A stretch of 64,000 nucleotides of DNA, from the NCBI GenBank assembly GCA_019912965.1, contig JAIOHM010000205.1, positions 62,001 to 126,000 of the forward strand, written 5' to 3'. Every line of letters starts with the position of its first letter. The first letter of the stretch is position 1. Shown here piece by piece: positions 1 to 64,000 of the stretch. Under the pieces are notes generated by a model. It saw only the letters and a list, made by a program, of their open reading frames with translations. It searched no databases and was not told the DNA's origin. Source of the stretch: Anaerolineae bacterium. GTDB lineage: Bacteria; Chloroflexota; Anaerolineae; Aggregatilineales; Phototrophicaceae. The translations under genes and the position numbers were made by a program.

Positions 1-770
1 GTCTGGATGCGGATTATGAAGCTACACACGGCGCTACATTGACCGCACTGGCTGCCCTGCTCATGCGGCGGTATATGCATGAATATGGTCTGGATTTGAA
101 TGCGTTTGAGGGTTTCAGCATCAACGCCCATGCCAACGGTGCAAAAAGCGAATTCGCTATGTACCGCAACCTCATCAAGCCCGGACGATTTGCGAAAGCG
201 CCAATGGTCGCCGAACCGGTCAGCCTGTTTGATACCGCCCCGGATGCGGATGGTGCAGCAGCAGTCATCATTACCAGTCGAGAACGCGCGGCGGATTTAG
301 TGCCACAGCCGATTCGCATTACGGGCAGCGGCGCAGCAACCGACACTTTGACACTTCACGACCGGGCAGATTTGTTGTGGTTGAATGCCGTCGAACATTC
401 AACGCGAAAAGCACTCACTCAAGCAGGAATTACAACCCATAACGTGAATCTATTTGAACTGCACGATGGCTTCACGGTTTTGAGCGCAATGGCTTTGGAA
501 GGGGCGGGCTTTGCCGCACGGGGCGAAGGTTGGAAGCTGGCACAAAGTGGCGCAATTACACTAACAGGTTCACTGCCGATCAGCACGTTTGGCGGGTTGA
601 AAGCGCGTGGTAATCCGGCGGGCGCAACGGGCATTTATCAAGCTGTTGAAGCCTGTTTGCAATTGCGCGGCACAGCAGGCGCAAACCAGATCGCCGACAC
701 CCGAACCGCACTCATTCAAAATCTGGGTGGATTGGGCAGTACCGCCATCACCCATGTGTTGCAGGTGTAG
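1..770 (+). CDS. Thiolase, C-terminal part (SCP-x/archaeal type), truncated by window edge
   Basis: The reading frame is open to the left edge (first full codon at 3), so the N-terminal half with the nucleophilic Cys lies outside. The visible ~255 residues are the C-terminal thiolase domain: an ELHDGFTVLS segment, then GGLKARG followed by NPAGATG, and a closing NLGGLGSTA strand. SCP-x-type thiolases of archaea and Chloroflexota condense or cleave acetoacetyl-CoA, often in a complex with HMG-CoA synthase and a DUF35 protein; the two DUF35-like genes just downstream support this. The residue at 612-614 is Asn where most thiolases have the catalytic His of the GHP motif, so activity or reaction type is uncertain. 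Family call is firm; substrate is inferred. Confidence 0.85.
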   Translation, partial: LDADYEATHGATLTALAALLMRRYMHEYGLDLNAFEGFSINAHANGAKSEFAMYRNLIKPGRFAKAPMVAEPVSLFDTAPDADGAAAVIITSRERAADLVPQPIRITGSGAATDTLTLHDRADLLWLNAVEHSTRKALTQAGITTHNVNLFELHDGFTVLSAMALEGAGFAARGEGWKLAQSGAITLTGSLPISTFGGLKARGNPAGATGIYQAVEACLQLRGTAGANQIADTRTALIQNLGGLGSTAITHVLQV

Positions 771-795
771 CCACCTTCGGCTAAAGATCGTGAAA

Positions 796-819
796 ATGAG
801 AGCAAATGATAGCTCTCAT
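796..819 (+). other. Hairpin between thiolase and DUF35 genes
   Basis: ATGAGAGC (796-803) pairs perfectly with GCTCTCAT (812-819) around an 8-base loop. There is no T-run after it, so it is more likely an mRNA stability or processing hairpin than a terminator. The 26 bases after the thiolase stop and the 96 bases after this hairpin hold nothing else obvious. Confidence 0.35.
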
Positions 820-915
820 CGCGCGGCTGATAGGTTTTGATAGCCTTCTGGAACTATGATGCAGATCAATTCGTGCAGAAATGCACAAATTATGATCGGA
901 TAAGGAGTAATGACA

Positions 916-1095
916 ATGCAGATTTCAAGACACTGGCGTTTGAATTCCCAACGGTATCGTTTACAGGGTGTGCGCTACGAAACTGGCGAAGTTAGCCTTC
1001 AGGCGCGACCGAACCCCCTGAATACTGAAGAACTCCGCGCCACAGTCGTGCGCGATGAAAAGAAAGTCAAAGCCGAATTGAAGGCGGCTAGCTAA
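916..1095 (+). CDS. Small DUF35 N-terminal-like protein lacking zinc ligands
   Basis: A 59-residue protein starting MQISRHWRLN. The HWR..QRYRL.G pattern matches the N-terminal helix of DUF35 (acyl-CoA-binding, thiolase-partner) proteins. In the family this helix is followed by a rubredoxin-like zinc ribbon with two Cys pairs; here the corresponding stretch (GVRYETGEVSLQARP) has no cysteine at all. I chose ATG 916 because AAGGAG at 902-907 sits 8 bases upstream; ATG 910 is only 2 bases from it. The OB-fold half of DUF35 is a separate gene 2 bases downstream in another frame, so the pair probably acts as a split DUF35 partner for the upstream thiolase. Function is inferred from context. Confidence 0.6.
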   Translation: MQISRHWRLNSQRYRLQGVRYETGEVSLQARPNPLNTEELRATVVRDEKKVKAELKAAS

Positions 1096-1097
1096 TC

Positions 1098-1406
1098 ATG
1101 GCGGAAATCCGCAAACAGGTCGAAGTTCAACGCGAACAATTCACTTTCGCTGGAACGGGTGAAGTTTACAGTTTCACCACCGTACAGGAAACACCAGAAG
1201 GCTTCGACGACCAAGCCCCATACATGCTGGCACTGATTAAGCTGGACGAAGGGCCGCTGATTACGGCACAGCTTACCGATGTGGATGGTGAGGTGACGAT
1301 TGGCGACCGGGTGGAAATGGTCACTCGCAAGCTAACCGCCGAGGGCGCACGCGGCATGATTGTCTACGGCTACAAATTCCGTAAAGTGCTTCTCCGCGCA
1401 AACTAA
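1098..1406 (+). CDS. DUF35 OB-fold domain protein, thiolase partner
   Basis: A 102-residue protein matching the C-terminal OB-fold of DUF35: G-E-V-Y-S-F-T-T-V near the start, EGFDDQAPYMLALIKLDEGP in the middle, GDRVEMV and an ending YGYKF. In archaeal thiolase/HMG-CoA-synthase complexes the DUF35 protein bridges the two enzymes and holds the CoA or pantetheine arm. It follows the 59-residue zinc-ribbon-like gene by 2 bases and is almost certainly co-transcribed with it and the thiolase. A canonical DUF35 is one chain of about 130-150 residues, so here the domain is split in two genes. A terminator follows at once. Confidence 0.75.
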   Translation: MAEIRKQVEVQREQFTFAGTGEVYSFTTVQETPEGFDDQAPYMLALIKLDEGPLITAQLTDVDGEVTIGDRVEMVTRKLTAEGARGMIVYGYKFRKVLLRAN

Positions 1407-1421
1407 ATACAGTCAATTTTG

Positions 1422-1455
1422 CAGGGCAGACACATTGATCTGCCCTGTTTGTTTT
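1422..1455 (+). terminator. Rho-independent terminator after DUF35 gene
   Basis: CAGGGCAGA (1422-1430) pairs with TCTGCCCTG (1439-1447) and is followed by TTTGTTTT. It closes the thiolase-DUF35 unit just before the convergent hydrolase gene. Confidence 0.85.
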
Positions 1456-1457
1456 CA

Positions 1458-2282
1458 CTACCCGGCGAAGGCTGCCGACTTCATACTGCCTAAAAACGAC
1501 CGAATCTGTTCATTCACAAAATCCGGTTCTTCCATGCTGGATGAATGCCCCGCACCGGGAATCGTCACCAGTTTAGAACCACGTATCTTGTCATGAATGC
1601 GTTTGGACTTTTCCGGCACTGTCGCAACATCCTGATCGCCAACCATAATCAGCGTTGGCACAACAATGTTGCTGATCTCCTCGTAAATACCCCGACGGTT
1701 AACAACGCCTGTTACAGCACGAGTCGCGCCAATCCGGTTAGCGGCTGACCACTGCCGCTTGATCTCATCACGATTTTTGGCACGATGAGGGTCGTTCAGG
1801 AATTTCTGTCCGAACATGATCGGCATAATCCGGTCAGCCACGATGCCTGTGCCGAAGAACCGTGCGATGTAGGTCAGCATTTTGTACTTCGGCACGTTTT
1901 CTTCTGGTTCCATGTCGGCTGTGGTTTCCAGCAAAATCAGGGATTTAATGAGTTCCGGGCGACGTGCCGCAAGGCGCATCCCCACAAAGCCGCCCATCGA
2001 AAGCCCGACGAAATGACAGGGTTCAGCATTCAGGGCATGGATAAGCGCGGCAGCATCCTCATAGACGGTTTCCATATCATAACCATCTTTGGTCACTTCG
2101 CTCTGACCTTGCCCACGATGGTCATAGGCGATGCAGCGATAACGCTCACTTAAGGCGGCTACCTGTGCATCAAACTGGTGACAGTTAAAAAGCACGCCAT
2201 GCGAGAAAACAATCGTCTCCTTGCCCTGTCCTCCGGTATCCTCATAATACAGATTTGCGCCATTGACCCGTATTTTTGGCAT
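1458..2282 (-). CDS. Alpha/beta hydrolase
   Basis: A 274-residue single-domain alpha/beta-hydrolase. The nucleophile elbow GLSMGG places Ser95; the acid is probably the Asp in VGDQDV and the base the His in PGAGHSSSMEEP near residue 248. The YDHRGQGQS segment is typical of the epoxide hydrolase/haloperoxidase/3-oxoadipate lactonase branch. The start at 2282 has GAGGGG 8 bases upstream. It lies downstream of hppA on the same strand but a strong terminator separates them, so it is probably its own unit or read-through. No signal peptide, so cytoplasmic. The substrate cannot be told from sequence; the lack of pathway neighbours gives no help. Confidence 0.85.
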   Translation of the reverse strand: MPKIRVNGANLYYEDTGGQGKETIVFSHGVLFNCHQFDAQVAALSERYRCIAYDHRGQGQSEVTKDGYDMETVYEDAAALIHALNAEPCHFVGLSMGGFVGMRLAARRPELIKSLILLETTADMEPEENVPKYKMLTYIARFFGTGIVADRIMPIMFGQKFLNDPHRAKNRDEIKRQWSAANRIGATRAVTGVVNRRGIYEEISNIVVPTLIMVGDQDVATVPEKSKRIHDKIRGSKLVTIPGAGHSSSMEEPDFVNEQIRSFLGSMKSAAFAG

Positions 2283-2305
2283 AGCACGCCCCTCTTGGGA
2301 AACAA

Positions 2306-2332
2306 AACGACGCTAGGGTATCCAGCGTCGTT
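2306..2332 (-). terminator. Terminator of the K+-dependent pyrophosphatase gene
   Basis: AACGACGCT (2306-2314) pairs with AGCGTCGTT (2324-2332). Read on the minus strand the stem is followed by TTTTGTTT, so it ends transcription coming from hppA before the hydrolase gene. Confidence 0.8.
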
Positions 2333-2360
2333 CTAACTTTACACTAACCTGAATTATACT

Positions 2361-4478
2361 CTAAAGCGGATTCGCTGCGAGTAGGGGTGCAATCACCAAT
2401 GCGACAATCGCCAGCAGTTTGAGCAGGATGTTCAGCGACGGCCCGGAGGTATCCTTGAATGGATCTCCGACCGTATCGCCCACGACAGTCGCCTTATGTG
2501 CATCGGATTTCTTGCCACCCAGATGCCCACGTTCGATGTACTTCTTGGCGTTGTCCCACGCGCCGCCCGCGTTCGACATCATCACCGCCAGCGTAAAGGC
2601 GGAAATCAGCGAACCGAGCAGCACACCGACCAATGTGTAGATATTGACGTAGCGTTCCAGATCATTACCCCGGCCAATCACGATCAACACCGCGATTACC
2701 GCCGGAACTCCCACCGCAATAATACCCGGCAGGAGCATCTGGCGAATGGCACTTCGGGTGCTAATCTCCACACATGCCTCATAATCCGGATCGGCAGTGC
2801 CTTCCATCAAACCCGGAATTTCCTTGAACTGACGGCGCACTTCGACCACAATTTCCTGCGCCGCCTTGCCAACCGCCAGCATCGTTAGCGAGCTAAAGAT
2901 GAAGGGCAGCATCGCACCGATCATCATCCCGGTCGGCAAATGTGGATCGAGGATATTCACCTGCGGATTCATGCCCGTCGCACTGACAAAAGCAGAGATC
3001 AATGCCAGCGCGGTCATCACTGCGCTGCCAATGGCAAAACCTTTACCTGTTGCGGCAGTCGTGTTACCCAAACTGTCCAGTGCATCAGTGCGTTCACGCA
3101 CTTCTTTATCCAAACCAGCCATTTCGGCAATACCGCCCGCATTATCTGCAACCGGGCCATAAGCATCAGTCGCCAGTGTAATGCTCAACGTCGCCAGCAT
3201 TCCCACTGCGGCTACAGCCACACCGTACAACCCTGCCGAGCCAACTGCAACCAGAGTCGCTACAACAACAATCAGCACCGGAGCGGCGGTGCTTTCCATA
3301 CCCACAGCCAGACCACGAATAATAACGATAGCCGGGCCGCTGACCGAACTTTCCGCCAGCAAACGAGTTGGCTTGTAGATATCTGATGTGAAATACTCGG
3401 TCGCGTAACCAATCGCAACGCCGGCCACCAAACCGCTGATGGTGGCGATAATCACACCCCAGCCCAACTCAAGCACTAAACCCAGCACGATCACAGCCAC
3501 GACGACCAAACCACTGGCGCTGTACACACCCAACCGCAGACTGCCCAGCAAACTTTCCTGCGAAGCATTCTCGCCTGTGCGAACCAGATTAGTACACACC
3601 ATGCCAATCAGCAAGCCAACCGCCGCCACCAGAATCGGGAACGCCTGAGCAGCAGCCGCTTGATTAGCTGCGATGCCCGCCGTACCCAATGAAGCAATCG
3701 CAATAGCAGCAATGATCGAGCTGGCATAACTTTCAAACAGGTCGGAACCCATGCCTGCCACATCACCAACATTATCACCCACATTATCGGCAATGACCGC
3801 CGGGTTACGCGGGTCATCTTCCGGGATTCCGGCTTCCGTCTTGCCGACCAGATCAGCACCCACATCAGCGGCTTTGGTAAAGATACCACCACCAACACGC
3901 GCAAAAATCGCAACTGATGTGCCACCGAAGCCGAAACCAGCCAAAGCACTGGCTGCACGAGTGACATTCAGCGGATCAGCTTCCGCAGGGTAGATCACTT
4001 TGGTCAACAGGAAATACAGAATGCTGATGCCCAGCAGCGCCAGAGAAACCACCATCGTGCCCATGACCGAACCGCTGGCAAACGCCACTCGCAAACCCTT
4101 GTTCAGGCTTTTGGCAGCCGCCGCAGTCGTGCGAACATTAGCACGCACAGCCACATTCATCCCGATATAACCTGCGAGGGTTGATGCCCCTGCCCCGGCC
4201 ACGAAGCAAACTGCTGTCCAGGGACTCATTCCCGAACCGGGGATGGCGCTCAATACCAACAGCACCACAACAACAACCGCACCCAGAATCGCGATGTAGC
4301 GATATTCAGTTGTTAGAAAGGCACTCGCACCTTTTTGAATGGCAGCGGCAATGCGGTTCATCTTCGCATCTCCGCTGTCTTGCGCGAGAATCCAGCGCCT
4401 TGTATACAGCGCGAATCCCAGACCAATGAGGCTTGCGAACAGGGCAATCCAGTTCGCATTGTCTCTCAAAAATTCCAT
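2361..4478 (-). CDS. hppA: Membrane-bound pyrophosphatase, K+-dependent type
   Basis: An integral membrane enzyme of about 705 residues with ~16 hydrophobic segments that couples PPi hydrolysis to H+ or Na+ export. The substrate-binding stretches are present: [29 protein letters not shown] and, near the C-terminus, [14 protein letters not shown]. At about 3037-3069 the motif is [10 protein letters not shown]; Ala and Gly at the two diagnostic positions mark the K+-dependent class, which includes both Na+- and H+-pumping forms, so the ion is not settled. ATG 4478 is preferred over GTG 4490 because GAGGAG lies 11 bases before it. A second, K+-independent pyrophosphatase gene faces away from it across a 214-base divergent region. 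Confidence 0.95.
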
Positions 4479-4490
4479 CGTTCTAAACAC

Positions 4491-4692
4491 TCCTCAAGGT
4501 AATGGGGACGATACCTGTTTAGCCCCCAAAGAATATAACAACGCCATCAAAAGTGGACTACAGATTATCAGGATTCTGAGATAAACTCTGGCGAATGAAG
4601 AATAGGGTTAAGAGGAGGAAAAATAAAGCCCATTTCCAACAAATTTTGTAAGTATTTTTTGTCACTTTTCGACATCATGGAGCTATTACGCT
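4491..4692. promoter_or_regulatory. Divergent promoter region between two pyrophosphatase genes
   Basis: About 200 AT-rich bases separate the start codons of the two hppA genes. They must carry both promoters, but I see no convincing -35/-10 pair. A purine-rich AGAGGAGGA at about 4611-4619 looks like a Shine-Dalgarno sequence but no start codon follows it within range. Confidence 0.4.
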
Positions 4693-7212
4693 ATGCGTGA
4701 ATTAAATTCAACCGAGAATTTGTTAATTTTCATAGTGCTCGGTATCGCAATTGCCGGGCTTATTTATGCAGCGCTTCTGGCACGGCAAATCCTGGCTGAG
4801 GGCAAAGGTTCTGCCAAAATGCAGGAAGTGTGGGGATTTATCCGCACAGGCGCTAATGCCTATCTGCGTTCCCAACTTCGCATCATCGCCTTGCTGATTG
4901 CTGTGCTGGTGGTGGTGTTGTTCTTCAGTGTGTATGTGGTCAACCCAACCCCTTACGCCATTGAACACTTCTGCCCACAAGTAGCCGAGGAAGCCCGCAC
5001 GACCGTTAATGCTGAAGCGGTGCGGGCAGATGTTGCCCTCAAAAATACCAACATTTCGGATGCAGAACTGGTACTGCTTCAGGAAAATGCAGTTGTGTAC
5101 GCCGAAGAAGCCGCCATTGTAAAAGATGGTACAGCAGCCTGTGACACGGCACGAACCAGCATCGCCATCGGACGTGCGGGGGCATTCCTGATGGGCGCAG
5201 TGTTCTCGGCGACAGTCGGTTTCGTCGGTATGAATATGGCTGTGCAGGGTAATGTGCGTGTGGCCGCCGCCGCGGTTGACCCCAAGCGCGGTTACGGTGA
5301 TGCCCTGCGTATTGCTTATCGTTCCGGCACCATCACTGGGATGCTTACAGATGGACTCGGTTTGTTCGGCGGCACGATTCTGTTCATCATCTTCGGCATC
5401 GCCTCACCGGATGCGCTGCTGGGCTTCGGCTTCGGTGGTACGCTGCTGGCGCTGTTCATGCGTGTGGGCGGCGGCATCTTCACCAAAGCTGCCGATGTGG
5501 GTGCTGACTTGGTGGGCAAGGTCGAAGCTGACCTGCCAGAAGACGATCCGCGTAACGCAGCCGTTATCGCTGATCTGGTGGGTGATAACGTCGGTGACTG
5601 TGCAGGTATGGCAGCCGATATTTTCGAAAGCTACGAAGTCACTATCGTTTCCGGTCTGATCCTCGGCCTGGCAGTGGCGACCGTCACCCGCAGCCCGATC
5701 TGGATTGTGTTCCCGCTGGTCGTGCGCGGCATTGGTGTGCTCAGTTCGATCATCAGCACCTATTTGGTGAAATCAACATCTGGCAAAGACGCCCTGAGCG
5801 CCATCACACGCGGCTTCTACAGCGCGGCAGCCATCAGCATTGTGATGTTCACCATCTTCACTGTCGCCTACATGCGCGAGCCCAACATCAATGGCGGTGG
5901 TATCGTCTGGCAGCCATTAGCGGCAGTCATTGTGGGCGTGGCACTGGCAATAGTAATCGACAAAGTGACAGCCTACTTCACCGATACGGAGCATAACCCG
6001 GTCAAGGAAATTGCCCGTAATACACAAACTGGCCCGGCAACCACCATCCTGAGCGGTCTGTCAACCGGCATGGAAAGCAGCGTGTGGGCAATCCTCGTTA
6101 TTGCGGGCAGCATTCTGGCAAGCGTAGCAATTTTTGGTCTGTTCCCGGTTACCGATGGCAGCGGTGCACAAATCGTGGATACCTTCACCGCAGTGCTGTA
6201 CGGCGTGGCGATGACGGGTATCGGCATGTTGACGCTGACGGGCAACAACGTCTCGATGGATGCTTTTGGCCCGATCTCTGACAATGCTCAGGGTGTGGCT
6301 GAACTGGCGGGCGAAAGCGGCGGCAAGGGCGGCGAAATCCTGAATTCGCTGGATGCCGTTGGCAACACCACCAAAGCCATCACCAAAGGCGTAGCGATTG
6401 GTTCGGCAGTTATCGCCGCAGTCTCGCTGTTTGGTTCGTTCCTGACGGACACGCGCGTGGTGCAGTTGGGTCTGGGTGTACCGCTGGAACGCACCCTGTT
6501 CGGCACGGGCATCAACATCGCCCAGCCGATTGTGTTCATCGGTTTCCTGATTGGCGGCGGCCTGATCTTCCTGTTCAGCAGCCTCCTCATCCGCTCGGTG
6601 AACCGCGCCGCATTCCAGATGATCGGTGTCGTCCGCCGACAGCTTCGCATCCCCGGCATTATGGAAGGCACCAAGACACCCGATTATGCCGAATGTGTCG
6701 ATGTTTCTACCCGTGCAGCGCAGCGTGAACTGCTGCCCATCGGGATCGTCGCTGTACTAACCCCAATCGTGGTTGGTTTCTTGCTGGGAGGAGCGGCGCT
6801 GGGCGGTTTCCTGGCGGGCATCATTCTGGCTGGTCAGTTGATGGCCGTGTTCATGAGCAACGCGGGCGGCGCGTGGGACAATGCCAAGAAATACATCGAA
6901 GAAGGCAACTATGGTGGCAAGAAGTCTGACGCACACAAAGCAGCCGTCGTAGGCGATACAGTCGGCGATCCGTTCAAGGATACGGCTGGCCCTGCCCTCA
7001 ACCCGATGATTAAAGTCGTTAATCTGGTGGCGCTGCTGGCGGCTCCGCTGGTAGTCACCGCTGCCGAAAACCCGGACAGCCGTCTGCCAGTTGTGGTGGT
7101 CATGTTGGTGCTGCTGGCAGTTATCTTCTGGGCGATCCTCCGCAGCAAACGCAGCGACCCCGAAACCGAGAAAATGGTGGAAGCCGTTGCGGCAAAAGGC
7201 GCAGGCGACTAG
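4693..7212 (+). CDS. hppA: H+-translocating pyrophosphatase, K+-independent type
   Basis: An 839-residue membrane pyrophosphatase, clearly longer than the usual ~700. Core motifs are complete: [40 protein letters not shown] and [14 protein letters not shown]. At 6361-6390 the motif is GNTTKAITKG; Lys561 takes the place of the K+-binding site, the known marker of K+-independent H+ pumps. The extra length comes mainly from a ~75-residue hydrophilic insert after the second membrane helix (about residues 79-155, with Cys at both ends of it) and from a C-terminal extension. GGAG at 4679-4682 is 10 bases before ATG. Having both pump classes side by side suggests use under different K+ or PPi conditions. 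Confidence 0.95.
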   Translation: MRELNSTENLLIFIVLGIAIAGLIYAALLARQILAEGKGSAKMQEVWGFIRTGANAYLRSQLRIIALLIAVLVVVLFFSVYVVNPTPYAIEHFCPQVAEEARTTVNAEAVRADVALKNTNISDAELVLLQENAVVYAEEAAIVKDGTAACDTARTSIAIGRAGAFLMGAVFSATVGFVGMNMAVQGNVRVAAAAVDPKRGYGDALRIAYRSGTITGMLTDGLGLFGGTILFIIFGIASPDALLGFGFGGTLLALFMRVGGGIFTKAADVGADLVGKVEADLPEDDPRNAAVIADLVGDNVGDCAGMAADIFESYEVTIVSGLILGLAVATVTRSPIWIVFPLVVRGIGVLSSIISTYLVKSTSGKDALSAITRGFYSAAAISIVMFTIFTVAYMREPNINGGGIVWQPLAAVIVGVALAIVIDKVTAYFTDTEHNPVKEIARNTQTGPATTILSGLSTGMESSVWAILVIAGSILASVAIFGLFPVTDGSGAQIVDTFTAVLYGVAMTGIGMLTLTGNNVSMDAFGPISDNAQGVAELAGESGGKGGEILNSLDAVGNTTKAITKGVAIGSAVIAAVSLFGSFLTDTRVVQLGLGVPLERTLFGTGINIAQPIVFIGFLIGGGLIFLFSSLLIRSVNRAAFQMIGVVRRQLRIPGIMEGTKTPDYAECVDVSTRAAQRELLPIGIVAVLTPIVVGFLLGGAALGGFLAGIILAGQLMAVFMSNAGGAWDNAKKYIEEGNYGGKKSDAHKAAVVGDTVGDPFKDTAGPALNPMIKVVNLVALLAAPLVVTAAENPDSRLPVVVVMLVLLAVIFWAILRSKRSDPETEKMVEAVAAKGAGD

Positions 7213-7237
7213 CATGTAGCCATTCGCTTTTAGATTG

Positions 7238-7270
7238 AATCCCCCTCATGAGAATACGAGGGGGATTTTT
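7238..7270 (+). terminator. Rho-independent terminator after hppA
   Basis: AATCCCCCTC (7238-7247) and GAGGGGGATT (7258-7267) form a perfect 10-base stem with a 10-base loop, ending in a T-run. It separates hppA from yraN. Confidence 0.9.
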
Positions 7271-7334
7271 ATTGGCGGGCTGTGCTAAACTACAAAAGAG
7301 ATTAGCGTATTTCTGTGCAGAGGATTTAAGGGTG

Positions 7335-7703
7335 ATGGCATCCGACCATCGGCGTCCGTTTGGACAGCGCGGAGAACAACTGGCGGCTGAACATCTTCAG
7401 CGTCGGGGATATACCATCGTCGGTACTAACTGGCGCTGCAAACACGGTGAAATCGACATCATTGCCCGTCAGGATTCAACACTGGTATTTGTCGAAGTCC
7501 GCAGCCGCCACGCCGAATCGACCGAAGCCTCATTCGAGAGCATCACACCGCGCAAACGCGCCAAAATGACCGCTTGCGCCAACGATTATCTGGCGCAGAA
7601 TCATCTGGAAAATATGAACTGGCGGGTAGATGTCATCGCGATAGCCTTCCCACACTCCGGTCAACCGATCATCGAACAGGTCGAAGATGCCCTCGATTGG
7701 TAA
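7335..7703 (+). CDS. yraN: YraN/UPF0102 family endonuclease-like protein
   Basis: A 122-residue protein of the UPF0102 family, which has an archaeal Holliday-junction-resolvase-like PD-(D/E)XK fold. The nuclease signature is visible as GEIDIIA (Asp), then VFVEVRSR (Glu and a basic residue in the place of the usual Lys). GRRGEQLAAEHL-type N-terminus is represented by GQRGEQLAAEHLQ. The start is taken as ATG 7335 (GTG 7332 is possible); longer frames would begin inside the preceding terminator. The AGGA at 7321-7324 lies 10 bases upstream. Its stop overlaps the start of miaA by 17 bases, so the two are translationally coupled. The biological role of the family is not well established. Confidence 0.85.
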   Translation: MASDHRRPFGQRGEQLAAEHLQRRGYTIVGTNWRCKHGEIDIIARQDSTLVFVEVRSRHAESTEASFESITPRKRAKMTACANDYLAQNHLENMNWRVDVIAIAFPHSGQPIIEQVEDALDW

Positions 7704-8622
7704 ACCAAAACCACTGATTGTTATTCTCGGCCCAACAGCAGTCGGCAAAACCGGGTTAGCCATTGAGGTCGCGCGGGCGCTCAATGGCGAAATCATCAGC
7801 GCAGACAGCCGTCAGGTTTACCGTCATATGGACATCGGCACAGCCAAACCCACGCCAGAACAGCAGGCCGCTGCTCCCCATCATCTGCTGGACATTGTAA
7901 ATCCTGACGAACGGCTATCGCTGGCGCAGTATCAGCAGATAGCCTATAAAATTATCGATGCCCTTCATAATCAGGGGAAAATCCCGCTGCTGGTTGGCGG
8001 CACAGGCCAATATATCACGGCAGTGGTTGAAGGCTGGTCAATCCCGGAAGTGCCGCCCAATGAAACCCTGCGGACAGAATTGGAAACCTACGCAAGTGAA
8101 CAGGGTTCAGCGGCCTTGCATACTCGACTTGCCGCGCTCGATCCGGTCGCTGCCGCCAGCATCGATCATCGTAATGTGCGGCGGGTCATCCGCGCACTGG
8201 AAGTTTGTCTGGAAACCGGACAGCCCATTAGTGAGCTTCAGCGCAAACACCCCCCACCCTATCAGATCACTACTTACGGCCTGACACTCGAACGCGATAC
8301 ACTTTATGAACGCGCCGATCACCGGGTTGACGAAATGATGGCCGCGGGATTTCTGGATGAAGTCGAACGCCTTTTGTTGATGGGGTATAACCGCAAACTG
8401 GCATCAATGAGTGGGTTGGGTTATGCACAGTTGGCTTCCCATATTCTGGATCGTGTACCGTTGGCGGATGCGGTTTCCAAAACCAAACATGACACTCATG
8501 ATTTCATTCGGCGGCAGTACACATGGTTTAAAGGGCACGATTCGGGCATTTTGTGGCACAATATAGAGCATCCGGCAACTCTGATCGAAATCATCATCCG
8601 CCGGACACAGGAGCAAATCTGA
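7687..8622 (+). CDS. miaA: tRNA dimethylallyltransferase MiaA
   Basis: A 311-residue cytoplasmic enzyme that adds a dimethylallyl group to N6 of A37 in tRNAs reading UNN codons. The P-loop is GPTAVGKT near residue 14, followed by the DSRQVYRHMDIGTAKP tRNA- and substrate-binding segment, the HHLLD motif and the LVGGTGQYI loop. Length matches the family. The gene starts inside the end of yraN and is followed after 1 base by an anchored protein of unknown function, so yraN-miaA and the next gene form one operon. Confidence 0.97.
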   Translation: MPSIGKPKPLIVILGPTAVGKTGLAIEVARALNGEIISADSRQVYRHMDIGTAKPTPEQQAAAPHHLLDIVNPDERLSLAQYQQIAYKIIDALHNQGKIPLLVGGTGQYITAVVEGWSIPEVPPNETLRTELETYASEQGSAALHTRLAALDPVAAASIDHRNVRRVIRALEVCLETGQPISELQRKHPPPYQITTYGLTLERDTLYERADHRVDEMMAAGFLDEVERLLLMGYNRKLASMSGLGYAQLASHILDRVPLADAVSKTKHDTHDFIRRQYTWFKGHDSGILWHNIEHPATLIEIIIRRTQEQI

Positions 8623-8623
8623 A

Positions 8624-9307
8624 TTGTTCGGCTTCTTTCGACGTTCAGCCAATCCCAATACGCTGGTCGGCGTTTTCCTGCTGGTACTGCTGGCGGTCTT
8701 CGCCGGGCCAGGAATGCTGCCGAATTTGCTGCCATCGCTGGTACCCGGTGCGGACGAGAGCATCCGCTGTGAATGGCTGCGGAGTGGTGAGCAGCGTGCC
8801 CAGCATCAATCCCTGATTGGACGGGAAGCAGACGACAGCGCCCTGAGCCTCAAGGTACGGAGTTCCGCACTGCCCAACCAGCCCGGACAAAATCTTGAAA
8901 TTGTGGTCGTCATCACCAACCGTTCTATCGGCACAGTCGCAATCAACTACAATGTAAATCAGGTACAAATTGGCGATGGAGGGCTTAATGGTTTAGGCAT
9001 TGCTTTCAATGCACCTAATCCACAGGCATTCGGCGGCGCAGGTGGGGGCGGCTCATATCCTGAAGAAGACATTCGATTATTGGGGCCGCGCCAGAGTTGC
9101 ATCCACCGCGAAGTTTTCCCCTACGAGCAGATACCGAGTCTGGGCTTGGGCATCGGTCAAAATATAGTCAAGGCTTATTACCGCAATACCACGCGGGGGG
9201 TTGTACAATTGGCAAACGGCGCGCAGCAATTAATTTACCCCGATCAGGGATTATGGGTCGGGATTGCCGAATCAGAGTCGATACCCATAGTGACGTCTAG
9301 CGGCTAA
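8624..9307 (+). CDS. Membrane-anchored protein of unknown function
   Basis: I do not recognise this 227-residue protein. It starts with TTG 8624 (AGGAG at 8609-8613, 10 bases upstream), one base after the miaA stop. One hydrophobic segment (about residues 14-38) is followed by a hydrophilic domain predicted to be outside the membrane. The outer part has a beta-rich look, with VVVITNRSIGTVAINYN resembling the first strands of an immunoglobulin-like fold, then a Gly-rich stretch (about residues 125-140) and two conserved-looking Cys. It could be an envelope accessory protein; the link to tRNA modification is only operonic. Confidence 0.6.
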   Translation: MFGFFRRSANPNTLVGVFLLVLLAVFAGPGMLPNLLPSLVPGADESIRCEWLRSGEQRAQHQSLIGREADDSALSLKVRSSALPNQPGQNLEIVVVITNRSIGTVAINYNVNQVQIGDGGLNGLGIAFNAPNPQAFGGAGGGGSYPEEDIRLLGPRQSCIHREVFPYEQIPSLGLGIGQNIVKAYYRNTTRGVVQLANGAQQLIYPDQGLWVGIAESESIPIVTSSG

Positions 9308-9311
9308 TGCA

Positions 9312-9328
9312 TAATCATATTATGATTA
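9312..9328. promoter_or_regulatory. 17-base palindrome upstream of FHA-winged-helix gene
   Basis: TAATCATA (9312-9319), a central T, and TATGATTA (9321-9328) form a perfect AT-rich palindrome 47 bases before the next start codon. It has the form of an operator for a dimeric DNA-binding protein and could be an autoregulatory site. Confidence 0.4.
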
Positions 9329-9375
9329 GCCTAAAATCAGAGGCTGAACCATCCTTCTAAGGGAGCAGTGTTTTC

Positions 9376-10038
9376 ATGTCCAGACCAGATGCAGAACGCC
9401 CAATCCTCATCATTCAGGATGAGAACCAGCCTGCCCGACACTGGCCGATGATGAAAGATGATGTGGTACTGGGGCGCGACGACGATTGCGATTTACCGCT
9501 GCCCGACCGTCAAATATCGCGGCAGCACATCCGTATTTTTCGGCAGGACGATCTGTTTTACATTACCGATCTGGATAGTAAAAATGGCACATGGGTGAAC
9601 GGGCAGCCCTTAAAAGGCACCCGCGAACTACGCGATGGTGACGAAATTCATGTCGCGCTGGCTGTGCGGCTGCGTTTCATCGGTTCCGGATCAACCAGCC
9701 CCATCACAGGTGAACCACCAGCCTTTATGGCCGGACGGTTACGGTTAGAACCAGAAGCCCGCCGGGTCTTCATTCGTGGTGTCGAACTCGATCCGCCGTT
9801 GAGCCTGCCACAATATCGCTTGCTAGAGATGTTGTACGTTAATTCCGGTCGCATTTGCACCCGTGACAATGTTATAGAAGCCGTTTGGCCGGAAGCAATG
9901 GGCGAAGGCGTCAGTGAACAGGCTATCGATGCACTGGTGCGCCGCCTGCGTGACCGTTTGGCAGAAGTGGACACCGAGTCCAATTACATTGTTACGGTTC
10001 GCGGGCATGGTTTCCGCCTGGATAACCCACGCGATTAG
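9376..10038 (+). CDS. FHA domain - winged-helix (OmpR/PhoB-type) regulator
   Basis: A 220-residue fusion. Residues ~20-100 are a forkhead-associated domain that should bind a phosphothreonine peptide: LGRDDDC, SRQHIRI and LDSKNGTWVNG are all present. Residues ~125-215 are a winged-helix DNA-binding domain of the OmpR/PhoB class, with RDNVIEAVWPE, the recognition-helix segment SEQAIDALVRRLRDRL and the closing VRGHGFRL. There is no receiver domain, so control probably runs through Ser/Thr phosphorylation rather than a histidine kinase; a Ser/Thr kinase is encoded at 51244-53316 but a direct link is only a guess. GGGAG at about 9361-9365 serves as ribosome site. A perfect palindrome lies upstream. 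Confidence 0.88.
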   Translation: MSRPDAERPILIIQDENQPARHWPMMKDDVVLGRDDDCDLPLPDRQISRQHIRIFRQDDLFYITDLDSKNGTWVNGQPLKGTRELRDGDEIHVALAVRLRFIGSGSTSPITGEPPAFMAGRLRLEPEARRVFIRGVELDPPLSLPQYRLLEMLYVNSGRICTRDNVIEAVWPEAMGEGVSEQAIDALVRRLRDRLAEVDTESNYIVTVRGHGFRLDNPRD

Positions 10039-10048
10039 GTCACATCAT

Positions 10049-10086
10049 GTTACAGTCGGCAAGGGCAACTGCTTGCCGACTGTAAC
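10049..10086. terminator. 15-base-pair hairpin between convergent genes
   Basis: GTTACAGTCGGCAAG (10049-10063) and CTTGCCGACTGTAAC (10072-10086) are perfect complements with an 8-base loop. No T-run follows on either side. Its position between convergent genes suggests a bidirectional terminator or mRNA-end stabiliser. Confidence 0.6.
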
Positions 10087-10144
10087 GACCAAATTATGCA
10101 GCCTACAGCAGCCCGGATTTTGAATTCGACCGTCTCACTCCATC

Positions 10145-12328
10145 CTAAAGACGAAGTATTCCCAACCGAACAATACCGTCTACCTGAGCAACACCTTCAG
10201 CATTCAAAACTGATAGTCGTCGCTCTGCATCATACAAGCCAAACAGCACCGAATAATCCCCCGGCGAAAGTTCATCAGGAAGCGAAAGTTGATAGATTCC
10301 CCTGTGGGTATGTTCGTTATTCCCCCATAAGGCCGACGGATATTCATCCCCGCCCAGTGGCACATCAAGCTGAGTTACAGGTTGATTGTCCTCATCAAGT
10401 ACATGGATAAACACCGTTAACGGACGCGGTTGCCAATTCCCTGTTCCCCAGTCGGCCTGCACAGTCAGCAAATCACCATTATCACTCATTGAATAATCCA
10501 ACAGATAAACACCCTCGAAGTTGTATTCAGGGGTATCCGTTTCTGTAAGCACAAGGCCGGGTGCACCTATCCAGCCAATAAAGGTTTTGCCATCTTTTTC
10601 TGGAACACGTTCCTGTGTATTCGGGTCGAACAAACCAATTGCCACCTGATAACCTCGTCCAGAAACAACAGCCTCACGCATATCCAGACTGAAATGATCA
10701 CAAAAAGCGCGGCCCGGCTGCCAATTGGTATACAGCCCTAAACCCGGATAGGAATCACGACCAAAGTACACCGTGTTATCCTGACCCGTGATATGAAATG
10801 CAAAAGCATAGGGTACAACCAGACGCACATCTTCACGCAGCGAACGCCAGCATAAGGTTGCCCTCGGTGTCATGCCGGGCAATAAATGTTCCGGCTCAAG
10901 TTGATAGCCAAGCAATTGCACATCGCCAAATTGAGCCATTTCACCAGAAAGCGGCGGCACATTCTCCGGCGGCATGGTAAACATCGTGTAAAACCGGGGC
11001 AAGGTGATATTGCCGCTGATAATAACGGCTCCAAACACAACCACCGTCCCAGCCACCAACCGCAGACCGCGTGACGAACGCCAGCCATAGGCCAATCCGA
11101 GTGTCAGCAGCAGCACCAGTGCCAGATAACCGGGCAGCAGCAAGCGCCCCGTCACCGAATCAAATCGCGTCAACCACATCACATAAGCCGCGAAGATGCC
11201 TGCCACGATCATCGCCAGCGTAATCAAAATCAACCGATACCACCGATAGAGCGTTCGCCACCCTCGCACGATGCCTATTCCAGCCTGCACCAATATCAAC
11301 AATGGCGCAAGAAGAACAGTATGCGATGATATGACCACACCGGATGCGATGCCATACCACATCGAGCGAATCTGATAAGCACCATCTCGCAGGGTCACCA
11401 GCAGGGCTTCGCTAATGGAACGCGGCGTCCCTAGTGCCCAAAAAGTACGTAGATGGGGCTGCATCCCAAAGGGATCACCATATTGCACAGCATTCCACAC
11501 ATACCAGGGCATACCGATCAGCACAATAGGCAGTGAAAGCAGCATAACCCCTTTAAAAATCGCACTTCCGCGAATACCCCTCCCCCATAAAGCGAACACT
11601 CCCGCCATAATCACAATTGGCGCAAACACCAGAATACTGGCTTTGGTGAGGACGCCCAATCCGGTGATAACCCCGGTAATCAGCAGCATTCGCGGTGTTG
11701 TATGGCGTCGAAGCATCATGACCAAACAACAGGTAATCGCCGTGCCTGCCAGAATGCCCGATGCGTCATTGGTGACATAAGCAAACATGAAGACCAACAC
11801 CGGGTTGAAGGCAAATAGCAGCATAGCGAACAACGCCCACTTGCGCGAAAGCAGCAGGCGGGCTGCGGCATATGCCAGCGCGACCGCTAACATCCCCATA
11901 AACGGAGATAACCAGCGCTGCCACATCAGCGCATGGGTGAGTTGCAGGCTGTTTATAGAGGTGATTTGATCGGGGCCGTACATAAAAACATTCGCGTTAT
12001 CCGGCTCATACAAAACAGGCCGAACTGGATTGACATACGGATTTAACGTAATCGTTCCATCCCAGACATAATCTGACCCAAGACCCGACCATAACCAGAC
12101 CATCAGATAATACAGAGGTGATTGACCGCTGGCCTGTTTTGCCGGAAGATTCAGACTTTCGCGTGGATCAGGCAGGCTGCCCGTTTGCCGCAGGTGTGTG
12201 ACATAACCAAAATGTTTGTCCTCGTCACTTCCTTCGAACGGAGGCAGCACAACAGTAAAATGCACAACCGCTGCCCAGAATAGCAGCAGCAGGGCAACGC
12301 GGCGAAGCGAATATGACAAATACTTCAT
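10145..12328 (-). CDS. GT-C-type glycosyltransferase-like membrane protein
   Basis: About 727 residues. The first ~450 hold roughly a dozen membrane helices; the rest is a predicted extracytoplasmic beta-rich domain. The first outer loop contains PPFEGSDEDKHF, an acidic D/E-x-D/E type motif as in GT-C enzymes that use polyprenyl-phosphate sugars (ArnT/PMT-like, or DUF2142). A second loop has SGQSPLYYL. The C-terminal domain has WRS..R and WQPGRAFCDHF stretches often seen on such Chloroflexota proteins. ATG 12328 with AAGGA just upstream is preferred over GTG 12355. No sugar-biosynthesis genes lie nearby, so donor and acceptor are unknown. Confidence 0.65.
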   Translation of the reverse strand: MKYLSYSLRRVALLLLFWAAVVHFTVVLPPFEGSDEDKHFGYVTHLRQTGSLPDPRESLNLPAKQASGQSPLYYLMVWLWSGLGSDYVWDGTITLNPYVNPVRPVLYEPDNANVFMYGPDQITSINSLQLTHALMWQRWLSPFMGMLAVALAYAAARLLLSRKWALFAMLLFAFNPVLVFMFAYVTNDASGILAGTAITCCLVMMLRRHTTPRMLLITGVITGLGVLTKASILVFAPIVIMAGVFALWGRGIRGSAIFKGVMLLSLPIVLIGMPWYVWNAVQYGDPFGMQPHLRTFWALGTPRSISEALLVTLRDGAYQIRSMWYGIASGVVISSHTVLLAPLLILVQAGIGIVRGWRTLYRWYRLILITLAMIVAGIFAAYVMWLTRFDSVTGRLLLPGYLALVLLLTLGLAYGWRSSRGLRLVAGTVVVFGAVIISGNITLPRFYTMFTMPPENVPPLSGEMAQFGDVQLLGYQLEPEHLLPGMTPRATLCWRSLREDVRLVVPYAFAFHITGQDNTVYFGRDSYPGLGLYTNWQPGRAFCDHFSLDMREAVVSGRGYQVAIGLFDPNTQERVPEKDGKTFIGWIGAPGLVLTETDTPEYNFEGVYLLDYSMSDNGDLLTVQADWGTGNWQPRPLTVFIHVLDEDNQPVTQLDVPLGGDEYPSALWGNNEHTHRGIYQLSLPDELSPGDYSVLFGLYDAERRLSVLNAEGVAQVDGIVRLGILRL

Positions 12329-12366
12329 GTAATTCCTTAACGGCAGGTAGCGCACAACCGCTAAAC

Positions 12367-12372
12367 ATTATA
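12367..12372 (-). promoter_or_regulatory. Candidate -10 box of the GT-C-like gene
   Basis: TATAAT on the minus strand, about 40 bases before the start codon. I see no good -35 box at the right distance, so the call is weak. Confidence 0.3.
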
Positions 12373-12414
12373 CGATTTGTAATATTTGCGTCTAGTGGAA
12401 AAAGTACCTTATGC

Positions 12415-12443
12415 TTGTTAGCAGTCAGAATTGCAAGTATATT
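12415..12443 (+). promoter_or_regulatory. Candidate promoter of the SUV3-type helicase gene
   Basis: TTGTTA (12415-12420), a 17-base spacer, and TATATT (12438-12443), about 65 bases before the start codon. Confidence 0.45.
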
Positions 12444-12506
12444 GTAGGGTTGTAGACTGCGACTCCCTGCCACGAATCTACATGCCACCCTTATCACAGA
12501 CAGTAT

Positions 12507-15359
12507 TTGGTATCGAACGTGACACGACTCAATCCAACACCAGAAATCATCGAAAGCATTTTAACCCGCGTCCCCGAAGGCTTCATTCGTTACGACACCC
12601 TTTGCCAGCGCGTGAAACTGGATAGAAACATCCGCGACACGCTGGTGAATGGCAAAATTGCCTATGATGGCGATTGGTGGTACGACACCACCCGTTTAAC
12701 ATTGGAACAAGCACGCGAATATCGCCGTTGGGCACGTCCCATCTTTCCGGAGATGGATGCTAAAGGTGTCTTTGCAGAAATTCCTATCCCGGAACGTATT
12801 GCCCAGCGTGAAGTCCGGGTCTATGAATCGGGTGATCCATCATCTGCACGACAGGTACTGACGGCGTTAAATGCTGCTCTGGGCTATGCAAAACCCGATG
12901 ATTTGTGCATCACCCCGGATGACCGTAAAGCCCTGAATTATCTATTGGATGTCGGCGAACTCCGCAAATTCGATGGACTAATCTTCGACCCCCTCCATGT
13001 CGGCAGCAAAACGATGCGTCATCTGGCAGCGCAGCACCGCCTCGCCCCGGCGCGGGAGCAGCTTGTCGAACTGCTCGAATCGTTGCCCGGTTGTGCCGCG
13101 CCACAGGCAGATTTAATCATTCGTTTTGGCAGTCCAGTCATGAACGAGCTGTTGGGAACGGGCGAGTTCAAACTGTTTCAGATACCCGGCACGCGCAAAG
13201 GCCAGACACTTGGATGGGTACGGTTGGCAAGTGCCGATCCACAAATCGCCCAGCAGGTCGCCAACGAAAACGTCATGAATTCGTGGGATAAACTGCTCAC
13301 AGTCTGTGGCGATCTTATCCGTCCCGGCGCGCGCGATGGCAAAAAAGCCCGCATGAAAGTCATCGCCCGTACCTATACGGTAAGCAATGCCGCCAAACGC
13401 ATCGGCGTCCGCCAGCGCACATTGGAACAGGCCATTACCGAAGGCCGAATCGAAGCCTTTGACGATCCTGAAGGGGTAACCCGCCTGCCTGCCGATGCGG
13501 TAGAAGCCGCTTTCAGCAATCCCGAATATGCGGAACATATCACAGCATACGAAACCCTGACCACCCGTGACATTTCTATCGTGGTCGAGATGAGTTATTC
13601 AACCGTGCGGCGGCGTTTACAAAAAGCTGGATTTAGCCGAAATGACCCACGATGGGGACAGGTGCGCGGACGCTGGAATCTGCCGGATACCTATCACGAA
13701 TTCCGCGCTATTCTGAAGCAAAAACTGGACGAATGGCACACGCAGCGCGAAACCGAATCGGCGGAACAGCGCCGCGAGATTGAAGAACAACGCCGCATCC
13801 AGAGTGAAATGCACGATGAATTGCGGGCACGGTTAGTCGCTTCCTTCCCCACCTGGCAGAATGATGGCCGCATTGACCAACGCATTTATCTGCGCGTCGG
13901 CCCGCCCAATAGTGGCAAGACCCACCGGGCACTGGAAGCATTAGTCGCGGCAGGCAGCGGGTGGTATCTCGCACCGTTACGCCTGCTGGCATTCGAGATT
14001 TTTGACCGTCTGAATACGCAGGGGGTTCGCTGCAACCTGCTGACGGGTGAAGAATTCATCCCGGTCGATGGCGCAACTTTCACCGCTGCTACCGTGGAGA
14101 TGTTTAACCCCGGTCAAAGCGGCGAATGTGTGGTGATTGACGAAGCCCAAATGCTGGCTGACCCGGATCGCGGTTGGGCATGGACGCGCGCACTGATGGA
14201 AGCCGAATCGCCGGAAATTCATGTGCTCGGCCCGGCAACGGCTCAGGAGTTGATTGAGCGTATGGCAAGCTCTGCCGCCATCCCATTGGAAATCGTGGAG
14301 CATGACCGCCTCGGCCCGATTCAGATTGCCGATCATCATTGGCCGCTGCCGGAAATTCCCCAACGAACTATTCTGGTAGCTTTCTCCCGTGCAATGGTAC
14401 TCAGTCTGAAGACCGAATTGGAGAAGATGAAACGCCGGGTCTCGGTGGTTTATGGCAACCTGCCGCCGGAAGTCCGCCGCAAGCAAGCCGAACGTTTCGC
14501 CACAGGTGAAACCGATGTCTGTGTAGCAACCGACGCTGTTGGCATGGGGCTGAACCTGCCTGCTGATTATGTGTGCTTTTACGAAGTCGAAAAGTACGAT
14601 GGTCGCACCACTCGTCCCCTGACTCCAGCAGAAGTCCAGCAAATTGGCGGACGTGCTGGACGCTTTGGCCTTTCCACAATCGGCGAAATCGGTGCCACCA
14701 ACAAACACGATCTCAAATTCTTGCGGAAGGTGTATTACGAAGCCGCCCAATCGCTGACTCATGCGCGTGTTGCGCCAACCGTAGCAGATTTGGAGATGAT
14801 TCCGGGTACACTGGCGGACAAACTGCGCCAGTGGTCGCTGTTGCAATCCATCCCGGAATCGTTACGAGGTGCGATCAAAACAGCCGATATGGCCGAACGC
14901 ATCGAACTGGCGCAAATGCTGACCGACCGTGAAGTGAAACTGTTGGGTCTGGAAGCCGCGCTCAAGCTGGTGAACGCTCCCGCGCGCGTCAGCAGCCGCC
15001 CCTACTGGTATCGCTGCGCCCGCGCCATCCTGACCGATAAAGAAATGCCTTTACCGCCCGTTGCCCCGCGCGAAATCACCAACACCATTGAACTCGAAAG
15101 CATCGAACTTTCAGTAGCCTGTTCAGATATTTACCTGTGGTTGGCTAATCGGCGGGAATTCAAGTCGTTTGGACAGCACGAACCAGAGGTGCGCGAAATG
15201 CGCGGCGAGTGGTCAATGCAGATCGACGGAGCTTTGCTGCGGCGCATCAACACGGCACGGCGCTGTGCCCGCTGTGGGGTACCCTTGCCGCTCAAGCATC
15301 GCTATTCTATCTGCAATAACTGCTACTACGGTAATGGCCGCGACGACGACTGGCGCTAA
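12507..15359 (+). CDS. SUV3-type DEAD/DExH RNA helicase with helix-turn-helix-like N-terminal extension
   Basis: A 950-residue protein. The core (about residues 455-760) is a superfamily-2 helicase closest to mitochondrial SUV3: P-loop GPPNSGKTH near 465, Walker B VIDEAQ near 541, VATDAVGMGLNLP and QIGGRAGRFG near 711. SUV3 unwinds RNA for a 3'-5' exonuclease. The N-terminal ~450 residues are unusual: segments NAAKRIGVRQRTLEQAI (~293) and ISIVVEMSYSTVRRRLQ (~355) look like MerR/excisionase helix-turn-helices, and a charged coiled coil follows (~405-450). The C-terminus has a four-Cys zinc ribbon (CARC and CNNC). Start is TTG 12507 or GTG 12519. It stands alone between two minus-strand genes. 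Confidence 0.85.
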   Translation: MVSNVTRLNPTPEIIESILTRVPEGFIRYDTLCQRVKLDRNIRDTLVNGKIAYDGDWWYDTTRLTLEQAREYRRWARPIFPEMDAKGVFAEIPIPERIAQREVRVYESGDPSSARQVLTALNAALGYAKPDDLCITPDDRKALNYLLDVGELRKFDGLIFDPLHVGSKTMRHLAAQHRLAPAREQLVELLESLPGCAAPQADLIIRFGSPVMNELLGTGEFKLFQIPGTRKGQTLGWVRLASADPQIAQQVANENVMNSWDKLLTVCGDLIRPGARDGKKARMKVIARTYTVSNAAKRIGVRQRTLEQAITEGRIEAFDDPEGVTRLPADAVEAAFSNPEYAEHITAYETLTTRDISIVVEMSYSTVRRRLQKAGFSRNDPRWGQVRGRWNLPDTYHEFRAILKQKLDEWHTQRETESAEQRREIEEQRRIQSEMHDELRARLVASFPTWQNDGRIDQRIYLRVGPPNSGKTHRALEALVAAGSGWYLAPLRLLAFEIFDRLNTQGVRCNLLTGEEFIPVDGATFTAATVEMFNPGQSGECVVIDEAQMLADPDRGWAWTRALMEAESPEIHVLGPATAQELIERMASSAAIPLEIVEHDRLGPIQIADHHWPLPEIPQRTILVAFSRAMVLSLKTELEKMKRRVSVVYGNLPPEVRRKQAERFATGETDVCVATDAVGMGLNLPADYVCFYEVEKYDGRTTRPLTPAEVQQIGGRAGRFGLSTIGEIGATNKHDLKFLRKVYYEAAQSLTHARVAPTVADLEMIPGTLADKLRQWSLLQSIPESLRGAIKTADMAERIELAQMLTDREVKLLGLEAALKLVNAPARVSSRPYWYRCARAILTDKEMPLPPVAPREITNTIELESIELSVACSDIYLWLANRREFKSFGQHEPEVREMRGEWSMQIDGALLRRINTARRCARCGVPLPLKHRYSICNNCYYGNGRDDDWR

Positions 15360-15362
15360 AAT

Positions 15363-15388
15363 CAGGGCATGGCGAAAACCATGCCCTG
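15363..15388. terminator. Hairpin between convergent helicase and amidohydrolase genes
   Basis: CAGGGCATGG (15363-15372) pairs with CCATGCCCTG (15379-15388), loop CGAAAA. On the minus strand it is followed by ATTTTAG, a weak T-run, so it best fits the end of the amidohydrolase transcript. Confidence 0.7.
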
Positions 15389-15396
15389 CTAAACCG

Positions 15397-17373
15397 CTAC
15401 ACCCCTTCAAATTCCAGATACTCATCCCGCACAATATCGGTCGCCGCGATGCCCAGAATCTTGAACATTTCCTGAATCCGGTTCGCTTTATTTTCCGCAT
15501 CTTTAGCTGACCATGTACGGCTCTTGATCTCGACAAAAGTATCCGCGAGTTCCGGCTTCAGCACCCGGTCAAGATTCACATAAAACAGCACCCCTTGATA
15601 CAGAATGTGCCAGCGGCGGCGGTCTTTGTGCAGTTCGCGTTCATGCTGCGGTTGGAAATATTCCCGGTAGAAACGCAGCGGGCGATCTGCCTTAGAGATA
15701 AACCGTGAGTGCGAAAGCAGCACTGCCGAATTAAATTCACGTTCTTTGGTCGGCATCGTGAATGTCAAACGACTGCGTACCGACTGCACCTCGCCCTTCG
15801 CATCCAGCATATCATCCTCACGGTAGCGCACCCGCCCCTTCGATTCGTCGTCAAACAGGAAATAGGTGTCGTACTGGCGATAGCGGATTTCCTTCAAAAC
15901 CTCAACATCTGGATGATCGAGCAGTTTTTGAATCATGTCGCTGTCGCGGATGATGACCTTCGCCTGTACTTCAAAACTCTCACCGCGTTCGATGCCGCCG
16001 ATCACCAACAGCTTGCTCAAAATATCCTTCTCGCGGGCGTGCAGGAATGCATCAACTTTCAGTGCGTAAGCCTCAGCCTCTTTCAAAAGTTCTGCCTCAT
16101 TCACCGTCAGCAGTTGGCGGTCACGCATTAACCACTGCCCGTTGCAAATTACGTTCAAAACATCCGTGCTTTTGCTGGCATAAACCAGACGCGAATAAAC
16201 TGCATTCAGGTCGCGGTTGAACTGCGGCATATTGTGCGCTGGACGTGCATCGACCGTAATCACATCCGCCAGTTTGCCCACTTCCAAACTGCCCGTGACA
16301 TCGCCCAAGAATAAGGCTTCTGCCCCTTGCCGTGTCGCCATCAATAGAGCAGTCCGTGCCGGGAGTGCCGTTGGGTCGTTAGCCGCTGTTTTCGCCAGAA
16401 TGGCTGCCAACCGCACTTCCTCGAACATATCCAGATCGTTGTTGCTGGCTGGCCCATCCGTGCCGATGCCCACCGTCAATCCTGCTTCCAGCATATCCAT
16501 CACTGGTGCAATGCCAGAAGCCAATTTCAGGTTGCTCGTCGGGCAGTGAGCGACCGTTGTATCATGCTCATGCAAAGTATGGATTTCAGTAGGCGTCACA
16601 TGAACGCAGTGTGCCGCCAGCACTTTTGCACCCAGCAAACCCGCTTCTTCTACCCACGGCACCACCGTCTGTCCATACCATTCAACGCTGTCGTCCTGTT
16701 CCAGCTTGGTTTCCCCGATGTGGATAAGAATCGGCACATCATATTTTTTCGCCAGCTCAGCACAGTCTTTTAAAATATCCTGCGTAGTCGAATACGGTGC
16801 ATGAGGCGCAACCGCTGGCGTAATCAGCGGATGCCCTTTCCATTCCTCAATAAATTTCGCCGTATATTCGAGACTGTTTTCGTACGTTTCAGCATCCGGC
16901 GTCGGGAACTTCAGCACACTCTGCCCCAATACTCCGCGCAAACCGGCTTGCACCGTCGCTTTCGCCACATCCGACTCAAAATAGTACATATCCGCGAAAG
17001 CCGTAATCCCGCTGCGAATCATCTCCGCACACGCCAGACTCGTCCCCAATCGGCAGAATTCCGGTGTAACGAATTCACGCTCGGTTGGCATCACATACCC
17101 CATTAGCCACACGTCCAGCCGCAGATCATCTGCCAGACCGCGCAAAAGCGTCATCGGCACATGGGTGTGCGCGTTCACCAGACCCGGCATAATGTACTGC
17201 CCCGCGCACGAAACCACCCGGTCAGATTCGTATCGCGCAGCAATATCTGCGCTCGAACCCACTGCCACAATTTTCTCTGCCTGAATAGCAACCGCGCCAT
17301 CGTGTATAATATCAAACTGCTGGTTCATGGTGACGACGATGCCGCCAGTTAGAATGGTATCGACCCGTTCCAT
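15397..17373 (-). CDS. Amidohydrolase (MTA/SAH deaminase-like) fused to a CYTH domain
   Basis: A 658-residue fusion. Residues 1-~435 are an Atz/Trz-type amidohydrolase close to 5'-methylthioadenosine/S-adenosylhomocysteine deaminase (MtaD): metal ligands H69 and H71 in NAHTH, the His in HIGET, the His in AAHCVH, and the Asp in GTDGPASNND. Residues ~460-658 look like a CYTH (CyaB/thiamine-triphosphatase) domain: E468-V-Q-A-K472 in the place of the ExExK signature, then VRYRED, R-rich strands and FVEIKSRTWSAKDAE. The second Glu of ExExK is Gln here. AAGGAGG lies 6 bases before ATG 17373. MtaD enzymes normally end at ~430 residues; I do not know this fusion as a described architecture. Deaminase role is likely; CYTH role unknown. 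Confidence 0.8.
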   Translation of the reverse strand: MERVDTILTGGIVVTMNQQFDIIHDGAVAIQAEKIVAVGSSADIAARYESDRVVSCAGQYIMPGLVNAHTHVPMTLLRGLADDLRLDVWLMGYVMPTEREFVTPEFCRLGTSLACAEMIRSGITAFADMYYFESDVAKATVQAGLRGVLGQSVLKFPTPDAETYENSLEYTAKFIEEWKGHPLITPAVAPHAPYSTTQDILKDCAELAKKYDVPILIHIGETKLEQDDSVEWYGQTVVPWVEEAGLLGAKVLAAHCVHVTPTEIHTLHEHDTTVAHCPTSNLKLASGIAPVMDMLEAGLTVGIGTDGPASNNDLDMFEEVRLAAILAKTAANDPTALPARTALLMATRQGAEALFLGDVTGSLEVGKLADVITVDARPAHNMPQFNRDLNAVYSRLVYASKSTDVLNVICNGQWLMRDRQLLTVNEAELLKEAEAYALKVDAFLHAREKDILSKLLVIGGIERGESFEVQAKVIIRDSDMIQKLLDHPDVEVLKEIRYRQYDTYFLFDDESKGRVRYREDDMLDAKGEVQSVRSRLTFTMPTKEREFNSAVLLSHSRFISKADRPLRFYREYFQPQHERELHKDRRRWHILYQGVLFYVNLDRVLKPELADTFVEIKSRTWSAKDAENKANRIQEMFKILGIAATDIVRDEYLEFEGV

Positions 17374-17405
17374 AACACCCTCCTTGCCTGAACGAAATTG
17401 GCGGG

Positions 17406-17433
17406 ATTATAGCCTGAGTGTACACTTTGTCCA
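17406..17433 (-). promoter_or_regulatory. Promoter of the amidohydrolase-CYTH gene
   Basis: On the minus strand TGGACA (17433-17428), 16 bases, then TATAAT (17411-17406), about 33 bases before the start codon. Confidence 0.5.
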
Positions 17434-17460
17434 GAACCACCGCACACCGGGAGTGAATTC

Positions 17461-19548
17461 ATGCGTAACCGTCTGCGCTTACGCTTATACCATCTGCACA
17501 TGCTGGAAGCCGCACTGATCGGCCTTTTTTTCGTCAGCGGCATCCGCTATCTGATCGGCGCGATTTACAGTCGCACAGGCGGCGCATCCATCACCCTCAG
17601 CCTCGACCCCGCCAGCATTCCCGCTGGAACACCCGGCGTCGTCGAGACCGCTGTTCTGACCAACGAAATCAGCTTTTTGGTCTATATGCTTGCTTTACCC
17701 CTGCTGGGGCTGATTTTGGGACGCTTTCGCATCTTGAGTGTGGTCGCTGTGGTGCTGATTGCGGCTGGTCGTGCCTTGATGATTGCCGAAACCAGCGTTA
17801 CACCGCTGACCGCCGCCGCGATGGTTTTGGGCGGTGGATTACTTTATCTGGCGATGCTTGTCCGCGAACGCGCCCAAACCCTGCCCTATTTCTTTGTGAT
17901 GGGCATCGGTGTTGATCAAGTCTTCCGCGCCGTTGGCAACACATTAGACCCCTCATGGTCACCCGCTTATTTCAACATCCAAGCCATCCTCTCAGCCGCC
18001 GCTGTTTTATTGAGCATCCTCACGCTGGTTGGCACGAGCCGTGCAGTCCGCGCCAGAAACGAAGAATCCAATGTCACACTCGACTACGGTTTAATGCCCT
18101 TCTGGGGCGGCATTGGTTTGGGTGGATTGCTATTTCTGGAATTGGCGCTGCTCGGAACGCCCAATGCCATAGCCGGACGTGCGGATATTGACTACACGAA
18201 CTTTGCGCCCTTCATCACATTGGCGACTCTGCTCCCCTTGATTCCTTGGGTACGTCGTCAAGCCGCCGCCACCATTGGCCTGTTCGATAAAGGTTTACGT
18301 GGTTGGGCATGGATGCTCATCATCGCCCTCCTGATCGTTTTCGGGACGCGCTTTCAGGGCATCCCGGCGGGCATTGCGCTGGTCGTCGCCCAATTCGCTG
18401 CCAGCATGTTATGGTGGTGGCTCGTTCGCCCGCGTGCCGAAAAAGAACGCCAATTTACCGCCCTGTGGCTGGTGATCGGCGTCATCATTTTTGCCGTGCT
18501 GCTGGCTGCCGATAATTTCACTTACGAATACGCCTATGTGCAGAACATGGCTCCCGAACTCGCCTTCCTTGATACCATCATCCCGCCCTTCTTGCGTGGA
18601 TTCCGGGGTTTAGGGTTAGGTGTTTTGCTCCTGAGTGCTTTCTTCGCTGCCCTGCCAATGGTGCAGACTCAGCGCCGGATTCCGTGGAGCGGCGGCACAG
18701 GTTTACAATCCCTGTTCGGTCTGCTCCTGACCGCTGGCCTGAGCATTGGCGTAGCTGTAGCCGTCCGTCCACCGTTGATCGCTGGTGTGCGCGATGTCGA
18801 AACCATCCGTATCGGCACTTACAACATTCACGGCGGATTCAACGAATTTTATCACTACGATCTGGAAGCCATCGCCCGCACCATTCAGCAAAGCGGCGCG
18901 AATGTGGTGTTGTTACAGCAGGTCGAAGGTGGACGTTTAACCAGTTTCGGCGTCGATCAACCTTTATGGTTAGCCCGTCGTCTCGGCATGGATACCCGCT
19001 TCTTCCCGACCAACGAAGGTTTACAGGGTTTAGCCGTCCTATCCAATGTCGAAATCGTCTTTGATGATGGCGTTTTGCTGCCCAGCGGCGGCAATCAGGC
19101 AGGCTTACAGCGTGTGCAGATTCGCCCCGATCAGGGTGTGATTACCCTCTACAATACCCGGCTGGAATTTTTGCTGGAAGCCGGCGACGGACGCACGGTT
19201 GAGGAACAGGAACAGGAACAGCAGCGTCAGCTCAACGAGATTTTCACCATCCTCAGCAGCCGCCACCCGGACGGCAACTTAGGGCGCATGGTCATCGGCG
19301 GCACATTCAACAACATCCCGACTTCACCCCTTGCCGATCAGATGCGCGCTGCCGGATTTGTAGACCCTTTAGCGGGCTTACCCATCGAATTGAACTCGAC
19401 CCTGTGGCGCATCGGCTATCCGCAGGTACAGTTGGATTATCTATGGGTATGGCGGCGTTCGCTGGTTTCGCTCGGTGCACAGACCATCAACACCGCAGCT
19501 TCCGATCATCGCATGGCCGTCATCGAAACCCTCATCCGCCCGCAGTAA
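17461..19548 (+). CDS. Multi-pass membrane protein with degenerate endonuclease/exonuclease/phosphatase domain
   Basis: A 695-residue protein with ~12 membrane helices (residues ~10-435) and an outer C-terminal domain (~450-695) of the EEP fold. The fold landmarks are clear: N455 in TYNIHGG, a LLQQV strand, NTRL, GGTFNN, LDYLWV and the closing S681-D682-H683-R684. Three residues that EEP enzymes need are changed: the metal-binding Glu of LQEV is Gln487, the His of NTHL is Arg567 and the Asp of GDFN is Thr615. So the domain probably binds rather than cleaves. GGGAG about 9 bases before ATG 17461 supports the start. It is divergent from the amidohydrolase gene; no partner genes are evident. Confidence 0.75.
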   Translation: MRNRLRLRLYHLHMLEAALIGLFFVSGIRYLIGAIYSRTGGASITLSLDPASIPAGTPGVVETAVLTNEISFLVYMLALPLLGLILGRFRILSVVAVVLIAAGRALMIAETSVTPLTAAAMVLGGGLLYLAMLVRERAQTLPYFFVMGIGVDQVFRAVGNTLDPSWSPAYFNIQAILSAAAVLLSILTLVGTSRAVRARNEESNVTLDYGLMPFWGGIGLGGLLFLELALLGTPNAIAGRADIDYTNFAPFITLATLLPLIPWVRRQAAATIGLFDKGLRGWAWMLIIALLIVFGTRFQGIPAGIALVVAQFAASMLWWWLVRPRAEKERQFTALWLVIGVIIFAVLLAADNFTYEYAYVQNMAPELAFLDTIIPPFLRGFRGLGLGVLLLSAFFAALPMVQTQRRIPWSGGTGLQSLFGLLLTAGLSIGVAVAVRPPLIAGVRDVETIRIGTYNIHGGFNEFYHYDLEAIARTIQQSGANVVLLQQVEGGRLTSFGVDQPLWLARRLGMDTRFFPTNEGLQGLAVLSNVEIVFDDGVLLPSGGNQAGLQRVQIRPDQGVITLYNTRLEFLLEAGDGRTVEEQEQEQQRQLNEIFTILSSRHPDGNLGRMVIGGTFNNIPTSPLADQMRAAGFVDPLAGLPIELNSTLWRIGYPQVQLDYLWVWRRSLVSLGAQTINTAASDHRMAVIETLIRPQ

Positions 19549-19560
19549 AATTACTATATT

Positions 19561-19584
19561 GAGGGATACACCGCTGTGTCCCTC
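19561..19584 (+). terminator. Hairpin after the EEP-domain membrane protein gene
   Basis: GAGGGATACA (19561-19570) pairs with TGTGTCCCTC (19575-19584) with one T-G wobble and a 4-base loop. No T-run follows. Confidence 0.45.
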
Positions 19585-19677
19585 TCACGTCCCCCCATAA
19601 ATTAGGGCTTCACACCACAGAACGCCCATTCTATACTGTGATAATGATCTACTCTACCTCTTACCCCCACACCTAAA

Positions 19678-20073
19678 ATGAACACCCAAATCACAAACAC
19701 TTACCCACCACCCTCCGAAGCAACAGTGGCAGCTTTCGAAACCCAACTGAATATCCAGCTACCGCCTGATTACCGTTTATTTTTACTCGAACACAATGGC
19801 GGCAAACCAAAATCCCAAACATTTTTCATTAGTGCTGAACAAGGGGAAGATATTCTTCGATATTTTTTGGGGATACCACAGAATTTCTTGCCCATTGGAG
19901 TGGATACTTTCGGTAATCTTATCTGCCTTTCAATTGCAGGTGATGATTACGACAAGGTTTATTTTTGGGATCATGATTGGGAAGTGACCGAAGGGACACC
20001 CGATTACAGCAACGTATATTTATTGGCCGACTCGTTTGATAGCTTTCTCAATAAGCTCTATGACTCGCCATGA
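19678..20073 (+). CDS. SMI1/KNR4 (SUKH) family protein
   Basis: A 131-residue protein of the SUKH superfamily: an N-terminal helix with LPPDYRLFLLEHNGG, a middle strand PIGVDTFGNLICLS, GDDYDKVYFWDHD and a C-terminal helix ADSFDSFLNKLY. In bacteria such proteins are very often immunity proteins against nuclease or deaminase toxins of polymorphic toxin systems, but no toxin gene lies nearby. It looks more AT-rich than its neighbours and is flanked by ordinary spacer on both sides, which hints at separate acquisition. Function as an orphan immunity protein is inferred. Confidence 0.8.
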   Translation: MNTQITNTYPPPSEATVAAFETQLNIQLPPDYRLFLLEHNGGKPKSQTFFISAEQGEDILRYFLGIPQNFLPIGVDTFGNLICLSIAGDDYDKVYFWDHDWEVTEGTPDYSNVYLLADSFDSFLNKLYDSP

Positions 20074-20404
20074 TCGTTTTGACAGTTCAATGTGTACATT
20101 GTCAGCGCCAACTTCCCGTGTAGCCGCTGCAAAATGACAATATTGGCGGGCGGCGGCAATACCCGAACGCGGCGCTGCACACTACGGCGCTCCTCGTGCC
20201 AACCGCCGACACCGCCGCCATCGACATGCCTGCTTCCCTCGTTCCCGCCGACAACACCTACGGCAATTATGCAATTTTGTGCAATTAAGGAAAATCCAGC
20301 CAAGATGGAGGAATAATAGCTACAAGGTTATCCTGTCTAAACGAGGTTTTGCTCCCTCCTCGCGTGCGGGGAGGGTTGGGGAGGGGTAAATAGCAATGGC
20401 TGTT
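20074..20404. other. Gene-free spacer (331 bases)
   Basis: I see no gene here. The first part (about 20140-20240) is unusually rich in GCG/GCC runs; it then turns AT-rich with three near-repeats of GCAATT (20262-20287). A dispersed-repeat-like hairpin follows at 20352-20375. Short reading frames in this stretch have no family resemblance. Confidence 0.5.
20352..20388. repeat. GC-rich hairpin resembling a dispersed intergenic repeat
   Basis: CTCCCTCC (20352-20359) faces GGGGAGGG (20368-20375), followed by TTGGGGAGGGG. Sequences of this CTCCC...GGGGAGGGTTGGGG form occur as scattered repeats between genes in many bacteria. There is only one clear copy in this window. Confidence 0.4.
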
Positions 20405-21178
20405 TCACTCCCCTTCTTCCTGCACAACTGGCGCTTCAGCCGACGGAGCAACACCCTCCGCAACCGGAGCAAGCGGCGTTAACTCCCCGCTTTCCACCCG
20501 TTTGAGCGCATCCCGCGCGGCTGACTGTGCTGCGGTATGTTTGCTCCGCCCCTCACCCCGTCCGGCCACCACATCCCCAACCACCACTTCAACGATGAAC
20601 TCTTTTTGGTGATCGGGCCCGGTAGCCGAAACCGTCTGGTAAACCGGGGTTTGATTACGCGCCGATTGGCTCCACTCTTGAAACAAACTCCGCGCATCCA
20701 GATGCAGTTTCAGCGCCAGCACATGTTCCAGCAGTGCATCCAGCGAAGGCAAAGCAAACATTCGCACCGCCTCTACCCCCCGGTCAAGATAGAGCGCCCC
20801 TACCACTGCCTCGAACGCCGCGCACAGATTCGTCTGCCGGTCGCGTCCACCGCTGGCTTCCTCGCCTTTTCCCATCCGCATGTACTCGCCCAAATTGATC
20901 TGCCGTGCCAACCCTGCCAGCGCCTCAGTGCGTACCAGTGCCGCCCGTAACCGCGTTAGTTGGCCTTCTGGCATATCCGGGTAACGCTGAAACAGCATAT
21001 CGCCCACCACAAAATCCAGCACCGCATCGCCCAAAAATTCCAAACGCTCGTTATCGCCCGTGTCGGCATCCTGACCATGTTCATTGATGTACGAACGGTG
21101 GGTGAGCGCCTGCGTCAGCAAAGCGGGCGTCTTGAATTTCAGGTGAAGTTGTTTCTGTAACGCTTGAATATCACGCAT
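20405..21178 (-). CDS. rnc: Ribonuclease III
   Basis: A 257-residue double-strand RNA endonuclease for rRNA and mRNA processing. The catalytic domain shows LTHRSYINE and the signature NERLEFLGDAVLDFVV, with the second acidic pair in FEAVVGALYLD. The double-stranded-RNA-binding domain covers ~165-235 (QEWSQ, P-x-Y, GRSKHTAAQSAARDAL). The C-terminal ~20 residues are a Pro/Ala/Glu-rich tail. It follows fabF on the same strand across 55 bases that hold a palindromic repeat. In many bacteria acpP sits with fabF and rnc; it is absent here. Confidence 0.96.
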   Translation of the reverse strand: MRDIQALQKQLHLKFKTPALLTQALTHRSYINEHGQDADTGDNERLEFLGDAVLDFVVGDMLFQRYPDMPEGQLTRLRAALVRTEALAGLARQINLGEYMRMGKGEEASGGRDRQTNLCAAFEAVVGALYLDRGVEAVRMFALPSLDALLEHVLALKLHLDARSLFQEWSQSARNQTPVYQTVSATGPDHQKEFIVEVVVGDVVAGRGEGRSKHTAAQSAARDALKRVESGELTPLAPVAEGVAPSAEAPVVQEEGE

Positions 21179-21195
21179 CAGGGGGTATGTATTTG

Positions 21196-21226
21196 TGTAG
21201 GGGCAACCCGGCGGTTCGCCCCTACA
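21196..21226. repeat. Palindromic dispersed-repeat element (TGTAGGGGC type)
   Basis: TGTAGGGGC (21196-21204) pairs with GCCCCTACA (21218-21226), with an inner AACC/GGTT step. A related copy with A for G in the stem lies after rpoC (30703-30730). The form is that of a widespread REP-like intergenic palindrome; here it separates fabF from rnc. Confidence 0.6.
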
Positions 21227-21233
21227 GACCTTT

Positions 21234-22475
21234 CTAGTTGAATGCTTTAAAAATCAGAGAAACGTTATGCCCGCCGAACCCGAACGAATTACTCATCACC
21301 GATTGGATGGGCATCGAACGCGCTTCATTCGGCACATAATCCAGATCGCATTCCGGGTCGGCTTCTTCAAGATTAATGGTCGGCGGGGCTACACTGTCGC
21401 GCATCGCCAGCACCGAAAACACCGCTTCCAACGCCGCCGTTGCGCCCATGCCATGCCCGGTCATGCTCTTGGTCGAACTCATCGGCACTTTATACGCATG
21501 GTCGCCGAAAATGCGCTTGACCGCTTTGGTTTCCATCACATCATTCAGCGAAGTCGCCGTACCATGCGCGTTGATGTAATGAATATCCGTTGGGTTCATC
21601 TGAGCATCATTCAGCGCATTCTGAATCGCCGCACTCGCCCCTTTAGCATCCGGGTCAGGCGCGGTCACATGGTATGAGTCGGAAGTCGATCCGTAACCCA
21701 CGATTTCCGCCAGAATATTCGCGCCCCGCGCTTTGGCAAATTCCAGTTCTTCCAGAACCACCACGCCCGCCCCTTCGCTAAACACCAACCCACTGCGGTT
21801 CTTATCAAATGGACGTGAAGCATGTACAGGATCATCGTTCAATCGTGAACACGCACCTACCCGGTCAAACGCCGCGATGCCGATGGGGATAATTGGTGCA
21901 TCACCGCATCCCGCGAAAGCTGCATCCAACCGTCCCCAGCGAATGAGATCGAACGAATGACCAATGCAGTCTGCCCCGGTCGCGCAGGCCGAAATCGGCG
22001 TATAAGAAGGGCCTACGGTGCCATATTCAATACTGACCAGATCGCTCCCACCGTTGACCATCAACATCGGAATGCCAAACGGTGTAATCCGGCGCGGATC
22101 GCCCGTATCAAACAGCATCTTGGCCTCAGCATAATAACTGCCTACACCGCCGACCGACGACCCAATAATAGTGCCAATGCGTTGGCGATTGTGATCATTC
22201 ACCTCAATGCCCGAATGGGTGACCGCTTCTCTGGCTGCTGCTACGACCAGATGTTGGTAACGGTCACGCCGCCGGACTTCCTTTGCGGGCATGTACTGGT
22301 TTGCGTCGAAGTTCTTCACCTCTGCCGCGATTTTCACCAGATAACTGGATGCATCAAACAGCGTGATCGGGCCAATACCGCTTTTACCCGCCTTGATCGC
22401 TGCCCAGGAATCTTCTACATTGTGTCCCAGCGGGGTCATCATGCCTAGCCCGGTCACAACCACACGTCGCACCAT
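21234..22475 (-). CDS. fabF: 3-oxoacyl-[ACP] synthase II
   Basis: A 413-residue condensing enzyme that elongates acyl-ACP with malonyl-ACP in fatty acid synthesis. The Cys-His-His triad is complete: Cys in SACATGADC, His in INAHGTATS and His in MTGHGMGA. The start VVTGLGMMTPLG and the ending NSFGFGGHNVSL are typical. AGGAG lies 6 bases before ATG 22475. It is followed by rnc on the same strand without an acpP gene between them. Confidence 0.95.
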   Translation of the reverse strand: MVRRVVVTGLGMMTPLGHNVEDSWAAIKAGKSGIGPITLFDASSYLVKIAAEVKNFDANQYMPAKEVRRRDRYQHLVVAAAREAVTHSGIEVNDHNRQRIGTIIGSSVGGVGSYYAEAKMLFDTGDPRRITPFGIPMLMVNGGSDLVSIEYGTVGPSYTPISACATGADCIGHSFDLIRWGRLDAAFAGCGDAPIIPIGIAAFDRVGACSRLNDDPVHASRPFDKNRSGLVFSEGAGVVVLEELEFAKARGANILAEIVGYGSTSDSYHVTAPDPDAKGASAAIQNALNDAQMNPTDIHYINAHGTATSLNDVMETKAVKRIFGDHAYKVPMSSTKSMTGHGMGATAALEAVFSVLAMRDSVAPPTINLEEADPECDLDYVPNEARSMPIQSVMSNSFGFGGHNVSLIFKAFN

Positions 22476-22520
22476 GAAAAACTCCTATAAAAATAAACGC
22501 CTATCAAAAGAACACCATTT

Positions 22521-23246
22521 TTACGATTGCGTATCGTCCGGCGTCGGCAGGTAATGCCCCTCTACCCAACTCGCGCCGTCCTTACCCACTTCTTTTTTCC
22601 AGACAGGAACGATCTCCTTCAGGCGATCAATCCCATAACGCGCCGCCTCAAAACACCCCTGATCACGATGCCCGGAAGAACAGGCAATCAAAATCGTATT
22701 CTGCCCCACTTCCAGTTTGCCCACCCGCTGCACAATCGCAATCCCCTGCACCAGCGGCCACTGTTCACGGATTTCGTCAGCCACCTGCTGCATCTTCACC
22801 AGCGCCATCGGTTCATACGCCTCATATTCAAGATGCTGGGTCTGGAGCAGTTTGCCGTCTTGATCGGTTTCCCCGCGCACCATCCCGCTGAACACGCACA
22901 CCGCCCCGGTCGCCGGAATTGTGATCGCTTTAATCAATTCGTCAGTATCAATCGGTTCAGCCGCCAGCTTAAATATCACCGGATATTCATCACCGCTTCC
23001 ACCGCTGACAGGTGGAAAGAACGCAACTTCATCGCCATCTTTTACCGTATCGCCCGGAAAAGCGTATTCCTGATTGACCGCCGAAATCGCCGCCTCAACA
23101 TTAGCAGCCATATTCGGATACTGTGCGATCAATGCTTGCCGCACATCAGTAACCGTAGCCGTTTCTATCGGCATCGTCAGTGTTAGGCGGTTTGTGCCAG
23201 CCAGTTCCTTCAGGGTTGCAAACAACAGAATTCGCACCTGCATCAT
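22521..23246 (-). CDS. MoaD-MoaE fusion, molybdopterin synthase
   Basis: A 241-residue fusion of both molybdopterin synthase subunits. Residues 1-83 are the ubiquitin-like MoaD part, ending PPVSGG (G82-G83); residues ~87-235 are MoaE, with the GAVCVFSGMVR strand, LEYEAYEPMA, HRVG-like QRVGKLEVGQ, SGHR and PVWKKE with the catalytic Lys region. MoaD needs a free C-terminal Gly-Gly for thiocarboxylation; here Ser-Gly-Asp follows directly. The M. tuberculosis MoaX fusion is known to be cut after Gly-Gly by a JAMM-type protease, and the same may be required here. It starts immediately after the moaC stop and is co-translated. Confidence 0.93.
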   Translation of the reverse strand: MMQVRILLFATLKELAGTNRLTLTMPIETATVTDVRQALIAQYPNMAANVEAAISAVNQEYAFPGDTVKDGDEVAFFPPVSGGSGDEYPVIFKLAAEPIDTDELIKAITIPATGAVCVFSGMVRGETDQDGKLLQTQHLEYEAYEPMALVKMQQVADEIREQWPLVQGIAIVQRVGKLEVGQNTILIACSSGHRDQGCFEAARYGIDRLKEIVPVWKKEVGKDGASWVEGHYLPTPDDTQS

Positions 23247-23729
23247 TTATTCCTCTGCCACATAATCGCCATGTTGACCACCGCGCTTTTCCACTAACCG
23301 AATATCGCTCAGACGCATGGCGCGGTCAACAGCTTTCGCCATATCATAAACCGTCAGTGCCGCTACGCTCACCGCCGTTAGCGCTTCCATCTCCACCCCG
23401 GTTTTGCCCACCGTTCGGGCTGTCGCGCTAATCCGTACCGCATTGGCGCTCTCATCCAGCGTCAAATCCACATCAATATGTGTCAGTGGCAGGGGGTGGC
23501 ACAGCGGAATCAGGTCGGATGTTTTCTTCGCTGCCATAATCCCGGCTAAACGCGCGACCATCAGCACATCACCTTTTTTCAATGCGCCTTCGCGGATCAG
23601 CCGCAGCGTTTCGGGCTGCATGTATACCGTACCTTGCGCCACTGCCAGCCGTTCGCTCTCTGGCTTCGCGCCCACATCCACCATCCGGGCAGTACCCTGT
23701 TCATCCAGATGCGTTAAGTGATCGTCCAC
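23247..23729 (-). CDS. moaC: Cyclic pyranopterin monophosphate synthase
   Basis: A 160-residue enzyme that, after MoaA, closes cyclic pyranopterin monophosphate in molybdenum cofactor synthesis. Signature residues are present: [10 protein letters not shown], the [11 protein letters not shown] segment, and [20 protein letters not shown] with the catalytic Asp and a following Lys. GTG 23729 is the start, with GAGGA 7 bases upstream. The stop codon abuts the ATG of the MoaD-MoaE fusion with no gap. moaA is not in the window. Confidence 0.96.
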
Positions 23730-23749
23730 AGTTATATCCTCACACAGCC

Positions 23750-23778
23750 TTCAATTATAGCGCGGGCTACTGTATACT
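23750..23778 (+). promoter_or_regulatory. Candidate ftsY promoter in the moaC-ftsY divergent region
   Basis: TTCAAT (23750-23755), 17 bases, TATACT (23773-23778). The -35 match is weak. On the other strand TATAAT (23759-23754) is a possible -10 for moaC, 25 bases before its start. Confidence 0.35.
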
Positions 23779-23833
23779 TCAGGGTACTGTTCGCGTTGAT
23801 AGCGCAGCGTATTTTCGCAGGAGCACAGCCCCC

Positions 23834-24736
23834 TTGAGCATTTTTCGCAGCGGCTTATCCAAGACCCGCCAATCCTTTTTCGGACGAATCTCGCAGCTAC
23901 TCGGCAACACCAATATTGATGATGAAACGTGGGATGATATCGAAGCCCTGCTCATTCAGGCTGATCTCGGTGTGCCAACCACGCAGCGGGTCATTGACGA
24001 GCTAAAAACCCGCGTTAAACGCGAAGGAATCAGCAGTCCTGAAAAGCTGCAAAAAGCGTTGAAAGAAACGCTCGCTTCGCTGCTGTCGTTCCCGCCGCCC
24101 ATGAACATTAGTGGTCGCCCATTATCTATTATTCTGATTGTCGGCGTCAATGGTTCTGGCAAGACGACCTCAATTGCCAAACTCGCGAATCGCCTGAACC
24201 GTTCCGGGCGTAAAGTCATGTTGGCAGCTGGCGATACATTCCGTGCTGCTGCAATCGAACAATTACAAACATGGGGGCAGCGCGTAGGTGTACCTGTCAT
24301 CGCCAACAAACCCGGCTCAGACCCGGCAGCAGTTGTTTATGACGCCACCGCAGCCGCTAACGCACGTGGCAACGATATTCTGATCGTGGATACTGCTGGA
24401 CGTTTACACACCAACTTTAACCTGATGGAAGAACTCGCCAAGATTAAGGCCGTTTCCAGCCGTGTAATTCCAGATGCCCCACATGAAGTGCTGTTAGTAC
24501 TGGATGGAACCACCGGACAAAACGCACTCCAGCAGGCGCAGAAATTCCGCGAAATGGTGGATGTCACCGGCATAATCGTCACCAAGTTGGATGGCACAGC
24601 GAAGGGTGGCATGGTCTTCGCTATTTTTAACGAACTTAAACTGCCTGTACATTACGTCGGGTTGGGTGAAGGCATCGACGATATGGTGCTGTTTAGTCCC
24701 GAAAATTTTGTCAACAGTCTTTTCGACGAAAACTAA
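23834..24736 (+). CDS. ftsY: Signal recognition particle receptor FtsY
   Basis: A GTPase that docks the SRP-ribosome complex at the membrane for co-translational insertion. I place the start at TTG 23834 (AGGAG at 23819-23823, 10 bases before), giving 300 residues; longer frames run back into the moaC promoter and read as noise. Helical N domain ~1-90; G domain motifs: GVNGSGKTT near 105, DTFRAAA, DTAGRLHTN, TKLDGTAKGG. There is no acidic A domain, as in many non-proteobacterial FtsY proteins. prfB follows 45 bases downstream. Confidence 0.95.
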   Translation: MSIFRSGLSKTRQSFFGRISQLLGNTNIDDETWDDIEALLIQADLGVPTTQRVIDELKTRVKREGISSPEKLQKALKETLASLLSFPPPMNISGRPLSIILIVGVNGSGKTTSIAKLANRLNRSGRKVMLAAGDTFRAAAIEQLQTWGQRVGVPVIANKPGSDPAAVVYDATAAANARGNDILIVDTAGRLHTNFNLMEELAKIKAVSSRVIPDAPHEVLLVLDGTTGQNALQQAQKFREMVDVTGIIVTKLDGTAKGGMVFAIFNELKLPVHYVGLGEGIDDMVLFSPENFVNSLFDEN

Positions 24737-24781
24737 TCCAGGGGCATATTGCCCGGTTGAGGAGGATTTGATAAAAAGTAA

Positions 24782-25879
24782 ATGGACACATTAATCAGCC
24801 TGTTGAAAAACATGAAGGCACGTATTGATGGGCTGATGGAGCGCCTGGACATTACAGGCAAATCACAAAAAGCCGCTGAACTGGAACAACAAGCAGGTGC
24901 GCCCAATTTCTGGAACGATGCTGAAGCCGCCCAGAAAATCATGCAGGAAATCGCCCGGCTGAAAGAAGAAGTCAACCGCTGGCAAAGCCTCGCCGGACGC
25001 ATCAACGATGCGCTGGAACTCGCTCAACTCGATGACCCCAATTTGCTGGATGAACTCAACAAAGAAGTCGAAAGCCTTTCTACCCTCATTGACCGGATGG
25101 GTATTCAAGCACTGCTCTCCGGCTCGTATGACCGGGATAACGCTATCGTCACCATCCACGCAGGCGCAGGTGGGACGGATGCTCAGGATTGGGCACAAAT
25201 GTTGGAGCGCATGTATATCCGCTGGGCAGAAGAAAATGGCTACAAGATCGAAGTGATTGAACGCAGCGATGGCGAAGAAGCTGGCATCAAAAGCATGATG
25301 ATGAGCGTAAAAGGCGAATATGCTTTCGGCTATTTGCAGAGTGAACAAGGCACACACCGTCTGGTACGCCTCAGCCCCTTTGACGCCGCACACCGTCGTC
25401 ATACTGCTTTCGCTAAAGTCGAACTCTGGCCGGATATTCAGGGACAGATCGACATTGAAATCAACGAAAAAGACCTCAAAATCGACACTTACCGGGCAGG
25501 CGGGGCAGGCGGTCAGCACGTCCAGAAAAATGATACGGCTGTCCGCATCACCCATGTCCCAACAGGCATCGTCGTCCAGTGCCAAAATCAGCGCAGCCAG
25601 ATGCAGAACAGAGAACGCGCCATGCAAATCCTCAAGGCACGCCTCTTTGAAATGGAGCGAAAAAAGCAGGAGGCGCAACTCGCCAGTCTTAAGGGCGAAA
25701 ATATAGAAGCCGCCTGGGGCAACCAGATTCGTTCCTATGTGCTGCATCCCTACCAGATGGTCAAAGATCACCGAACCGACCATGAAATAGGCAACACGCA
25801 AGCGGTGCTGGATGGACGGCTGAACGAATTTATGGACGCCTATCTGCGTGCCAAAGTCGATGGGCAGGCACAGTATTAA
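24782..25879 (+). CDS. prfB: Peptide chain release factor 2
   Basis: A 365-residue release factor that reads UAA/UGA. The codon-recognition tripeptide SPF is in RLSPFDAAH, and the GGQ loop is GAGGQHVQK, which triggers peptidyl-tRNA hydrolysis. The N-terminal helical domain is complete in one frame, so no programmed frameshift at an internal UGA is needed, unlike in E. coli and many others. The strong GGAGG at 24761-24765 is 16 bases from the ATG, longer than usual. The gene follows ftsY and precedes rpoC on the same strand. Confidence 0.95.
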   Translation: MDTLISLLKNMKARIDGLMERLDITGKSQKAAELEQQAGAPNFWNDAEAAQKIMQEIARLKEEVNRWQSLAGRINDALELAQLDDPNLLDELNKEVESLSTLIDRMGIQALLSGSYDRDNAIVTIHAGAGGTDAQDWAQMLERMYIRWAEENGYKIEVIERSDGEEAGIKSMMMSVKGEYAFGYLQSEQGTHRLVRLSPFDAAHRRHTAFAKVELWPDIQGQIDIEINEKDLKIDTYRAGGAGGQHVQKNDTAVRITHVPTGIVVQCQNQRSQMQNRERAMQILKARLFEMERKKQEAQLASLKGENIEAAWGNQIRSYVLHPYQMVKDHRTDHEIGNTQAVLDGRLNEFMDAYLRAKVDGQAQY

Positions 25880-25921
25880 ATCTGCCCAGACCACAATCTG
25901 AGACTTGGAGCGCGCAAATGC

Positions 25922-25950
25922 TTGACATTCTCAATCAACATTGCTACAAT
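25922..25950 (+). promoter_or_regulatory. Strong sigma-70-type promoter of rpoC
   Basis: TTGACA (25922-25927), exactly 17 bases, TACAAT (25945-25950). Transcription would begin near 25957, leaving a leader of about 150 bases before rpoC. Confidence 0.85.
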
Positions 25951-25995
25951 TTCAGATTACGAATGGACATGTGTAGACAAACATACCAAACATCA

Positions 25996-26032
25996 AAACA
26001 GCGATGGAAAGGATAGCTTCCACCCGCTGTTT
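25996..26032 (+). promoter_or_regulatory. Long hairpin in the rpoC leader
   Basis: AAACAGCG (25996-26003) pairs with CGCTGTTT (26025-26032) and, inside it, TGGAA (26005-26009) pairs with TTCCA (26018-26022). It lies in the transcribed leader between promoter and ribosome site, with no T-run, so it could be a binding or processing site that controls rpoC mRNA. Confidence 0.45.
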
Positions 26033-26106
26033 CGCGTCTATGGATTTCGATAATCTCCATCACCCAGCAGCCCGATATATTGGTTTAGCGCAGAGGAGTG
26101 TAACTC

Positions 26107-29100
26107 TTGGAAGCGAAGGATTTCAGCGCACTGCGTATTAGCCTGGCTTCGCCGGAGCAAATTCGTTCCTGGTCATATGGCGAAGTCACCAAGCCGGAGA
26201 CGATCAACTATCGTCGCCTGCGCCCTGAGAAAGACGGCCTCTTCTGTGAAGCCATCTTCGGCCCCACCAAAGACTGGCAATGTTATTGCGGTAAGTATAA
26301 GAATGTTCGCTATCGTGGCATTGTTTGCGATAAGTGCGGTGTAGAAGTCACCCGCGCCTCCGTCCGCCGCGAACGTATGGGCCACATCGAACTGGCCGCC
26401 CCGGTTGCCCATGTCTGGTACACCCGCCGTGTACCCAGCTATCTGGGTCTGCTGCTGGATATCAGCCGCCGCAACCTGGATCGCGTGTTGTACTTTGCCC
26501 AGTACGTAATTACCAATGTCGATGAAGAAGCCCGCCAGAAAGCACTTGGCCGCGTCGATAAGGAATTGGCACAAAAAGAAGCCATGCTCGGCGGCGACAT
26601 CGAAGAACAACTGGAAACCATCCGCAGCGAACGGGATGTGGCGCTCAACCAGTTTGAAGACCGTGCCAAAGCCATTCACGAGCATTTCGATAATGAACTC
26701 AGCCACCTGAGCGACAAGGCAATGCAGGAAGCTCAGGCCATTCAGAGTCGCATCGAATCGCTCATCGGCCAGAATACCTCAACCGATATTGACTTTGAAA
26801 CTGCCAATACGGTTATCGCCGCTAAAGGCGAACAGATCACCAACGACAATATTTCCCGCATTCAGACAGCCGTCAATGCCTATCTGAGCGATCTGCAAAC
26901 TGAAATTGAGCAGATGCGTCAGATTGAACTTGATCGTCTGGATCGTGAAGCCGACACCATCTCCAGCGGCGCGGCAACCACCATTGATGAACACCGCGCT
27001 GAACTGGATAATCGCATGGCACAGTTCCGGCAGGCAGCCGAAAAAGCCCGTCAGGAACTTCAGGATTTGCATGTCCTGCAATTCCTGCCAGAAACCCGCT
27101 ACCGCGAACTCAAAAGCCGCTATGGGCAGGTCTTTCAGGCAGACATGGGCGCAGAAGCCTTCTATGAAATCCTGAAGACAATGGAAATGGAAAAGCTGGC
27201 GGTGGAGTTGTGGCACGAAGTCCGCACCACCCGATCCAAGCAGCGGAAGAAGAAAGCCACCAAGCGTTTACGCGTGGTCGAAAGCCTGCGTAAAAGCAAC
27301 AACCGCCCGGAATGGATGATCCTGACAGTGCTGCCAGTCATTCCGCCCGATCTACGCCCGATGGTGCAGTTGGATGGTGGTCGTTTCGCCACCAGCGATT
27401 TGAACGATCTGTATCGTCGCGTCATTAACCGCAACAACCGTCTCAAGCATCTGCTGGAACTCGGCGCACCGGATGTCATCGTCCGCAATGAAAAGCGTAT
27501 GTTGCAGGAAGCCGTAGACAGTCTGATCGACAACAGCCAGCGCGGCAAGGCGCTCAGCCGTCGTGGACGCCGCGAACTGAAGTCCCTCAGCGATATGCTC
27601 AAGGGCAAGAAGGGTCGCTTCCGCCGCAACCTGCTCGGTAAACGCGTGGACTACTCTGGTCGTTCGGTCATCGTCATCGGCCCGAAATTGAAACTACATC
27701 AGTGCGGTCTGCCCAAGACGATGGCGCTGGAACTCTACCGCCCGTTCGTCATCAGCCGCCTCGTGCGCTACAACTACGCCAGTAACGTCAAAGGTGCCAA
27801 ACGTATTATCGAGCGCGAAAAGCCCGAAGTTTGGGAAGTGCTGGAAGAAGTTATCAAGGAACGTCCGGTACTGCTGAACCGCGCCCCTACCCTGCATCGC
27901 CTCGGTATTCAGGCGTTTGAACCGCAGTTGGTAGAAGGCAAAGCCATTCAGATTCACCCGTTGGTCTGCTCGGCTTTCAATGCCGACTTCGACGGCGATC
28001 AGATGGCTGTACATGTGCCCCTGAGCGATAAAGCTGTGCAGGAAGCCCGCGAACTGATGCTCAGCACCAAGAACCTGCTCAAGCCCGCCGATGGTCAGCC
28101 TGTCGTCGGTCCCTCGAAGGACATGGTGCTCGGCAATTATTATCTGACGATGGATCCAACCGTTGAGATTGTAGCGCTCAAAAAGCGTGCGAAAGAATTC
28201 CGCACAATGAGCACACTCGATGGCTCAAAGCGCGTCGGCATTGCCTTCCGTTCCAATGGTTACTATCATGCCCTGAATCGTCACATTCCAGGAGTCGTTT
28301 CGTTTGAAGACGTGCTGGAACAGGATGAAAACGGGCGCACCAAAGTAAGCGAAAAAGCCATCGACCGTACAATTCGTGCCGTCCTCGAAGGCGAAGTTGA
28401 TTGTATGCTTGCCAATGCTTATGAGATGACAAAGCTCATGCAGAAGCGCAAGCTGGATGAACAACTGGAAATTACCAACCTGGCTGAACGGCAAAAAGTG
28501 GTAGACATGGACGAGGTAGAATATCTCTACAACCTCGGCATGGTCAACCTGCATACCCCGATTCTGCTGGGCAACATCTATGACGACCGTGTAGCTCAAT
28601 CCGATCCTGAACCCACGACCGTAGGACGCGCGATTTTCAACCGCATTCTGCCTGATGAACTGCGCTTTGTGCAGGAAACAATGGGTAAGAAGGGTTTGCA
28701 GGATTTGGTAGCGAAGTGCTACCAGCGCATCGGTGGCGACCGCACCACTGATATCGTGGATGCCATCAAGAACCTGGGTTTCCACTACGCGACCATCTCC
28801 GGTACAACCATTGCTGTTTCGGACTTGACTGTGCCGGATGATCGTAAAGACGTACTGGCAGAGGCCGAAGGCGTGGTAGACCGTGCTGAACGGGACTTCC
28901 GTCGTGGCTTACTCACCGAAGAAGAACGCTACCAGATCACCATTGACGAATGGAATCGTGCTAAAGATCGTCTGCAAGACCTCATCAAACAGGCGCTTGA
29001 TCCCTATGGCCCGATTGCCATTATGGCGCTCTCCGGCTCGACCAAAGGTGGTTTCGGCCCCATTACCCAGCTTGCTGGTATGCGCGGTTTGATGGCCGAC

Positions 29101-30684
29101 CCCTCCGGGCGTATCATCGATCTGCCCATCCGCAGTCACTTCCGCGAAGGGCTGACGGCGTTGGAGTACTTCATCTCGACGCACGGCGCACGTAAAGGTC
29201 TGGCCGATACGGCGCTGCGTACTGCTGACGCGGGTTATCTGACCCGTCGTCTGGTTGATGTGGCGCAAGATGTAATCGTCAACCGTATGGACTGCGGCAC
29301 AGAATCAGGCATGTGGATTCGCCGTGCGGACAACATCGCTGGACAGACGGTCTACGAACGTATCCTTGGACGTTGTGCGGCCAGTGACACTTACGACCCC
29401 GAAACGGGTGAATTGATTGTTGCCCGCAACGAAATGATTGACGAAGATGTGTCCGATGCTATCCAGAACAGCAAACTGGAAACCGTCCACGTTCGCAGCC
29501 CAATGACTTGCGCCCTCATTCACGGCATCTGCGCCCTGTGCTATGGACGCGATCTGGGACGGGGTGATATGGTCGAAATTGGCGCAGCGGTGGGTATCGT
29601 GGCCGCTCAGTCCATTGGTGAACCCGGCACCCAGCTAACCCTGCGTACCTTCCATACAGGAGGTACGGCACAGGCCAGCGGTGACATCACCAGCGGTTTG
29701 CCACGCGTGGAAGAACTCTTTGAAGCCCGCAAGAAGCCCAAGGGTGAATCCGTTATTACCGACATCAGCGGCGTACTCCGTTTGAGCAAGCGTGATGGTG
29801 TACGTATCGCCACTGTCATTGACAGCGAAGCCTTCAGCGAACAGCATACTATTCCAGTCGGCTGGGATTTGGTGGCCGAAGACGAACAGGCCGTCAAAGA
29901 AGGCGATGTCATTGCTCAGGAAGTCGGCGGCGAGAATAAGATTATCGCCCGAATGAATGGTCTCGTTCATCTTGAAGGCCATACCGTCTACATCCGCTAC
30001 GAACGCCGGCAGGAGATGGAATACGACATTCCCTCGAATGCGCGGCTCGTACCAGAAGCCTTCGACGGTGCCGAAGTGTATGCTGGGCAGCAGTTGACCG
30101 AAGGTGCAAAGAACCCGCACCGTATCCTGCGTATCCTCGGTTCAGAGCAGACACAGCTATACCTGCTGTCTGAGGTGCAGGAAGTCTATCGTAATCAGGG
30201 CGTGAATATCGCCGATAAGCACTTCGAGATTATCATTCGTAAGATGCTCTCAAAAGTGCAAATCACCAAGAGTGGCGATGGCACGCTGCTGCCGGGTGAG
30301 TTGATTGATCGCCTGAAGCTGCTGGACATCAACGAACGCACCTTGATTGCTGAAGGTAAAGAACCAGCGGCAGGTGTCCCAATCCTGTTGGGCATCACCA
30401 AAGCCGCCCTCAGTACCGATAGCTTCCTCTCCGCTTCCAGCTTCCAGCACACCATCAAGGTGCTGGCTGGCGCAGCTATCGAAGGCAAGGTCGATAATCT
30501 CTATGGCCTGAAGGAAAATGTCATCATCGGTAAGCTGATCCCGGCAGGGACGGGCTTCCACACCTATCAGGATCGTGAACTGGTTGCCCCCAACATTACG
30601 TTGGAGCAGCAGGGTGCGCTGGATGCCGATGCCGACAACTACGACGACATGGACGGCATGGAAGAAATGAATATGAACGCCTAA
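26107..30684 (+). CDS. rpoC: DNA-directed RNA polymerase subunit beta'
   Basis: A 1525-residue beta' subunit. The N-terminal zinc site is C59, C61, C74, C77; the catalytic Mg-binding motif [12 protein letters not shown] lies near residue 625; the second zinc site uses Cys in MDCGTES and CALCYGRD; trigger loop and bridge helix segments are present. Between ~141 and ~335 there is a long Glu/Gln/Ala-rich, coiled-coil insertion, at about the place where Thermus beta' carries its non-conserved domain. TTG 26107 is the start, with AGAGGAG 8 bases upstream. rpoB is not adjacent; the gene has its own promoter behind prfB, and an untranslated leader with a hairpin. Confidence 0.98.
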
Positions 30685-30702
30685 AGTTTAGGCGCTCCAC
30701 TG

Positions 30703-30737
30703 TAGAGGCGAGCCATCCGGTTCGCCTCTATTTATTT
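30703..30737 (+). terminator. rpoC terminator, related to the palindromic repeat at 21196
   Basis: TAGAGGCGA (30703-30711) pairs with TCGCCTCTA (30722-30730), followed by TTTATTT. The stem and inner GCC/GGT step resemble the TGTAGGGGC repeat, so a repeat copy seems to act as terminator. A smaller palindrome CGCCTAAA/TTTAGGCG (30679-30695) overlaps the rpoC stop codon. Confidence 0.75.
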
Positions 30738-30812
30738 CCGCACTAAGAAATCAAAAAGTGCGAGGCATTCACCCCGCACTGTTCGCGCATCACACACGAT
30801 CTGAGGATTGGC

Positions 30813-32303
30813 TTATCCTGCTCCCGGACACCGCGAATACGATCCCAACTGCTCTTCAGGCCGTACAGCATCATAAATCATCCAGTAAGCAGCACGTTCG
30901 CGTGGGTTCAAGGGCGTCAGCACGCTGTAGGCCGCCCGTTCGTCACGACTTTCAACCAGCCCGGCCAGCATGGCAAAGTTCAGATTCCACAAAATCATCG
31001 GCCCCATGTAATCTAGCGATTGACCGATCTGGAATGCACGCAGGCTATAATTCCCCTGCTCACATTCATCGACATAGGTCATCCAGAGCTGAGGTGCTTC
31101 GCCGGGGAAACCATCCCACGACGCCCAACCGAACTCGGTTGCCCACAATTGAGCGCCGCTGTGCCCGCTGTTGACCATAATTTCGCGGAAATCGTCAATG
31201 TTATCCTTGAAGAAGAAATGGCGGTCATCATCCCATCCGGGTTCGGGATTCATATCGCAGCAGGTTGCGTCTGGTGCATTCCCCCAACCATACGGGTGAA
31301 TACCAATCGCCACATCAGTGTACTGCCCCAGACCCGCGTTATACATTTCCTGCAAGAAACTCCGGTCATTACGCGAACCAAGCGTCGGATTATCCCCAGT
31401 GGGCGCTAACCCGGCAGTGATAATGGTCATGTTCTGGGAATAGTTACGAATTGTGGCATAAGATGGCTCAAATAACTGCATATAGCCCACACCATTAAAC
31501 GCCAGATTACCCTGCCACTCGCGCAAGAGGTTAGGTTCATTCCAGACCTCAACCGCGTCGATTGAGCTGCCAAATTCGCGCAGCATCAGGCTGATGAAAT
31601 CGGCCAAATCCTGTGGATTATCCGGCGGGCCATCCTCATTCTGGTTAGAAAGCCGTGCCCAATTCGGCGCTTTTGCCACGCTCACCATAATGTCCAGACC
31701 GCTGTTGAACGCGGTTTCCAGATAAATTTCCAATCGCCGGAAGTCTTCGGTGATTTCACCCGGCCCATTCGGTTGAAGGGTTTTCCAGGCAACTTGCACC
31801 TTCAGCCATTTAACACCCAGATTTTGAATATCCACCACCGCCTGATTCCAGTCCTGTTGGTTCAGGGTAGGGTCAAGCTGAATCCCCATCTGAAATGGAT
31901 CAAGACCGGGAAGCGCCGTCGGTAAAGGCCCTTGCGGGGTATTGGTCGGCATAGGCGTAGATGATGCTCCAGCCGTCGGCGGAAGTGGGGTATTGGTCGG
32001 GCGTGGTGTGCTGGTTGGGGGGAGTGTATACCCTTCCCCAATCACCGACCCAATCACCGTCGGAATAACTGAAGGCGAAGTCCGTGTAGCCGTCGAGGTA
32101 GCCGTCGTTTCTGTCGCGGGCGGCAGATCAACCGTCACAGTTGGCAGTTCGAGTGTAGGCACAGGTGTGCTGACCAGTAACGACTCCACCAAAGTCGGGG
32201 TGACGTAAACCACAATCGGTTCCTGTGGAATACAGGCCGCCGCCAACAGCAGCAGAATAATGGCAGTGAATAAGGATTGTGTATGCTTCATCATAGCGAG
32301 CAT
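30813..32303 (-). CDS. Lipoprotein with clan GH-A glycosidase-like domain
   Basis: About 490 residues. A signal sequence ends in the lipobox LLLAAAC, so the protein is likely lipid-anchored. A Thr/Pro/Ser-rich linker (~35-130) leads to a TIM-barrel domain (~135-480) of the GH5/GH39/GH-A type: the acid/base Glu is in VEVWNEPN and the nucleophile Glu in LWATEFGW, both preserved. Such enzymes cut beta-linked polysaccharides or glycosides; the substrate is not evident. ATG 32291 (MKHTQS) is as likely a start as 32303; no good ribosome site helps. It converges on rpoC and is divergent from gyrA. Confidence 0.8.
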   Translation of the reverse strand: MLAMMKHTQSLFTAIILLLLAAACIPQEPIVVYVTPTLVESLLVSTPVPTLELPTVTVDLPPATETTATSTATRTSPSVIPTVIGSVIGEGYTLPPTSTPRPTNTPLPPTAGASSTPMPTNTPQGPLPTALPGLDPFQMGIQLDPTLNQQDWNQAVVDIQNLGVKWLKVQVAWKTLQPNGPGEITEDFRRLEIYLETAFNSGLDIMVSVAKAPNWARLSNQNEDGPPDNPQDLADFISLMLREFGSSIDAVEVWNEPNLLREWQGNLAFNGVGYMQLFEPSYATIRNYSQNMTIITAGLAPTGDNPTLGSRNDRSFLQEMYNAGLGQYTDVAIGIHPYGWGNAPDATCCDMNPEPGWDDDRHFFFKDNIDDFREIMVNSGHSGAQLWATEFGWASWDGFPGEAPQLWMTYVDECEQGNYSLRAFQIGQSLDYMGPMILWNLNFAMLAGLVESRDERAAYSVLTPLNPRERAAYWMIYDAVRPEEQLGSYSRCPGAG

Positions 32304-32400
32304 ACTACCATAACCAGCCGAACATATCTACCAAAATGAGCCGAACGTGGGGGAAGCGCAGGGCAAAAGAGTGTGGTATACTAGAACAACAGTTCAGCGT

Positions 32401-32429
32401 TTGACAGCCCGGAAATCAACCCCTAGAAT
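32401..32429 (+). promoter_or_regulatory. Promoter of gyrA
   Basis: TTGACA (32401-32406), 17 bases, TAGAAT (32424-32429). A second possible start region is the extended -10 TGGTATACT at 32374-32382 just upstream. Confidence 0.75.
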
Positions 32430-32453
32430 GAGACAGCACACCAGAGAGCGAAA

Positions 32454-34937
32454 ATGACGCAGGACACACTTATGACCAATGGTTCCGTTCGCCAGGTAAA
32501 CATCGGACAGGAAATGCGCGATGCCTACCTGGATTACGCCATGAGCGTAATTGTAGCGCGGGCGCTGCCGGATGCGCGCGACGGCCTCAAACCCGTCCAC
32601 CGCCGCATTCTGTTTGCCATGCACGACATGGGCATACGTTCCGACAGCACCTATAAAAAAAGCGCCCGTATTGTCGGTGAAGTATTAGGTAAATATCACC
32701 CGCATGGTGATGCCGCCGTATATGAGTCGATGGTACGGTTGGCACAGGATTTTTCCATGCGCTACGAATTAATCGATGGCCAGGGCAATTTCGGTAGTAT
32801 TGATGGCGATGGCGCGGCTGCCATGCGTTATACCGAAGCCCGCATGGAAGACATCGGCGAGGAGCTGCTTGTCGATATTGACAAAAACACCGTCGATTTT
32901 ACAGATAACTTTGATGGCAGCCTGAAAGAGCCGACTGTTCTGCCATCCAGCTTTCCTAATCTGCTGGTCAATGGCGCATCGGGTATCGCGGTTGGCATGT
33001 CCACCAATATTCCACCCCATAATTTGGGGGAAGTCTGCGACGCACTTATTTATGTGTTGACCAATTGGGATCGGTTGGAAGACATCAGTGTTCAAGACCT
33101 GATGCGCTTCGTCAAAGGCCCGGATTTCCCAACGGGTGGCATTGTCTATCGGCACATCGACGGTCTGGACAACGACGAGGATACACTGGTTACAGCCTAT
33201 GCAACCGGGCGCGGCAAAATCACCATCCGCGCCAAAGTCCACATCGAAGATATGGGACGTGGCAAGTCCCGTATCATCGTCAGCGAACTCCCCTACCAGA
33301 CCAACAAATCATCCCTGATTGAACGGGTAGCATCGCTGGTACGTGACGGCAAAATCGAAGGTATCGCGGATATGCGCGACGAGTCCGACCGTCAGGGTTT
33401 GCGATTAGTGATTGAGCTTCAGCGTGGTGCGGAGCCAACACCAATTTTGAGCAGTCTGTTCAAGCTCACGCCGCTGCAAGAAACCTTCAGCATCATTACG
33501 CTGGCACTGGTCGATAACGAACCGCGTATGCTCAGTCTGAAGCAGTGCCTGCGTGTCTACCTTGATCATCGTATGGAAGTGATACGGCGGCGCAGCGAAT
33601 TTGAATTGACCCGCGCCCGCGAACGCGCCCACATCCTTGAGGGTTTGCTCAAAGCGCTCGATGTGATGGACGAAGTAATCGCCACTATCCGCAAGTCGCA
33701 AACGGTGGACACAGCCCGCACCAATCTGATGAAGCTGCTCAAGATCACCGAAATTCAGGCACAGGCCATTCTGGATATGCAGCTTCGTCGTCTGGCTGCG
33801 TTGGAACGCAAGAAGATTGAGGAAGAGCACAAAGAAAAGGTCAAATTGATCGAGTATCTGGAAGGACTGCTCTCCAGTTCCCAAAAGATGCGCGATGTGA
33901 TTGGCGAAGAACTGTCCACCATCAAGCAAGCCTATGGTGATCCACGCCGCACCGTCATTACCGACAGCACTGCCACCAGTATCTCGGCCAGTGACTTATT
34001 GATGCCTGCCGAAGACACTTGGGTAACCCTCACCGTGGAGAATAAATTAGGGCGCAGTTTTGAAAATATTGCCCCTAAAGTCACCACACAGGTCAAAGAC
34101 CCACCGCGTTTCATCCTTTCGAGCAACACATCACAAATTGTTTACCTGTTCACATCCTCAGGACAGTGCGCCACCATTCCGGTTCATCAGTTGCCGCAGG
34201 TACACGAGCCGAATGAAGGCACAACCTTTAGCGACCTGTGCCCACTCTCCAGCAAAGATGAAATCACAGCCGTGCTCAGTCTGCCCTCCACGTTGGAAAC
34301 GGGCTATCTGTTCCTGGCGACAACCGGGGCAGAAGTCAAGCGCCTGCGAATTGAAGACCTGCCCGGCCTTTCCGCTAATGCCTTTACGGTGATGAATGTA
34401 GGCGCTAAAGACCGTCTCGGTTGGGTCATGCCAACCAACGGCAGCAACGAAATTCTATTGACGACTGCTCAGGGGCAAGCCATCCGTTTTGGGGAAGAAG
34501 ATGTACGCCCGACGGGTTTACCAGCGGGTGGAATGCGTGGGGTGAAACTCGGCGGAGAAGATGACCGGGTAGTTGGAGCTAATGTAGTCGTTGATGGTCA
34601 ATATGTGTGGTCAATGACCGATGATGGAATCGCCAAGATTTCACCCATGTCTGATTACCCTTCGCAGGGACGTGCAGGGGGTGGCGTCATTGCCATGCGC
34701 TTACCCAAAGGCAGTCAGGAACTGGCAGTAACAACCATTGGGCGAGCAGACGACAACATTATTGTGCTCACCAACCGCAACAAACCGTATTATATGCGAT
34801 TGGGTCGTGCACCTCAGGTCATTCGGGGTAGACCCGGTGGCGATATCCTGATCTCTGTGGAAGAAAAACAACGCATCGCAGGAATTGTCACTTACCAACC
34901 GCTGTTCACGATGCCCGAAACCGAATCAGACGAGTAA
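32454..34937 (+). CDS. gyrA: DNA gyrase subunit A (or topoisomerase IV A)
   Basis: An 827-residue type IIA topoisomerase A subunit. The winged-helix and tower domain carries the active-site Tyr126 in MRYTEAR. The quinolone-determining stretch reads [12 protein letters not shown], with Ala and Glu where E. coli GyrA has Ser83 and Asp87. The C-terminal propeller (~510-815) has the GyrA-box region as QGRAGGG, a degenerate form of QRRGGKG, so the split between gyrase and topo IV is not fully clear; length and propeller favour GyrA. ATG 32472 has the better ribosome site (AGGA 7 bases before) than ATG 32454. gyrB is not in the window. Confidence 0.93.
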
Positions 34938-34942
34938 TAAAA

Positions 34943-34970
34943 CAGGGGTATGTTTTTAGACATACCCCTG
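34943..34970. terminator. Bidirectional terminator after gyrA
   Basis: CAGGGGTATGT (34943-34953) pairs with ACATACCCCTG (34960-34970), followed by AAATTTT. It lies between gyrA and the convergent BTAD gene. Confidence 0.8.
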
Positions 34971-34998
34971 AAATTTTCAGTACACAAATGTCGATACG

Positions 34999-36198
34999 CT
35001 ACGGGAATACTACAGCCTGTTCCCGAATACTGGCCGCCAAATCCTGTAACCATTGAGCAGGTGAAATGCCCACAGTCTCCAGAATTGTGCTTTCCAATCG
35101 CTGATAAGTCTCCAATGCATCCTTCGCCATTCCTAAATCACGATACAGTGTCATGATGCTGCCAGCCAAATCTTCCCGACGAGGGTTGTAAGCTGAAGCA
35201 CGCACATACAATCCCAATGCCTCACGTTGTTTACCTTGACGTTCTAGCAGTTTTCCCAATGCGATCAGCGCATCAACATAGGTCTGGTTTAATTCCTGAC
35301 GGCGGCGCTGCAACCAGGGCATACTGCTATCCATAGTCGTCAGGAAATGATCACGATACAGCCATGTCGCCCGCGTCAGCAATCGTGCAGACTCATCATC
35401 AGTCGCCACATCGCTGTCCTGAATGAGTTCGGAGAATGTCGCCACATCGTACCGCAGTTCAATTTGGGGAGAAATTCGGTAAAAGCCCGACCAGTAATAA
35501 GTTAAATCGACACCAAGCACTTCACTGATTTTTCGCTTCGTTACATGAAAAACATTGGTCGCCTCGCGGATGGTAAGAGTCGGCCAAAATGTCTCGAAAA
35601 TTTCGTTACGGGTGGTCATCCCTCGGTCAATCAAATAGAAAAACAACGCACGAGGCAGCGTCCCATCCCAATTAGTGACCAGTCGCCCATTAAGCAGCAC
35701 ACGCCCGCCGCCCAAAGCCCGCACTTCCAGCAGCGACATGCCATCTTCCTGTTGAGCATAATCCGGAAGCATCGACTCTTTATCCACAGGTATTAAGCTG
35801 GCCTGCTGGCGGAGTTCAGCCGTATCTTGTATGCACGCTGGCAAAATCCGGCTAACAATCACAACCCTGCCATTCGTAAGTCTATCCAGCATCTGTTTCA
35901 AAAAGTTGCCCAATTCATCGGACTGGGCACGGTCGCATTCATCGAGAATCAAATAAGCAATGGTTGATAAATCACCACCGGAAAGCTGTTCTGTCAATGC
36001 GGATTCAAATTGGGTAACAAGTTGTTCGACAGAAAGAGCATCGCCTTCCAAACACAGATACAGACAGGCGTTTTCATTCAAAAGAGTTTGGATAAGCTGA
36101 TGCCGGGGAGTGTAATTGGGGTGCAGCACAATCAGGCGGATACCGGGCTGGAGTTCGCGCAGTTGTTTCTGTGCGAGTTGGTGCATGAGATCAAACAT
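34999..36198 (-). CDS. BTAD/winged-helix transcriptional regulator with degenerate ATPase-like N-terminus
   Basis: A 399-residue regulator. ATG 36198 is chosen because GAGGGG lies 8 bases before it. Residues ~250-395 are a BTAD (bacterial transcriptional activation) all-helical domain, with YVRASAYNPRREDL and YRDLGMAKDALETYQRL. Residues ~150-240 fit an OmpR-like winged helix of SARP/AfsR proteins (LVTNWDG, RNEIFETFWP). The first ~140 residues look like the ATPase of MalT/AfsR regulators: the Walker-B-like YLILDECDRAQ and VVIVSR are there, but the P-loop position reads HPNYTPRHQLI without GxxGxGK[TS]. So nucleotide binding is doubtful. Targets are unknown; an inverted repeat lies upstream. Confidence 0.75.
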   Translation of the reverse strand: MFDLMHQLAQKQLRELQPGIRLIVLHPNYTPRHQLIQTLLNENACLYLCLEGDALSVEQLVTQFESALTEQLSGGDLSTIAYLILDECDRAQSDELGNFLKQMLDRLTNGRVVIVSRILPACIQDTAELRQQASLIPVDKESMLPDYAQQEDGMSLLEVRALGGGRVLLNGRLVTNWDGTLPRALFFYLIDRGMTTRNEIFETFWPTLTIREATNVFHVTKRKISEVLGVDLTYYWSGFYRISPQIELRYDVATFSELIQDSDVATDDESARLLTRATWLYRDHFLTTMDSSMPWLQRRRQELNQTYVDALIALGKLLERQGKQREALGLYVRASAYNPRREDLAGSIMTLYRDLGMAKDALETYQRLESTILETVGISPAQWLQDLAASIREQAVVFP

Positions 36199-36250
36199 AG
36201 GACAGTCCCCTCTACCGCGCCTCATGAAAGAACACAATTAATTATCAACA

Positions 36251-36274
36251 GGTTATAAACAGCATATTATAACC
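36251..36274. promoter_or_regulatory. Inverted repeat upstream of the BTAD regulator gene
   Basis: GGTTATAA (36251-36258) and TTATAACC (36267-36274) form an 8-base inverted repeat with 8 bases between, about 53 bases before the start codon. On the minus strand TATAAT within it could be a -10 box, so a bound protein would block transcription. Confidence 0.4.
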
Positions 36275-36334
36275 AATCCACTATTAGCCTGCAAATGAAA
36301 ATTAGAATACTGGCAAAGATCGCAAGCGAGGTTA

Positions 36335-38542
36335 TCAGGCCATTTTTCGGCGGCGTGCTTCGATCACATTCTGAATACGTTCCATCTTGTTGAGGATGCG
36401 GGTCAACTGGTGGAAATTCGCAATTTCCATCGTCACCTGCAAGGTCGCAATATTCTGCCGTGTGCTGACCGAGACTTTACTCATGCTTACCTTTTCGTCA
36501 GCAATTACCGTGCTGATGTCCCGCAGCAAACCATCCCGATCATAAGCGATAATCTCTAATGGAACAGCATATTTTTGTTCTGTCGGCAGGTCTCCCCACG
36601 AAACATCAACAAAGCGTTCTGGCTCGTTGTGATTACGAACGTTTGCACAGTCTTTACGATGAACGGTTACACCCCGTCCGCGCGTGATGTAGCCCACAAT
36701 GGCCTCGCCATACATCGGGCTGCAACATTGAGCTAAAGTCACCAACAGACCACCAATGCCGTTGATACTCACGCCATTGGCACTAACCTGTATCTGCGAA
36801 GGCACAGCTTTCGGCTCTTCAATCATCGTTTCGACCAATGATTTTTGCTGGTCGCGCCGTTCCATTTCGAGAATACGGGTAGAAATCTGTGGACTGGTAA
36901 TATCCCCTGCCCCAACCGCCGCCAGAAAATCCTCTAGTTTGTCATAGTGGAACAACTCGGCGACACTATCAAAAGCCGTTTGATCCAGTCCCAATCGCTT
37001 GAGTTCATGTTCCAGAACAGTCCGTCCGGTAGTGATATGTTTCTCGCGGTCTTGCTTGCGGAACCATGCACGAATCTTATCCCTTGCCCGTGAGGTATTT
37101 ACAAAACCGAGATCAGAGTTCAACCAATCGAGACTTGGCCCGCCACGCTTCGCAGTCACAATTTCAACCCGTTCACCGGATTGCAAATTATAATTTAGGC
37201 TGACCAGACGCCCCTGCACCTTTGCCCCTCGGCAGCAGTGCCCGATTTCCGTATGGATGTGATAAGCAAAATCAACGGGTGTTGCCCCAGCCGGAAGATC
37301 AATAATGTCTCCCTTTGGCGTGAACACATAAACGCGATCCTGAAACACTTCGGACTTCATCGTGTCAACAAACGTCGCGGCATCTTCCACGCCGGGGCCA
37401 AATTCCATCAGACGGCGCAGAAAACTCAGGCGATTTTCAAAGGCTTCATCACGGCTGTGTTTGCCGCCCTCTTTATAGCGCCAATGAGCAGCAATACCGT
37501 ACTCGGCATCTTCGTGCATCTCCCAGGTACGAATTTGCACCTCAACTGTTTTGCCCTGCTTGTCCACAACCGCCGTATGCAAACTGCGATAGAAATTGTC
37601 TTTTGGCGCGGCAATATAATCGTCAAATTCGCCGGGAATAGGATGCCAGAGGTTATGCACCACACCCAATGCCTGATAGCACTGGATAACGTCATCGACA
37701 ATCACCCGCACAGCCCGCACATCGTAAATCTGGGCTATTGGCACATCCTTACGATCCATTTTCTTGTGAATGCTGTAGATGTGTTTGGGGCGGCCACTGA
37801 TCGTTACTTTGGTCAACCCATATGCTGCCAACGCCTCCCGCAGAGCGCGGGTAACATTCGTCACGTACGCCTCACGGTCACCCCGGCGTTCATCAAGGGC
37901 TTTGGCAATCGCCTTGTATTTTTCTGGCTCCAGATAGCGGAAGCTCAAATCTTCCAATTCCCACTTGATCTGCCAGATTCCCAGACGATTTGCCAGTGGC
38001 GCAAAAATATCCAGCGTTTCTTGTGCCTTCTGCCGCTGTTTATCAGGTGACATGTAGCCAAGGGTTCGCATGTTGTGCAAGCGGTCTGCCAACTTAAGCA
38101 GTACCACCCGCACATCATCACCCATTGCAAGCAGCATTTTACGAACATATTCCAGTTCTTTATCGGCTGCTTTACCTTTTTTGTTGCTGTCAACTTTGAT
38201 GGGTAGATTTTTCAGTTTGCTGACGCCATCCACAATCCGGGCGACGCTGCTGCCAAAAGCGCTGCGGATTTCATCCAGCGAAATGTTCGTATCTTCCACC
38301 AGATCATGCATCAAGGCGGCGGCAATCGTTTCTGCATCCAGCTTCATCTCAGCCAGAATGGTTGCCACAGCTACACAGTGCGTAAAATAGGGTTCGCCGG
38401 ATTTGCGATATTGTCCCGCATGAGCGGTTTCCGCCTTAAGGTAAGCACGCTCAATCATCAGGCGGTCACTGGGCGATAAATCTGGAAGCAGATCGAAGAT
38501 TGACTGAAGATTCAGGACGGTCGTTTGCTGCATAACCTGCAT
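36335..38542 (-). CDS. Bifunctional (p)ppGpp synthetase/hydrolase (RelA/SpoT)
   Basis: A 735-residue stringent-response enzyme. N-terminal HD hydrolase (~30-185): HAGQYRKSGEPYFTHC, MHDLVEDT and HNMRTL-type residues are intact, so ppGpp breakdown is likely. Synthetase domain (~230-345): YDVRAVRVIV, PKDNFYRSLHTAV and EDAEYGIAAHWRYKEG. TGS domain ~385-445 (VYVFTPKGDIIDLPAG, DFAYHIHTEIGH), followed by a zinc-finger-like region with ITRGRGVTVHRKDC and a C-terminal ACT domain. The architecture equals SpoT/Rel of most bacteria. A possible promoter lies upstream on the minus strand. Confidence 0.96.
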   Translation of the reverse strand: MQVMQQTTVLNLQSIFDLLPDLSPSDRLMIERAYLKAETAHAGQYRKSGEPYFTHCVAVATILAEMKLDAETIAAALMHDLVEDTNISLDEIRSAFGSSVARIVDGVSKLKNLPIKVDSNKKGKAADKELEYVRKMLLAMGDDVRVVLLKLADRLHNMRTLGYMSPDKQRQKAQETLDIFAPLANRLGIWQIKWELEDLSFRYLEPEKYKAIAKALDERRGDREAYVTNVTRALREALAAYGLTKVTISGRPKHIYSIHKKMDRKDVPIAQIYDVRAVRVIVDDVIQCYQALGVVHNLWHPIPGEFDDYIAAPKDNFYRSLHTAVVDKQGKTVEVQIRTWEMHEDAEYGIAAHWRYKEGGKHSRDEAFENRLSFLRRLMEFGPGVEDAATFVDTMKSEVFQDRVYVFTPKGDIIDLPAGATPVDFAYHIHTEIGHCCRGAKVQGRLVSLNYNLQSGERVEIVTAKRGGPSLDWLNSDLGFVNTSRARDKIRAWFRKQDREKHITTGRTVLEHELKRLGLDQTAFDSVAELFHYDKLEDFLAAVGAGDITSPQISTRILEMERRDQQKSLVETMIEEPKAVPSQIQVSANGVSINGIGGLLVTLAQCCSPMYGEAIVGYITRGRGVTVHRKDCANVRNHNEPERFVDVSWGDLPTEQKYAVPLEIIAYDRDGLLRDISTVIADEKVSMSKVSVSTRQNIATLQVTMEIANFHQLTRILNKMERIQNVIEARRRKMA

Positions 38543-38597
38543 CCTGCCACCCCATCCAATTTATGTTAATACCTGTAAATTCGGGTAATCTACCTTA

Positions 38598-38627
38598 ATT
38601 ATACTCCTTGTATCAAAATTTTAACAA
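38598..38627 (-). promoter_or_regulatory. Candidate promoter of the RelA/SpoT gene
   Basis: On the minus strand TTGTTA (38627-38622), 18 bases, TATAAT (38603-38598), about 55 bases before the start codon. Confidence 0.5.
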
Positions 38628-38643
38628 TTTTTGACTAAACCGC

Positions 38644-38671
38644 TTGCATATTTTGGACGGCTTGGTACCAT
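38644..38671 (+). promoter_or_regulatory. Candidate promoter of the 38708 gene
   Basis: TTGCAT (38644-38649), 16 bases, TACCAT (38666-38671). Both boxes are imperfect. Confidence 0.35.
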
Positions 38672-38707
38672 AAAGAGTGAATGATAGATAGATGGTAACA
38701 AAAGCAT

Positions 38708-39496
38708 ATGGCAAACGCGCAAATTGTACTGACACAATTGTATGCGCTGCGCCAGAAGGTCGTGCCACCTTCAAGCCGATCAATCTCCAATAAAACCTGG
38801 CACAACATCTTTGACGAACTTTGTACGACCTTCCCGCAGGCATCCCCCGAAGAACGAGTTGATATTCAAATCGCTTTCGAAAGCCGCGACATTTTGCTGG
38901 CAAAATTCCTGGATTATTTTCGATGGATTGCCCAGCAGACCGCCCAAAATATCCGGCGTGGCAATCGCAACCTCGCCAGAGAGCTTCTGCAACGCGGCGT
39001 CATTGCCGACGCAATCATTGACGGTCGTGGCGATGTAGATATATTGCAAACAGCACAGGCCAATCTACTTGCCGCTGCTGCTCGACTCGACTTCGATGTC
39101 GAAGGTTATCTGGATCCAATCCAGACACCGCCCGGAATTTATATCCAGCGAGCCTACCAACTGCATAAAGCCCACGACGACAACCGGGCAATACAGGTCT
39201 TGGGCCGTGCGCTCCAGCTAGATAACACGCTGAAGAAAAGTGCAAACATTGCTGATCTGGCTTCGACACTTACAGGCGAATCACCCCAGTCTGCCATCAT
39301 CACGCTGGAAGACCCCTATTTACGCAACACCCTGATTGCCGAACGCAGCAAACCAGCCATGAAAGCAATTGCGGCAACAGCCCGTTCCAGACACGTAAAA
39401 AGTATTGTGATCGGGATGATTGTCATAGGCTTGGTGGTGATCTTCAGCCTGTTTGCCTTAGCTATGGCAGGCTTAATCCAAATGCCCGGAGCATAA
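38708..39496 (+). CDS. Tail-anchored helical protein of unknown function
   Basis: I do not recognise this 262-residue protein. It is mostly helical: residues 1-~120 form an alpha-rich domain, ~145-175 resemble one TPR-like helix pair (IYIQRAYQLHKAHDDNRAIQ), and the only membrane segment is near the C-terminus (~232-256), after a basic stretch RSRHVKS. That order suggests a cytoplasmic body tethered to the membrane by its tail. It is divergent from the RelA/SpoT gene and 69 bases upstream of moeA, which has its own promoter, so no functional link is clear. Confidence 0.6.
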   Translation: MANAQIVLTQLYALRQKVVPPSSRSISNKTWHNIFDELCTTFPQASPEERVDIQIAFESRDILLAKFLDYFRWIAQQTAQNIRRGNRNLARELLQRGVIADAIIDGRGDVDILQTAQANLLAAAARLDFDVEGYLDPIQTPPGIYIQRAYQLHKAHDDNRAIQVLGRALQLDNTLKKSANIADLASTLTGESPQSAIITLEDPYLRNTLIAERSKPAMKAIAATARSRHVKSIVIGMIVIGLVVIFSLFALAMAGLIQMPGA

Positions 39497-39500
39497 ACGG

Positions 39501-39530
39501 CTGACACAACCGCCGCAGAGAGGGTATAAT
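39501..39530 (+). promoter_or_regulatory. Promoter of moeA
   Basis: CTGACA (39501-39506), 18 bases, TATAAT (39525-39530). Confidence 0.65.
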
Positions 39531-39565
39531 CAGGAGCGTTCGATCAACAATCACTGAAGGTAAAT

Positions 39566-40813
39566 GTGACTGACCTCCTGAATGTTGACCAGGCACTCGA
39601 ACAGGTGCTGGCGCATATTACTCTATTGCCTGCTGAAAAAGTGAGCTTGTTTGAGTCCCTCAATCGCACGCTGGCAGAAGATGTCACAGCGGACTCAGAT
39701 ATTCCCCCTTTCCCGAATTCCAGCATGGATGGATTTGCTGTCCATGCCGCCGACACAACCCTTGCTGCTCAGGATACACCCCAACAACTGACAGTCAGCA
39801 TGGATATTCCAGCCGGTGCAGCCCCTCAGCGTACTTTAGAGCGTGGCGAAGCGGCTCGCATTATGACCGGCGCACAGATGCCCGATGGTGCGGATGCCGT
39901 GATCCCGGTTGAAAACACCGACGCCCAATGGAAACCCGGTGGAGAAATCAATCTGCCTGCTCCAGTGAAGATTTACCGCAGTGTTAAAAGCGGAGATTAT
40001 GTGCGCTCCGCTGGCGAAGACATTCATGCAGGACAGATTGTTTTAACGGCTGGGACAAACATTCGGGCGCAGGAAATCGGTGTTCTGGCGTCCATCGGTT
40101 GCGCCACCGTTCCAATAACCCGGCAGCCACGCGTCGCCATTCTTTCCAGTGGCGATGAACTGGTGGATGTAGATCAGCCGCTTGCACCCGGTAAAATCCA
40201 CGATAGCAACAGCTATATGCTGGCCGCGCTGGTTGCAACCTATGGCGGAATTCCCATCCGCATCCCTGCTGCCCGCGACACATTGGAAGATGTACGCCGA
40301 CGCTTCCGCGAAGCACTGGATTTGCAACCGGATATTATCCTCAGTTCAGCAGGTGTTTCAGTCGGTGCATTCGATGTAGTACGTGCTGTAATCGACGAAC
40401 TCGGTCAGGTCAACTTCTGGCGAATCAATCTGCGCCCCGGAAAACCATTGGCATTTGGAAGTCTTGGCGGCAAACCTTTCTTCGGACTGCCCGGCAATCC
40501 GGTTTCAGCAATGGTCACCTTTGATGTATTCGTTCGCCCTGCTCTGCTAAAACTGAGAGGAAGCGTCGATCATACCCCAACCATTCAAGCTGTACTCACA
40601 GAAGATTTGCGCTCGGATGGACGCCGCAGCTATTTGCGCGTCAAACTGGCACGGGAAAATGGAAACTGGGTTGCCAGAATGACTGGCACACAAAGTTCTG
40701 GGGCGCTCACTTCAATGGTATTAGCAGATGGTCTGCTGATTGTGCCAGAAGATGTGCTTCATGTTCAGGCAGGACAAAAACTCCCGGTTCGTCTGTTACG
40801 GAATCTCGATTAA
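39566..40813 (+). CDS. moeA: Molybdopterin molybdenumtransferase
   Basis: A 415-residue enzyme that inserts molybdate into adenylated molybdopterin. Characteristic segments: SMDGFAVHA near residue 55, MTGAQMPDGADAVIPVE, SSGDEL, PGKIHDSNSYML, the SSAGVSVGAFDV motif, and RPGKPLAFG with GLPGNPVSA. GTG 39566 is the start. The VKOR gene follows after 20 bases. Together with moaC and the moaD-moaE fusion, three steps of molybdenum cofactor synthesis are encoded in the window at two sites. Confidence 0.96.
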   Translation: MTDLLNVDQALEQVLAHITLLPAEKVSLFESLNRTLAEDVTADSDIPPFPNSSMDGFAVHAADTTLAAQDTPQQLTVSMDIPAGAAPQRTLERGEAARIMTGAQMPDGADAVIPVENTDAQWKPGGEINLPAPVKIYRSVKSGDYVRSAGEDIHAGQIVLTAGTNIRAQEIGVLASIGCATVPITRQPRVAILSSGDELVDVDQPLAPGKIHDSNSYMLAALVATYGGIPIRIPAARDTLEDVRRRFREALDLQPDIILSSAGVSVGAFDVVRAVIDELGQVNFWRINLRPGKPLAFGSLGGKPFFGLPGNPVSAMVTFDVFVRPALLKLRGSVDHTPTIQAVLTEDLRSDGRRSYLRVKLARENGNWVARMTGTQSSGALTSMVLADGLLIVPEDVLHVQAGQKLPVRLLRNLD

Positions 40814-40833
40814 CCAATAACGAAGGAATTATC

Positions 40834-41319
40834 ATGTCCACTGCTCAAACCAAACATCAGGAATCAGTAATCGCAGCCAAACCCGCGATGGACACGCTCC
40901 GAATACTGTCTCTTGTTCTCATCGCTGTAGGAATTGTCATCTCTGGCTACCTGAGCTACGTCAAATTGACTAATGTAGCAATGGTCTGTGTCGAAAGCGG
41001 CGCATTCAACTGTGAAGTTGTCCAGAACAGCGCCTACTCACGGCTGTTTGGCATCCCGATTGCGTGGCTGGGACTGGCAACCTACCTGGTCATGGGTGCG
41101 ATCATCCTGCTCGAAAAGCGGGTAGCCTTCCTGCGTGAATACAGTGCAATTATGGTGTTTGGCATCAACTTGTTTGGCTGGCTGTTTTCCATGTGGCTGG
41201 TGTATGTGCAGGTTGTACTGCTTAAAGCCCTCTGCCCGTGGTGCCTCTCTCACGAAGTCGTTATCACCATTCTTTTCGTCATATCCGGTCTGCGCCTGCG
41301 TAGAAGTTTAAGTGCCTGA
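40834..41319 (+). CDS. Vitamin K epoxide reductase (VKOR) family protein
   Basis: A 161-residue integral membrane protein with four helices. The redox pair is CPWC near residue 133; the loop pair is C..C in CVESGAFNC (~53-61), followed by NSAYSRLFGIPIAWLG. Bacterial VKORs pass electrons from a DsbA-like thioredoxin to quinone and so drive disulfide formation outside the membrane. There is no fused thioredoxin domain here and no dsbA neighbour. ATG 40834 is preceded by GAAGGAATT. It follows moeA closely and ends at a strong terminator. Confidence 0.9.
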   Translation: MSTAQTKHQESVIAAKPAMDTLRILSLVLIAVGIVISGYLSYVKLTNVAMVCVESGAFNCEVVQNSAYSRLFGIPIAWLGLATYLVMGAIILLEKRVAFLREYSAIMVFGINLFGWLFSMWLVYVQVVLLKALCPWCLSHEVVITILFVISGLRLRRSLSA

Positions 41320-41332
41320 TCGAACAAAACAG

Positions 41333-41372
41333 AAAACTAAAAGAGACGCCCTGAAGCGTCTCTTTTAGTTTT
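41333..41372. terminator. 17-base-pair bidirectional terminator
   Basis: AAAACTAAAAGAGACGC (41333-41349) pairs perfectly with the 17 bases at 41356-41372, with a 6-base loop. A-run on one side and T-run on the other make it work in both directions, between VKOR and the S1 gene. Confidence 0.92.
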
Positions 41373-41381
41373 AAGACTATG

Positions 41382-42095
41382 TTAGTTCGAGTGATCGCGC
41401 AGCGTCCGTGCCATAATTTCCTGCTGTTCGCGCATAATCTTGTCACGGCGTTCCCGTTCGCGGTTTTCGCGGCGTGAACGCTGTTGTTCTTTGCCTTCCA
41501 TCGCCTGACGCAGTGCCAATTCCATCGCGGTTGGCATATTTTCGTCTTCTGTCGCTTCCATAACCTCAACGGGTTCGGATGCTGTCTTCATACTCATGTC
41601 AATCTGGCGCTTCTTGCGGTTGATCTTGATGATGCGTGCCTGCACCACTTCACCAACTTTGGTCACATCCGAAGGCGAACCCACATAATTATCCGAAAGT
41701 TCGGAAACGTGAATCATACCCGGACGTTCAGCCCCAATGTCCACAAATACGCCGAAGTTTTCCACGCGGACAACTTTGCCACTGACCGTCTGGCCTTCCT
41801 TCAGGTCATCCCATGAGAAGTCCGGCGGCTTAACCAGCGAAAGCGCCACACGGCCGGTCGCGGCATCCACCTTCAGCACATAAACCGTGACCACTTCGCC
41901 CGATTTGACCACATCCTCAACATTGCGGACGTTCGGCTTACCGAGTTGCGAGATGTGCAGCAAGGCATCCTGACCAACCCCAATATCGACAAAAGCGCCA
42001 AACAGTTCGATGCGCTTCACGGTGCCGTTCAACTCCATCTTTGGCACCAGATCGCCCACCGTCTTAGGGGCGCTCAAATTCACTTCTTCGCTCAT
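41382..42095 (-). CDS. S1 RNA-binding domain protein (two S1 domains)
   Basis: A 237-residue protein from ATG 42095 (AAGGAG 9 bases upstream). Two S1 domains: residues ~10-85 with GTVKRIELFGAFVDIG and LLHISQLG, and ~95-165 with GKVVRVENFGVFVDIG and GMIHVSELS. The tail (~170-237) is Glu/Arg/Gln-rich and probably a charged helix. It is shorter than ribosomal protein S1 (four to six domains) and may be a general RNA chaperone or an S1-like translation factor as in other phyla. It stands downstream of the envelope cluster, though its function is cytoplasmic. Confidence 0.85.
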   Translation of the reverse strand: MSEEVNLSAPKTVGDLVPKMELNGTVKRIELFGAFVDIGVGQDALLHISQLGKPNVRNVEDVVKSGEVVTVYVLKVDAATGRVALSLVKPPDFSWDDLKEGQTVSGKVVRVENFGVFVDIGAERPGMIHVSELSDNYVGSPSDVTKVGEVVQARIIKINRKKRQIDMSMKTASEPVEVMEATEDENMPTAMELALRQAMEGKEQQRSRRENRERERRDKIMREQQEIMARTLRDHSN

Positions 42096-42159
42096 ACCGC
42101 CTTGCTCCTTATACCTGTCACTGATCAAATATCGGCTGTTCTAGCCGGTTTTACTACGT

Positions 42160-42849
42160 CTATTGCGTGGGCGTTGGGGTCAGCGTTACGCTGGGCGTAA
42201 TTGCAAAATCGCCATCTTCTTTATCTGGATCATAGGCGCTAAAAGGCCCGTAACCCTCCCAGGCATACAAACTACTGGTATCCAGAATCAACTGCATACG
42301 ATCTGGAGTCATATAGTATGCTCCGATCACCTCGTTGGACTCACTCAACTCACTCGTTGCCCCAGCCGTAAATACGATCACAATGAGCGAATTATCCGGG
42401 TAAAACAGGCTGATAATCGCCTGTTCTTCATCACCGGGCGTACCAACAGCATAAGTAGGTTCGCCACGCGCCTCGATCAACTCACCCAACGTCTTGTTTG
42501 GCTGCTGCCAGATCACCAGCAAATCAACGATTTCACCACCTTCGGAAATCATCTGGCAGCAAGGTTCACCACCTGTAGCCTGCCATTGTGCACCGACGGC
42601 ACTGCTGTCCTGCGCGGTTTGAACCTCAGGATTATCAATATCAGTTGAGTCTTCCAAAATAGTGAGTGCATCGCTCCATTTGGTTTCGCCGGGGGTAATC
42701 CCACGCCAGCATGGCGCATCACACGGTTCTTTAGTTAATAAACTATCATCATTAAGGAATTTTTCGTTACGAAGGTTCAGAGGGGGGGAGCAGGCGGCAA
42801 CAAAAAGCACCAGGACGAGTGCCGCCGGCAGGAAAAAGCGAAATTTCAT
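42160..42849 (-). CDS. Putative lipoprotein of unknown function
   Basis: A 229-residue protein with a lipoprotein signal ending in FVAAC (Cys20). Shortly after comes PCDAPCWRGITPGETKW, a Cys-rich motif that recurs in families of Chloroflexota lipoproteins, and a GTPGDEEQAIISLFYP strand region. The C-terminus is a Thr/Pro tail. I do not know a function; the motif may hold a disulfide. It is the last gene of the minus-strand envelope cluster before the S1 gene. Confidence 0.65.
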   Translation of the reverse strand: MKFRFFLPAALVLVLFVAACSPPLNLRNEKFLNDDSLLTKEPCDAPCWRGITPGETKWSDALTILEDSTDIDNPEVQTAQDSSAVGAQWQATGGEPCCQMISEGGEIVDLLVIWQQPNKTLGELIEARGEPTYAVGTPGDEEQAIISLFYPDNSLIVIVFTAGATSELSESNEVIGAYYMTPDRMQLILDTSSLYAWEGYGPFSAYDPDKEDGDFAITPSVTLTPTPTQ

Positions 42850-42902
42850 TGTTTACACCACATTCAATTCAGGCTGCCAATTGAGATTTGCTGTTGGTTG
42901 CA

Positions 42903-42927
42903 GGGGCAGTTTTTTTGCAACTGCCCC
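42903..42927 (-). terminator. Hairpin after the PPC-domain gene
   Basis: GGGGCAGTT (42903-42911) pairs with AACTGCCCC (42919-42927), loop TTTTTGC. No T-run follows on the minus strand, so it may be an mRNA-end stabiliser rather than a full terminator. Confidence 0.5.
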
Positions 42928-42949
42928 CGTATTGTACCGTCTTTTTGGC

Positions 42950-45052
42950 TTAATTCAACCGTAAGGTCAGATTGTAGTCGCCAGAGGTTACACCATAACG
43001 TGCGCCAAAATGCGTGGCAATGATAATGTATTGCCCATCTTCTGGCAAGATGAACTCACTGATGAGCGAGTTGGTTGTACCACCACCAGCAGCATCGTCG
43101 TTCTGAGCGACCTGTACCCCGTTCTGGTCAAGCAGGAATAACACCGGGTCAAGCGTACCATTCAAGGCTTCCATCCCAGCAGTTACCAGTTGCCCTGCCT
43201 CGCCATTAAAGACAAAGACTTGGAACTTCTGATTAAGCCGAATGCTGCCTGTCAACGTCTGGCCGCTGGTCATAACCTGAGCATTTTCAATCTCAGCCAG
43301 ATAATCCAGCGATGCTGAATCCGGGCGCTGTACAGTGCCGAAGAAACCACCATCACCAGCCGTCACTAACCCATCTACGCCGATATTAAAGCTGGTCACA
43401 AAACGTTCACCAGGACGTGGCTGTTGATTGGCAGTCAAGACTAACTGCCCATTAATTACCACATTCAGCGTAAACTGCACCGGATTTGTGTCGTTGCACT
43501 GATTTTGATACTGTACTTCAACTTCGTATGGCCCGGCAGATGGCAAACGACCCTCCGGCCAGTAAATATACGATACCGGGCTGCCATCCGCTGGAATGCA
43601 GTTCACGTTGCCATTGGCTGCCAGCGTTGCGCCAGTGCTGGCAATCGTCGGACGATCATCAAATACTGCATTGCCTTGTGGATCGCGCACCAACAGTTGC
43701 AAATCTGCCGCCGTATTCCACTGAAGACTGACCTCAACCGCACCATTTGGCAGGTTCGGCAAATCGGGAATTACAGCGGTCTGGGTTCCCGAAAAATCAG
43801 TCGTAATCGGCCCGGTCAGCGCAATTGTGTATGCGCCCTGCGTACCGCCCAAATCTTGCCCATAACGGGTAGCAATAATGGTGTATGTGCCATCCAAAAC
43901 CAGCGACGCATTCAAAATGAGCGAACTGGTGATACCCAGATCACGATCATCATTAGCAGCAATCTGATTGCCATTCGGGTCAAGCAGCAGCAGCAAAGTA
44001 TCGAGGTTGCCCGAAGTAGCCGCCATGTCAACCGATACAATATCACCCGGTTGTCCAACGAAGGTATACACCGCAAATGGCTGCTGGCTGGTGATAATCC
44101 CGGTAACCGGTACGCCCAATGTTAGCGCGACCGGAGTACTTCCCTGAATACTGGGGGCAACCGGTGGGTCAACCTTGACACCGCTCAAACCGGATACTGC
44201 TGTACCATCAGCATTCACCACAAAACTGGCGAGGAAGACCTGGTTGGGCAAAAGTGTACCTTCAAAAGCCGGAAGAGCCTGACCATCCACCGTTGCCTCA
44301 ATCGTAAATGTCGCTGGGGCAGTTGTTGGACAGTCTTGCAGTGGTTGATAATAAACCAGCAGTTCATAGCTGCCCGTTGGGATGACCCCCGCAGGCCATG
44401 TGGCTTGCTCAATGGCGTTTTCTGCAACGCGATTGGCACAAACGCTGTTGGCATTAACCCCAAACTGACCACCGCTGGTGACAGTCGGCGTATCGAAATA
44501 CAGACTCCCGCCCACAGGATCACGCACTTCCAAATCCATATTGGCTTCCGAATCCCACGTCAATCGCACCTGTAATCCGGTCGCCGTCAGCAGTTCGCCC
44601 GGTGGCGTAAATACCGCCGCAGAGTTTTGCAGAGCTAAATTCAACTCAAAATCAATCGCCGTATCCCCAACCCCGTTGAGCGAAACAACCGTCACATAAT
44701 ATGTGCCATCAGCAGGCAGTGTAAACGTTATCGTGATGCTGCTCGTCCCGGTCAAAGCCGATCCATCGCCCCCACCGGACGCCGAAATACTTGCGCCCGT
44801 AGCATCAGTTACATGCAAATACACTGCTGCGTCATCCGCTGCTACCACGCTCAAAGCATACGAATCATTCGCCCGACCATTAAGGGTGTACACCTCCACC
44901 GGATTATCCTCATCCAGTGTCCCGGTAACAGGGACATCCGGAGTCAGTGCGCGACTGCCCTGTTCTTGTGCCAGCGAAACCGAAAGCAAAAGGGTGAATG
45001 CTGCCAGCACACTAACCAGCAGCGTCATAAATTTCCGTTGTTGAGAGGACAT
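42950..45052 (-). CDS. Secreted multi-domain protein with three PPC domains
   Basis: About 700 residues from ATG 45052 (GGAGGAAGG ~8 bases upstream); a longer frame would overlap the M23 gene. A signal peptide (~1-29, ending SLAQ) is followed by three bacterial pre-peptidase C-terminal (PPC) domains, each with a VTGTL/LTGSI start, GTYTIIATRYG-type strand and NDD loop. Between them lie two copies of another beta domain with W-D-S/N-T, LEVRDP / LLVRDP and a Cys pair, close to DUF2135/YfaP. The order is PPC-X-PPC-X-PPC. No enzyme domain is present. It is probably a secreted adhesive or scaffold protein of the envelope cluster. Confidence 0.78.
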   Translation of the reverse strand: MSSQQRKFMTLLVSVLAAFTLLLSVSLAQEQGSRALTPDVPVTGTLDEDNPVEVYTLNGRANDSYALSVVAADDAAVYLHVTDATGASISASGGGDGSALTGTSSITITFTLPADGTYYVTVVSLNGVGDTAIDFELNLALQNSAAVFTPPGELLTATGLQVRLTWDSEANMDLEVRDPVGGSLYFDTPTVTSGGQFGVNANSVCANRVAENAIEQATWPAGVIPTGSYELLVYYQPLQDCPTTAPATFTIEATVDGQALPAFEGTLLPNQVFLASFVVNADGTAVSGLSGVKVDPPVAPSIQGSTPVALTLGVPVTGIITSQQPFAVYTFVGQPGDIVSVDMAATSGNLDTLLLLLDPNGNQIAANDDRDLGITSSLILNASLVLDGTYTIIATRYGQDLGGTQGAYTIALTGPITTDFSGTQTAVIPDLPNLPNGAVEVSLQWNTAADLQLLVRDPQGNAVFDDRPTIASTGATLAANGNVNCIPADGSPVSYIYWPEGRLPSAGPYEVEVQYQNQCNDTNPVQFTLNVVINGQLVLTANQQPRPGERFVTSFNIGVDGLVTAGDGGFFGTVQRPDSASLDYLAEIENAQVMTSGQTLTGSIRLNQKFQVFVFNGEAGQLVTAGMEALNGTLDPVLFLLDQNGVQVAQNDDAAGGGTTNSLISEFILPEDGQYIIIATHFGARYGVTSGDYNLTLRLN

Positions 45053-45137
45053 TAACTGCCTTCCTCCTGTAGATAAAAAGCCGGGTGAGTGTAGCCCATT
45101 CCCGGTACATCTGCTAAACACTTTCATAGCGGACTCA

Positions 45138-46391
45138 TTATGGAGATGTTGTAGGCGGAATAGGTGTTGCGACTTGTTCAAGCGACAAATCCACAAAACT
45201 GGTCATCCCTTCCAGCACATCAATAATCTTGGAAACCCGTTGCCCGTCAATAGTGGTGATAACCTCATATCGTCCAACCGGAATATCTCCCACTACAAAA
45301 TTCTCCTGCCAGAGTGGATCAGCCTGCACATCCGAACCGCTGTCGAGGTAAATATAAGTAGTGGTAGATTGCACCACTAACCCTGTTCGGCGATCACGAA
45401 TAGTCACATTCTGGTCTTGCAGTAAAACGCCGCGCGGCCCGCTGACACGTCCTGCAATCACCCCATGCCCAACATAAGGCACCATCCACAACAGCGGGTT
45501 ATAAGTCGCCCGATATTTATTTTCACCAACCCGAACCTCAAAATGAACATGCGGCCCGCTGACCCGTCCGGTATTGCCGACCAACCCAATCGGATCACCA
45601 GCATTCACAAAATCACCTGCCGCCACCAGTACGCCCGAAAGATGGGCGTACAGGGTAAAAAGCGGCTGTCCATAATAGCCGAAGTCGTGCTGAATAACGA
45701 CTACATTTCCGTAACTCGGCGAATCCTGAAAGCTCGCCCCCGCCCAGACCACTGCGCCCGACCCGGCAGCCCGCACCGTCTGCCCAATCGGATTCGGCAT
45801 ATCAATACCATGATGGACGCGCCAGGGATTTTCCTGCTGCGGCCCATCTGATCCGAACGCATACGAAAACAGAGCAAAGTTAGTCGCATTCGAATCCACC
45901 GGGCGCAAAAACCAGTAATGATCGCGGCCCAACGGATCGCGTGAAATCGGCGGAATCAAAGGAGGTGGATTCCAATCTGCTGGAGGCCGGGTCACGAATT
46001 GCTCAGTAACCTGAACATCCGTCGCCAGCAGGGTTGGAGTTGCCGCTGGACGGGTAGCCGTTACGATGGCGTTGAGAGTCGGCTGTAAATCGTCAGCCAC
46101 TTGTGCGGGTGGAATCGGAATCAGATTGGTATCGCTGCTGCCCGCCAGTGTTGGCGGCACAAATGAAGCAGTCGGAATCGCAATGGTAGGCAAAGGAGTG
46201 CTGTTGCTGCCGAATCCCGCCTGAAGCACAGCTTGCCACGCCAGCGGGTCGTCAGTTGGAATGAATTCCGTTGGAATAATCGGCTGGATCGATTCAGTCG
46301 GTCGCGCGTTAATGAATACAGCGAGGCCAAATACCCCCATCGCTACCACAACTAACAGAATCGCAGGTAAGCCTTCACGTCCACGTTGCAT
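45138..46391 (-). CDS. Membrane-anchored M23 (LytM-type) metallopeptidase
   Basis: A 417-residue protein. One N-terminal membrane segment (~8-27), a low-complexity Thr/Pro/Ile region (~28-140), then an M23 peptidase (~190-300): zinc ligands in HHGIDMPN (His and Asp) and GPHVHFE (two His, one a ligand), with YAHLS between. The C-terminal ~100 residues are beta-rich, with RGVLLQDQNVTI and a closing strand pair. M23 enzymes cut peptidoglycan cross-bridges. AGGA lies 7 bases before ATG 46391. It follows the PD40 gene by 12 bases and precedes the PPC gene, so the three are one operon. Confidence 0.88.
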   Translation of the reverse strand: MQRGREGLPAILLVVVAMGVFGLAVFINARPTESIQPIIPTEFIPTDDPLAWQAVLQAGFGSNSTPLPTIAIPTASFVPPTLAGSSDTNLIPIPPAQVADDLQPTLNAIVTATRPAATPTLLATDVQVTEQFVTRPPADWNPPPLIPPISRDPLGRDHYWFLRPVDSNATNFALFSYAFGSDGPQQENPWRVHHGIDMPNPIGQTVRAAGSGAVVWAGASFQDSPSYGNVVVIQHDFGYYGQPLFTLYAHLSGVLVAAGDFVNAGDPIGLVGNTGRVSGPHVHFEVRVGENKYRATYNPLLWMVPYVGHGVIAGRVSGPRGVLLQDQNVTIRDRRTGLVVQSTTTYIYLDSGSDVQADPLWQENFVVGDIPVGRYEVITTIDGQRVSKIIDVLEGMTSFVDLSLEQVATPIPPTTSP

Positions 46392-46403
46392 TATCAGTCC
46401 TGC

Positions 46404-48614
46404 TCATGGCTGGCTGGTCGGTTCGGCGGGAGTCGGCGTTGGTGCAAAACCACCAAGTTGTGAGTCGAGATATAATTCACGCATCGCGTTATACCACGCC
46501 AGATCATCAGTTTTACGGAACAACCAGTAATTAACGGTGTTGAAATTAGCACGCCAATCGCTTCCGGTTGGGGCGCGCATCCAGCCATAATCCTCCGCCA
46601 GTAGCGTAAAGTCGATGAAGTAGCCGCTGGGAACAACCGCCTTTAAGCGGCCACCCTGATCGTAAGCCTCTACATCACCATCATCCCGCGCCAGCATATC
46701 CCAGGGCATCCGGCGCAGGGGTTCGCCCAGTTGCCCGGACTGTGCCTCATCTGCCACACGGACATAAACCCGCCAGAAAGTGCCCACGCCCAAATCTTCC
46801 CGCACCATCTCAATCCGGGGTGGGAAACCTGCAATCAGGTTACGGCTGATGCCAAAAGCACGTCCGGTCATGTACCAGTTACGGCGTTCCTCACCCGGCT
46901 GCGGAGGACGGTCAATCGCCCAGAACGAGTCATCGAGTTGCCCCAGAAAATCCCAGCCCGCATCTTTCAAAACCTGCTGTCGGAGCGCGTTAAACGAATC
47001 GTTCACCCGGTCAGCCAGATAGGGACTGGAACGCGCCACTTCGACGCCCAGCAGCGGTTGCAAACGGTATAAACCATCTTGGTCAGGACTGCCAACCTGC
47101 TCAATGTACAGCGATTGCGGCACACCGGAAGCCAAACCACCTGTGCTCACTAGCGCAGCAGGCAGCGGTGCATTCGTCCACACAGCGTCCGCCGACCTGC
47201 CCTGCTTGCCAATCACCAGAGTAGCCACGCCCGCTTCAGTGAATGGGCTGACCACAAACTGCGTACCCTCCAGTGAGTCCACTGCGAACACCAGACTTTC
47301 ACCATTGGGCGACCAGGATGGCGCGCGACCCCGTTCCAGCACCTGTGCTTCCGCCTGCGGTTCATCCGAAGGTTTGACAAAAATCTTCTCAATGCCCTCG
47401 TCTACCGCGCTGTAGGCCAAAAGCTCACTATCAGGACTCCATGCGGGATAATCTTCCTGACGGGTAGGTGTATTCGTCAGATTGACCGATGCGCCATCGC
47501 TGGGATTATCCAGTGAGAAAACATAAATATCTTGGTTACCGTCTCGCCACGAGACAAACGCGATACGCCGTCCATCTGGCGACCATGATGGCGAAAAATC
47601 CGGTGCAGCATGTTCAGTGACGCGCTGGGCAGGCTGCGAACCATCCACAGGCACAACATAAATATCAAGGTTATCGCCCTGATAGCTCTCGTAAACCAGC
47701 CATTTGCCGTCAGGACTCCACTGTGGCGCGGCTTGGAACGAAAGATCATACGTCATACGGGTCGTATTGCCCGTCGCCAGATCATAAATATAGATTTCCC
47801 AATTGCCGTCCTGATGCGAAGCATAAGCCAAGCGTCGCCCATCCGGTGACCACGACGGATCGCGGTCATCAGCCGGATTATTCGTCAGGCGAAGCGGTGT
47901 CCGGCTGCCAACATTCAGCGCCCAAAGATCATCCTGTCCATTCTCGCGCACCACATATGCCAGACTGCCGCGCACTTCGAGCACCGAAGGCAGCGCCGTT
48001 GATGTTGGCACAGGGGACGCCAGAAGTGGAGCGGGAGTATTGCCACTTCCGGGTGTCCCGCCCGACACAAAGCTAAAATTTTGATTTCCGGGGTCAATCG
48101 GGGCAAGATTGCTGGAGGTACGCGCCGGATTGGTAGCCCATAACATCACACCAATCAGGCTTGCCAGCAGGACGACTGTCATACCGCTCAAAACCCGATT
48201 TTGAGCACGCAGGGGGTCTTCAGTTAATGTCGATTGCAGTTCCGCACGTGCAGCCCGGCGTGCCATCACGCCTGTTGTGGTATTGCCTGCCCGGTCGCTG
48301 GCACGGCGCGCACCGCCAAAAACCAGAAACACAAGGCTGCCGACCAGTCCAAAAATCACCCGCAGCACCGACCAGATAACCAGCGCGATGCGCCGCAGCA
48401 GGTTATAAATCAGCCGCAGTACCCCGGCCAATCCACCAGCGCCGCCAGCCAAACCACGCTGACCAACCCCAGTAATAACGCTCACACCAGACAAAGTGTA
48501 AAGCGTTAGTGCGGTACTGCTCTTAAGGATGACTAAACCTAATTTGTCACTTAAACGATAAGCCCGTACAAGCATTTCGTATAACCCAACTGAAACCTGG
48601 ATACGGGTTCTCAT
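46404..48614 (-). CDS. Membrane protein with TolB-like PD40 beta-propeller
   Basis: About 736 residues from ATG 48614 (ATG 48575 is also possible). Hydrophobic helices occupy ~40-105 and ~155-175. Residues ~240-480 hold five PD40/TolB-type repeats with WSPDGRRLAYAS, WSPDGKWLVYES, WSPDGRRIAFVS, WSPDSELLAYS and WSPNGESLVFAV. The C-terminal third (~520-720) is a separate, unnamed domain with LRQQVLKDAGWDFLG and WRVYVR, seen next to M23 and PPC proteins here. TolB-like propellers bind peptides or other envelope proteins. It heads the operon PD40-M23-PPC. Confidence 0.8.
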   Translation of the reverse strand: MRTRIQVSVGLYEMLVRAYRLSDKLGLVILKSSTALTLYTLSGVSVITGVGQRGLAGGAGGLAGVLRLIYNLLRRIALVIWSVLRVIFGLVGSLVFLVFGGARRASDRAGNTTTGVMARRAARAELQSTLTEDPLRAQNRVLSGMTVVLLASLIGVMLWATNPARTSSNLAPIDPGNQNFSFVSGGTPGSGNTPAPLLASPVPTSTALPSVLEVRGSLAYVVRENGQDDLWALNVGSRTPLRLTNNPADDRDPSWSPDGRRLAYASHQDGNWEIYIYDLATGNTTRMTYDLSFQAAPQWSPDGKWLVYESYQGDNLDIYVVPVDGSQPAQRVTEHAAPDFSPSWSPDGRRIAFVSWRDGNQDIYVFSLDNPSDGASVNLTNTPTRQEDYPAWSPDSELLAYSAVDEGIEKIFVKPSDEPQAEAQVLERGRAPSWSPNGESLVFAVDSLEGTQFVVSPFTEAGVATLVIGKQGRSADAVWTNAPLPAALVSTGGLASGVPQSLYIEQVGSPDQDGLYRLQPLLGVEVARSSPYLADRVNDSFNALRQQVLKDAGWDFLGQLDDSFWAIDRPPQPGEERRNWYMTGRAFGISRNLIAGFPPRIEMVREDLGVGTFWRVYVRVADEAQSGQLGEPLRRMPWDMLARDDGDVEAYDQGGRLKAVVPSGYFIDFTLLAEDYGWMRAPTGSDWRANFNTVNYWLFRKTDDLAWYNAMRELYLDSQLGGFAPTPTPAEPTSQP

Positions 48615-48771
48615 TGTACAGGTAAACCCGCCCGGCGGCAATTCTTACGGGAGGCCTTCCCATGCTTGCTCCTGCATCCTTGTTACATACCTCGAACCCG
48701 GCACTAACCCTCCCCCAACCACTTTAACAATTCCTGCCCCTCAAAATGGTTAGTAAATTCGTCACGAAAGA

Positions 48772-48795
48772 GTGACCATTTGGTCACCCTTTTTC
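48772..48795. promoter_or_regulatory. Palindrome GTGACCA/TGGTCAC with T-run
   Basis: GTGACCA (48772-48778), TT, TGGTCAC (48781-48787), then CCCTTTTT. No plus-strand gene lies upstream that would need a terminator, so an operator for the divergent PD40 operon is as likely as a hairpin terminator. Confidence 0.4.
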
Positions 48796-48844
48796 CCTCA
48801 AAATCTGCTACGCTGTTTTTATGAAGTGCGTTTATGCTTCTTTC

Positions 48845-48879
48845 TTGCTGAAGGCTAAAAGCTAATGGCTAAGGGCTAA
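48845..48879. repeat. Heptanucleotide repeat tract A
   Basis: Five consecutive 7-base units: TTGCTGA, AGGCTAA, AAGCTAA, TGGCTAA, GGGCTAA. Confidence 0.75.
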
Positions 48880-49060
48880 ATCAGCAAGTATTGCAGCGGC
48901 AGGCACATTCCGAATCGCCGCAATACAAGTATCCGAAACTTGCTGGACACCAACCCACGCGAACGAATCCGATATCCACACGAGGGTTCAACCAACACCC
49001 CACCTCGTCCGATAACCCACCGAGCATTCCGTATTTTTCTGGAAACTGACAACTGATAAC

Positions 49061-49090
49061 GACATTGACATTGACGACATTGACGACATT
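49061..49090. repeat. GACATT/GACGACATT tandem tract
   Basis: GACATT twice, then GACGACATT twice, in direct succession; loosely related words (CACGACATT, GCGACAT) continue to about 49130. Confidence 0.65.
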
Positions 49091-49175
49091 TCCCCTCAGT
49101 AATTGTCATTTGCACGACATTTGCGACATAAAAGTGACACAAATGACGCAGTTTGTGCAAATCCCTGCCTGTATT

Positions 49176-49203
49176 TTGCTGATGGCTGATGGCTAAAGGC
49201 TTG
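49176..49203. repeat. Heptanucleotide repeat tract B
   Basis: Four consecutive 7-base units: TTGCTGA, TGGCTGA, TGGCTAA, AGGCTTG, the same family as tract A. Confidence 0.75.
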
Positions 49204-49265
49204 TTGGCGGCGAAATCCTTTTTCGCCACCGCGCCGCCGCCGCCGCCAATCCCTGCGATTTCCCG

Positions 49266-49286
49266 GAGCTGATAACTGGCAACTAA
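49266..49286. repeat. Heptanucleotide repeat tract C
   Basis: GAGCTGA, TAACTGG, CAACTAA. A similar period-7 run AAACTGA, CAACTGA, TAAC is at 49043-49060, and GAAACTG, GAAACGC, GTAACTG, GCAGCGA at 49380-49407. Confidence 0.6.
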
Positions 49287-49435
49287 AAACCAATCGCCAA
49301 CAACCATCTAGGATTCGCAAGATTCAAAAATCCTGTTTTGAAATTGCAGAATTTTGCGAATCTTTCCCGTACTTTTCTGGAAACTGGAAACGCGTAACTG
49401 GCAGCGAATAACCAAACAAAGTTATAACGTTCAAA

Positions 49436-49464
49436 TTGACCATTCCAACAGAATGATGTAACTT
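49436..49464 (+). promoter_or_regulatory. Candidate promoter of the L,D-transpeptidase gene
   Basis: TTGACC (49436-49441), 17 bases, TAACTT (49459-49464). The -35 box is good, the -10 box weak. Confidence 0.4.
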
Positions 49465-49504
49465 TGTCATACACCGAATGTTATCGTTATAGGAGACTTG
49501 GAAT

Positions 49505-50596
49505 ATGCCCCGCCATTACACTCGCCACCGCGCACAATTCACCATCCTCCTGATTCTACTATTCGGTTTTGTACTGCCTTCCCTCGCTCAGGATACCATT
49601 CACACCGTACAACGGGGCGAAAATCTGTACCGCATTGCCCTCCGCTATGGTGTTAGTATGCAAGCCGTTGCTGAGGCAAACGGCATCACCAATATGAGCC
49701 GCATTGATGCTGGGCAGCAGCTCATCATCCCCGACTTTGACACAACGCCGGAGACGGTTGAAAACCCGCTGATCGCAGGTACGCCCGTTTACCACACCAT
49801 CCAACCCGGCGAAACGTTGGCAAGCATCGCCGCTCGTTACGGCATGACGCTCGACCAGCTTATTCAGATCAACAACATCACCAACCCCAACGTAATCTAT
49901 CGAGGACAGCAGCTTACGGTCTGGTCAACCACAGACGCTGACCCTAACCTGACCGACCCTAACGCTGCTCAAGTCAACGTAACCGAACCGTTGGTTGTTG
50001 AACAACCCGTTGAAGTTAGCCAAACCACTTATGTCGTGCAGGCAGGTGAACATCTGGCGCAGATTGCACGGCGTTTTAATGTGTCGTGGACGGACATCGC
50101 GCAGGCCAATAACCTGACCGATCCCAACCAGATTTACAGCGGACAAACCTTGATTATCCCGGCGGCCAGCGCCGTCAACGACTTGGGAATCGTCACAGGC
50201 ACAACCGCCGTCTTCAACCCACCCCCACCCACTTTGTACGTAGGCAAGCAAGTAGTCGTAGATTTGAGCGATCAGATGCTCTACGCCTATCAGGATGGCC
50301 TGCTCGTCCGCAGTGTCTTGGTTTCAACCGGACTGCCTGCCACACCAACCGTTCAGGGCGACTACAAAGTGTATGTGAAATATGGGGCGCAAACCATGAG
50401 TGGCCCCGGTTATTATCTGCCGGATGTGCCTTATGTCATGTATTTCTATCAGGGTTATGCGCTGCACGGTACCTACTGGCACAACAACTTCGGCCAACCC
50501 ATGAGTCACGGATGCGTCAATATGCCTACCGCCGAATCAGAATGGTTCTTCAACAACTTTGTTGAGGTTGGAACAGACATCCACGTCCAGTATTAA
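49505..50596 (+). CDS. L,D-transpeptidase (YkuD) with three LysM domains
   Basis: A 363-residue secreted protein. A signal peptide (~1-29) precedes three LysM domains that bind peptidoglycan: HTVQRGENLYRIALRYGV (~33-75), HTIQPGETLASIAARYGM (~97-140) and YVVQAGEHLAQIARRFNV (~175-220). The C-terminal domain (~245-363) is an L,D-transpeptidase: HGTYW, then SHGCVNM with the catalytic Cys. Such enzymes make 3-3 cross-links or attach proteins to the wall. AGGAG is 9 bases before ATG. It is monocistronic, ending at a bidirectional terminator. Confidence 0.94.
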   Translation: MPRHYTRHRAQFTILLILLFGFVLPSLAQDTIHTVQRGENLYRIALRYGVSMQAVAEANGITNMSRIDAGQQLIIPDFDTTPETVENPLIAGTPVYHTIQPGETLASIAARYGMTLDQLIQINNITNPNVIYRGQQLTVWSTTDADPNLTDPNAAQVNVTEPLVVEQPVEVSQTTYVVQAGEHLAQIARRFNVSWTDIAQANNLTDPNQIYSGQTLIIPAASAVNDLGIVTGTTAVFNPPPPTLYVGKQVVVDLSDQMLYAYQDGLLVRSVLVSTGLPATPTVQGDYKVYVKYGAQTMSGPGYYLPDVPYVMYFYQGYALHGTYWHNNFGQPMSHGCVNMPTAESEWFFNNFVEVGTDIHVQY

Positions 50597-50603
50597 CAAA
50601 CAA

Positions 50604-50634
50604 CAAGGGGCGGTTGTACAGTCACCGCCCCTTG
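50604..50634. terminator. Bidirectional terminator after the L,D-transpeptidase gene
   Basis: CAAGGGGCGGT (50604-50614) pairs with ACCGCCCCTTG (50624-50634), loop of 9 bases, between convergent genes. Confidence 0.75.
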
Positions 50635-50663
50635 ATTACCTTCAGTTTATCTACCCAAACAAT

Positions 50664-51239
50664 TTACGCTGGTTGCCCTACCAGACCCAATGTTTCTGCC
50701 GAAACCTTCATCGCATCGAGCACAGTCTGAATATGGGCATCCAGTTCAACGCCTAGCGCCGCTGCCGCATGTTCAATTTCTTGCCGATTAACTGGCGCGG
50801 CAAATAGCTTGTCTTTCCATTTTTTCTTTACCGACTTCAATTCCACGTCCAGAATACTTTTGGATGGGCGCACCAATGCCACTGCGATCAAAAACCCGGT
50901 CAGTTCGTCAACTGCTACCAGTGTTTTTTCCATCAGTGTTTCCGGTTTCACGCCCGTTATTTCCTCAGCATGGGAAAGAATGGCTTTAATAACATCTTCA
51001 GACACACCGCGTTCACGCAAGATATTTGAGCCGACTACCGGGTGACCTTCAACCGCCACATCAGGATAGCGTTCGTAATCGAAATCATGTAGTAGCCCAA
51101 CAGTACCCCAGACTTCTGGGTCGCTGCCGAAACGCGGAGCATAGGCGCGCATGGCTGCTTCAACTGCCAGCATGTGCCGCCGAAGCGATTCACTCGCTGT
51201 AAACTCGGTAACAATCGCCCAGGCTTCTTCACGCTTCAA
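50664..51239 (-). CDS. HD-domain hydrolase
   Basis: A 191-residue HD-superfamily phosphohydrolase. The metal-binding residues are in LRRHMLAVE (His), GLLHDFDYERYP (His-Asp), VEGHPVVG (His) and SHAEE; a further Asp lies in VAVDELTGF. TTG 51239 is the start: AGGGGGA lies 7 bases upstream and the longer frame from 51272 overlaps the kinase gene. It begins only 4 bases after the kinase stop, so the two are an operon. Substrates of this small HD branch (often nucleotides) are not known. Confidence 0.8.
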   Translation of the reverse strand: MKREEAWAIVTEFTASESLRRHMLAVEAAMRAYAPRFGSDPEVWGTVGLLHDFDYERYPDVAVEGHPVVGSNILRERGVSEDVIKAILSHAEEITGVKPETLMEKTLVAVDELTGFLIAVALVRPSKSILDVELKSVKKKWKDKLFAAPVNRQEIEHAAAALGVELDAHIQTVLDAMKVSAETLGLVGQPA

Positions 51240-51243
51240 AGAA

Positions 51244-53316
51244 CTATCCCCCTGTTTCGAAGGCAAAAACACTAATCACCAATGACTCACCAATCGTGAT
51301 CTGCCCCGGTGTTTTTAATTCCCAGGTGCCGCTGTAAAGCCCGCCTTTATCCGGTGTTTGCCCCTCAAATGGCAGGACATAAGTAGCCCCTACTTCAATA
51401 CGTTCGCGGATATAGACACGCGGGCCTGCGCCAAAATCTTCGCCACTTCCGCTCACAAAAGTCAGTGATGTATTGACTTCCCACGCACACGAACCTGTAT
51501 TCAACAGGGTAATATCACGGGTGTAAGGCTGGTTGGCCGGGACGGGATTCGTTTCACCATCCGGCGGGTTTTGCTCGACAATAGCATAATCCCAGGTACA
51601 GGCAGATGCCGTTGCAGTCTGGTCAACAGAAGCCTGTGTTCGGGCCAGAACCGTTGCCGTAGCGTTTAGGGTTGGTGTCGAAGTTGCCGTTGGTGGCAGG
51701 GTCGGCGTCAATGTCGGTGTTCGGCTCGGTGTTGGTGTAACCGTTGCGGTATTGGTCGGCGTCAATGTTGGCGGTGCAACAATGGGTAATTCCGCCAGGA
51801 AACCATAAGCTCTCACCAACGAAATAAGCACCCATCCACGCAGACCATTGGTCGTCACAACCCGGAACCACAATCCATCAGCGCTAATGCCAATGATATT
51901 GAGCGTTTCACCCGCGCGCACATCTGTAATTTTAGCGAATTGATTACCCGGCCCAACCCGCATCACAATGTTATTCGCTGACTGTGCAATCGGTGTAGCA
52001 GGTGTCGGCGTCCGGGTCACCGTCTGCGTAAGCGTTGATGTTGGCGTATAAGTCTGGCTGGGGGTAGGAGAAATTGTCGGCGTCCAGCTTGATGTAGTTG
52101 TTGGTGTATGAGATGGGGTTACAGTAGGAACAGTTGGTGTAGATGTTGGAGTCGGGCCATCCGTCGGCACAAGCGTCGTTGGAGGCACATCGGTTGGCGT
52201 CACCTCAGTTACAATAATGGCCGCAGGCGTAGAAGTCTGATTTCCAACACGGAACATACCGCTTGCCGTCCCGATCAAAAATAGACTGGCCGCAATCCCA
52301 GCCACGATACCGACCCACCCCCACCAGGGCAACCGGCGACGAGGAGGCCTATTCCCGGCATTTGACCTTGAGGTAGATGAGATCGATTCGGCGGACTCTG
52401 TTTCGTCAGCCTTCGGGATTTTTACGGTATCCTGATTACTCACCTGAAGCGGTCTGGAAGCCAACCGCGCAGCATCAACCACCTCACCACGCTCAAAACG
52501 TCCCAAATCATCAATCATCTCAGCCGCAGATTGATACCGGTCACTTGGCTCTTTCGCCATAGCCTTCTGGATAATCTGGTCAATAGGTTCTGGCAGAGTA
52601 GGATTTAAGGCCAGCGTAGAAGGCACAGGGGCGTTTAAATGCTTCAGAATAATTGCCAGCGGGGTTTCAGCATCATACGGAAGTTGTCCCGTTACCAACT
52701 GATACAGAATCGCCCCAAGTGAATACAAGTCGGAGCGTTCATCACCCGCTTCACCCAACCCCTGTTCGGGAGCCATATAAGCGGGTGTACCCACCATTCC
52801 GCCACTGGCCGTAAACTGTGCCCCCGTGACGATCTTGGCAATGCCAAAATCTGTCAACACAATCCGGCTGTCATGATCCAGCATCAAATTTGCGGGTTTA
52901 ACGTCCCGGTGAATCATGCTCCGGCTGTGAGCATACGCCAGCGCCCCGGCAGCTTCACGCACAATCCGCAAAGATTCTTCAAGCGGCAGAAGTTCTTTAC
53001 GCTCAGAGATCGTAGTGAGTCGATCTTTAAGGGTTGCCCCTTCGATCAACTCCATCACCATGTAATAGCTTTCGCCTTCCGGGTCATAATCGAAGTCATA
53101 GACTTGAACAATATTCGGATGGCGCAGCCGGGCAACATTTTTCGCTTCCCGTTCAAACCGTGATTTGAATTCCGGGTCATCCGCCAGAAAGGCGTGCAGA
53201 ACTTTGACCGCTACATAGCGATCAAGTTCCTTATGGTAGCCACGGTAGACCTCAGCCATGCCGCCCCGGCCCAGGCGTTCGGTAATTTCGTATTTTCCTA
53301 ACTTACGGTTCGCCAC
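51244..53316 (-). CDS. Ser/Thr protein kinase with SH3b and NBR1-Ig-like outer domains
   Basis: A 690-residue single-pass receptor kinase. Cytoplasmic kinase domain ~8-275 with GRGGMAEVY, the catalytic Lys in VAVKVL, HRDVKPAN and DFGIAK; all residues for catalysis are present. One membrane helix (~333-352) is followed by a Thr/Pro-rich linker (~365-450), an SH3b domain (~452-515, MRVGPGNQFAKI, WVLISL), another Thr/Pro linker, and a C-terminal NBR1-Ig-like domain (~585-690: NTGSCAW, TWELKTPG). PASTA repeats are absent. The outer domains point to sensing of wall glycan or an envelope protein. It is followed by the HD gene. Confidence 0.9.
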   Translation of the reverse strand: MANRKLGKYEITERLGRGGMAEVYRGYHKELDRYVAVKVLHAFLADDPEFKSRFEREAKNVARLRHPNIVQVYDFDYDPEGESYYMVMELIEGATLKDRLTTISERKELLPLEESLRIVREAAGALAYAHSRSMIHRDVKPANLMLDHDSRIVLTDFGIAKIVTGAQFTASGGMVGTPAYMAPEQGLGEAGDERSDLYSLGAILYQLVTGQLPYDAETPLAIILKHLNAPVPSTLALNPTLPEPIDQIIQKAMAKEPSDRYQSAAEMIDDLGRFERGEVVDAARLASRPLQVSNQDTVKIPKADETESAESISSTSRSNAGNRPPRRRLPWWGWVGIVAGIAASLFLIGTASGMFRVGNQTSTPAAIIVTEVTPTDVPPTTLVPTDGPTPTSTPTVPTVTPSHTPTTTSSWTPTISPTPSQTYTPTSTLTQTVTRTPTPATPIAQSANNIVMRVGPGNQFAKITDVRAGETLNIIGISADGLWFRVVTTNGLRGWVLISLVRAYGFLAELPIVAPPTLTPTNTATVTPTPSRTPTLTPTLPPTATSTPTLNATATVLARTQASVDQTATASACTWDYAIVEQNPPDGETNPVPANQPYTRDITLLNTGSCAWEVNTSLTFVSGSGEDFGAGPRVYIRERIEVGATYVLPFEGQTPDKGGLYSGTWELKTPGQITIGESLVISVFAFETGG

Positions 53317-53368
53317 GAGTAAGGTATTCGCCTTATGATGATGGTTGGGATGGTTAATGCCGAATGCG

Positions 53369-53397
53369 ATTATACTCTATCTTAACCGCATCCTCAA
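53369..53397 (-). promoter_or_regulatory. Promoter of the kinase gene
   Basis: On the minus strand TTGAGG (53397-53392), 17 bases, TATAAT (53374-53369), about 53 bases before the start. Confidence 0.6.
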
Positions 53398-53430
53398 CCA
53401 ATCCCAACGCAAAAACACTTTCCTAAATAA

Positions 53431-54846
53431 TTATCCGCCGGCAGCAATACCCTGAATGCCGCCTTCAGTCATCGCACGGGCATCCAATGCTTTGCTGGCT
53501 TCTTCTTCGGTCATGTAGCCAAGATCAACTACAATTTCCTTGATGCTCCGGTCTTCCGCCAGCGATTTCTTGGCAACTTCCGCACCCTTTTGATACCCAA
53601 TCACAGGGTTAAGCGCTGTCACCAGAATTGGATTTTTCGCCAACCAACCTTCAGCTTTTTCGCGGTTAGCAACCAGACCGACCACACATTTCTCGGTAAA
53701 AGCCCGCACTGCCCCAATCATGACATGCATCGACTCGAACAAATTGTGAGCGATGATTGGCATCATTACATTCAACTCAAGCTGCCCGGCCTGCCCCGCC
53801 AGTGTTACAGTCAGGTCATTACCCATAATGTGGAACATCGCCATATTCAACATCTCTGCCATCACCGGATTTACCTTACCCGGCATGATGGATGAACCCG
53901 GCTGCACTGGAGGGCATGTTAATTCGGCCAATCCGGTCGTCGGCCCGCTCGAAAGCAAACGAATATCATTGGCAATGCGGATAAAGTCCTGCGCTGCTGT
54001 CTTAATGGCGCTAGAGATAAACACAGCATCCTGCATTGACTGCATCGACTCAAACAGATCATCCGACTCATACAAGGTCAGTCCGCTCAATTGACTAAGT
54101 TTCTTGACCATCCGGGAATGGTATTCAGGGTGAGCATTCAGTCCAGTACCATTGGCTGTGCCACCAATACCCAGACGCCTCACGCTTTCCGCTGCTTGTT
54201 TGATTTTCTCAATATCGCGCTCAATCGCCTTTGCCCAACCACCCACTTCTTGACCCAGACGAATCGGTACTGCATCCTGTAAATGAGTACGTCCGCTCTT
54301 AGTGATCTCATCCCATTCTTTGGATTTGGCTCTGAAGGCGTCGACGCACGCTTGGAGGGTATTCACCAATTCATCAAAACGCCACAATGCACCCAAACGG
54401 ATTGCTGTCGGGATCGTATCATTGGTGCTCTGTGCCATGTTCACATGATCGTTGGGATTGACTGGTTTTTTGGCATCATCCAATTTGTAACCCAGAATTT
54501 CATTAGCGCGGTTGGCAATCACCTCATTGGTATTCATGTTATGACTGGTGCCCGCCCCTGCCTGGAATGGATCAACCACAAACTGGGCGTTATGCGTCCC
54601 CGCTAAAACTTCATCTGCCGCCTGCATAATGGCTTTTGCCATTTGTTCGTCTAACAGCCCCAAATCAAGATGCACTTCCGCTGCTGCCCGCTTAATAATT
54701 GCCATTGACCAGATAAAAGCCGGATAGGGCTTCAAACCACTCACAGGGAAGTTATCAACCGCACGCTGCGTTTGTGCGCCATAATAAGCATTCGCAGGCA
54801 CATTTACCGGGCCAAGCGAATCTTTTTCAACACGAAATTCCACCAT
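53431..54846 (-). CDS. Class II fumarase / aspartase family lyase
   Basis: A 471-residue protein from ATG 54846 (AAGGAG 10 bases upstream). The superfamily signature GSSIMPGKVNP is intact, as are AGTSHNMNTNEV, NDHVNMAQSTNDT and SGRTHLQDA. Motifs are mixed: THLQDA and GIGGTANGTGLN are fumarase-like, while VNPVMAEMLN, GNDLTVTLAGQAGQLELNVM and FTEKCVVGL resemble aspartase. So it makes either L-malate from fumarate or fumarate from aspartate; I slightly favour fumarase by its full length and catalytic His. It is alone, between the kinase and SOD. Confidence 0.85.
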   Translation of the reverse strand: MVEFRVEKDSLGPVNVPANAYYGAQTQRAVDNFPVSGLKPYPAFIWSMAIIKRAAAEVHLDLGLLDEQMAKAIMQAADEVLAGTHNAQFVVDPFQAGAGTSHNMNTNEVIANRANEILGYKLDDAKKPVNPNDHVNMAQSTNDTIPTAIRLGALWRFDELVNTLQACVDAFRAKSKEWDEITKSGRTHLQDAVPIRLGQEVGGWAKAIERDIEKIKQAAESVRRLGIGGTANGTGLNAHPEYHSRMVKKLSQLSGLTLYESDDLFESMQSMQDAVFISSAIKTAAQDFIRIANDIRLLSSGPTTGLAELTCPPVQPGSSIMPGKVNPVMAEMLNMAMFHIMGNDLTVTLAGQAGQLELNVMMPIIAHNLFESMHVMIGAVRAFTEKCVVGLVANREKAEGWLAKNPILVTALNPVIGYQKGAEVAKKSLAEDRSIKEIVVDLGYMTEEEASKALDARAMTEGGIQGIAAGG

Positions 54847-55017
54847 AATTTTAATTCTCCTTACGCCGCTTGTGGCGCGTGATTCACACTGATTGTACTG
54901 CCAGATAGCAGTATCCATACAAAAGACGGGATGAATTGTAACGCTTTTCACCATCTCCTGCGATTATCTATGCCAGATTGCTATGAATAATCCTGACAAT
55001 ATCTGTGCAAAATAAAA

Positions 55018-55035
55018 GGGGCGATCACTCGCCCC
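55018..55035 (-). terminator. Terminator of the superoxide dismutase gene
   Basis: GGGGCGA (55018-55024) pairs with TCGCCCC (55029-55035); on the minus strand the stem is followed by TTTTATTTT. Confidence 0.85.
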
Positions 55036-55064
55036 CCTTAGCTTTATATCGTAATTTGCGAGGC

Positions 55065-55679
55065 TTATTTTGCCTTCGCGTACAGTTCCGCCACCTTATC
55101 CCAATTAACCACATTCCACCATGCAGCCACATAATCCGGACGGCGGTTCTGGTAATTCAGATAGTAGGCATGTTCCCACACATCCAAGCCGAGAATCGGC
55201 GTCTTGCCTTCCATGACTGGAGTATCCTGGTTCGGGGTAGAAGTAATGCTCACCGCCCCGCCCTTTTCAGCAATCAGCCATGCCCAACCAGAGCCAAAAC
55301 GTCCAGCAGCAGCCGCTGCGAACTTCTCTTTGAATCCAGCAAAGTCGCCAAAAGCTGCGTTAATGGCTGCTGCCACATCACCAGTAGGTTGACCACCTTT
55401 ACCCGGCCCCATCAGTTGCCAGAACAGGCTGTGGTTAGCGTGACCGCCGCCATTATTGCGAACGGCTGTCTTAATGGCATCCGGCACAATCGCCAGATTA
55501 TTTGCCAGCAATTCTTCAAGGCTCTTACCCTGAAGATCAGCGTGGCCTTCCAGCGCTTTATTCAAATTAGTGACGTAAGCGTTGTGGTGCTTACCATGAT
55601 GAATTTCCATCGTGCGGGTATCAATGTGGGGTTCGAGCGCGTCAAAAGCATAGGGCAAGCTCGGTAATTCAAAAGGCAT
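55065..55679 (-). CDS. sodA: Superoxide dismutase, Mn/cambialistic type
   Basis: A 204-residue protein of the Fe/Mn SOD family from ATG 55679 (AAGGAG 7 bases upstream). Metal ligands: His in [12 protein letters not shown], His in [10 protein letters not shown], and Asp and His in [19 protein letters not shown]. The Gly-Gly before HANHS and a Gln in PNQDTPVM favour Mn or mixed-metal use over Fe. No signal peptide, so cytoplasmic. It is transcribed alone, ending at the preceding terminator. Confidence 0.94.
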
Positions 55680-55901
55680 GATTTGTCTCCTTCGCAATAG
55701 CGGATTAAGCCACCTGATTCTAGCGCAGGCCGAGCAGCTTTCAAAACTGGCCTTTGGTACAGAACTGTGGCACTAGCCTTCCATCCTCGGAAGCAGGTAT
55801 GCTATAGAAAGCATAAGCCAGCCGGACAAGCATAACATCGGTATTGGATTAACCCATGATGAGAAGCCCGGTATAAACTCAATCTTTCTCCGGTCAAATA
55901 C

Positions 55902-56837
55902 ATGTCAAATTCCAAGATTAGCACGGCGTCATCCGTTCGAACGCCGCTGCAAGCATATGTTGTGATTGCAATGGGCGTGCTGGCCGTATCGCTGGCCGCC
56001 ATTTTTATTCGTTTGGCCCAAAACGAGGGCATTCCATCTCTTTTTATCGCTGCTGCCCGGATGACAATCGCGTCACTGGTACTGACACCCTTTACACTTC
56101 GCCGTCATAGTCAGGAGATCCGCAATCTACATCGGCCAGAACTCATTCTGGCCGGAGTTTCCGGTATCTTTCTGGCCGCACATTTTGCAACTTGGATTCT
56201 CTCACTGGAATATACCAGCGTACTCATCAGCGTTGTGCTGGTAAACAGCAATCCATTATGGGTTGCCGTGCTGGAAGTATTTTTCCTGCGTGCCCAATTA
56301 GGTCGATGGGTCATCATTGGTTTACTCATTGGGATCGTCGGCAGCATCATTGTCGCCATCCCGCCAACCGGAGCAGTTGAAAGCGGTAGCAATCCCCTTC
56401 TGGGCGTTTTCCTGGCAATCAGCGGGGCGATCACAGTTGCGGTTTATTTCGTCATTGGGCGTAAGCTGCGTGGCAAGCTCTCGCTACTGCCATACATCTG
56501 GATGGTTTATGGCTGCTCTGCAATTGTTCTATTAGGTGTGGTATTTTTTGCACGTATTCCCATTGTCGGCTACAGCATAGAAGGCTACTTTTATTTGGTC
56601 GCAATGGCGCTGGTGCCACAGTTAATTGGGCATTCCTCCTTCAATTATGTTCTGAAATACTTCCCAGCCACCTATGTTGGCATTGCTGTTCAGCTTGAAC
56701 CTGCTTTCAGCGCCATCATTGCTTTTTTCCTGTTTCAGGAAATCCCCCTTCCATTCCAAATCTTAGGAAGCGCCGTTATTTTGGCAGGAGTTGTCCTCGC
56801 CAGCTTGGGGCAAGCGCGTTCGCAGCCATCTTCATAG
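55902..56837 (+). CDS. EamA/DMT-family transporter
   Basis: A 311-residue membrane protein with ten helices made of two EamA repeats, the layout of drug/metabolite transporters. Segments FIRLAQNEGIPSLFIAAARM, LEYTSVLISVVLVNSNPLWVA and a closing LGSAVILAGVVLASLG are family hallmarks. A close relative follows after 7 bases, so they are a tandem pair and could form a heterodimer or be a duplication. Substrate is unknown; amino acids and metabolites are common in the family. Confidence 0.88.
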   Translation: MSNSKISTASSVRTPLQAYVVIAMGVLAVSLAAIFIRLAQNEGIPSLFIAAARMTIASLVLTPFTLRRHSQEIRNLHRPELILAGVSGIFLAAHFATWILSLEYTSVLISVVLVNSNPLWVAVLEVFFLRAQLGRWVIIGLLIGIVGSIIVAIPPTGAVESGSNPLLGVFLAISGAITVAVYFVIGRKLRGKLSLLPYIWMVYGCSAIVLLGVVFFARIPIVGYSIEGYFYLVAMALVPQLIGHSSFNYVLKYFPATYVGIAVQLEPAFSAIIAFFLFQEIPLPFQILGSAVILAGVVLASLGQARSQPSS

Positions 56838-56844
56838 GAGTCAT

Positions 56845-57765
56845 ATGTCGAAAGTACAGGCCATTACACACAGCATTTCCCCTTGGCGCAATCAGATAAT
56901 GCTGCTCATCGCGGTATTCGCTGGCGCGTGGGCACCCATCTTTGGTCGCATCGCGCAAAAAGAGCATATTCCGACAACAGTCATCATCGCCTTCCGTCTG
57001 GTCGTTGGAGCATTGGTATTTACTCCCATTGTCCTCAACTACTATAAGCCAGAGCTTCGCAAACTCACGCGGCGACAAATTTTGTTTGGTGCTGGGGCAG
57101 GAATCTGGATGGCAATTCATCTGATACTGGGGTTCACATCGCTGGAGCACACCAGTGTGCTGGTAAGCAGCGTTTTGGGAGGCACATCCCCAATTTGGAT
57201 TGCGTTGATTGAAGTCCGCATTCTAAAAGTGCGCATGAGTCATCTGGTTTGGTTTGGCTTAATGGCTACCTTTACAGGTGGTCTTATTATCGCATTATCA
57301 AGCACAGGTGATTTCAGTCTGGGGGATAATCCTGGCCTTGGAATCTTCCTTTCAATCATCTCGGCTTTCGCGGGCGCAATCTATATCATTCTCGGGCGCC
57401 AATCACGCAATGGGATACCTTTCCTGCCCTATCTATGGATGGTTTTTACCTTCGGGGCCATTTTCACGATGATCGTAGTTGTCGCTACTGGAGCGCCAGT
57501 CATCGGCTATAGCAGTGAGGGTTATTTTGCATTGACTATGCTCATATTGCTGCCCCAACTGATCGGCCACACTATTTTTAACTACGTTCTGCGTTCCCTT
57601 TCCGCCACCTATGTAAGCGTTGTAGGTCAGTTAGGCGTCATCATGGCGGCTATTCTGGCTTTTTTCCTGTTTCAGGAAATCCCCGCCGCATTACAACTAC
57701 CGGGCAGCATCGCTATTATTATTGGAATCACACTGGTTAATTTAGGACAGACCAAATCAGATTGA
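56845..57765 (+). CDS. EamA/DMT-family transporter, second copy
   Basis: A 306-residue, ten-helix relative of the preceding gene: it shares EHTSVLVSSVLGGTSPIWIA, SAFAGAIYIILGR, PVIGYSSEGYF and AFFLFQEIP with corresponding segments of the first. ATG 56845 lies 4 bases after AGGAG, which overlaps the end of the upstream gene. The next gene, a GH38-like relic, starts one base after this stop, so all three are one operon. Confidence 0.88.
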   Translation: MSKVQAITHSISPWRNQIMLLIAVFAGAWAPIFGRIAQKEHIPTTVIIAFRLVVGALVFTPIVLNYYKPELRKLTRRQILFGAGAGIWMAIHLILGFTSLEHTSVLVSSVLGGTSPIWIALIEVRILKVRMSHLVWFGLMATFTGGLIIALSSTGDFSLGDNPGLGIFLSIISAFAGAIYIILGRQSRNGIPFLPYLWMVFTFGAIFTMIVVVATGAPVIGYSSEGYFALTMLILLPQLIGHTIFNYVLRSLSATYVSVVGQLGVIMAAILAFFLFQEIPAALQLPGSIAIIIGITLVNLGQTKSD

Positions 57766-57766
57766 T

Positions 57767-58948
57767 ATGACCGTCACCCATCTCATTCCGTTACTACCGT
57801 CACTGCTAAAACCAAATGTATCATTGGAAACAGCGCGGTTAAATTGGTTGCCATTATTCGACGCTGTACTGAATGCATTGGAATCTCCTGGTAGCTTACA
57901 AATCGCCAGTTTATCCGATAATGCATCGCTAGAACTTTACCTGCAACTTCGCCCGGAACGGTATGAGCAAATCGAACGACTGACCTCAAAAGGCAAATTA
58001 TGCCTGTCGCCCTGGTATGTTCAACCTAATGAACCTATATTGAATAATCTCGAAGCAGTCATTCGCAATCTCGGTTTAGGTCTATCCATCGCTGCGACTT
58101 TCGGGCAAAAACCTGCTTCATGTTTACTGACTACAAAAAGATTATCACCTCAGTTGCCTCAATTGTTACACGGTGTGGGGATCCAAGGACTGACACTTCC
58201 ATCTGCTAAAGAAAATCTGCGGCAAAATATCTGGCGCGCGTCAGATGGAACACCTATCACCATTAGTTCCATTTTTAGGTCGGATGATATATTTGACCAA
58301 TCAGCTAATCACATTCCAATTGTGTATCCCTTGAGTAGTCCGACTTCAATCACAGGGATACATGAAATCAGCCGACGCCCCAACACATTGCAAAGCAATT
58401 TAGATAACTACTTCAGCGCACTGAGCCACGAAAAAAATCTGCCTGAATGGACTCCCCCATTGGCGCCCGATTTCGCTGAAACGGCTTCAGTATTCAAGCG
58501 GCTAATGACGATTGAATATACACTTGCTGCCGCTTATCTACAACACAACTTTCCCCTGCCCCATCCAGCAGAAATCTTGCGTTATGCATGGCGACAAGCA
58601 TTTATCAATGCCCCCAGCGATATCATATCTGCGCTGGAGTCAATTACTGAGAATCAAATCGGGGTAACTGCGGATGTATACCCCGATCTTTTAGCCTTCA
58701 ACAATCCCGGTTTCCGACTCATCACCCTCAAGCAACCAGCAGACGGATCAGATGGCATTATCATACGTGGAGAAAATTTGACCAGTCAGAATCAGCCGCT
58801 TGTTATCACGAGCCCTCATCCATTTATACAAGCGCGACAAGTTGATTTATTTGAGCAACCTTCAGGTCAAACCTGTTTACCTGACTCCAACGGTGCATTT
58901 CGCTTTCGGCTTACTCCAAATCAAATTATCACTCTGCATCTGAAATAG
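57767..58948 (+). CDS. Vestigial GH38 (alpha-mannosidase-like) protein lacking catalytic residues
   Basis: A 393-residue protein that lines up with the family GH38 N-terminal barrel and C-terminal strands but is less than half the usual length. Shared parts: LYLQLRPERYEQIERL, GKLCLSPWYVQPNE, a G-x-F-G turn, LPQLLHGVGIQG and WRASDGTPITI. The N-terminal zinc motif HTHWD is LLPSL here (residues 9-13), and the nucleophile-bearing D-S-F-G is K124-R-L-S127. The C-terminal ~60 residues keep the beta-sandwich end. So it is probably not an active glycosidase. It is one base downstream of the EamA pair. Base use looks more AT-rich than most neighbours. Confidence 0.6.
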   Translation: MTVTHLIPLLPSLLKPNVSLETARLNWLPLFDAVLNALESPGSLQIASLSDNASLELYLQLRPERYEQIERLTSKGKLCLSPWYVQPNEPILNNLEAVIRNLGLGLSIAATFGQKPASCLLTTKRLSPQLPQLLHGVGIQGLTLPSAKENLRQNIWRASDGTPITISSIFRSDDIFDQSANHIPIVYPLSSPTSITGIHEISRRPNTLQSNLDNYFSALSHEKNLPEWTPPLAPDFAETASVFKRLMTIEYTLAAAYLQHNFPLPHPAEILRYAWRQAFINAPSDIISALESITENQIGVTADVYPDLLAFNNPGFRLITLKQPADGSDGIIIRGENLTSQNQPLVITSPHPFIQARQVDLFEQPSGQTCLPDSNGAFRFRLTPNQIITLHLK

Positions 58949-58958
58949 AGAATATATC

Positions 58959-60695
58959 TTAACCCAATTTGAATCCCAGATAATCCGAAGTACCCGGCCA
59001 GATACCAAAAGCCGGAATTTCTTCTGGAAGCATTACAGGCGTCAACAGTGATTGCAATGTGCCATTCCGTGCCAACTCTTGCAGTGAGTACTCCACAAGT
59101 AAGCGGAAATCAATATCATTTCGCGGCACAGCTATGCCAACCCATGTACGGTTGTACCAAGGATCAGGATTGTTGCCGCGTACACTTAAGCGCAGCAAAT
59201 CCGGGTTAGTCTGCACATGAGGAATTAATTTCAAGCTGTCGCCAAAAACCACTAGTGCATTCTGACTATCCAGAATTTCGAGCGCCGCGTCCTGCTCCCG
59301 ATTAATAGTAAAAATGCGCACACCAGAACTAACACTTTCTGCCAGTGCGTTCACGCGATCAGCCACGCCCGGCTCACTGGCGAAGATACCCACCACTCGC
59401 CCGCGCAAGTCGATAAATGTCTCGTAATCATCGTTCTTCTTTACCATCAACCGATCACCATGTAGAAAATATGGTGCGGTTAGGTCAACCCGATCCGTGT
59501 ATGACCAATCCAGCGGAATACCTACCGCCAAATCAGCCTGACCACTGGCAACGAGATCAACTGCATTGGTGACACTATTAGGAATATATTCAACTTGCAT
59601 ACCCCACAACGTAACCAATGCTTCAATGATGGCGCGATTAAGTACGTCCAACCGTCGTTCACTCTCTGGCACATCAACAGAAACATCTGTGATCCCAGCT
59701 ACACGAACTACACCGCTGGATTGAATACGCGGAAGTGCGTATTGTGATGGATACGGCACATCGGCGGGAAACTGGTCAGGCTTTGGGGCATCATCGCCTA
59801 TGCCTGCCCAGATCGGCACCAGATCAAGCGGATAAATCGTCCCAAAATAAGCCTGCTGAATCTCCTGCATTCGCCCTTTACGAACCAGATACTGAAGTGT
59901 CTTATTAATCAGGTTGCGCCAGTTTACATCCTGACGACGCACTACTACTGCTAGTGGTTCAGTTCCAACTGACTCATCTAGTACACGAGCCGTCCCTTGC
60001 TGAGACAAAACCACTGTAAACTGAATCCGATTTGCGACAACACCATCTACTTCGTTGTTCACTAGCGCCGTAATTGCCTGATCAAGCGTAAGATACTGTT
60101 GAACAGTCACACCGATTCCGCTGCGTCCCTGCCACAGCCCAATAGCCTCTGCGCTTGGGGTTGCCAGGACATAGCCCACGCGACGGTTCGCCATATCAGC
60201 TAACAGTACTGCAGCATCATCCTGCCGCACCAACATCACCTGACTACCCGAATAATAAGTCAGACTGAATTCCACCTGTGCATCTAAATCCCGTCGATGC
60301 ACCTGTGATGCAACCAGCATATCCACTGCGCCAACTTTAAGCGCATCCAATGCTGTTTGCCGTGTCACCTGAACAGGTTCGAATGTCACCCCCCAGGCTT
60401 CTGCCATGCTACGTGCCAGATCAGCATCATAACCAGCAACTTCACCCCGAACATTTAATTCGCCAAACGGTGGTGCATTATAGAGCAACCCAACACGCAC
60501 TCTTCCATCTTGCTGGACACGCGCCAAACCAGACTCGCTGAGCAGTGCATCACTGACGCCTGCATCCTGAGTCGGTACTAGTGTTGGCGGCACAAGAGTA
60601 GGAACGGGTTGCCTAAGCATATCCGCCGAAAACGAAATCGAGACACCAACAAACAGCAAACTCAAAACGAGAAAACTGAGAAGCATCCGTTTCAT
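58959..60695 (-). CDS. Tandem family-3 extracellular solute-binding protein
   Basis: A 578-residue secreted protein. A signal peptide (~1-24) and a Pro/Thr/Leu spacer lead to two consecutive SBP_bac_3 domains: ~60-295 (GRVRVGLLYNAPPFGEL, GYDADLARSMAEAWG, VDMLVAS) and ~328-560 (GVVRVAGITDVS, VDLVASGQADLAVG, TAPYFLHGDRLMV). This fold binds amino acids or similar small ligands. There is no ABC permease or ATPase gene near it, so it is an orphan; it may serve a distant transporter or a sensory role. It ends 10 bases from the convergent GH38-like gene and its start is 3 bases from the end of nadD. Confidence 0.85.
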   Translation of the reverse strand: MKRMLLSFLVLSLLFVGVSISFSADMLRQPVPTLVPPTLVPTQDAGVSDALLSESGLARVQQDGRVRVGLLYNAPPFGELNVRGEVAGYDADLARSMAEAWGVTFEPVQVTRQTALDALKVGAVDMLVASQVHRRDLDAQVEFSLTYYSGSQVMLVRQDDAAVLLADMANRRVGYVLATPSAEAIGLWQGRSGIGVTVQQYLTLDQAITALVNNEVDGVVANRIQFTVVLSQQGTARVLDESVGTEPLAVVVRRQDVNWRNLINKTLQYLVRKGRMQEIQQAYFGTIYPLDLVPIWAGIGDDAPKPDQFPADVPYPSQYALPRIQSSGVVRVAGITDVSVDVPESERRLDVLNRAIIEALVTLWGMQVEYIPNSVTNAVDLVASGQADLAVGIPLDWSYTDRVDLTAPYFLHGDRLMVKKNDDYETFIDLRGRVVGIFASEPGVADRVNALAESVSSGVRIFTINREQDAALEILDSQNALVVFGDSLKLIPHVQTNPDLLRLSVRGNNPDPWYNRTWVGIAVPRNDIDFRLLVEYSLQELARNGTLQSLLTPVMLPEEIPAFGIWPGTSDYLGFKLG

Positions 60696-60698
60696 AGA

Positions 60699-61337
60699 TT
60701 ATTTTCCGTACAATTGGTTGGTTTCAATGTAGGCACGTACAACTTCAGGCACAAGGTAACGAATACTGTATCCTGCCTCAAGTCGTTCCGTAATTTGAGT
60801 GGAAGAAATATCGATTAGCGGCGCATCCAGCATCACCACCCGCGCCGCCAAGCCCGGAAGCACAGTTTCATGCATATCAGATCGCACATCATCATCAGGT
60901 CGCCGCATCACAGCTAACTTACAATGTTGAATAAAATCTGCTGGACGATACCACTTTGGCAGCCCACGCAGCGAGTCTCCACCCATCACAAAGAATAATT
61001 CCGCCTGTGGAAATTGTTCTTTGACGATTTGTACCATATCCAACGAATAATGCGGGCCTGGACGATCAATATCGATACGAGATACGGTAAAGCGTTCATT
61101 ACCCGCCAATGCCCGCTCAAGCATTGCTAATCGATGTATAACAGGCAGTTTGAACTCATCTTGTTTATGAGGAGGATCAGCCGCTGGAACGAACAAAACC
61201 TGCGAAAGCGCCAGCGCATCAGCAGCATATTCCCCCAGAATCAGATGTCCAAGATGTGGAGGGTCAAATGTACCTCCTAAAATGCCGATTCGTTCCATCA
61301 CAACATCGGCCATACCAATGCTCGTTACTCTGACCAT
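60699..61337 (-). CDS. nadD: Nicotinate-nucleotide adenylyltransferase
   Basis: A 212-residue or slightly shorter enzyme of NAD synthesis (NaMN + ATP to NaAD). The nucleotidyltransferase loop GGTFDPPHLGH is complete, with FVPAADPPHKQ and FFVMGGDSL following. The second signature ISSTxIR reads ISSTQIT, so its conserved Arg is Thr. The start is uncertain: ATG 61337 overlaps obg by 13 bases; ATG 61313 (MADVVM) and ATG 61298 (MERIGI) are also in frame and none has a strong ribosome site. It is co-transcribed with obg, as often in bacteria. Confidence 0.92.
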   Translation of the reverse strand: MVRVTSIGMADVVMERIGILGGTFDPPHLGHLILGEYAADALALSQVLFVPAADPPHKQDEFKLPVIHRLAMLERALAGNERFTVSRIDIDRPGPHYSLDMVQIVKEQFPQAELFFVMGGDSLRGLPKWYRPADFIQHCKLAVMRRPDDDVRSDMHETVLPGLAARVVMLDAPLIDISSTQITERLEAGYSIRYLVPEVVRAYIETNQLYGK

Positions 61338-62593
61338 TCCAGTTCATAGTCACCAATAAAAACAGTATCACCAACCTGAACCCCAGCCTGTTGCAGAGCA
61401 GATGAAATACCAAGCGTCTCCAAAATATTCTGGAAACGAAGTACCGCATCCTCATAATCCCAATGAGTCATAATGGCTGCACGTTCGATACGTTTCCCCG
61501 AAACACGATAGATACCATCGCTCTCGCGCTGAACAGTAAATGGCACTTCGACTTCTGGCAGTTCATAGATCGGTATCGTCTCGGATGTAGGTGCAGGTAC
61601 TTGCTCAGGTAGTGACGATACAACCTGAAAAATACGCTGAGTCAGGCTGCGAACATTGGTCTGTGTTGCGGCTGAAATTGCCATTGGCTCAACACCTCTG
61701 GCCTTCAGTTCTTTCTCAACCTCCGGCCAACGCATCTGTGCCTCTGGCAAATCCATTTTGGTAAAGATGACAATCTGAGGTTTTTCCGCTAAATGCTCAT
61801 CAAACAATGCCAGTTCAGTATTAATCTGGCTGTAGTCAGCCATGGGTGTTTCGCTCGCACCGTTAATAAGATGCACCAACACCCGCGTTCGTTGGACGTG
61901 GCGCAGGAATGAATGCCCTAAACCAACGCCCATATGTGCGCCTTCGATTAGCCCCGGAATATCTGCTGCAACCAAATCACGATCATCATAAGTCATTACG
62001 CCTAGGTTAGGTTCAAGTGTGGTAAACGGGTAATCGGCTATCTTCGGTTTGGCGTTGCTGATAACGGAAAGCAGGGTGGATTTTCCCGCATTAGGCATTC
62101 CCACCAAGCCAACATCAGCAATCAATTTCAACTCCAAAACAAGCCACTTTTCCTCACCCGGCTCACCCTTCTCGGCCATTCGGGGTGATTGGTTCGACGA
62201 CGTTGCAAAATGTTGGTTGCCACGTCCACCACGCCCACCACGAGCAATAACAATTTGGTCATCGGGCCGCACCAAATCAACAATGACCGTTCCAGTCTCA
62301 GCGTCTTTAACTACTGTTCCAGGTGGTACTTCCACTTCTAGTGTATTGGCGCTTAGGCCGCTCATATTTTTGCCGCCACCACGTTCGCCATGCTTGGCCT
62401 TAAAGTGGATACCTTTCTTGAATGGTGCGAGTGTATTGATCTTGGGATTAACCTTGAGAATTACATCGCCACCGCGCCCACCATCACCACCCGCAGGACC
62501 ACCACGCGGCATAAACTTCTCGCGCAAGAAAGCGACAATGCCATCGCCACCATCGCCACTGCGAACATAAATCTTTACTTCATCGAACATCAC
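61325..62593 (-). CDS. obg: GTPase Obg/CgtA
   Basis: A 422-residue ribosome-assembly GTPase. The Gly-rich Obg fold covers ~1-158 (SGDGGDGIVAFLREKF, GGDGGRGG). G-domain motifs: GMPNAGKST, ADIPGLIEGA, FTKMD and SAAT. The C-terminal OCT domain (~350-422) is present, ending VGDTVFIGDYELEW. nadD follows with a short overlap or gap. The gene starts 64 bases after the SDR stop and shares its strand. Confidence 0.96.
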   Translation of the reverse strand: MMFDEVKIYVRSGDGGDGIVAFLREKFMPRGGPAGGDGGRGGDVILKVNPKINTLAPFKKGIHFKAKHGERGGGKNMSGLSANTLEVEVPPGTVVKDAETGTVIVDLVRPDDQIVIARGGRGGRGNQHFATSSNQSPRMAEKGEPGEEKWLVLELKLIADVGLVGMPNAGKSTLLSVISNAKPKIADYPFTTLEPNLGVMTYDDRDLVAADIPGLIEGAHMGVGLGHSFLRHVQRTRVLVHLINGASETPMADYSQINTELALFDEHLAEKPQIVIFTKMDLPEAQMRWPEVEKELKARGVEPMAISAATQTNVRSLTQRIFQVVSSLPEQVPAPTSETIPIYELPEVEVPFTVQRESDGIYRVSGKRIERAAIMTHWDYEDAVLRFQNILETLGISSALQQAGVQVGDTVFIGDYELEWSE

Positions 62594-62657
62594 AACACCA
62601 TCTTGATACAGCCCATTTCAAGCTGCATATCTCACTCAGCTTTATGCCAAGCACTTC

Positions 62658-63656
62658 CTAACATTCTAATCCCGGCAAGGTGTCTGGCTGACCAGCTTTG
62701 TACCAAGCAATGGTTTGACGTGCACCTTCGCGGAAATCCGTTGGCACGAAACCCAATTCGCGCCGCGCCTTTTCGCTACTTACGCGCCAGTCATTATACA
62801 CATAGGAACGCAAATTTAGCGGCCAGAATGGCTCGGTTCGCGTAACAGCCGAAAACAGTTCCAGTACACGCGCCGTGTTTATCCCCAACCATCCCGGAAT
62901 TGGCAGGCGTGGCCATCGCAGATTTGCTTCTTGGCAAACGATGTCAAATGCATCCTTGTGACTGATCCAATCGCCACAAATATTGTAAACCTCGCCCACT
63001 GTTGCCCGGTTTAGCGCCTTCATAATCCCTTGCACAACATCACTGATGTACGCTGGGAAGATGATGTAGCGCCCACCGTTCACTTGCATAATAATGCCAC
63101 GCATGGGGTCTTTAAAAAACAGGCGGTTAAAGGCATATTGCCCCAAAGGGCCATAGTATGCCCCCGGACGCAAGATCACGACAGGCAGATTTTCTTCTTG
63201 ACAGTAACGCATGGCACTCTGCTCACCCTGCCACTTACTACGCTGGTAAGCATCAGCAGGATGCGCCGGATGTGTCTCATCCACAATGCCGTTTGGGTCG
63301 GGCTGTCCAACCAACGCGACAGTCGAAATATGGATGAATCGCTCAATGCCAGCAGCAACCGCTGCCTTTAAAACATTTTCAGTTCCAAGTGCATTGGTAA
63401 TGGCAAAAGCCTTTTCCTCGCCCCAAAATCTGAACATGCCGCCTGCATGAATAACATACTGACAGCCTTCAACACCTTTAACCAATGTTTGGGCATCCAG
63501 TAAATCACCGGGGACAATTTCTGCACCTTGACAGCGTTTCAACCAGAGGTTTTGTTCCGGGTAACGAGTCAACACCCGAACACGAAAACCGGCCTTACAC
63601 AGCGCCGGGACAAGATGGCGACCCAAAAACCCGGTACCACCTGTGAGGAAAATCAT
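62658..63656 (-). CDS. NAD-dependent epimerase/dehydratase (extended SDR)
   Basis: A 332-residue extended short-chain dehydrogenase. The NAD site is TGGTGFLG, the acidic VPGDLLD follows, and the catalytic triad is Ser in HISTVALVG and Tyr-Lys in YQRSK. LRPGAYYGP and YNICGDWISH are typical of the sugar-epimerase/steroid-dehydrogenase-like branch. It lies upstream of obg-nadD on the same strand. Substrate (nucleotide sugar or other) is not shown by the sequence. Confidence 0.88.
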   Translation of the reverse strand: MIFLTGGTGFLGRHLVPALCKAGFRVRVLTRYPEQNLWLKRCQGAEIVPGDLLDAQTLVKGVEGCQYVIHAGGMFRFWGEEKAFAITNALGTENVLKAAVAAGIERFIHISTVALVGQPDPNGIVDETHPAHPADAYQRSKWQGEQSAMRYCQEENLPVVILRPGAYYGPLGQYAFNRLFFKDPMRGIIMQVNGGRYIIFPAYISDVVQGIMKALNRATVGEVYNICGDWISHKDAFDIVCQEANLRWPRLPIPGWLGINTARVLELFSAVTRTEPFWPLNLRSYVYNDWRVSSEKARRELGFVPTDFREGARQTIAWYKAGQPDTLPGLEC

Positions 63657-63724
63657 CCATCACCACCTACACTGGATGCGCCCGAAATTGACGCAAGAAG
63701 AAACTTCAATGATCATGTTCAGCG

Positions 63725-63748
63725 GCGGTTAGCAAACACACTAACCGC
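63725..63748 (-). terminator. Hairpin between the SDR and response-regulator genes
   Basis: GCGGTTAG (63725-63732) pairs with CTAACCGC (63741-63748). No T-run follows on the minus strand; it could end the response-regulator transcript. Confidence 0.4.
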
Positions 63749-63851
63749 ATTTACACCCAAATTATAGGCTGTTTCAGCTTTCATCAACCTTTAAACCGAC
63801 TTTACCAAGCAGGGGAAGAAAAGGCAATCCTGAAAGGAATGACCCAAACGA

Positions 63852-64000
63852 TTACATTTTGGAGCGATCTTTCAGTGCAAGCCAGATATTCTGCCGCAAC
63901 AACGCCCGGCTAACAGGCCTGACAAGATACACATCTACTTTGGCAACAGCCAGCGCCAATGATTGTTGGCTGGACATAGAATAATCTGCAATCACAATAA
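63852..64000 (-). CDS. Response-regulator receiver domain, C-terminal end, cut by window edge
   Basis: The frame is open to the right edge and ends with TAA at 63852-63854. The 48 visible residues fit the last strands and helices of a REC domain: IVIADYSM, ALAVAKVDVYLVRPVSRALL and a closing IWLALKDRSK helix. The conserved Lys of the KP motif is Arg here (RPVSR). The protein stops right after the domain, so any output domain lies N-terminal, outside the window, or is absent. Confidence 0.65.
   Translation of the reverse strand, partial: IVIADYSMSSQQSLALAVAKVDVYLVRPVSRALLRQNIWLALKDRSKM

Follow-up and report, generated by a model that had tools for sequence, protein, structure and literature searches.

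A Chloroflexota deaminase of the adenosine/MTA/SAH group fused to a variant CYTH domain: a possible phosphate-sensing enzyme

The window, a 64,000-nucleotide stretch of DNA from an Anaerolineae bacterium, encodes on its minus strand (15397..17373) a protein of 658 aa with an ATG start, in which a complete nucleoside-deaminase domain is followed by a variant CYTH, or triphosphate-tunnel, domain. This architecture is real, conserved and consistently modified in its tunnel, and is undescribed as far as the open-licence literature shows, a search which returned no account of a CYTH-amidohydrolase fusion and which does not amount to proof of novelty. We propose, with a probability of about one half, that the protein is a deaminase with a built-in sensor of triphosphate or polyphosphate. 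The initial annotation, made from sequence alone, had placed a deaminase and a CYTH domain in a single protein at exactly these coordinates, giving no strand; the open reading frame bears this out, and each of its landmark motifs was located (EVQAK at residues 468-472, VRYRED at 515-520 and FVEIKSRTWS at 613-622). To our knowledge, CYTH proteins are found in every domain of life, but little is known of their physiological role. As the fusion is conserved and the reaction of its enzyme half can be tested, the deaminase rate would offer a direct read-out of the tunnel ligand.

Architecture and distribution of the fusion

The N-terminal domain (residues 1-440; 16054..17373, minus strand, as are all features of the protein given below) is a complete deaminase of the amidohydrolase superfamily, belonging to the adenosine/MTA/SAH group (COG0402). 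It matches PF01979 at E=4.9e-77 over residues 1-440 in a Pfam profile search, and its nearest solved structures, by both sequence and fold, are 4dzh, 4f0r (with MTA), 4f0s (with inosine) and 4gbd, at about 37-41% identity and Z about 57-58. Among these, 4dzh and 4f0r are each about 40% identical to the domain, and 4dzh superposes at Z 58.4 and 1.4 A over 437 residues. The metal and active-site set, including the glutamate of HxxE, is invariant in an alignment of 102 fused sequences: the metal ligands H69-x-H71 (17161..17169) and H218 (16720..16722), the catalytic E221 which follows H218 (16711-16713), H255 (16609..16611) and D306 of the GTDG motif (16456..16458). A helical linker, evident in the secondary structure of the full model, spans residues 441-464 (15982..16053) and leads into the CYTH domain at residues about 465-656 (15406..15981), which was delimited from Pfam, relatives, the AlphaFold2 fold and hhalign.

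That the fusion might be an assembly join of two genes was considered and excluded, as the same full-length protein recurs in independent genomes, and the fusion proposed in the initial annotation is genuine. Full-length fusions of about 655-670 aa were recovered from most of the 61 relatives searched. The CYTH part of the fusion is present in 182 of 298 sampled genomes of the class (about 61%) and in 29 genomes of the phylum outside the class, in both cases nearly always within an open frame of at least 650 aa. In a search of 84,980 species genomes, 203 of the 226 matching stretches encode a relative, the best 80 being nearly all titled Chloroflexi or Anaerolineae, while plasmids and viral contigs yielded no fusion. 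No CYTH-only reading frame was found among the fetched loci, where incomplete copies run off contig ends. When 30 fused and 20 stand-alone deaminases from the phylum were placed in one tree, the fused sequences fell on one side of a branch with support of 100/99. For the sequences tested, this is consistent with a single fusion, after which both domains were inherited together. The fusion is an ancient Chloroflexota protein, long conserved.

Among neighbors at 106 loci no conserved operon partner was found; the most frequent neighbor, at 53/106 loci, is an upstream, divergent gene for a membrane protein with an Exo_endo_phos domain. In the window this type is represented by 17461-19548 (plus strand), which encodes 695 aa, appears by eye to be a multi-pass membrane protein, and has a C-terminal Exo_endo_phos domain. 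Downstream of the fusion and convergent with it is a gene for a Suv3-like helicase, a family that adjoins the fusion in 16/106 loci; the window copy (12507-15359, plus strand; 950 aa) has a Suv3-type DEXQ helicase domain, a Helicase_C domain and a weak HTH_17-like segment, and is bacterial.

Fold and tunnel residues of the CYTH domain

The window protein matches PF01928 (CYTH) in Pfam at E=0.0015 and 18.9 bits, under the curated cut-off of 23.2, and a family search of its own genome did not report the domain. Among relatives, 33 of 43 match CYTH (E up to 1), with a best E of 7.7e-8, and several pass the cut-off in whole-genome searches, reaching 34.6 bits; these include fused copies from other families of the phylum. 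Comparison by hhalign with 18 ordinary Chloroflexota CYTH proteins gave a probability of 96.4% and E 1.3e-9 when these were pooled, and only 6% and 28% for two sub-groups taken separately, while a search of PDB sequences with the CYTH profile returned no match. The predicted fold is the firmer evidence: an AlphaFold2 model of residues 439-658 (pLDDT 90.9) resembles CYTH/TTM structures with Z scores from 18.6 down to 13, led by 2een (Z 18.6, 2.2 A, 168 residues) and followed by 7nsd, 7ns9 and CyaB, each at Z 17, with a Foldseek probability of 1.00 for the matches listed, SaTTM among them. Together, these results bear out the CYTH assignment of the initial annotation in a qualified form, and the C-terminal part is best regarded as a diverged, variant CYTH homologue predicted to adopt the triphosphate-tunnel barrel, and not as a canonical member, given that the ExExK hallmark is incomplete; across the family this assignment is firm, whereas for the window protein taken singly the sequence match is marginal.

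The fold matches also include the Med18/20 barrels of Mediator, which raises the alternative that the CYTH barrel is merely a structural or oligomerization element of the deaminase, as the CYTH folds of Mediator subunits are. The conservation pattern makes this quite improbable. The 102 aligned fused sequences (an effective number of 69.5 at 80% identity) drop to 35% identity between members in the CYTH part. Even so, 31 of the 191 positions of this domain are fully conserved, among them 11 of the 12 that were mapped to the TTM tunnel (hypergeometric p about 4e-9, a descriptive value, since the 12 were picked from the ordinary-CYTH alignment and published motifs with the conservation table already in view). 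Such conservation despite 35% identity places the tunnel under strong constraint, and many of the invariant residues are charged and line up with the tunnel, which a scaffold would not need.

Tunnel residues were mapped by sequence alignment and motifs, and those retained are E468, K472, D502, Y504, R516, R518, K583-x-R585, D602 and the metal-1 glutamate E615. In the hallmark segment E468-V-Q470-A-K472 (15958..15972), aligned to ExExK, E, Q and K are each present in 102/102, so that the glutamine noted in the initial annotation at the second glutamate is real and invariant. The DxY motif, mapped by motif to D502-T-Y504 (15862..15870), has D in 102/102 and Y in 96/102; the pair R516-Y-R518 (15820..15828), aligned with the phosphate-binding RxR, is invariant at both arginines, as are all three basic residues of the strand K583-x-R585-x-R587 (15613..15627), which aligns with K-x-R of ordinary CYTH proteins and matches K110-x-R112 of SaTTM. 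At the C-terminal metal motif, E615-I-K617 (15523..15531) aligns with ExE of ordinary CYTH proteins and has both E and K in 102/102; the change of the last glutamate to K617 is thus a second invariant substitution, one that the initial annotation had missed. The lysine of the LTYK strand is gone (T539 lies there), and R514, R587 and R619 add positive charge. Apart from DxY, ordinary CYTH proteins show nothing clearly equivalent to two near-invariant blocks, QYDTYF (500-505) and A-x(4)-RFYxEYF (562-573), the latter of which could be a ligand- or deaminase-contact element.

Work on related enzymes suggests what these changes may mean. In AtTTM3 and YgiF, metal 2 is bound by glutamates of an acidic patch and serves to activate the water that attacks, and the substrate is held by metal 1 together with basic residues (PMC4641920); mutation of Glu-4 in AtTTM3 strongly reduces tripolyphosphatase activity, and that of Glu-6 in YgiF impairs it (PMC4641920). 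In SaTTM, E5, E7 and E137 form the two-metal site and E7 and E135 bind metal 1, and the DxY motif positions a phosphate-bound water (PMC8233210). Mapped onto the fusion, these assignments indicate that the catalytic metal-2 site has been lost, and that the phosphate-binding arginines and lysines, the metal-1 glutamate and DxY have been kept. The occurrence of the same two substitutions in every member looks like a specific change, and not like decay. A standard TTM tri/polyphosphatase was rejected as a candidate on the basis of E-x-K in place of the C-terminal ExE in 102/102, though RxR, K-x-R and DxY are present. So too was a ThTPase: by the motif rules for ThTPases and class IV cyclases derived from SaTTM (PMC8233210), the aromatic residue of W/YxRxR is absent, and R514 occupies its position ahead of RxR in 98/102.

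The same rules bear on the link to cyclic-nucleotide chemistry suggested in the initial annotation, by which a class IV adenylyl cyclase would be coupled to a cAMP or adenosine deaminase as a make-and-break pair. This reading is barely credible even though CyaB structures rank high in the fold comparison (Z 17), as all three motifs of such cyclases, namely HFxxxxExExK, a small residue in place of the first arginine of RxR, and ExA (PMC8233210), are missing: E462-R463 stands for HF, R516 is kept, and the C-terminal motif is ExK rather than ExA. The suggested link therefore finds no support.

It is also very doubtful that the domain is a VTC-like phosphotransferase or polyphosphate-handling tunnel, having metal 1 only and basic residues where other TTMs have glutamates. 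In keeping with that idea, Vtc4p has metal site 1 and not site 2, and its acidic patch is basic (PMC4641920); Chloroflexota PF09359 proteins share, as read by eye, an E-x-K near their end; and R514, R587 and R619 supply extra positive charge to the fusion. Against it, no PF09359 match was listed for the 43 members scanned (E up to 1), the VTC proteins that were read have R-x-(D/E)-x-K as their first motif, as opposed to E-x-Q-x-K in the fusion, their S-K-Y-C motif is absent from the fusion, and the fusion has no membrane part. Vtc4p was not among the fold matches listed, which excludes nothing, and an attempt to use a Chloroflexota VTC protein as a bridge to a Vtc4p alignment gave no PDB sequence match. 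Separately, PF09359 proteins that resemble VTC-type polyphosphate polymerases are encoded by some Chloroflexota as well.

Deaminase substrate and the proposed phosphate sensor

The deaminase is MtaD/DadD-like; it misses the NCBIfam equivalog cut-offs (best 467.5 against 540 bits), so that library assigns it no single substrate. Genomic context offers a clue. An SAH hydrolase is encoded in 24/24 genomes tested, and the motif that distinguishes SAH-preferring hydrolases (HxTxE) from SIH-preferring ones (HxExK; PMC10978960) is HxTxE in all 21 that could be read, whether the fusion is present or absent. It therefore seems that the deaminase supplies no SIH hydrolase, and SAH-to-SIH salvage, a candidate we had considered, is left unsupported; indirectly, MTA, 5'-deoxyadenosine or adenosine are more likely substrates than S-adenosylhomocysteine. 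For most of these Chloroflexota SAH hydrolases the match to the AdoHcyase profile is split in two, and ~35 profile positions are missing.

In the mechanism that we favor, the two domains probably serve one reaction. The N-terminal domain would be an active metal-dependent deaminase of adenine nucleosides, with 5'-deoxyadenosine, methylthioadenosine and adenosine as candidate substrates, and the CYTH tunnel would bind a Mg2+-complexed, triphosphate-like anion (ATP, tripolyphosphate or polyphosphate) via metal site 1. The bound anion would not undergo standard hydrolysis, because the water-activating second metal site is replaced by glutamine and lysine; instead, its binding may switch or tune the deaminase, such that the loss of adenine nucleosides to inosine forms would follow the phosphate or energy state of the cell. 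The invariant deaminase residues, the CYTH fold, the constraint on the tunnel, the invariance of Q470 and K617, the need for metal-2 glutamates in catalysis by AtTTM3 and YgiF (PMC4641920), the joint travel of the two domains and the ordinary CYTH proteins encoded by most of the same genomes all speak for this proposal, and the suggestion in the initial annotation that the domain may sense rather than cleave gains from the replacement of a second metal-2 ligand alongside Q470. Ligand binding, the identity of the ligand, its allosteric coupling to the deaminase and the deaminase substrate are the parts of the proposal that we infer. Counting against it, pathway support from a conserved operon partner is absent, and loss of the metal-2 glutamates is no proof of inactivity, AtTTM1/2 being enzymes that use pyrophosphate in their absence (PMC8233210).

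A different function for the same tunnel could lie in the metabolism of SAM. Tripolyphosphate is a by-product of SAM synthetase and cobalamin adenosyltransferase, and 5'-deoxyadenosine and MTA are other by-products of the use of SAM and adenosyl-cobalamin. The CYTH domain might thus still be an enzyme, a phosphohydrolase that works with one metal, lets Lys617 stand in for metal 2, and disposes of tripolyphosphate beside a deaminase that disposes of 5'-deoxyadenosine or MTA. Such paired removal of by-products has a metabolic logic, and would fit the full conservation of the binding residues and the near-full conservation of DxY, as well as the finding that pyrophosphate is used by AtTTM1/2 even though both ExExK and ExE are absent from them (PMC8233210). 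We nevertheless consider it unlikely, as two metal-2 ligands are replaced, at a site where the Glu-4 and Glu-6 changes noted above are damaging (PMC4641920), and as most genomes tested have an ordinary CYTH protein for the tripolyphosphate task. Most genomes checked encode such a protein with both ExExK and ExE, which makes it plausible that the fused domain is an extra, specialized and non-standard copy.

Returning to the sensor proposal, the fusion may represent an undescribed class of allosteric nucleoside deaminase, in which a CYTH tunnel that has fixedly lost its catalytic metal site senses a signal rich in phosphate, be it polyphosphate, tripolyphosphate, ATP or an alarmone, and governs how fast adenine nucleosides are deaminated in much of Chloroflexota. 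This is a broader claim, which we advance tentatively and at somewhat less than even odds. If true, it would give bacteria a clear example of a CYTH domain acting as a sensor, and would tie the salvage of SAM by-products or adenine to the cellular phosphate state.

Comparison with known systems

The fusion resembles archaeal-type TTM/CYTH proteins (SaTTM, 7NS9; PH1819, 2EEN) in its predicted tunnel barrel (Z 17-18.6), in RxR, K-x-R, DxY and the metal-1 glutamate, and in the first glutamate and the lysine of ExExK. Unlike them, it has glutamine at the second glutamate of ExExK, ExK for ExE and no lysine of LTYK; its tunnel has extra arginines and sits C-terminal to a deaminase. With the VTC polyphosphate polymerase domain (Vtc4p, PF09359) it shares a missing metal-2 site and a basic tunnel (PMC4641920) and, as read in Chloroflexota proteins, an E-x-K near the end, whereas its first motif differs, it has no VTC profile match, and it is a soluble protein with a deaminase. 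The deaminase half has the entire 440-residue fold and the active-site residues of the MTA/SAH/adenosine deaminases (4f0r/4f0s of Chromobacterium violaceum, 4gbd/4dyk of Pseudomonas aeruginosa, TM0936 and Methanocaldococcus DadD); these known enzymes stop at about residue 440, where the fusion protein continues into CYTH, and within the phylum the fused copies form a clade apart from stand-alone deaminases. As in CYTH-CHAD (YgiF) and the kinase-TTM proteins (AtTTM1/2), the latter also without acidic metal motifs (PMC8233210), the CYTH domain lies within a multi-domain protein; in contrast to those fusions, its partner here is a nucleoside deaminase, with CYTH at the C-terminus.

Follow-up and report, generated by a model that had tools for sequence, protein, structure and literature searches.

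What becomes of a glycosidase gene whose protein has lost its active site and more than half its length: does it decay, or does it persist in another role? We asked this of an open reading frame in a 64,000-nucleotide stretch of Anaerolineae DNA, called the window below. The original prediction, made from the letters alone, had read the frame as a GH38-like protein that seemed to be maintained, was coupled to two EamA transporters and could be a sugar-binding pseudoenzyme. At a probability of roughly 0.72, we favor a reading in which the product is retained as a GH38 derivative without catalysis, one that works through its folded surface and neither cleaves mannosides nor binds them in the former pocket.

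The ORF list and Pfam place a tandem EamA pair directly upstream of the gene, whose ATG lies one base past the stop of the second permease (Table 1). The frame is open throughout its 393 aa, as predicted, and the protein is indeed under half the length of the ordinary GH38s of the same order (900-1000 aa). Locus genes other than EamA and GH38, including NadD, Obg, FumC and SOD, carry presumptive names based on their sequences. The chain with two apparent binding-protein-type domains at the downstream side is present in 144 of the 154 genomes of the order, and wherever the locus was read it has NadD and Obg next to it.

Table 1. Positions within the window of the pseudoenzyme gene, its altered motifs and its neighbors.
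Feature	Positions	Strand	Basis or role
Short GH38-derived pseudoenzyme gene, 393 aa	57767..58948	+	ORF, Pfam, PDB sequence matches, predicted fold, alignment
Codons 11-13, P-S-L, in place of H-W-D of HTHWD (presumed Zn ligands His, Asp)	57797..57805	+	alignment columns
Codons 123-127, T-K-R-L-S, in place of the D-x-F-G nucleophile motif	58133..58147	+	alignment columns
Codons 284-286, S-D-I, in place of H-D-S of HPHDS (presumed third Zn ligand, His)	58616..58624	+	alignment columns
EamA permease 1, 311 aa, candidate partner at the ancestral locus	55902..56837	+	ORF, Pfam
EamA permease 2	56845..57765	+	Pfam; likely ATG 56845 behind AGGAG
Two periplasmic-binding-type domains in one protein	58959..60695	-	read from sequence; flanking marker of the conserved locus
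NadD and Obg genes (presumptive names)	60699..62593	-	further markers of the conserved locus
FumC and SOD genes (presumptive names)	53431..55697	-	markers of the conserved locus, opposite flank

The claimed GH38 origin was recovered by several sequence comparisons, which together rule out a chance resemblance. Pfam placed GH38C2 at residues 317-390 of the protein (E 9.1e-9), the top PDB sequence matches were GH38 alpha-mannosidases (E 4.3e-6), and hhalign of a ten-member short-orthologue profile with ten ordinary GH38s returned a probability of 99.9 (E 1.3e-34, columns 6-309). The only NCBIfam match was to mannosylglycerate hydrolase (PRK09819 / NF007331) over residues 32-168 (E 3.3e-13), at 48.4 bits against a curated cut-off of 1138 bits that the protein does not reach. 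Pfam gave no match in the window protein to PF07748, the large central beta-sandwich.

Structure prediction agreed with this assignment. AlphaFold2, given a 37-row alignment, modeled the window protein with a mean pLDDT of 91.0 and a pTM of 0.91; the first 36 rows of a Foldseek search against the PDB were all GH38 enzymes (top E 3.6e-16), and VIA-align placed 374 of the 393 residues on 5kbp_A (Z 33.6, rmsd 3.3), spanning chain residues 3-895, with the highest non-GH38 structure row at Z 17.7. Because seven alignment rows carry GH38 motifs (six whole, one, G041, partial), the predicted fold does not prove kinship independently, as the sequence comparisons do. The model contains the parts of a GH38 fold in order, an N-terminal A-domain remnant (~1-235), a helix bundle (~241-308) and a C-terminal beta-sandwich (~310-393), and the central beta-sandwich region of ~490 residues is gone. 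Measured against an ordinary GH38 (G045), the short proteins span most of residues 1-360 and the last 100, and residues 361 to ~850 have almost no counterpart. The whole-chain predicted fold is like that of the GH38 alpha-mannosidases and mannosylglycerate hydrolase (PRK09819; PDB 5kbp, 2wyh, 3lvt), but, unlike them, the protein has no zinc ligands, nucleophile, acid/base or central sandwich. It is probably cytosolic, judging from a model whose start already belongs to the first barrel strand and whose alignment to GH38 structures runs end to end (residues 1-393) with no extra segment; no transmembrane anchor is evident in it. A virus-like relative was also considered and rejected: among viral models, Foldseek found a single match below 1e-3, at the low TM-score of 0.19.

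We searched every one of the order's 154 genomes with a profile, sizing their families (f1-f8) by a count of kinship codes. The GH38-like gene, always without a working site, turned up in 22 of them. Short or intermediate forms occur in all 11 f7 genomes, in one of 10 f8 genomes and in two of 98 f1 genomes (the window genome and G101), and full-length forms in eight of nine f2 genomes; the search found the gene family in none of the 26 genomes of f3-f6. Five of the 22 members are cut at contig ends (G053, G055, G145, G146, G153). The order FumC-SOD / EamA / GH38-like / dual binding protein-NadD-Obg is common to f1, f2, f7 and f8, occurring completely or partially in the window and G101, in six f2 genomes plus G055, in G148 and G146 (f7) and in G078 (f8), and the interval between EamA and the dual binding-protein gene is the ancestral site. 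In a class-wide search of 396 drawn genomes, only the window genome and G042 gave an end-to-end profile match among the matches listed, and 16 of 28 fetched loci carry ordinary GH38 motifs, whole or partial, the other 12 having been translated out of frame.

We therefore reject the possibility that the gene is a random decay fragment of the genome's own GH38s: orthologues recur in 22 of 154 genomes at a shared locus, the other GH38s of the genome (C98, C155) sit elsewhere, and the window protein clusters with syntenic orthologues of other families and not with the C155 GH38. The C98 GH38 was omitted from the trees because it is too distant.

Within the EamA-to-binding-protein interval the protein occurs at full length (745-896 aa), at an intermediate 585 aa and in a short version; apart from the intermediate, all complete short forms measure 393-453 aa. 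The f2 proteins have lost the catalytic residues and, by Pfam, have the N-terminal, C and C2 GH38 domains in six of six cases and the middle domain in five of six. The 585-aa protein (G147) retains residues 361 to ~540 and lacks most of the other central region, and G146, a contig-end fragment from the same genus, has the same partial central region; the G147 model (577 aa) reached a pLDDT of 88.9 and aligned 543 residues to 5kbp_B (Z 29.9). Short and f2 forms make one clade. Its support is 97/95 on 804 columns (four fragments or distant rows left out), and it is 98/96 once the deleted block and the catalytic neighborhoods are removed, leaving 406 columns (seven such rows left out). The window protein has a long branch. 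Since the intermediate branches first within f7, the last shortening may have occurred more than once.

A second, separate clade of full-length GH38-like proteins without catalytic residues (805-946 aa), which we call f1x, was found in f1; its loci (L089-L096, e.g. L090:30-2732 -, partial L034:3-1184 -, and L080) have almost no neighbors in common. All dead forms could share a single origin: short, f2 and f1x forms together with G041 lay on one side of a branch with support of 76/74, and without G041 the p-AU was 0.069. The f6 protein G041 (L116:869-3760 +) keeps HVRWD and DAFG and has lost both zinc histidines and the acid/base Asp; it is a half-eroded GH38 and possibly a transitional form.

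In GH38 enzymes the zinc ligands are the His and Asp of HTHWD, the Asp of DxFG and the His of HPHD; the acid/base column was identified from its invariance and GxDH context. In the alignment of all groups, the five columns taken as catalytic never vary among 16 ordinary GH38s, and the window protein retains none of these residues: it has P11 at the zinc His, L13 at the zinc Asp, T123 at the nucleophile, S190 at the acid/base Asp and S284 at the second zinc His (HPHD). The predicted losses of the zinc site, read from residues 5-13 against HLIPHTHWD, and of the nucleophile motif are confirmed. K124-R-L-S, offered in place of DSFG, comes after a one-residue gap that follows the nucleophile column, where K124 could be read instead of T123. 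PDB titles for Golgi mannosidase II cite a nucleophile D204 and an acid-base D341. No more than two of the five residues are kept in any of 14 short or intermediate, seven f2 and ten f1x rows: two in G150 and G044, one in G152 and in each of four f1x rows, with an Asp in the nucleophile column of the short G148 and in two catalytic columns of G149. Column counts leave out partial rows at contig ends and, from the ordinary set, G041 and G047a; the full-letter alignment shows every row and has G047a within its 16.

Zinc is the sugar-coordinating metal in GH38, and in the window protein it has no ligands. This bears on the suggestion of sugar binding, in which a protein or sensor would recognize mannosides in the former pocket without cleaving them. 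Its GH38 origin, its link with membrane transporters and the existence elsewhere of non-catalytic glycosidase-like proteins (PMC8537225) would suit such a role, which we nevertheless consider quite improbable: W23, R154, Y182, D222 and D343 (G045 numbering), invariant near the site in ordinary GH38s, are nearly all lost in the pseudo-forms with no common substitute, and the central sandwich region is absent. Because the substitute letters vary from protein to protein, the site is not conserved in a new form. Former active-site residues that are neither kept nor replaced by a shared one count against both mannose binding and a new chemistry in the pocket.

All 11 complete short rows and all 8 complete f1x rows have His as the fifth residue (57779-57781), a column that is mostly Thr in ordinary GH38s, and the H182, S210, P267, G335, F353 and G367 columns are also distinctive of pseudo-forms. 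Such columns, conserved in pseudo-forms and not in ordinary GH38s, are what an enzyme with a new reaction and an active site relocated on the same shell could leave behind, yet we hold this to be highly improbable. In the model H5 falls in the N-terminal half of strand 1, away from the place where we presume GH38 catalysis to occur; the conserved columns mostly look structural (Gly, Pro, Leu, Phe), and no known catalytic constellation was recognized among them.

If the pocket is not conserved, the remaining question is whether the protein as a whole is. Nei-Gojobori dN/dS, used throughout, gave values that are rough because dS is ~1 or more. G050 and G152, both full-length, differ with a ratio of 0.12 over 847 codons, similar to 0.19 for EamA and 0.13 for the binding protein of the same pair. 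Five pairs of f7 short forms among four species give 0.16-0.34 and the pair G042-G149 gives 0.29, against 0.09 for AlaS and 0.05 for the PspA-like neighbor. Given 0.12 in the full-length forms and 0.16-0.34 in the short ones, we conclude that purifying selection acts on the family, less strongly on its short forms. Synonymous sites between the window gene and G101, its nearest relative, are saturated, and that pair is hence without a ratio; the proportions changed at codon positions 1, 2 and 3 are 0.53, 0.38 and 0.68, highest at the third. With dS saturated and a long window branch, selection on the window copy itself is read from the family. At that level the original prediction that the protein "seems maintained" is upheld by its presence in 22 of 154 genomes, by intact frames and by ratios of 0.12-0.34 in the closest pairs, well below 1.

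Weaker selection also suits slow decay, in which catalysis, then domains and then the whole gene are lost, leaving a passive remainder of little function. Stepwise shrinkage, long branches, clean absence of the gene from most f1 genomes and short-form ratios laxer than those of the AlaS and PspA-like neighbors all agree with this course, and the gene is dispensable in f1, where two of 98 genomes keep it and 18 of 20 loci have EamA without it. We still regard decay as unlikely, since the gene is kept in all 11 f7 genomes, even after relocation to new loci, and in eight of nine f2 genomes, and since its fold is compact and modeled with high confidence, with scaffold residues (R62, E96, R100, W275, R334, T389) held in common with ordinary GH38s across families. 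No internal stop marks an inactivated copy among the matches listed, and when 40 intervals were searched by tblastn with 31 pseudo-form proteins, no remnant appeared at the locus, apart from one 31-residue match (E 0.007) taken as chance. At the moved loci no neighbor recurs beyond a few pairs, except AlaS, PspA-like and DtxR-like genes within one f7 genus. Candidate hidden homologues in the locus of congeners proved to be other genes: aminotransferase-like (G007) and helicase-like (G054) frames, both named by eye, an aldo/keto reductase (G008) and RlaP-like frames (G059). The corresponding stretch of G100 (L194:321-2801 -) carries an unrelated MGH1-like glycoside hydrolase of 827 aa near the binding-protein gene.

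We return, then, to a maintained pseudoenzyme, a term that the GH38 fold without catalytic residues and the family-level selection bear out. Constraint stays on the shell and the last beta-sandwich, not on the pocket, and points to a structural or surface-binding role. We infer that an ancestor in the EamA-to-dual-binding-protein interval would have been a full-length GH38-like protein whose zinc site and nucleophile were already lost; its lineage, freed of catalysis, would then have shed the central beta-sandwich region stepwise, from ~850 to 585 to ~400-450 aa, while the A-domain shell, the helix bundle and the last beta-sandwich stayed together in a single compact unit. Such a protein may function by protein-protein contact, as the non-catalytic partner of another protein. 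The succession of catalysis first and domains later is testable from extant proteins, because ordinary GH38s, dead forms of full length, intermediates (in two species) and short dead forms all occur within the order, several of them at one syntenic locus. Annotation by nearest family would name the window protein an alpha-mannosidase or mannosylglycerate hydrolase, which its residues contradict. In the full-text literature searched, which covers few subscription papers, we found no description of a GH38 pseudoenzyme and nothing on a catalytically inactive alpha-mannosidase of Chloroflexi, and the passages of a pseudoenzyme review (PMC10211241) do not mention a glycoside hydrolase. Among beetle plant-cell-wall-degrading enzymes, pseudoenzymes are reportedly driven by gene duplication in expanded families (PMC6549527); these likewise are members of carbohydrate-active families retained after catalysis was lost, whereas the dead GH38 form is a one-locus orthologue across families that later shed domains.

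What the partner might be is suggested by the neighborhood. An EamA gene adjoins the GH38-like gene in the window, G101, G148, G078 and every f2 locus that extends far enough. One EamA orthologue is present in all 11 f7 genomes, beside SOD in nine of 11 fetched stretches; the GH38-like gene is beside it in G148 only, and in eight of the 11 it lies elsewhere with the EamA orthologue still there. Twenty f1 loci were retrieved by their binding-protein end, and none has the GH38-like gene: 18 have EamA without it, one is cut by a contig end and one is without EamA in the stretch. The pair is ancestral, but the f7 and f1 loci show that neither gene requires the other beside it, so that the predicted coupling to two EamA transporters stands as an old adjacency in four families but not as a fixed one. 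EamA is the sole recurrent neighbor with an obvious functional tie and on that account our leading guess: tentatively, the permease encoded just upstream may be the partner, with the pseudoenzyme as its regulatory or stabilizing subunit.

The SLC3 proteins 4F2hc and rBAT, whose GH13-like ectodomains are subunits of amino-acid transporters (PMC8537225), offer an analogy. They too combine a glycosidase fold without catalytic residues with a transporter, a link suggested for the window gene by gene adjacency, but they belong to another GH family and fold and carry a transmembrane domain with the ectodomain outside the cell, whereas the window protein shows no membrane segment and its transporter is of the EamA type. 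By this analogy it might be a bacterial counterpart in kind: a soluble protein of the cytosol, derived from a glycosidase and serving EamA-type permeases (drug/metabolite transporter superfamily) as an accessory subunit. We regard this proposal as doubtful. Should the EamA link be real, a glycosidase fold would have been recruited independently to a membrane transporter here. At the SOD locus of related genomes, EamA copies number from one to four in tandem (L176, L188, L191).
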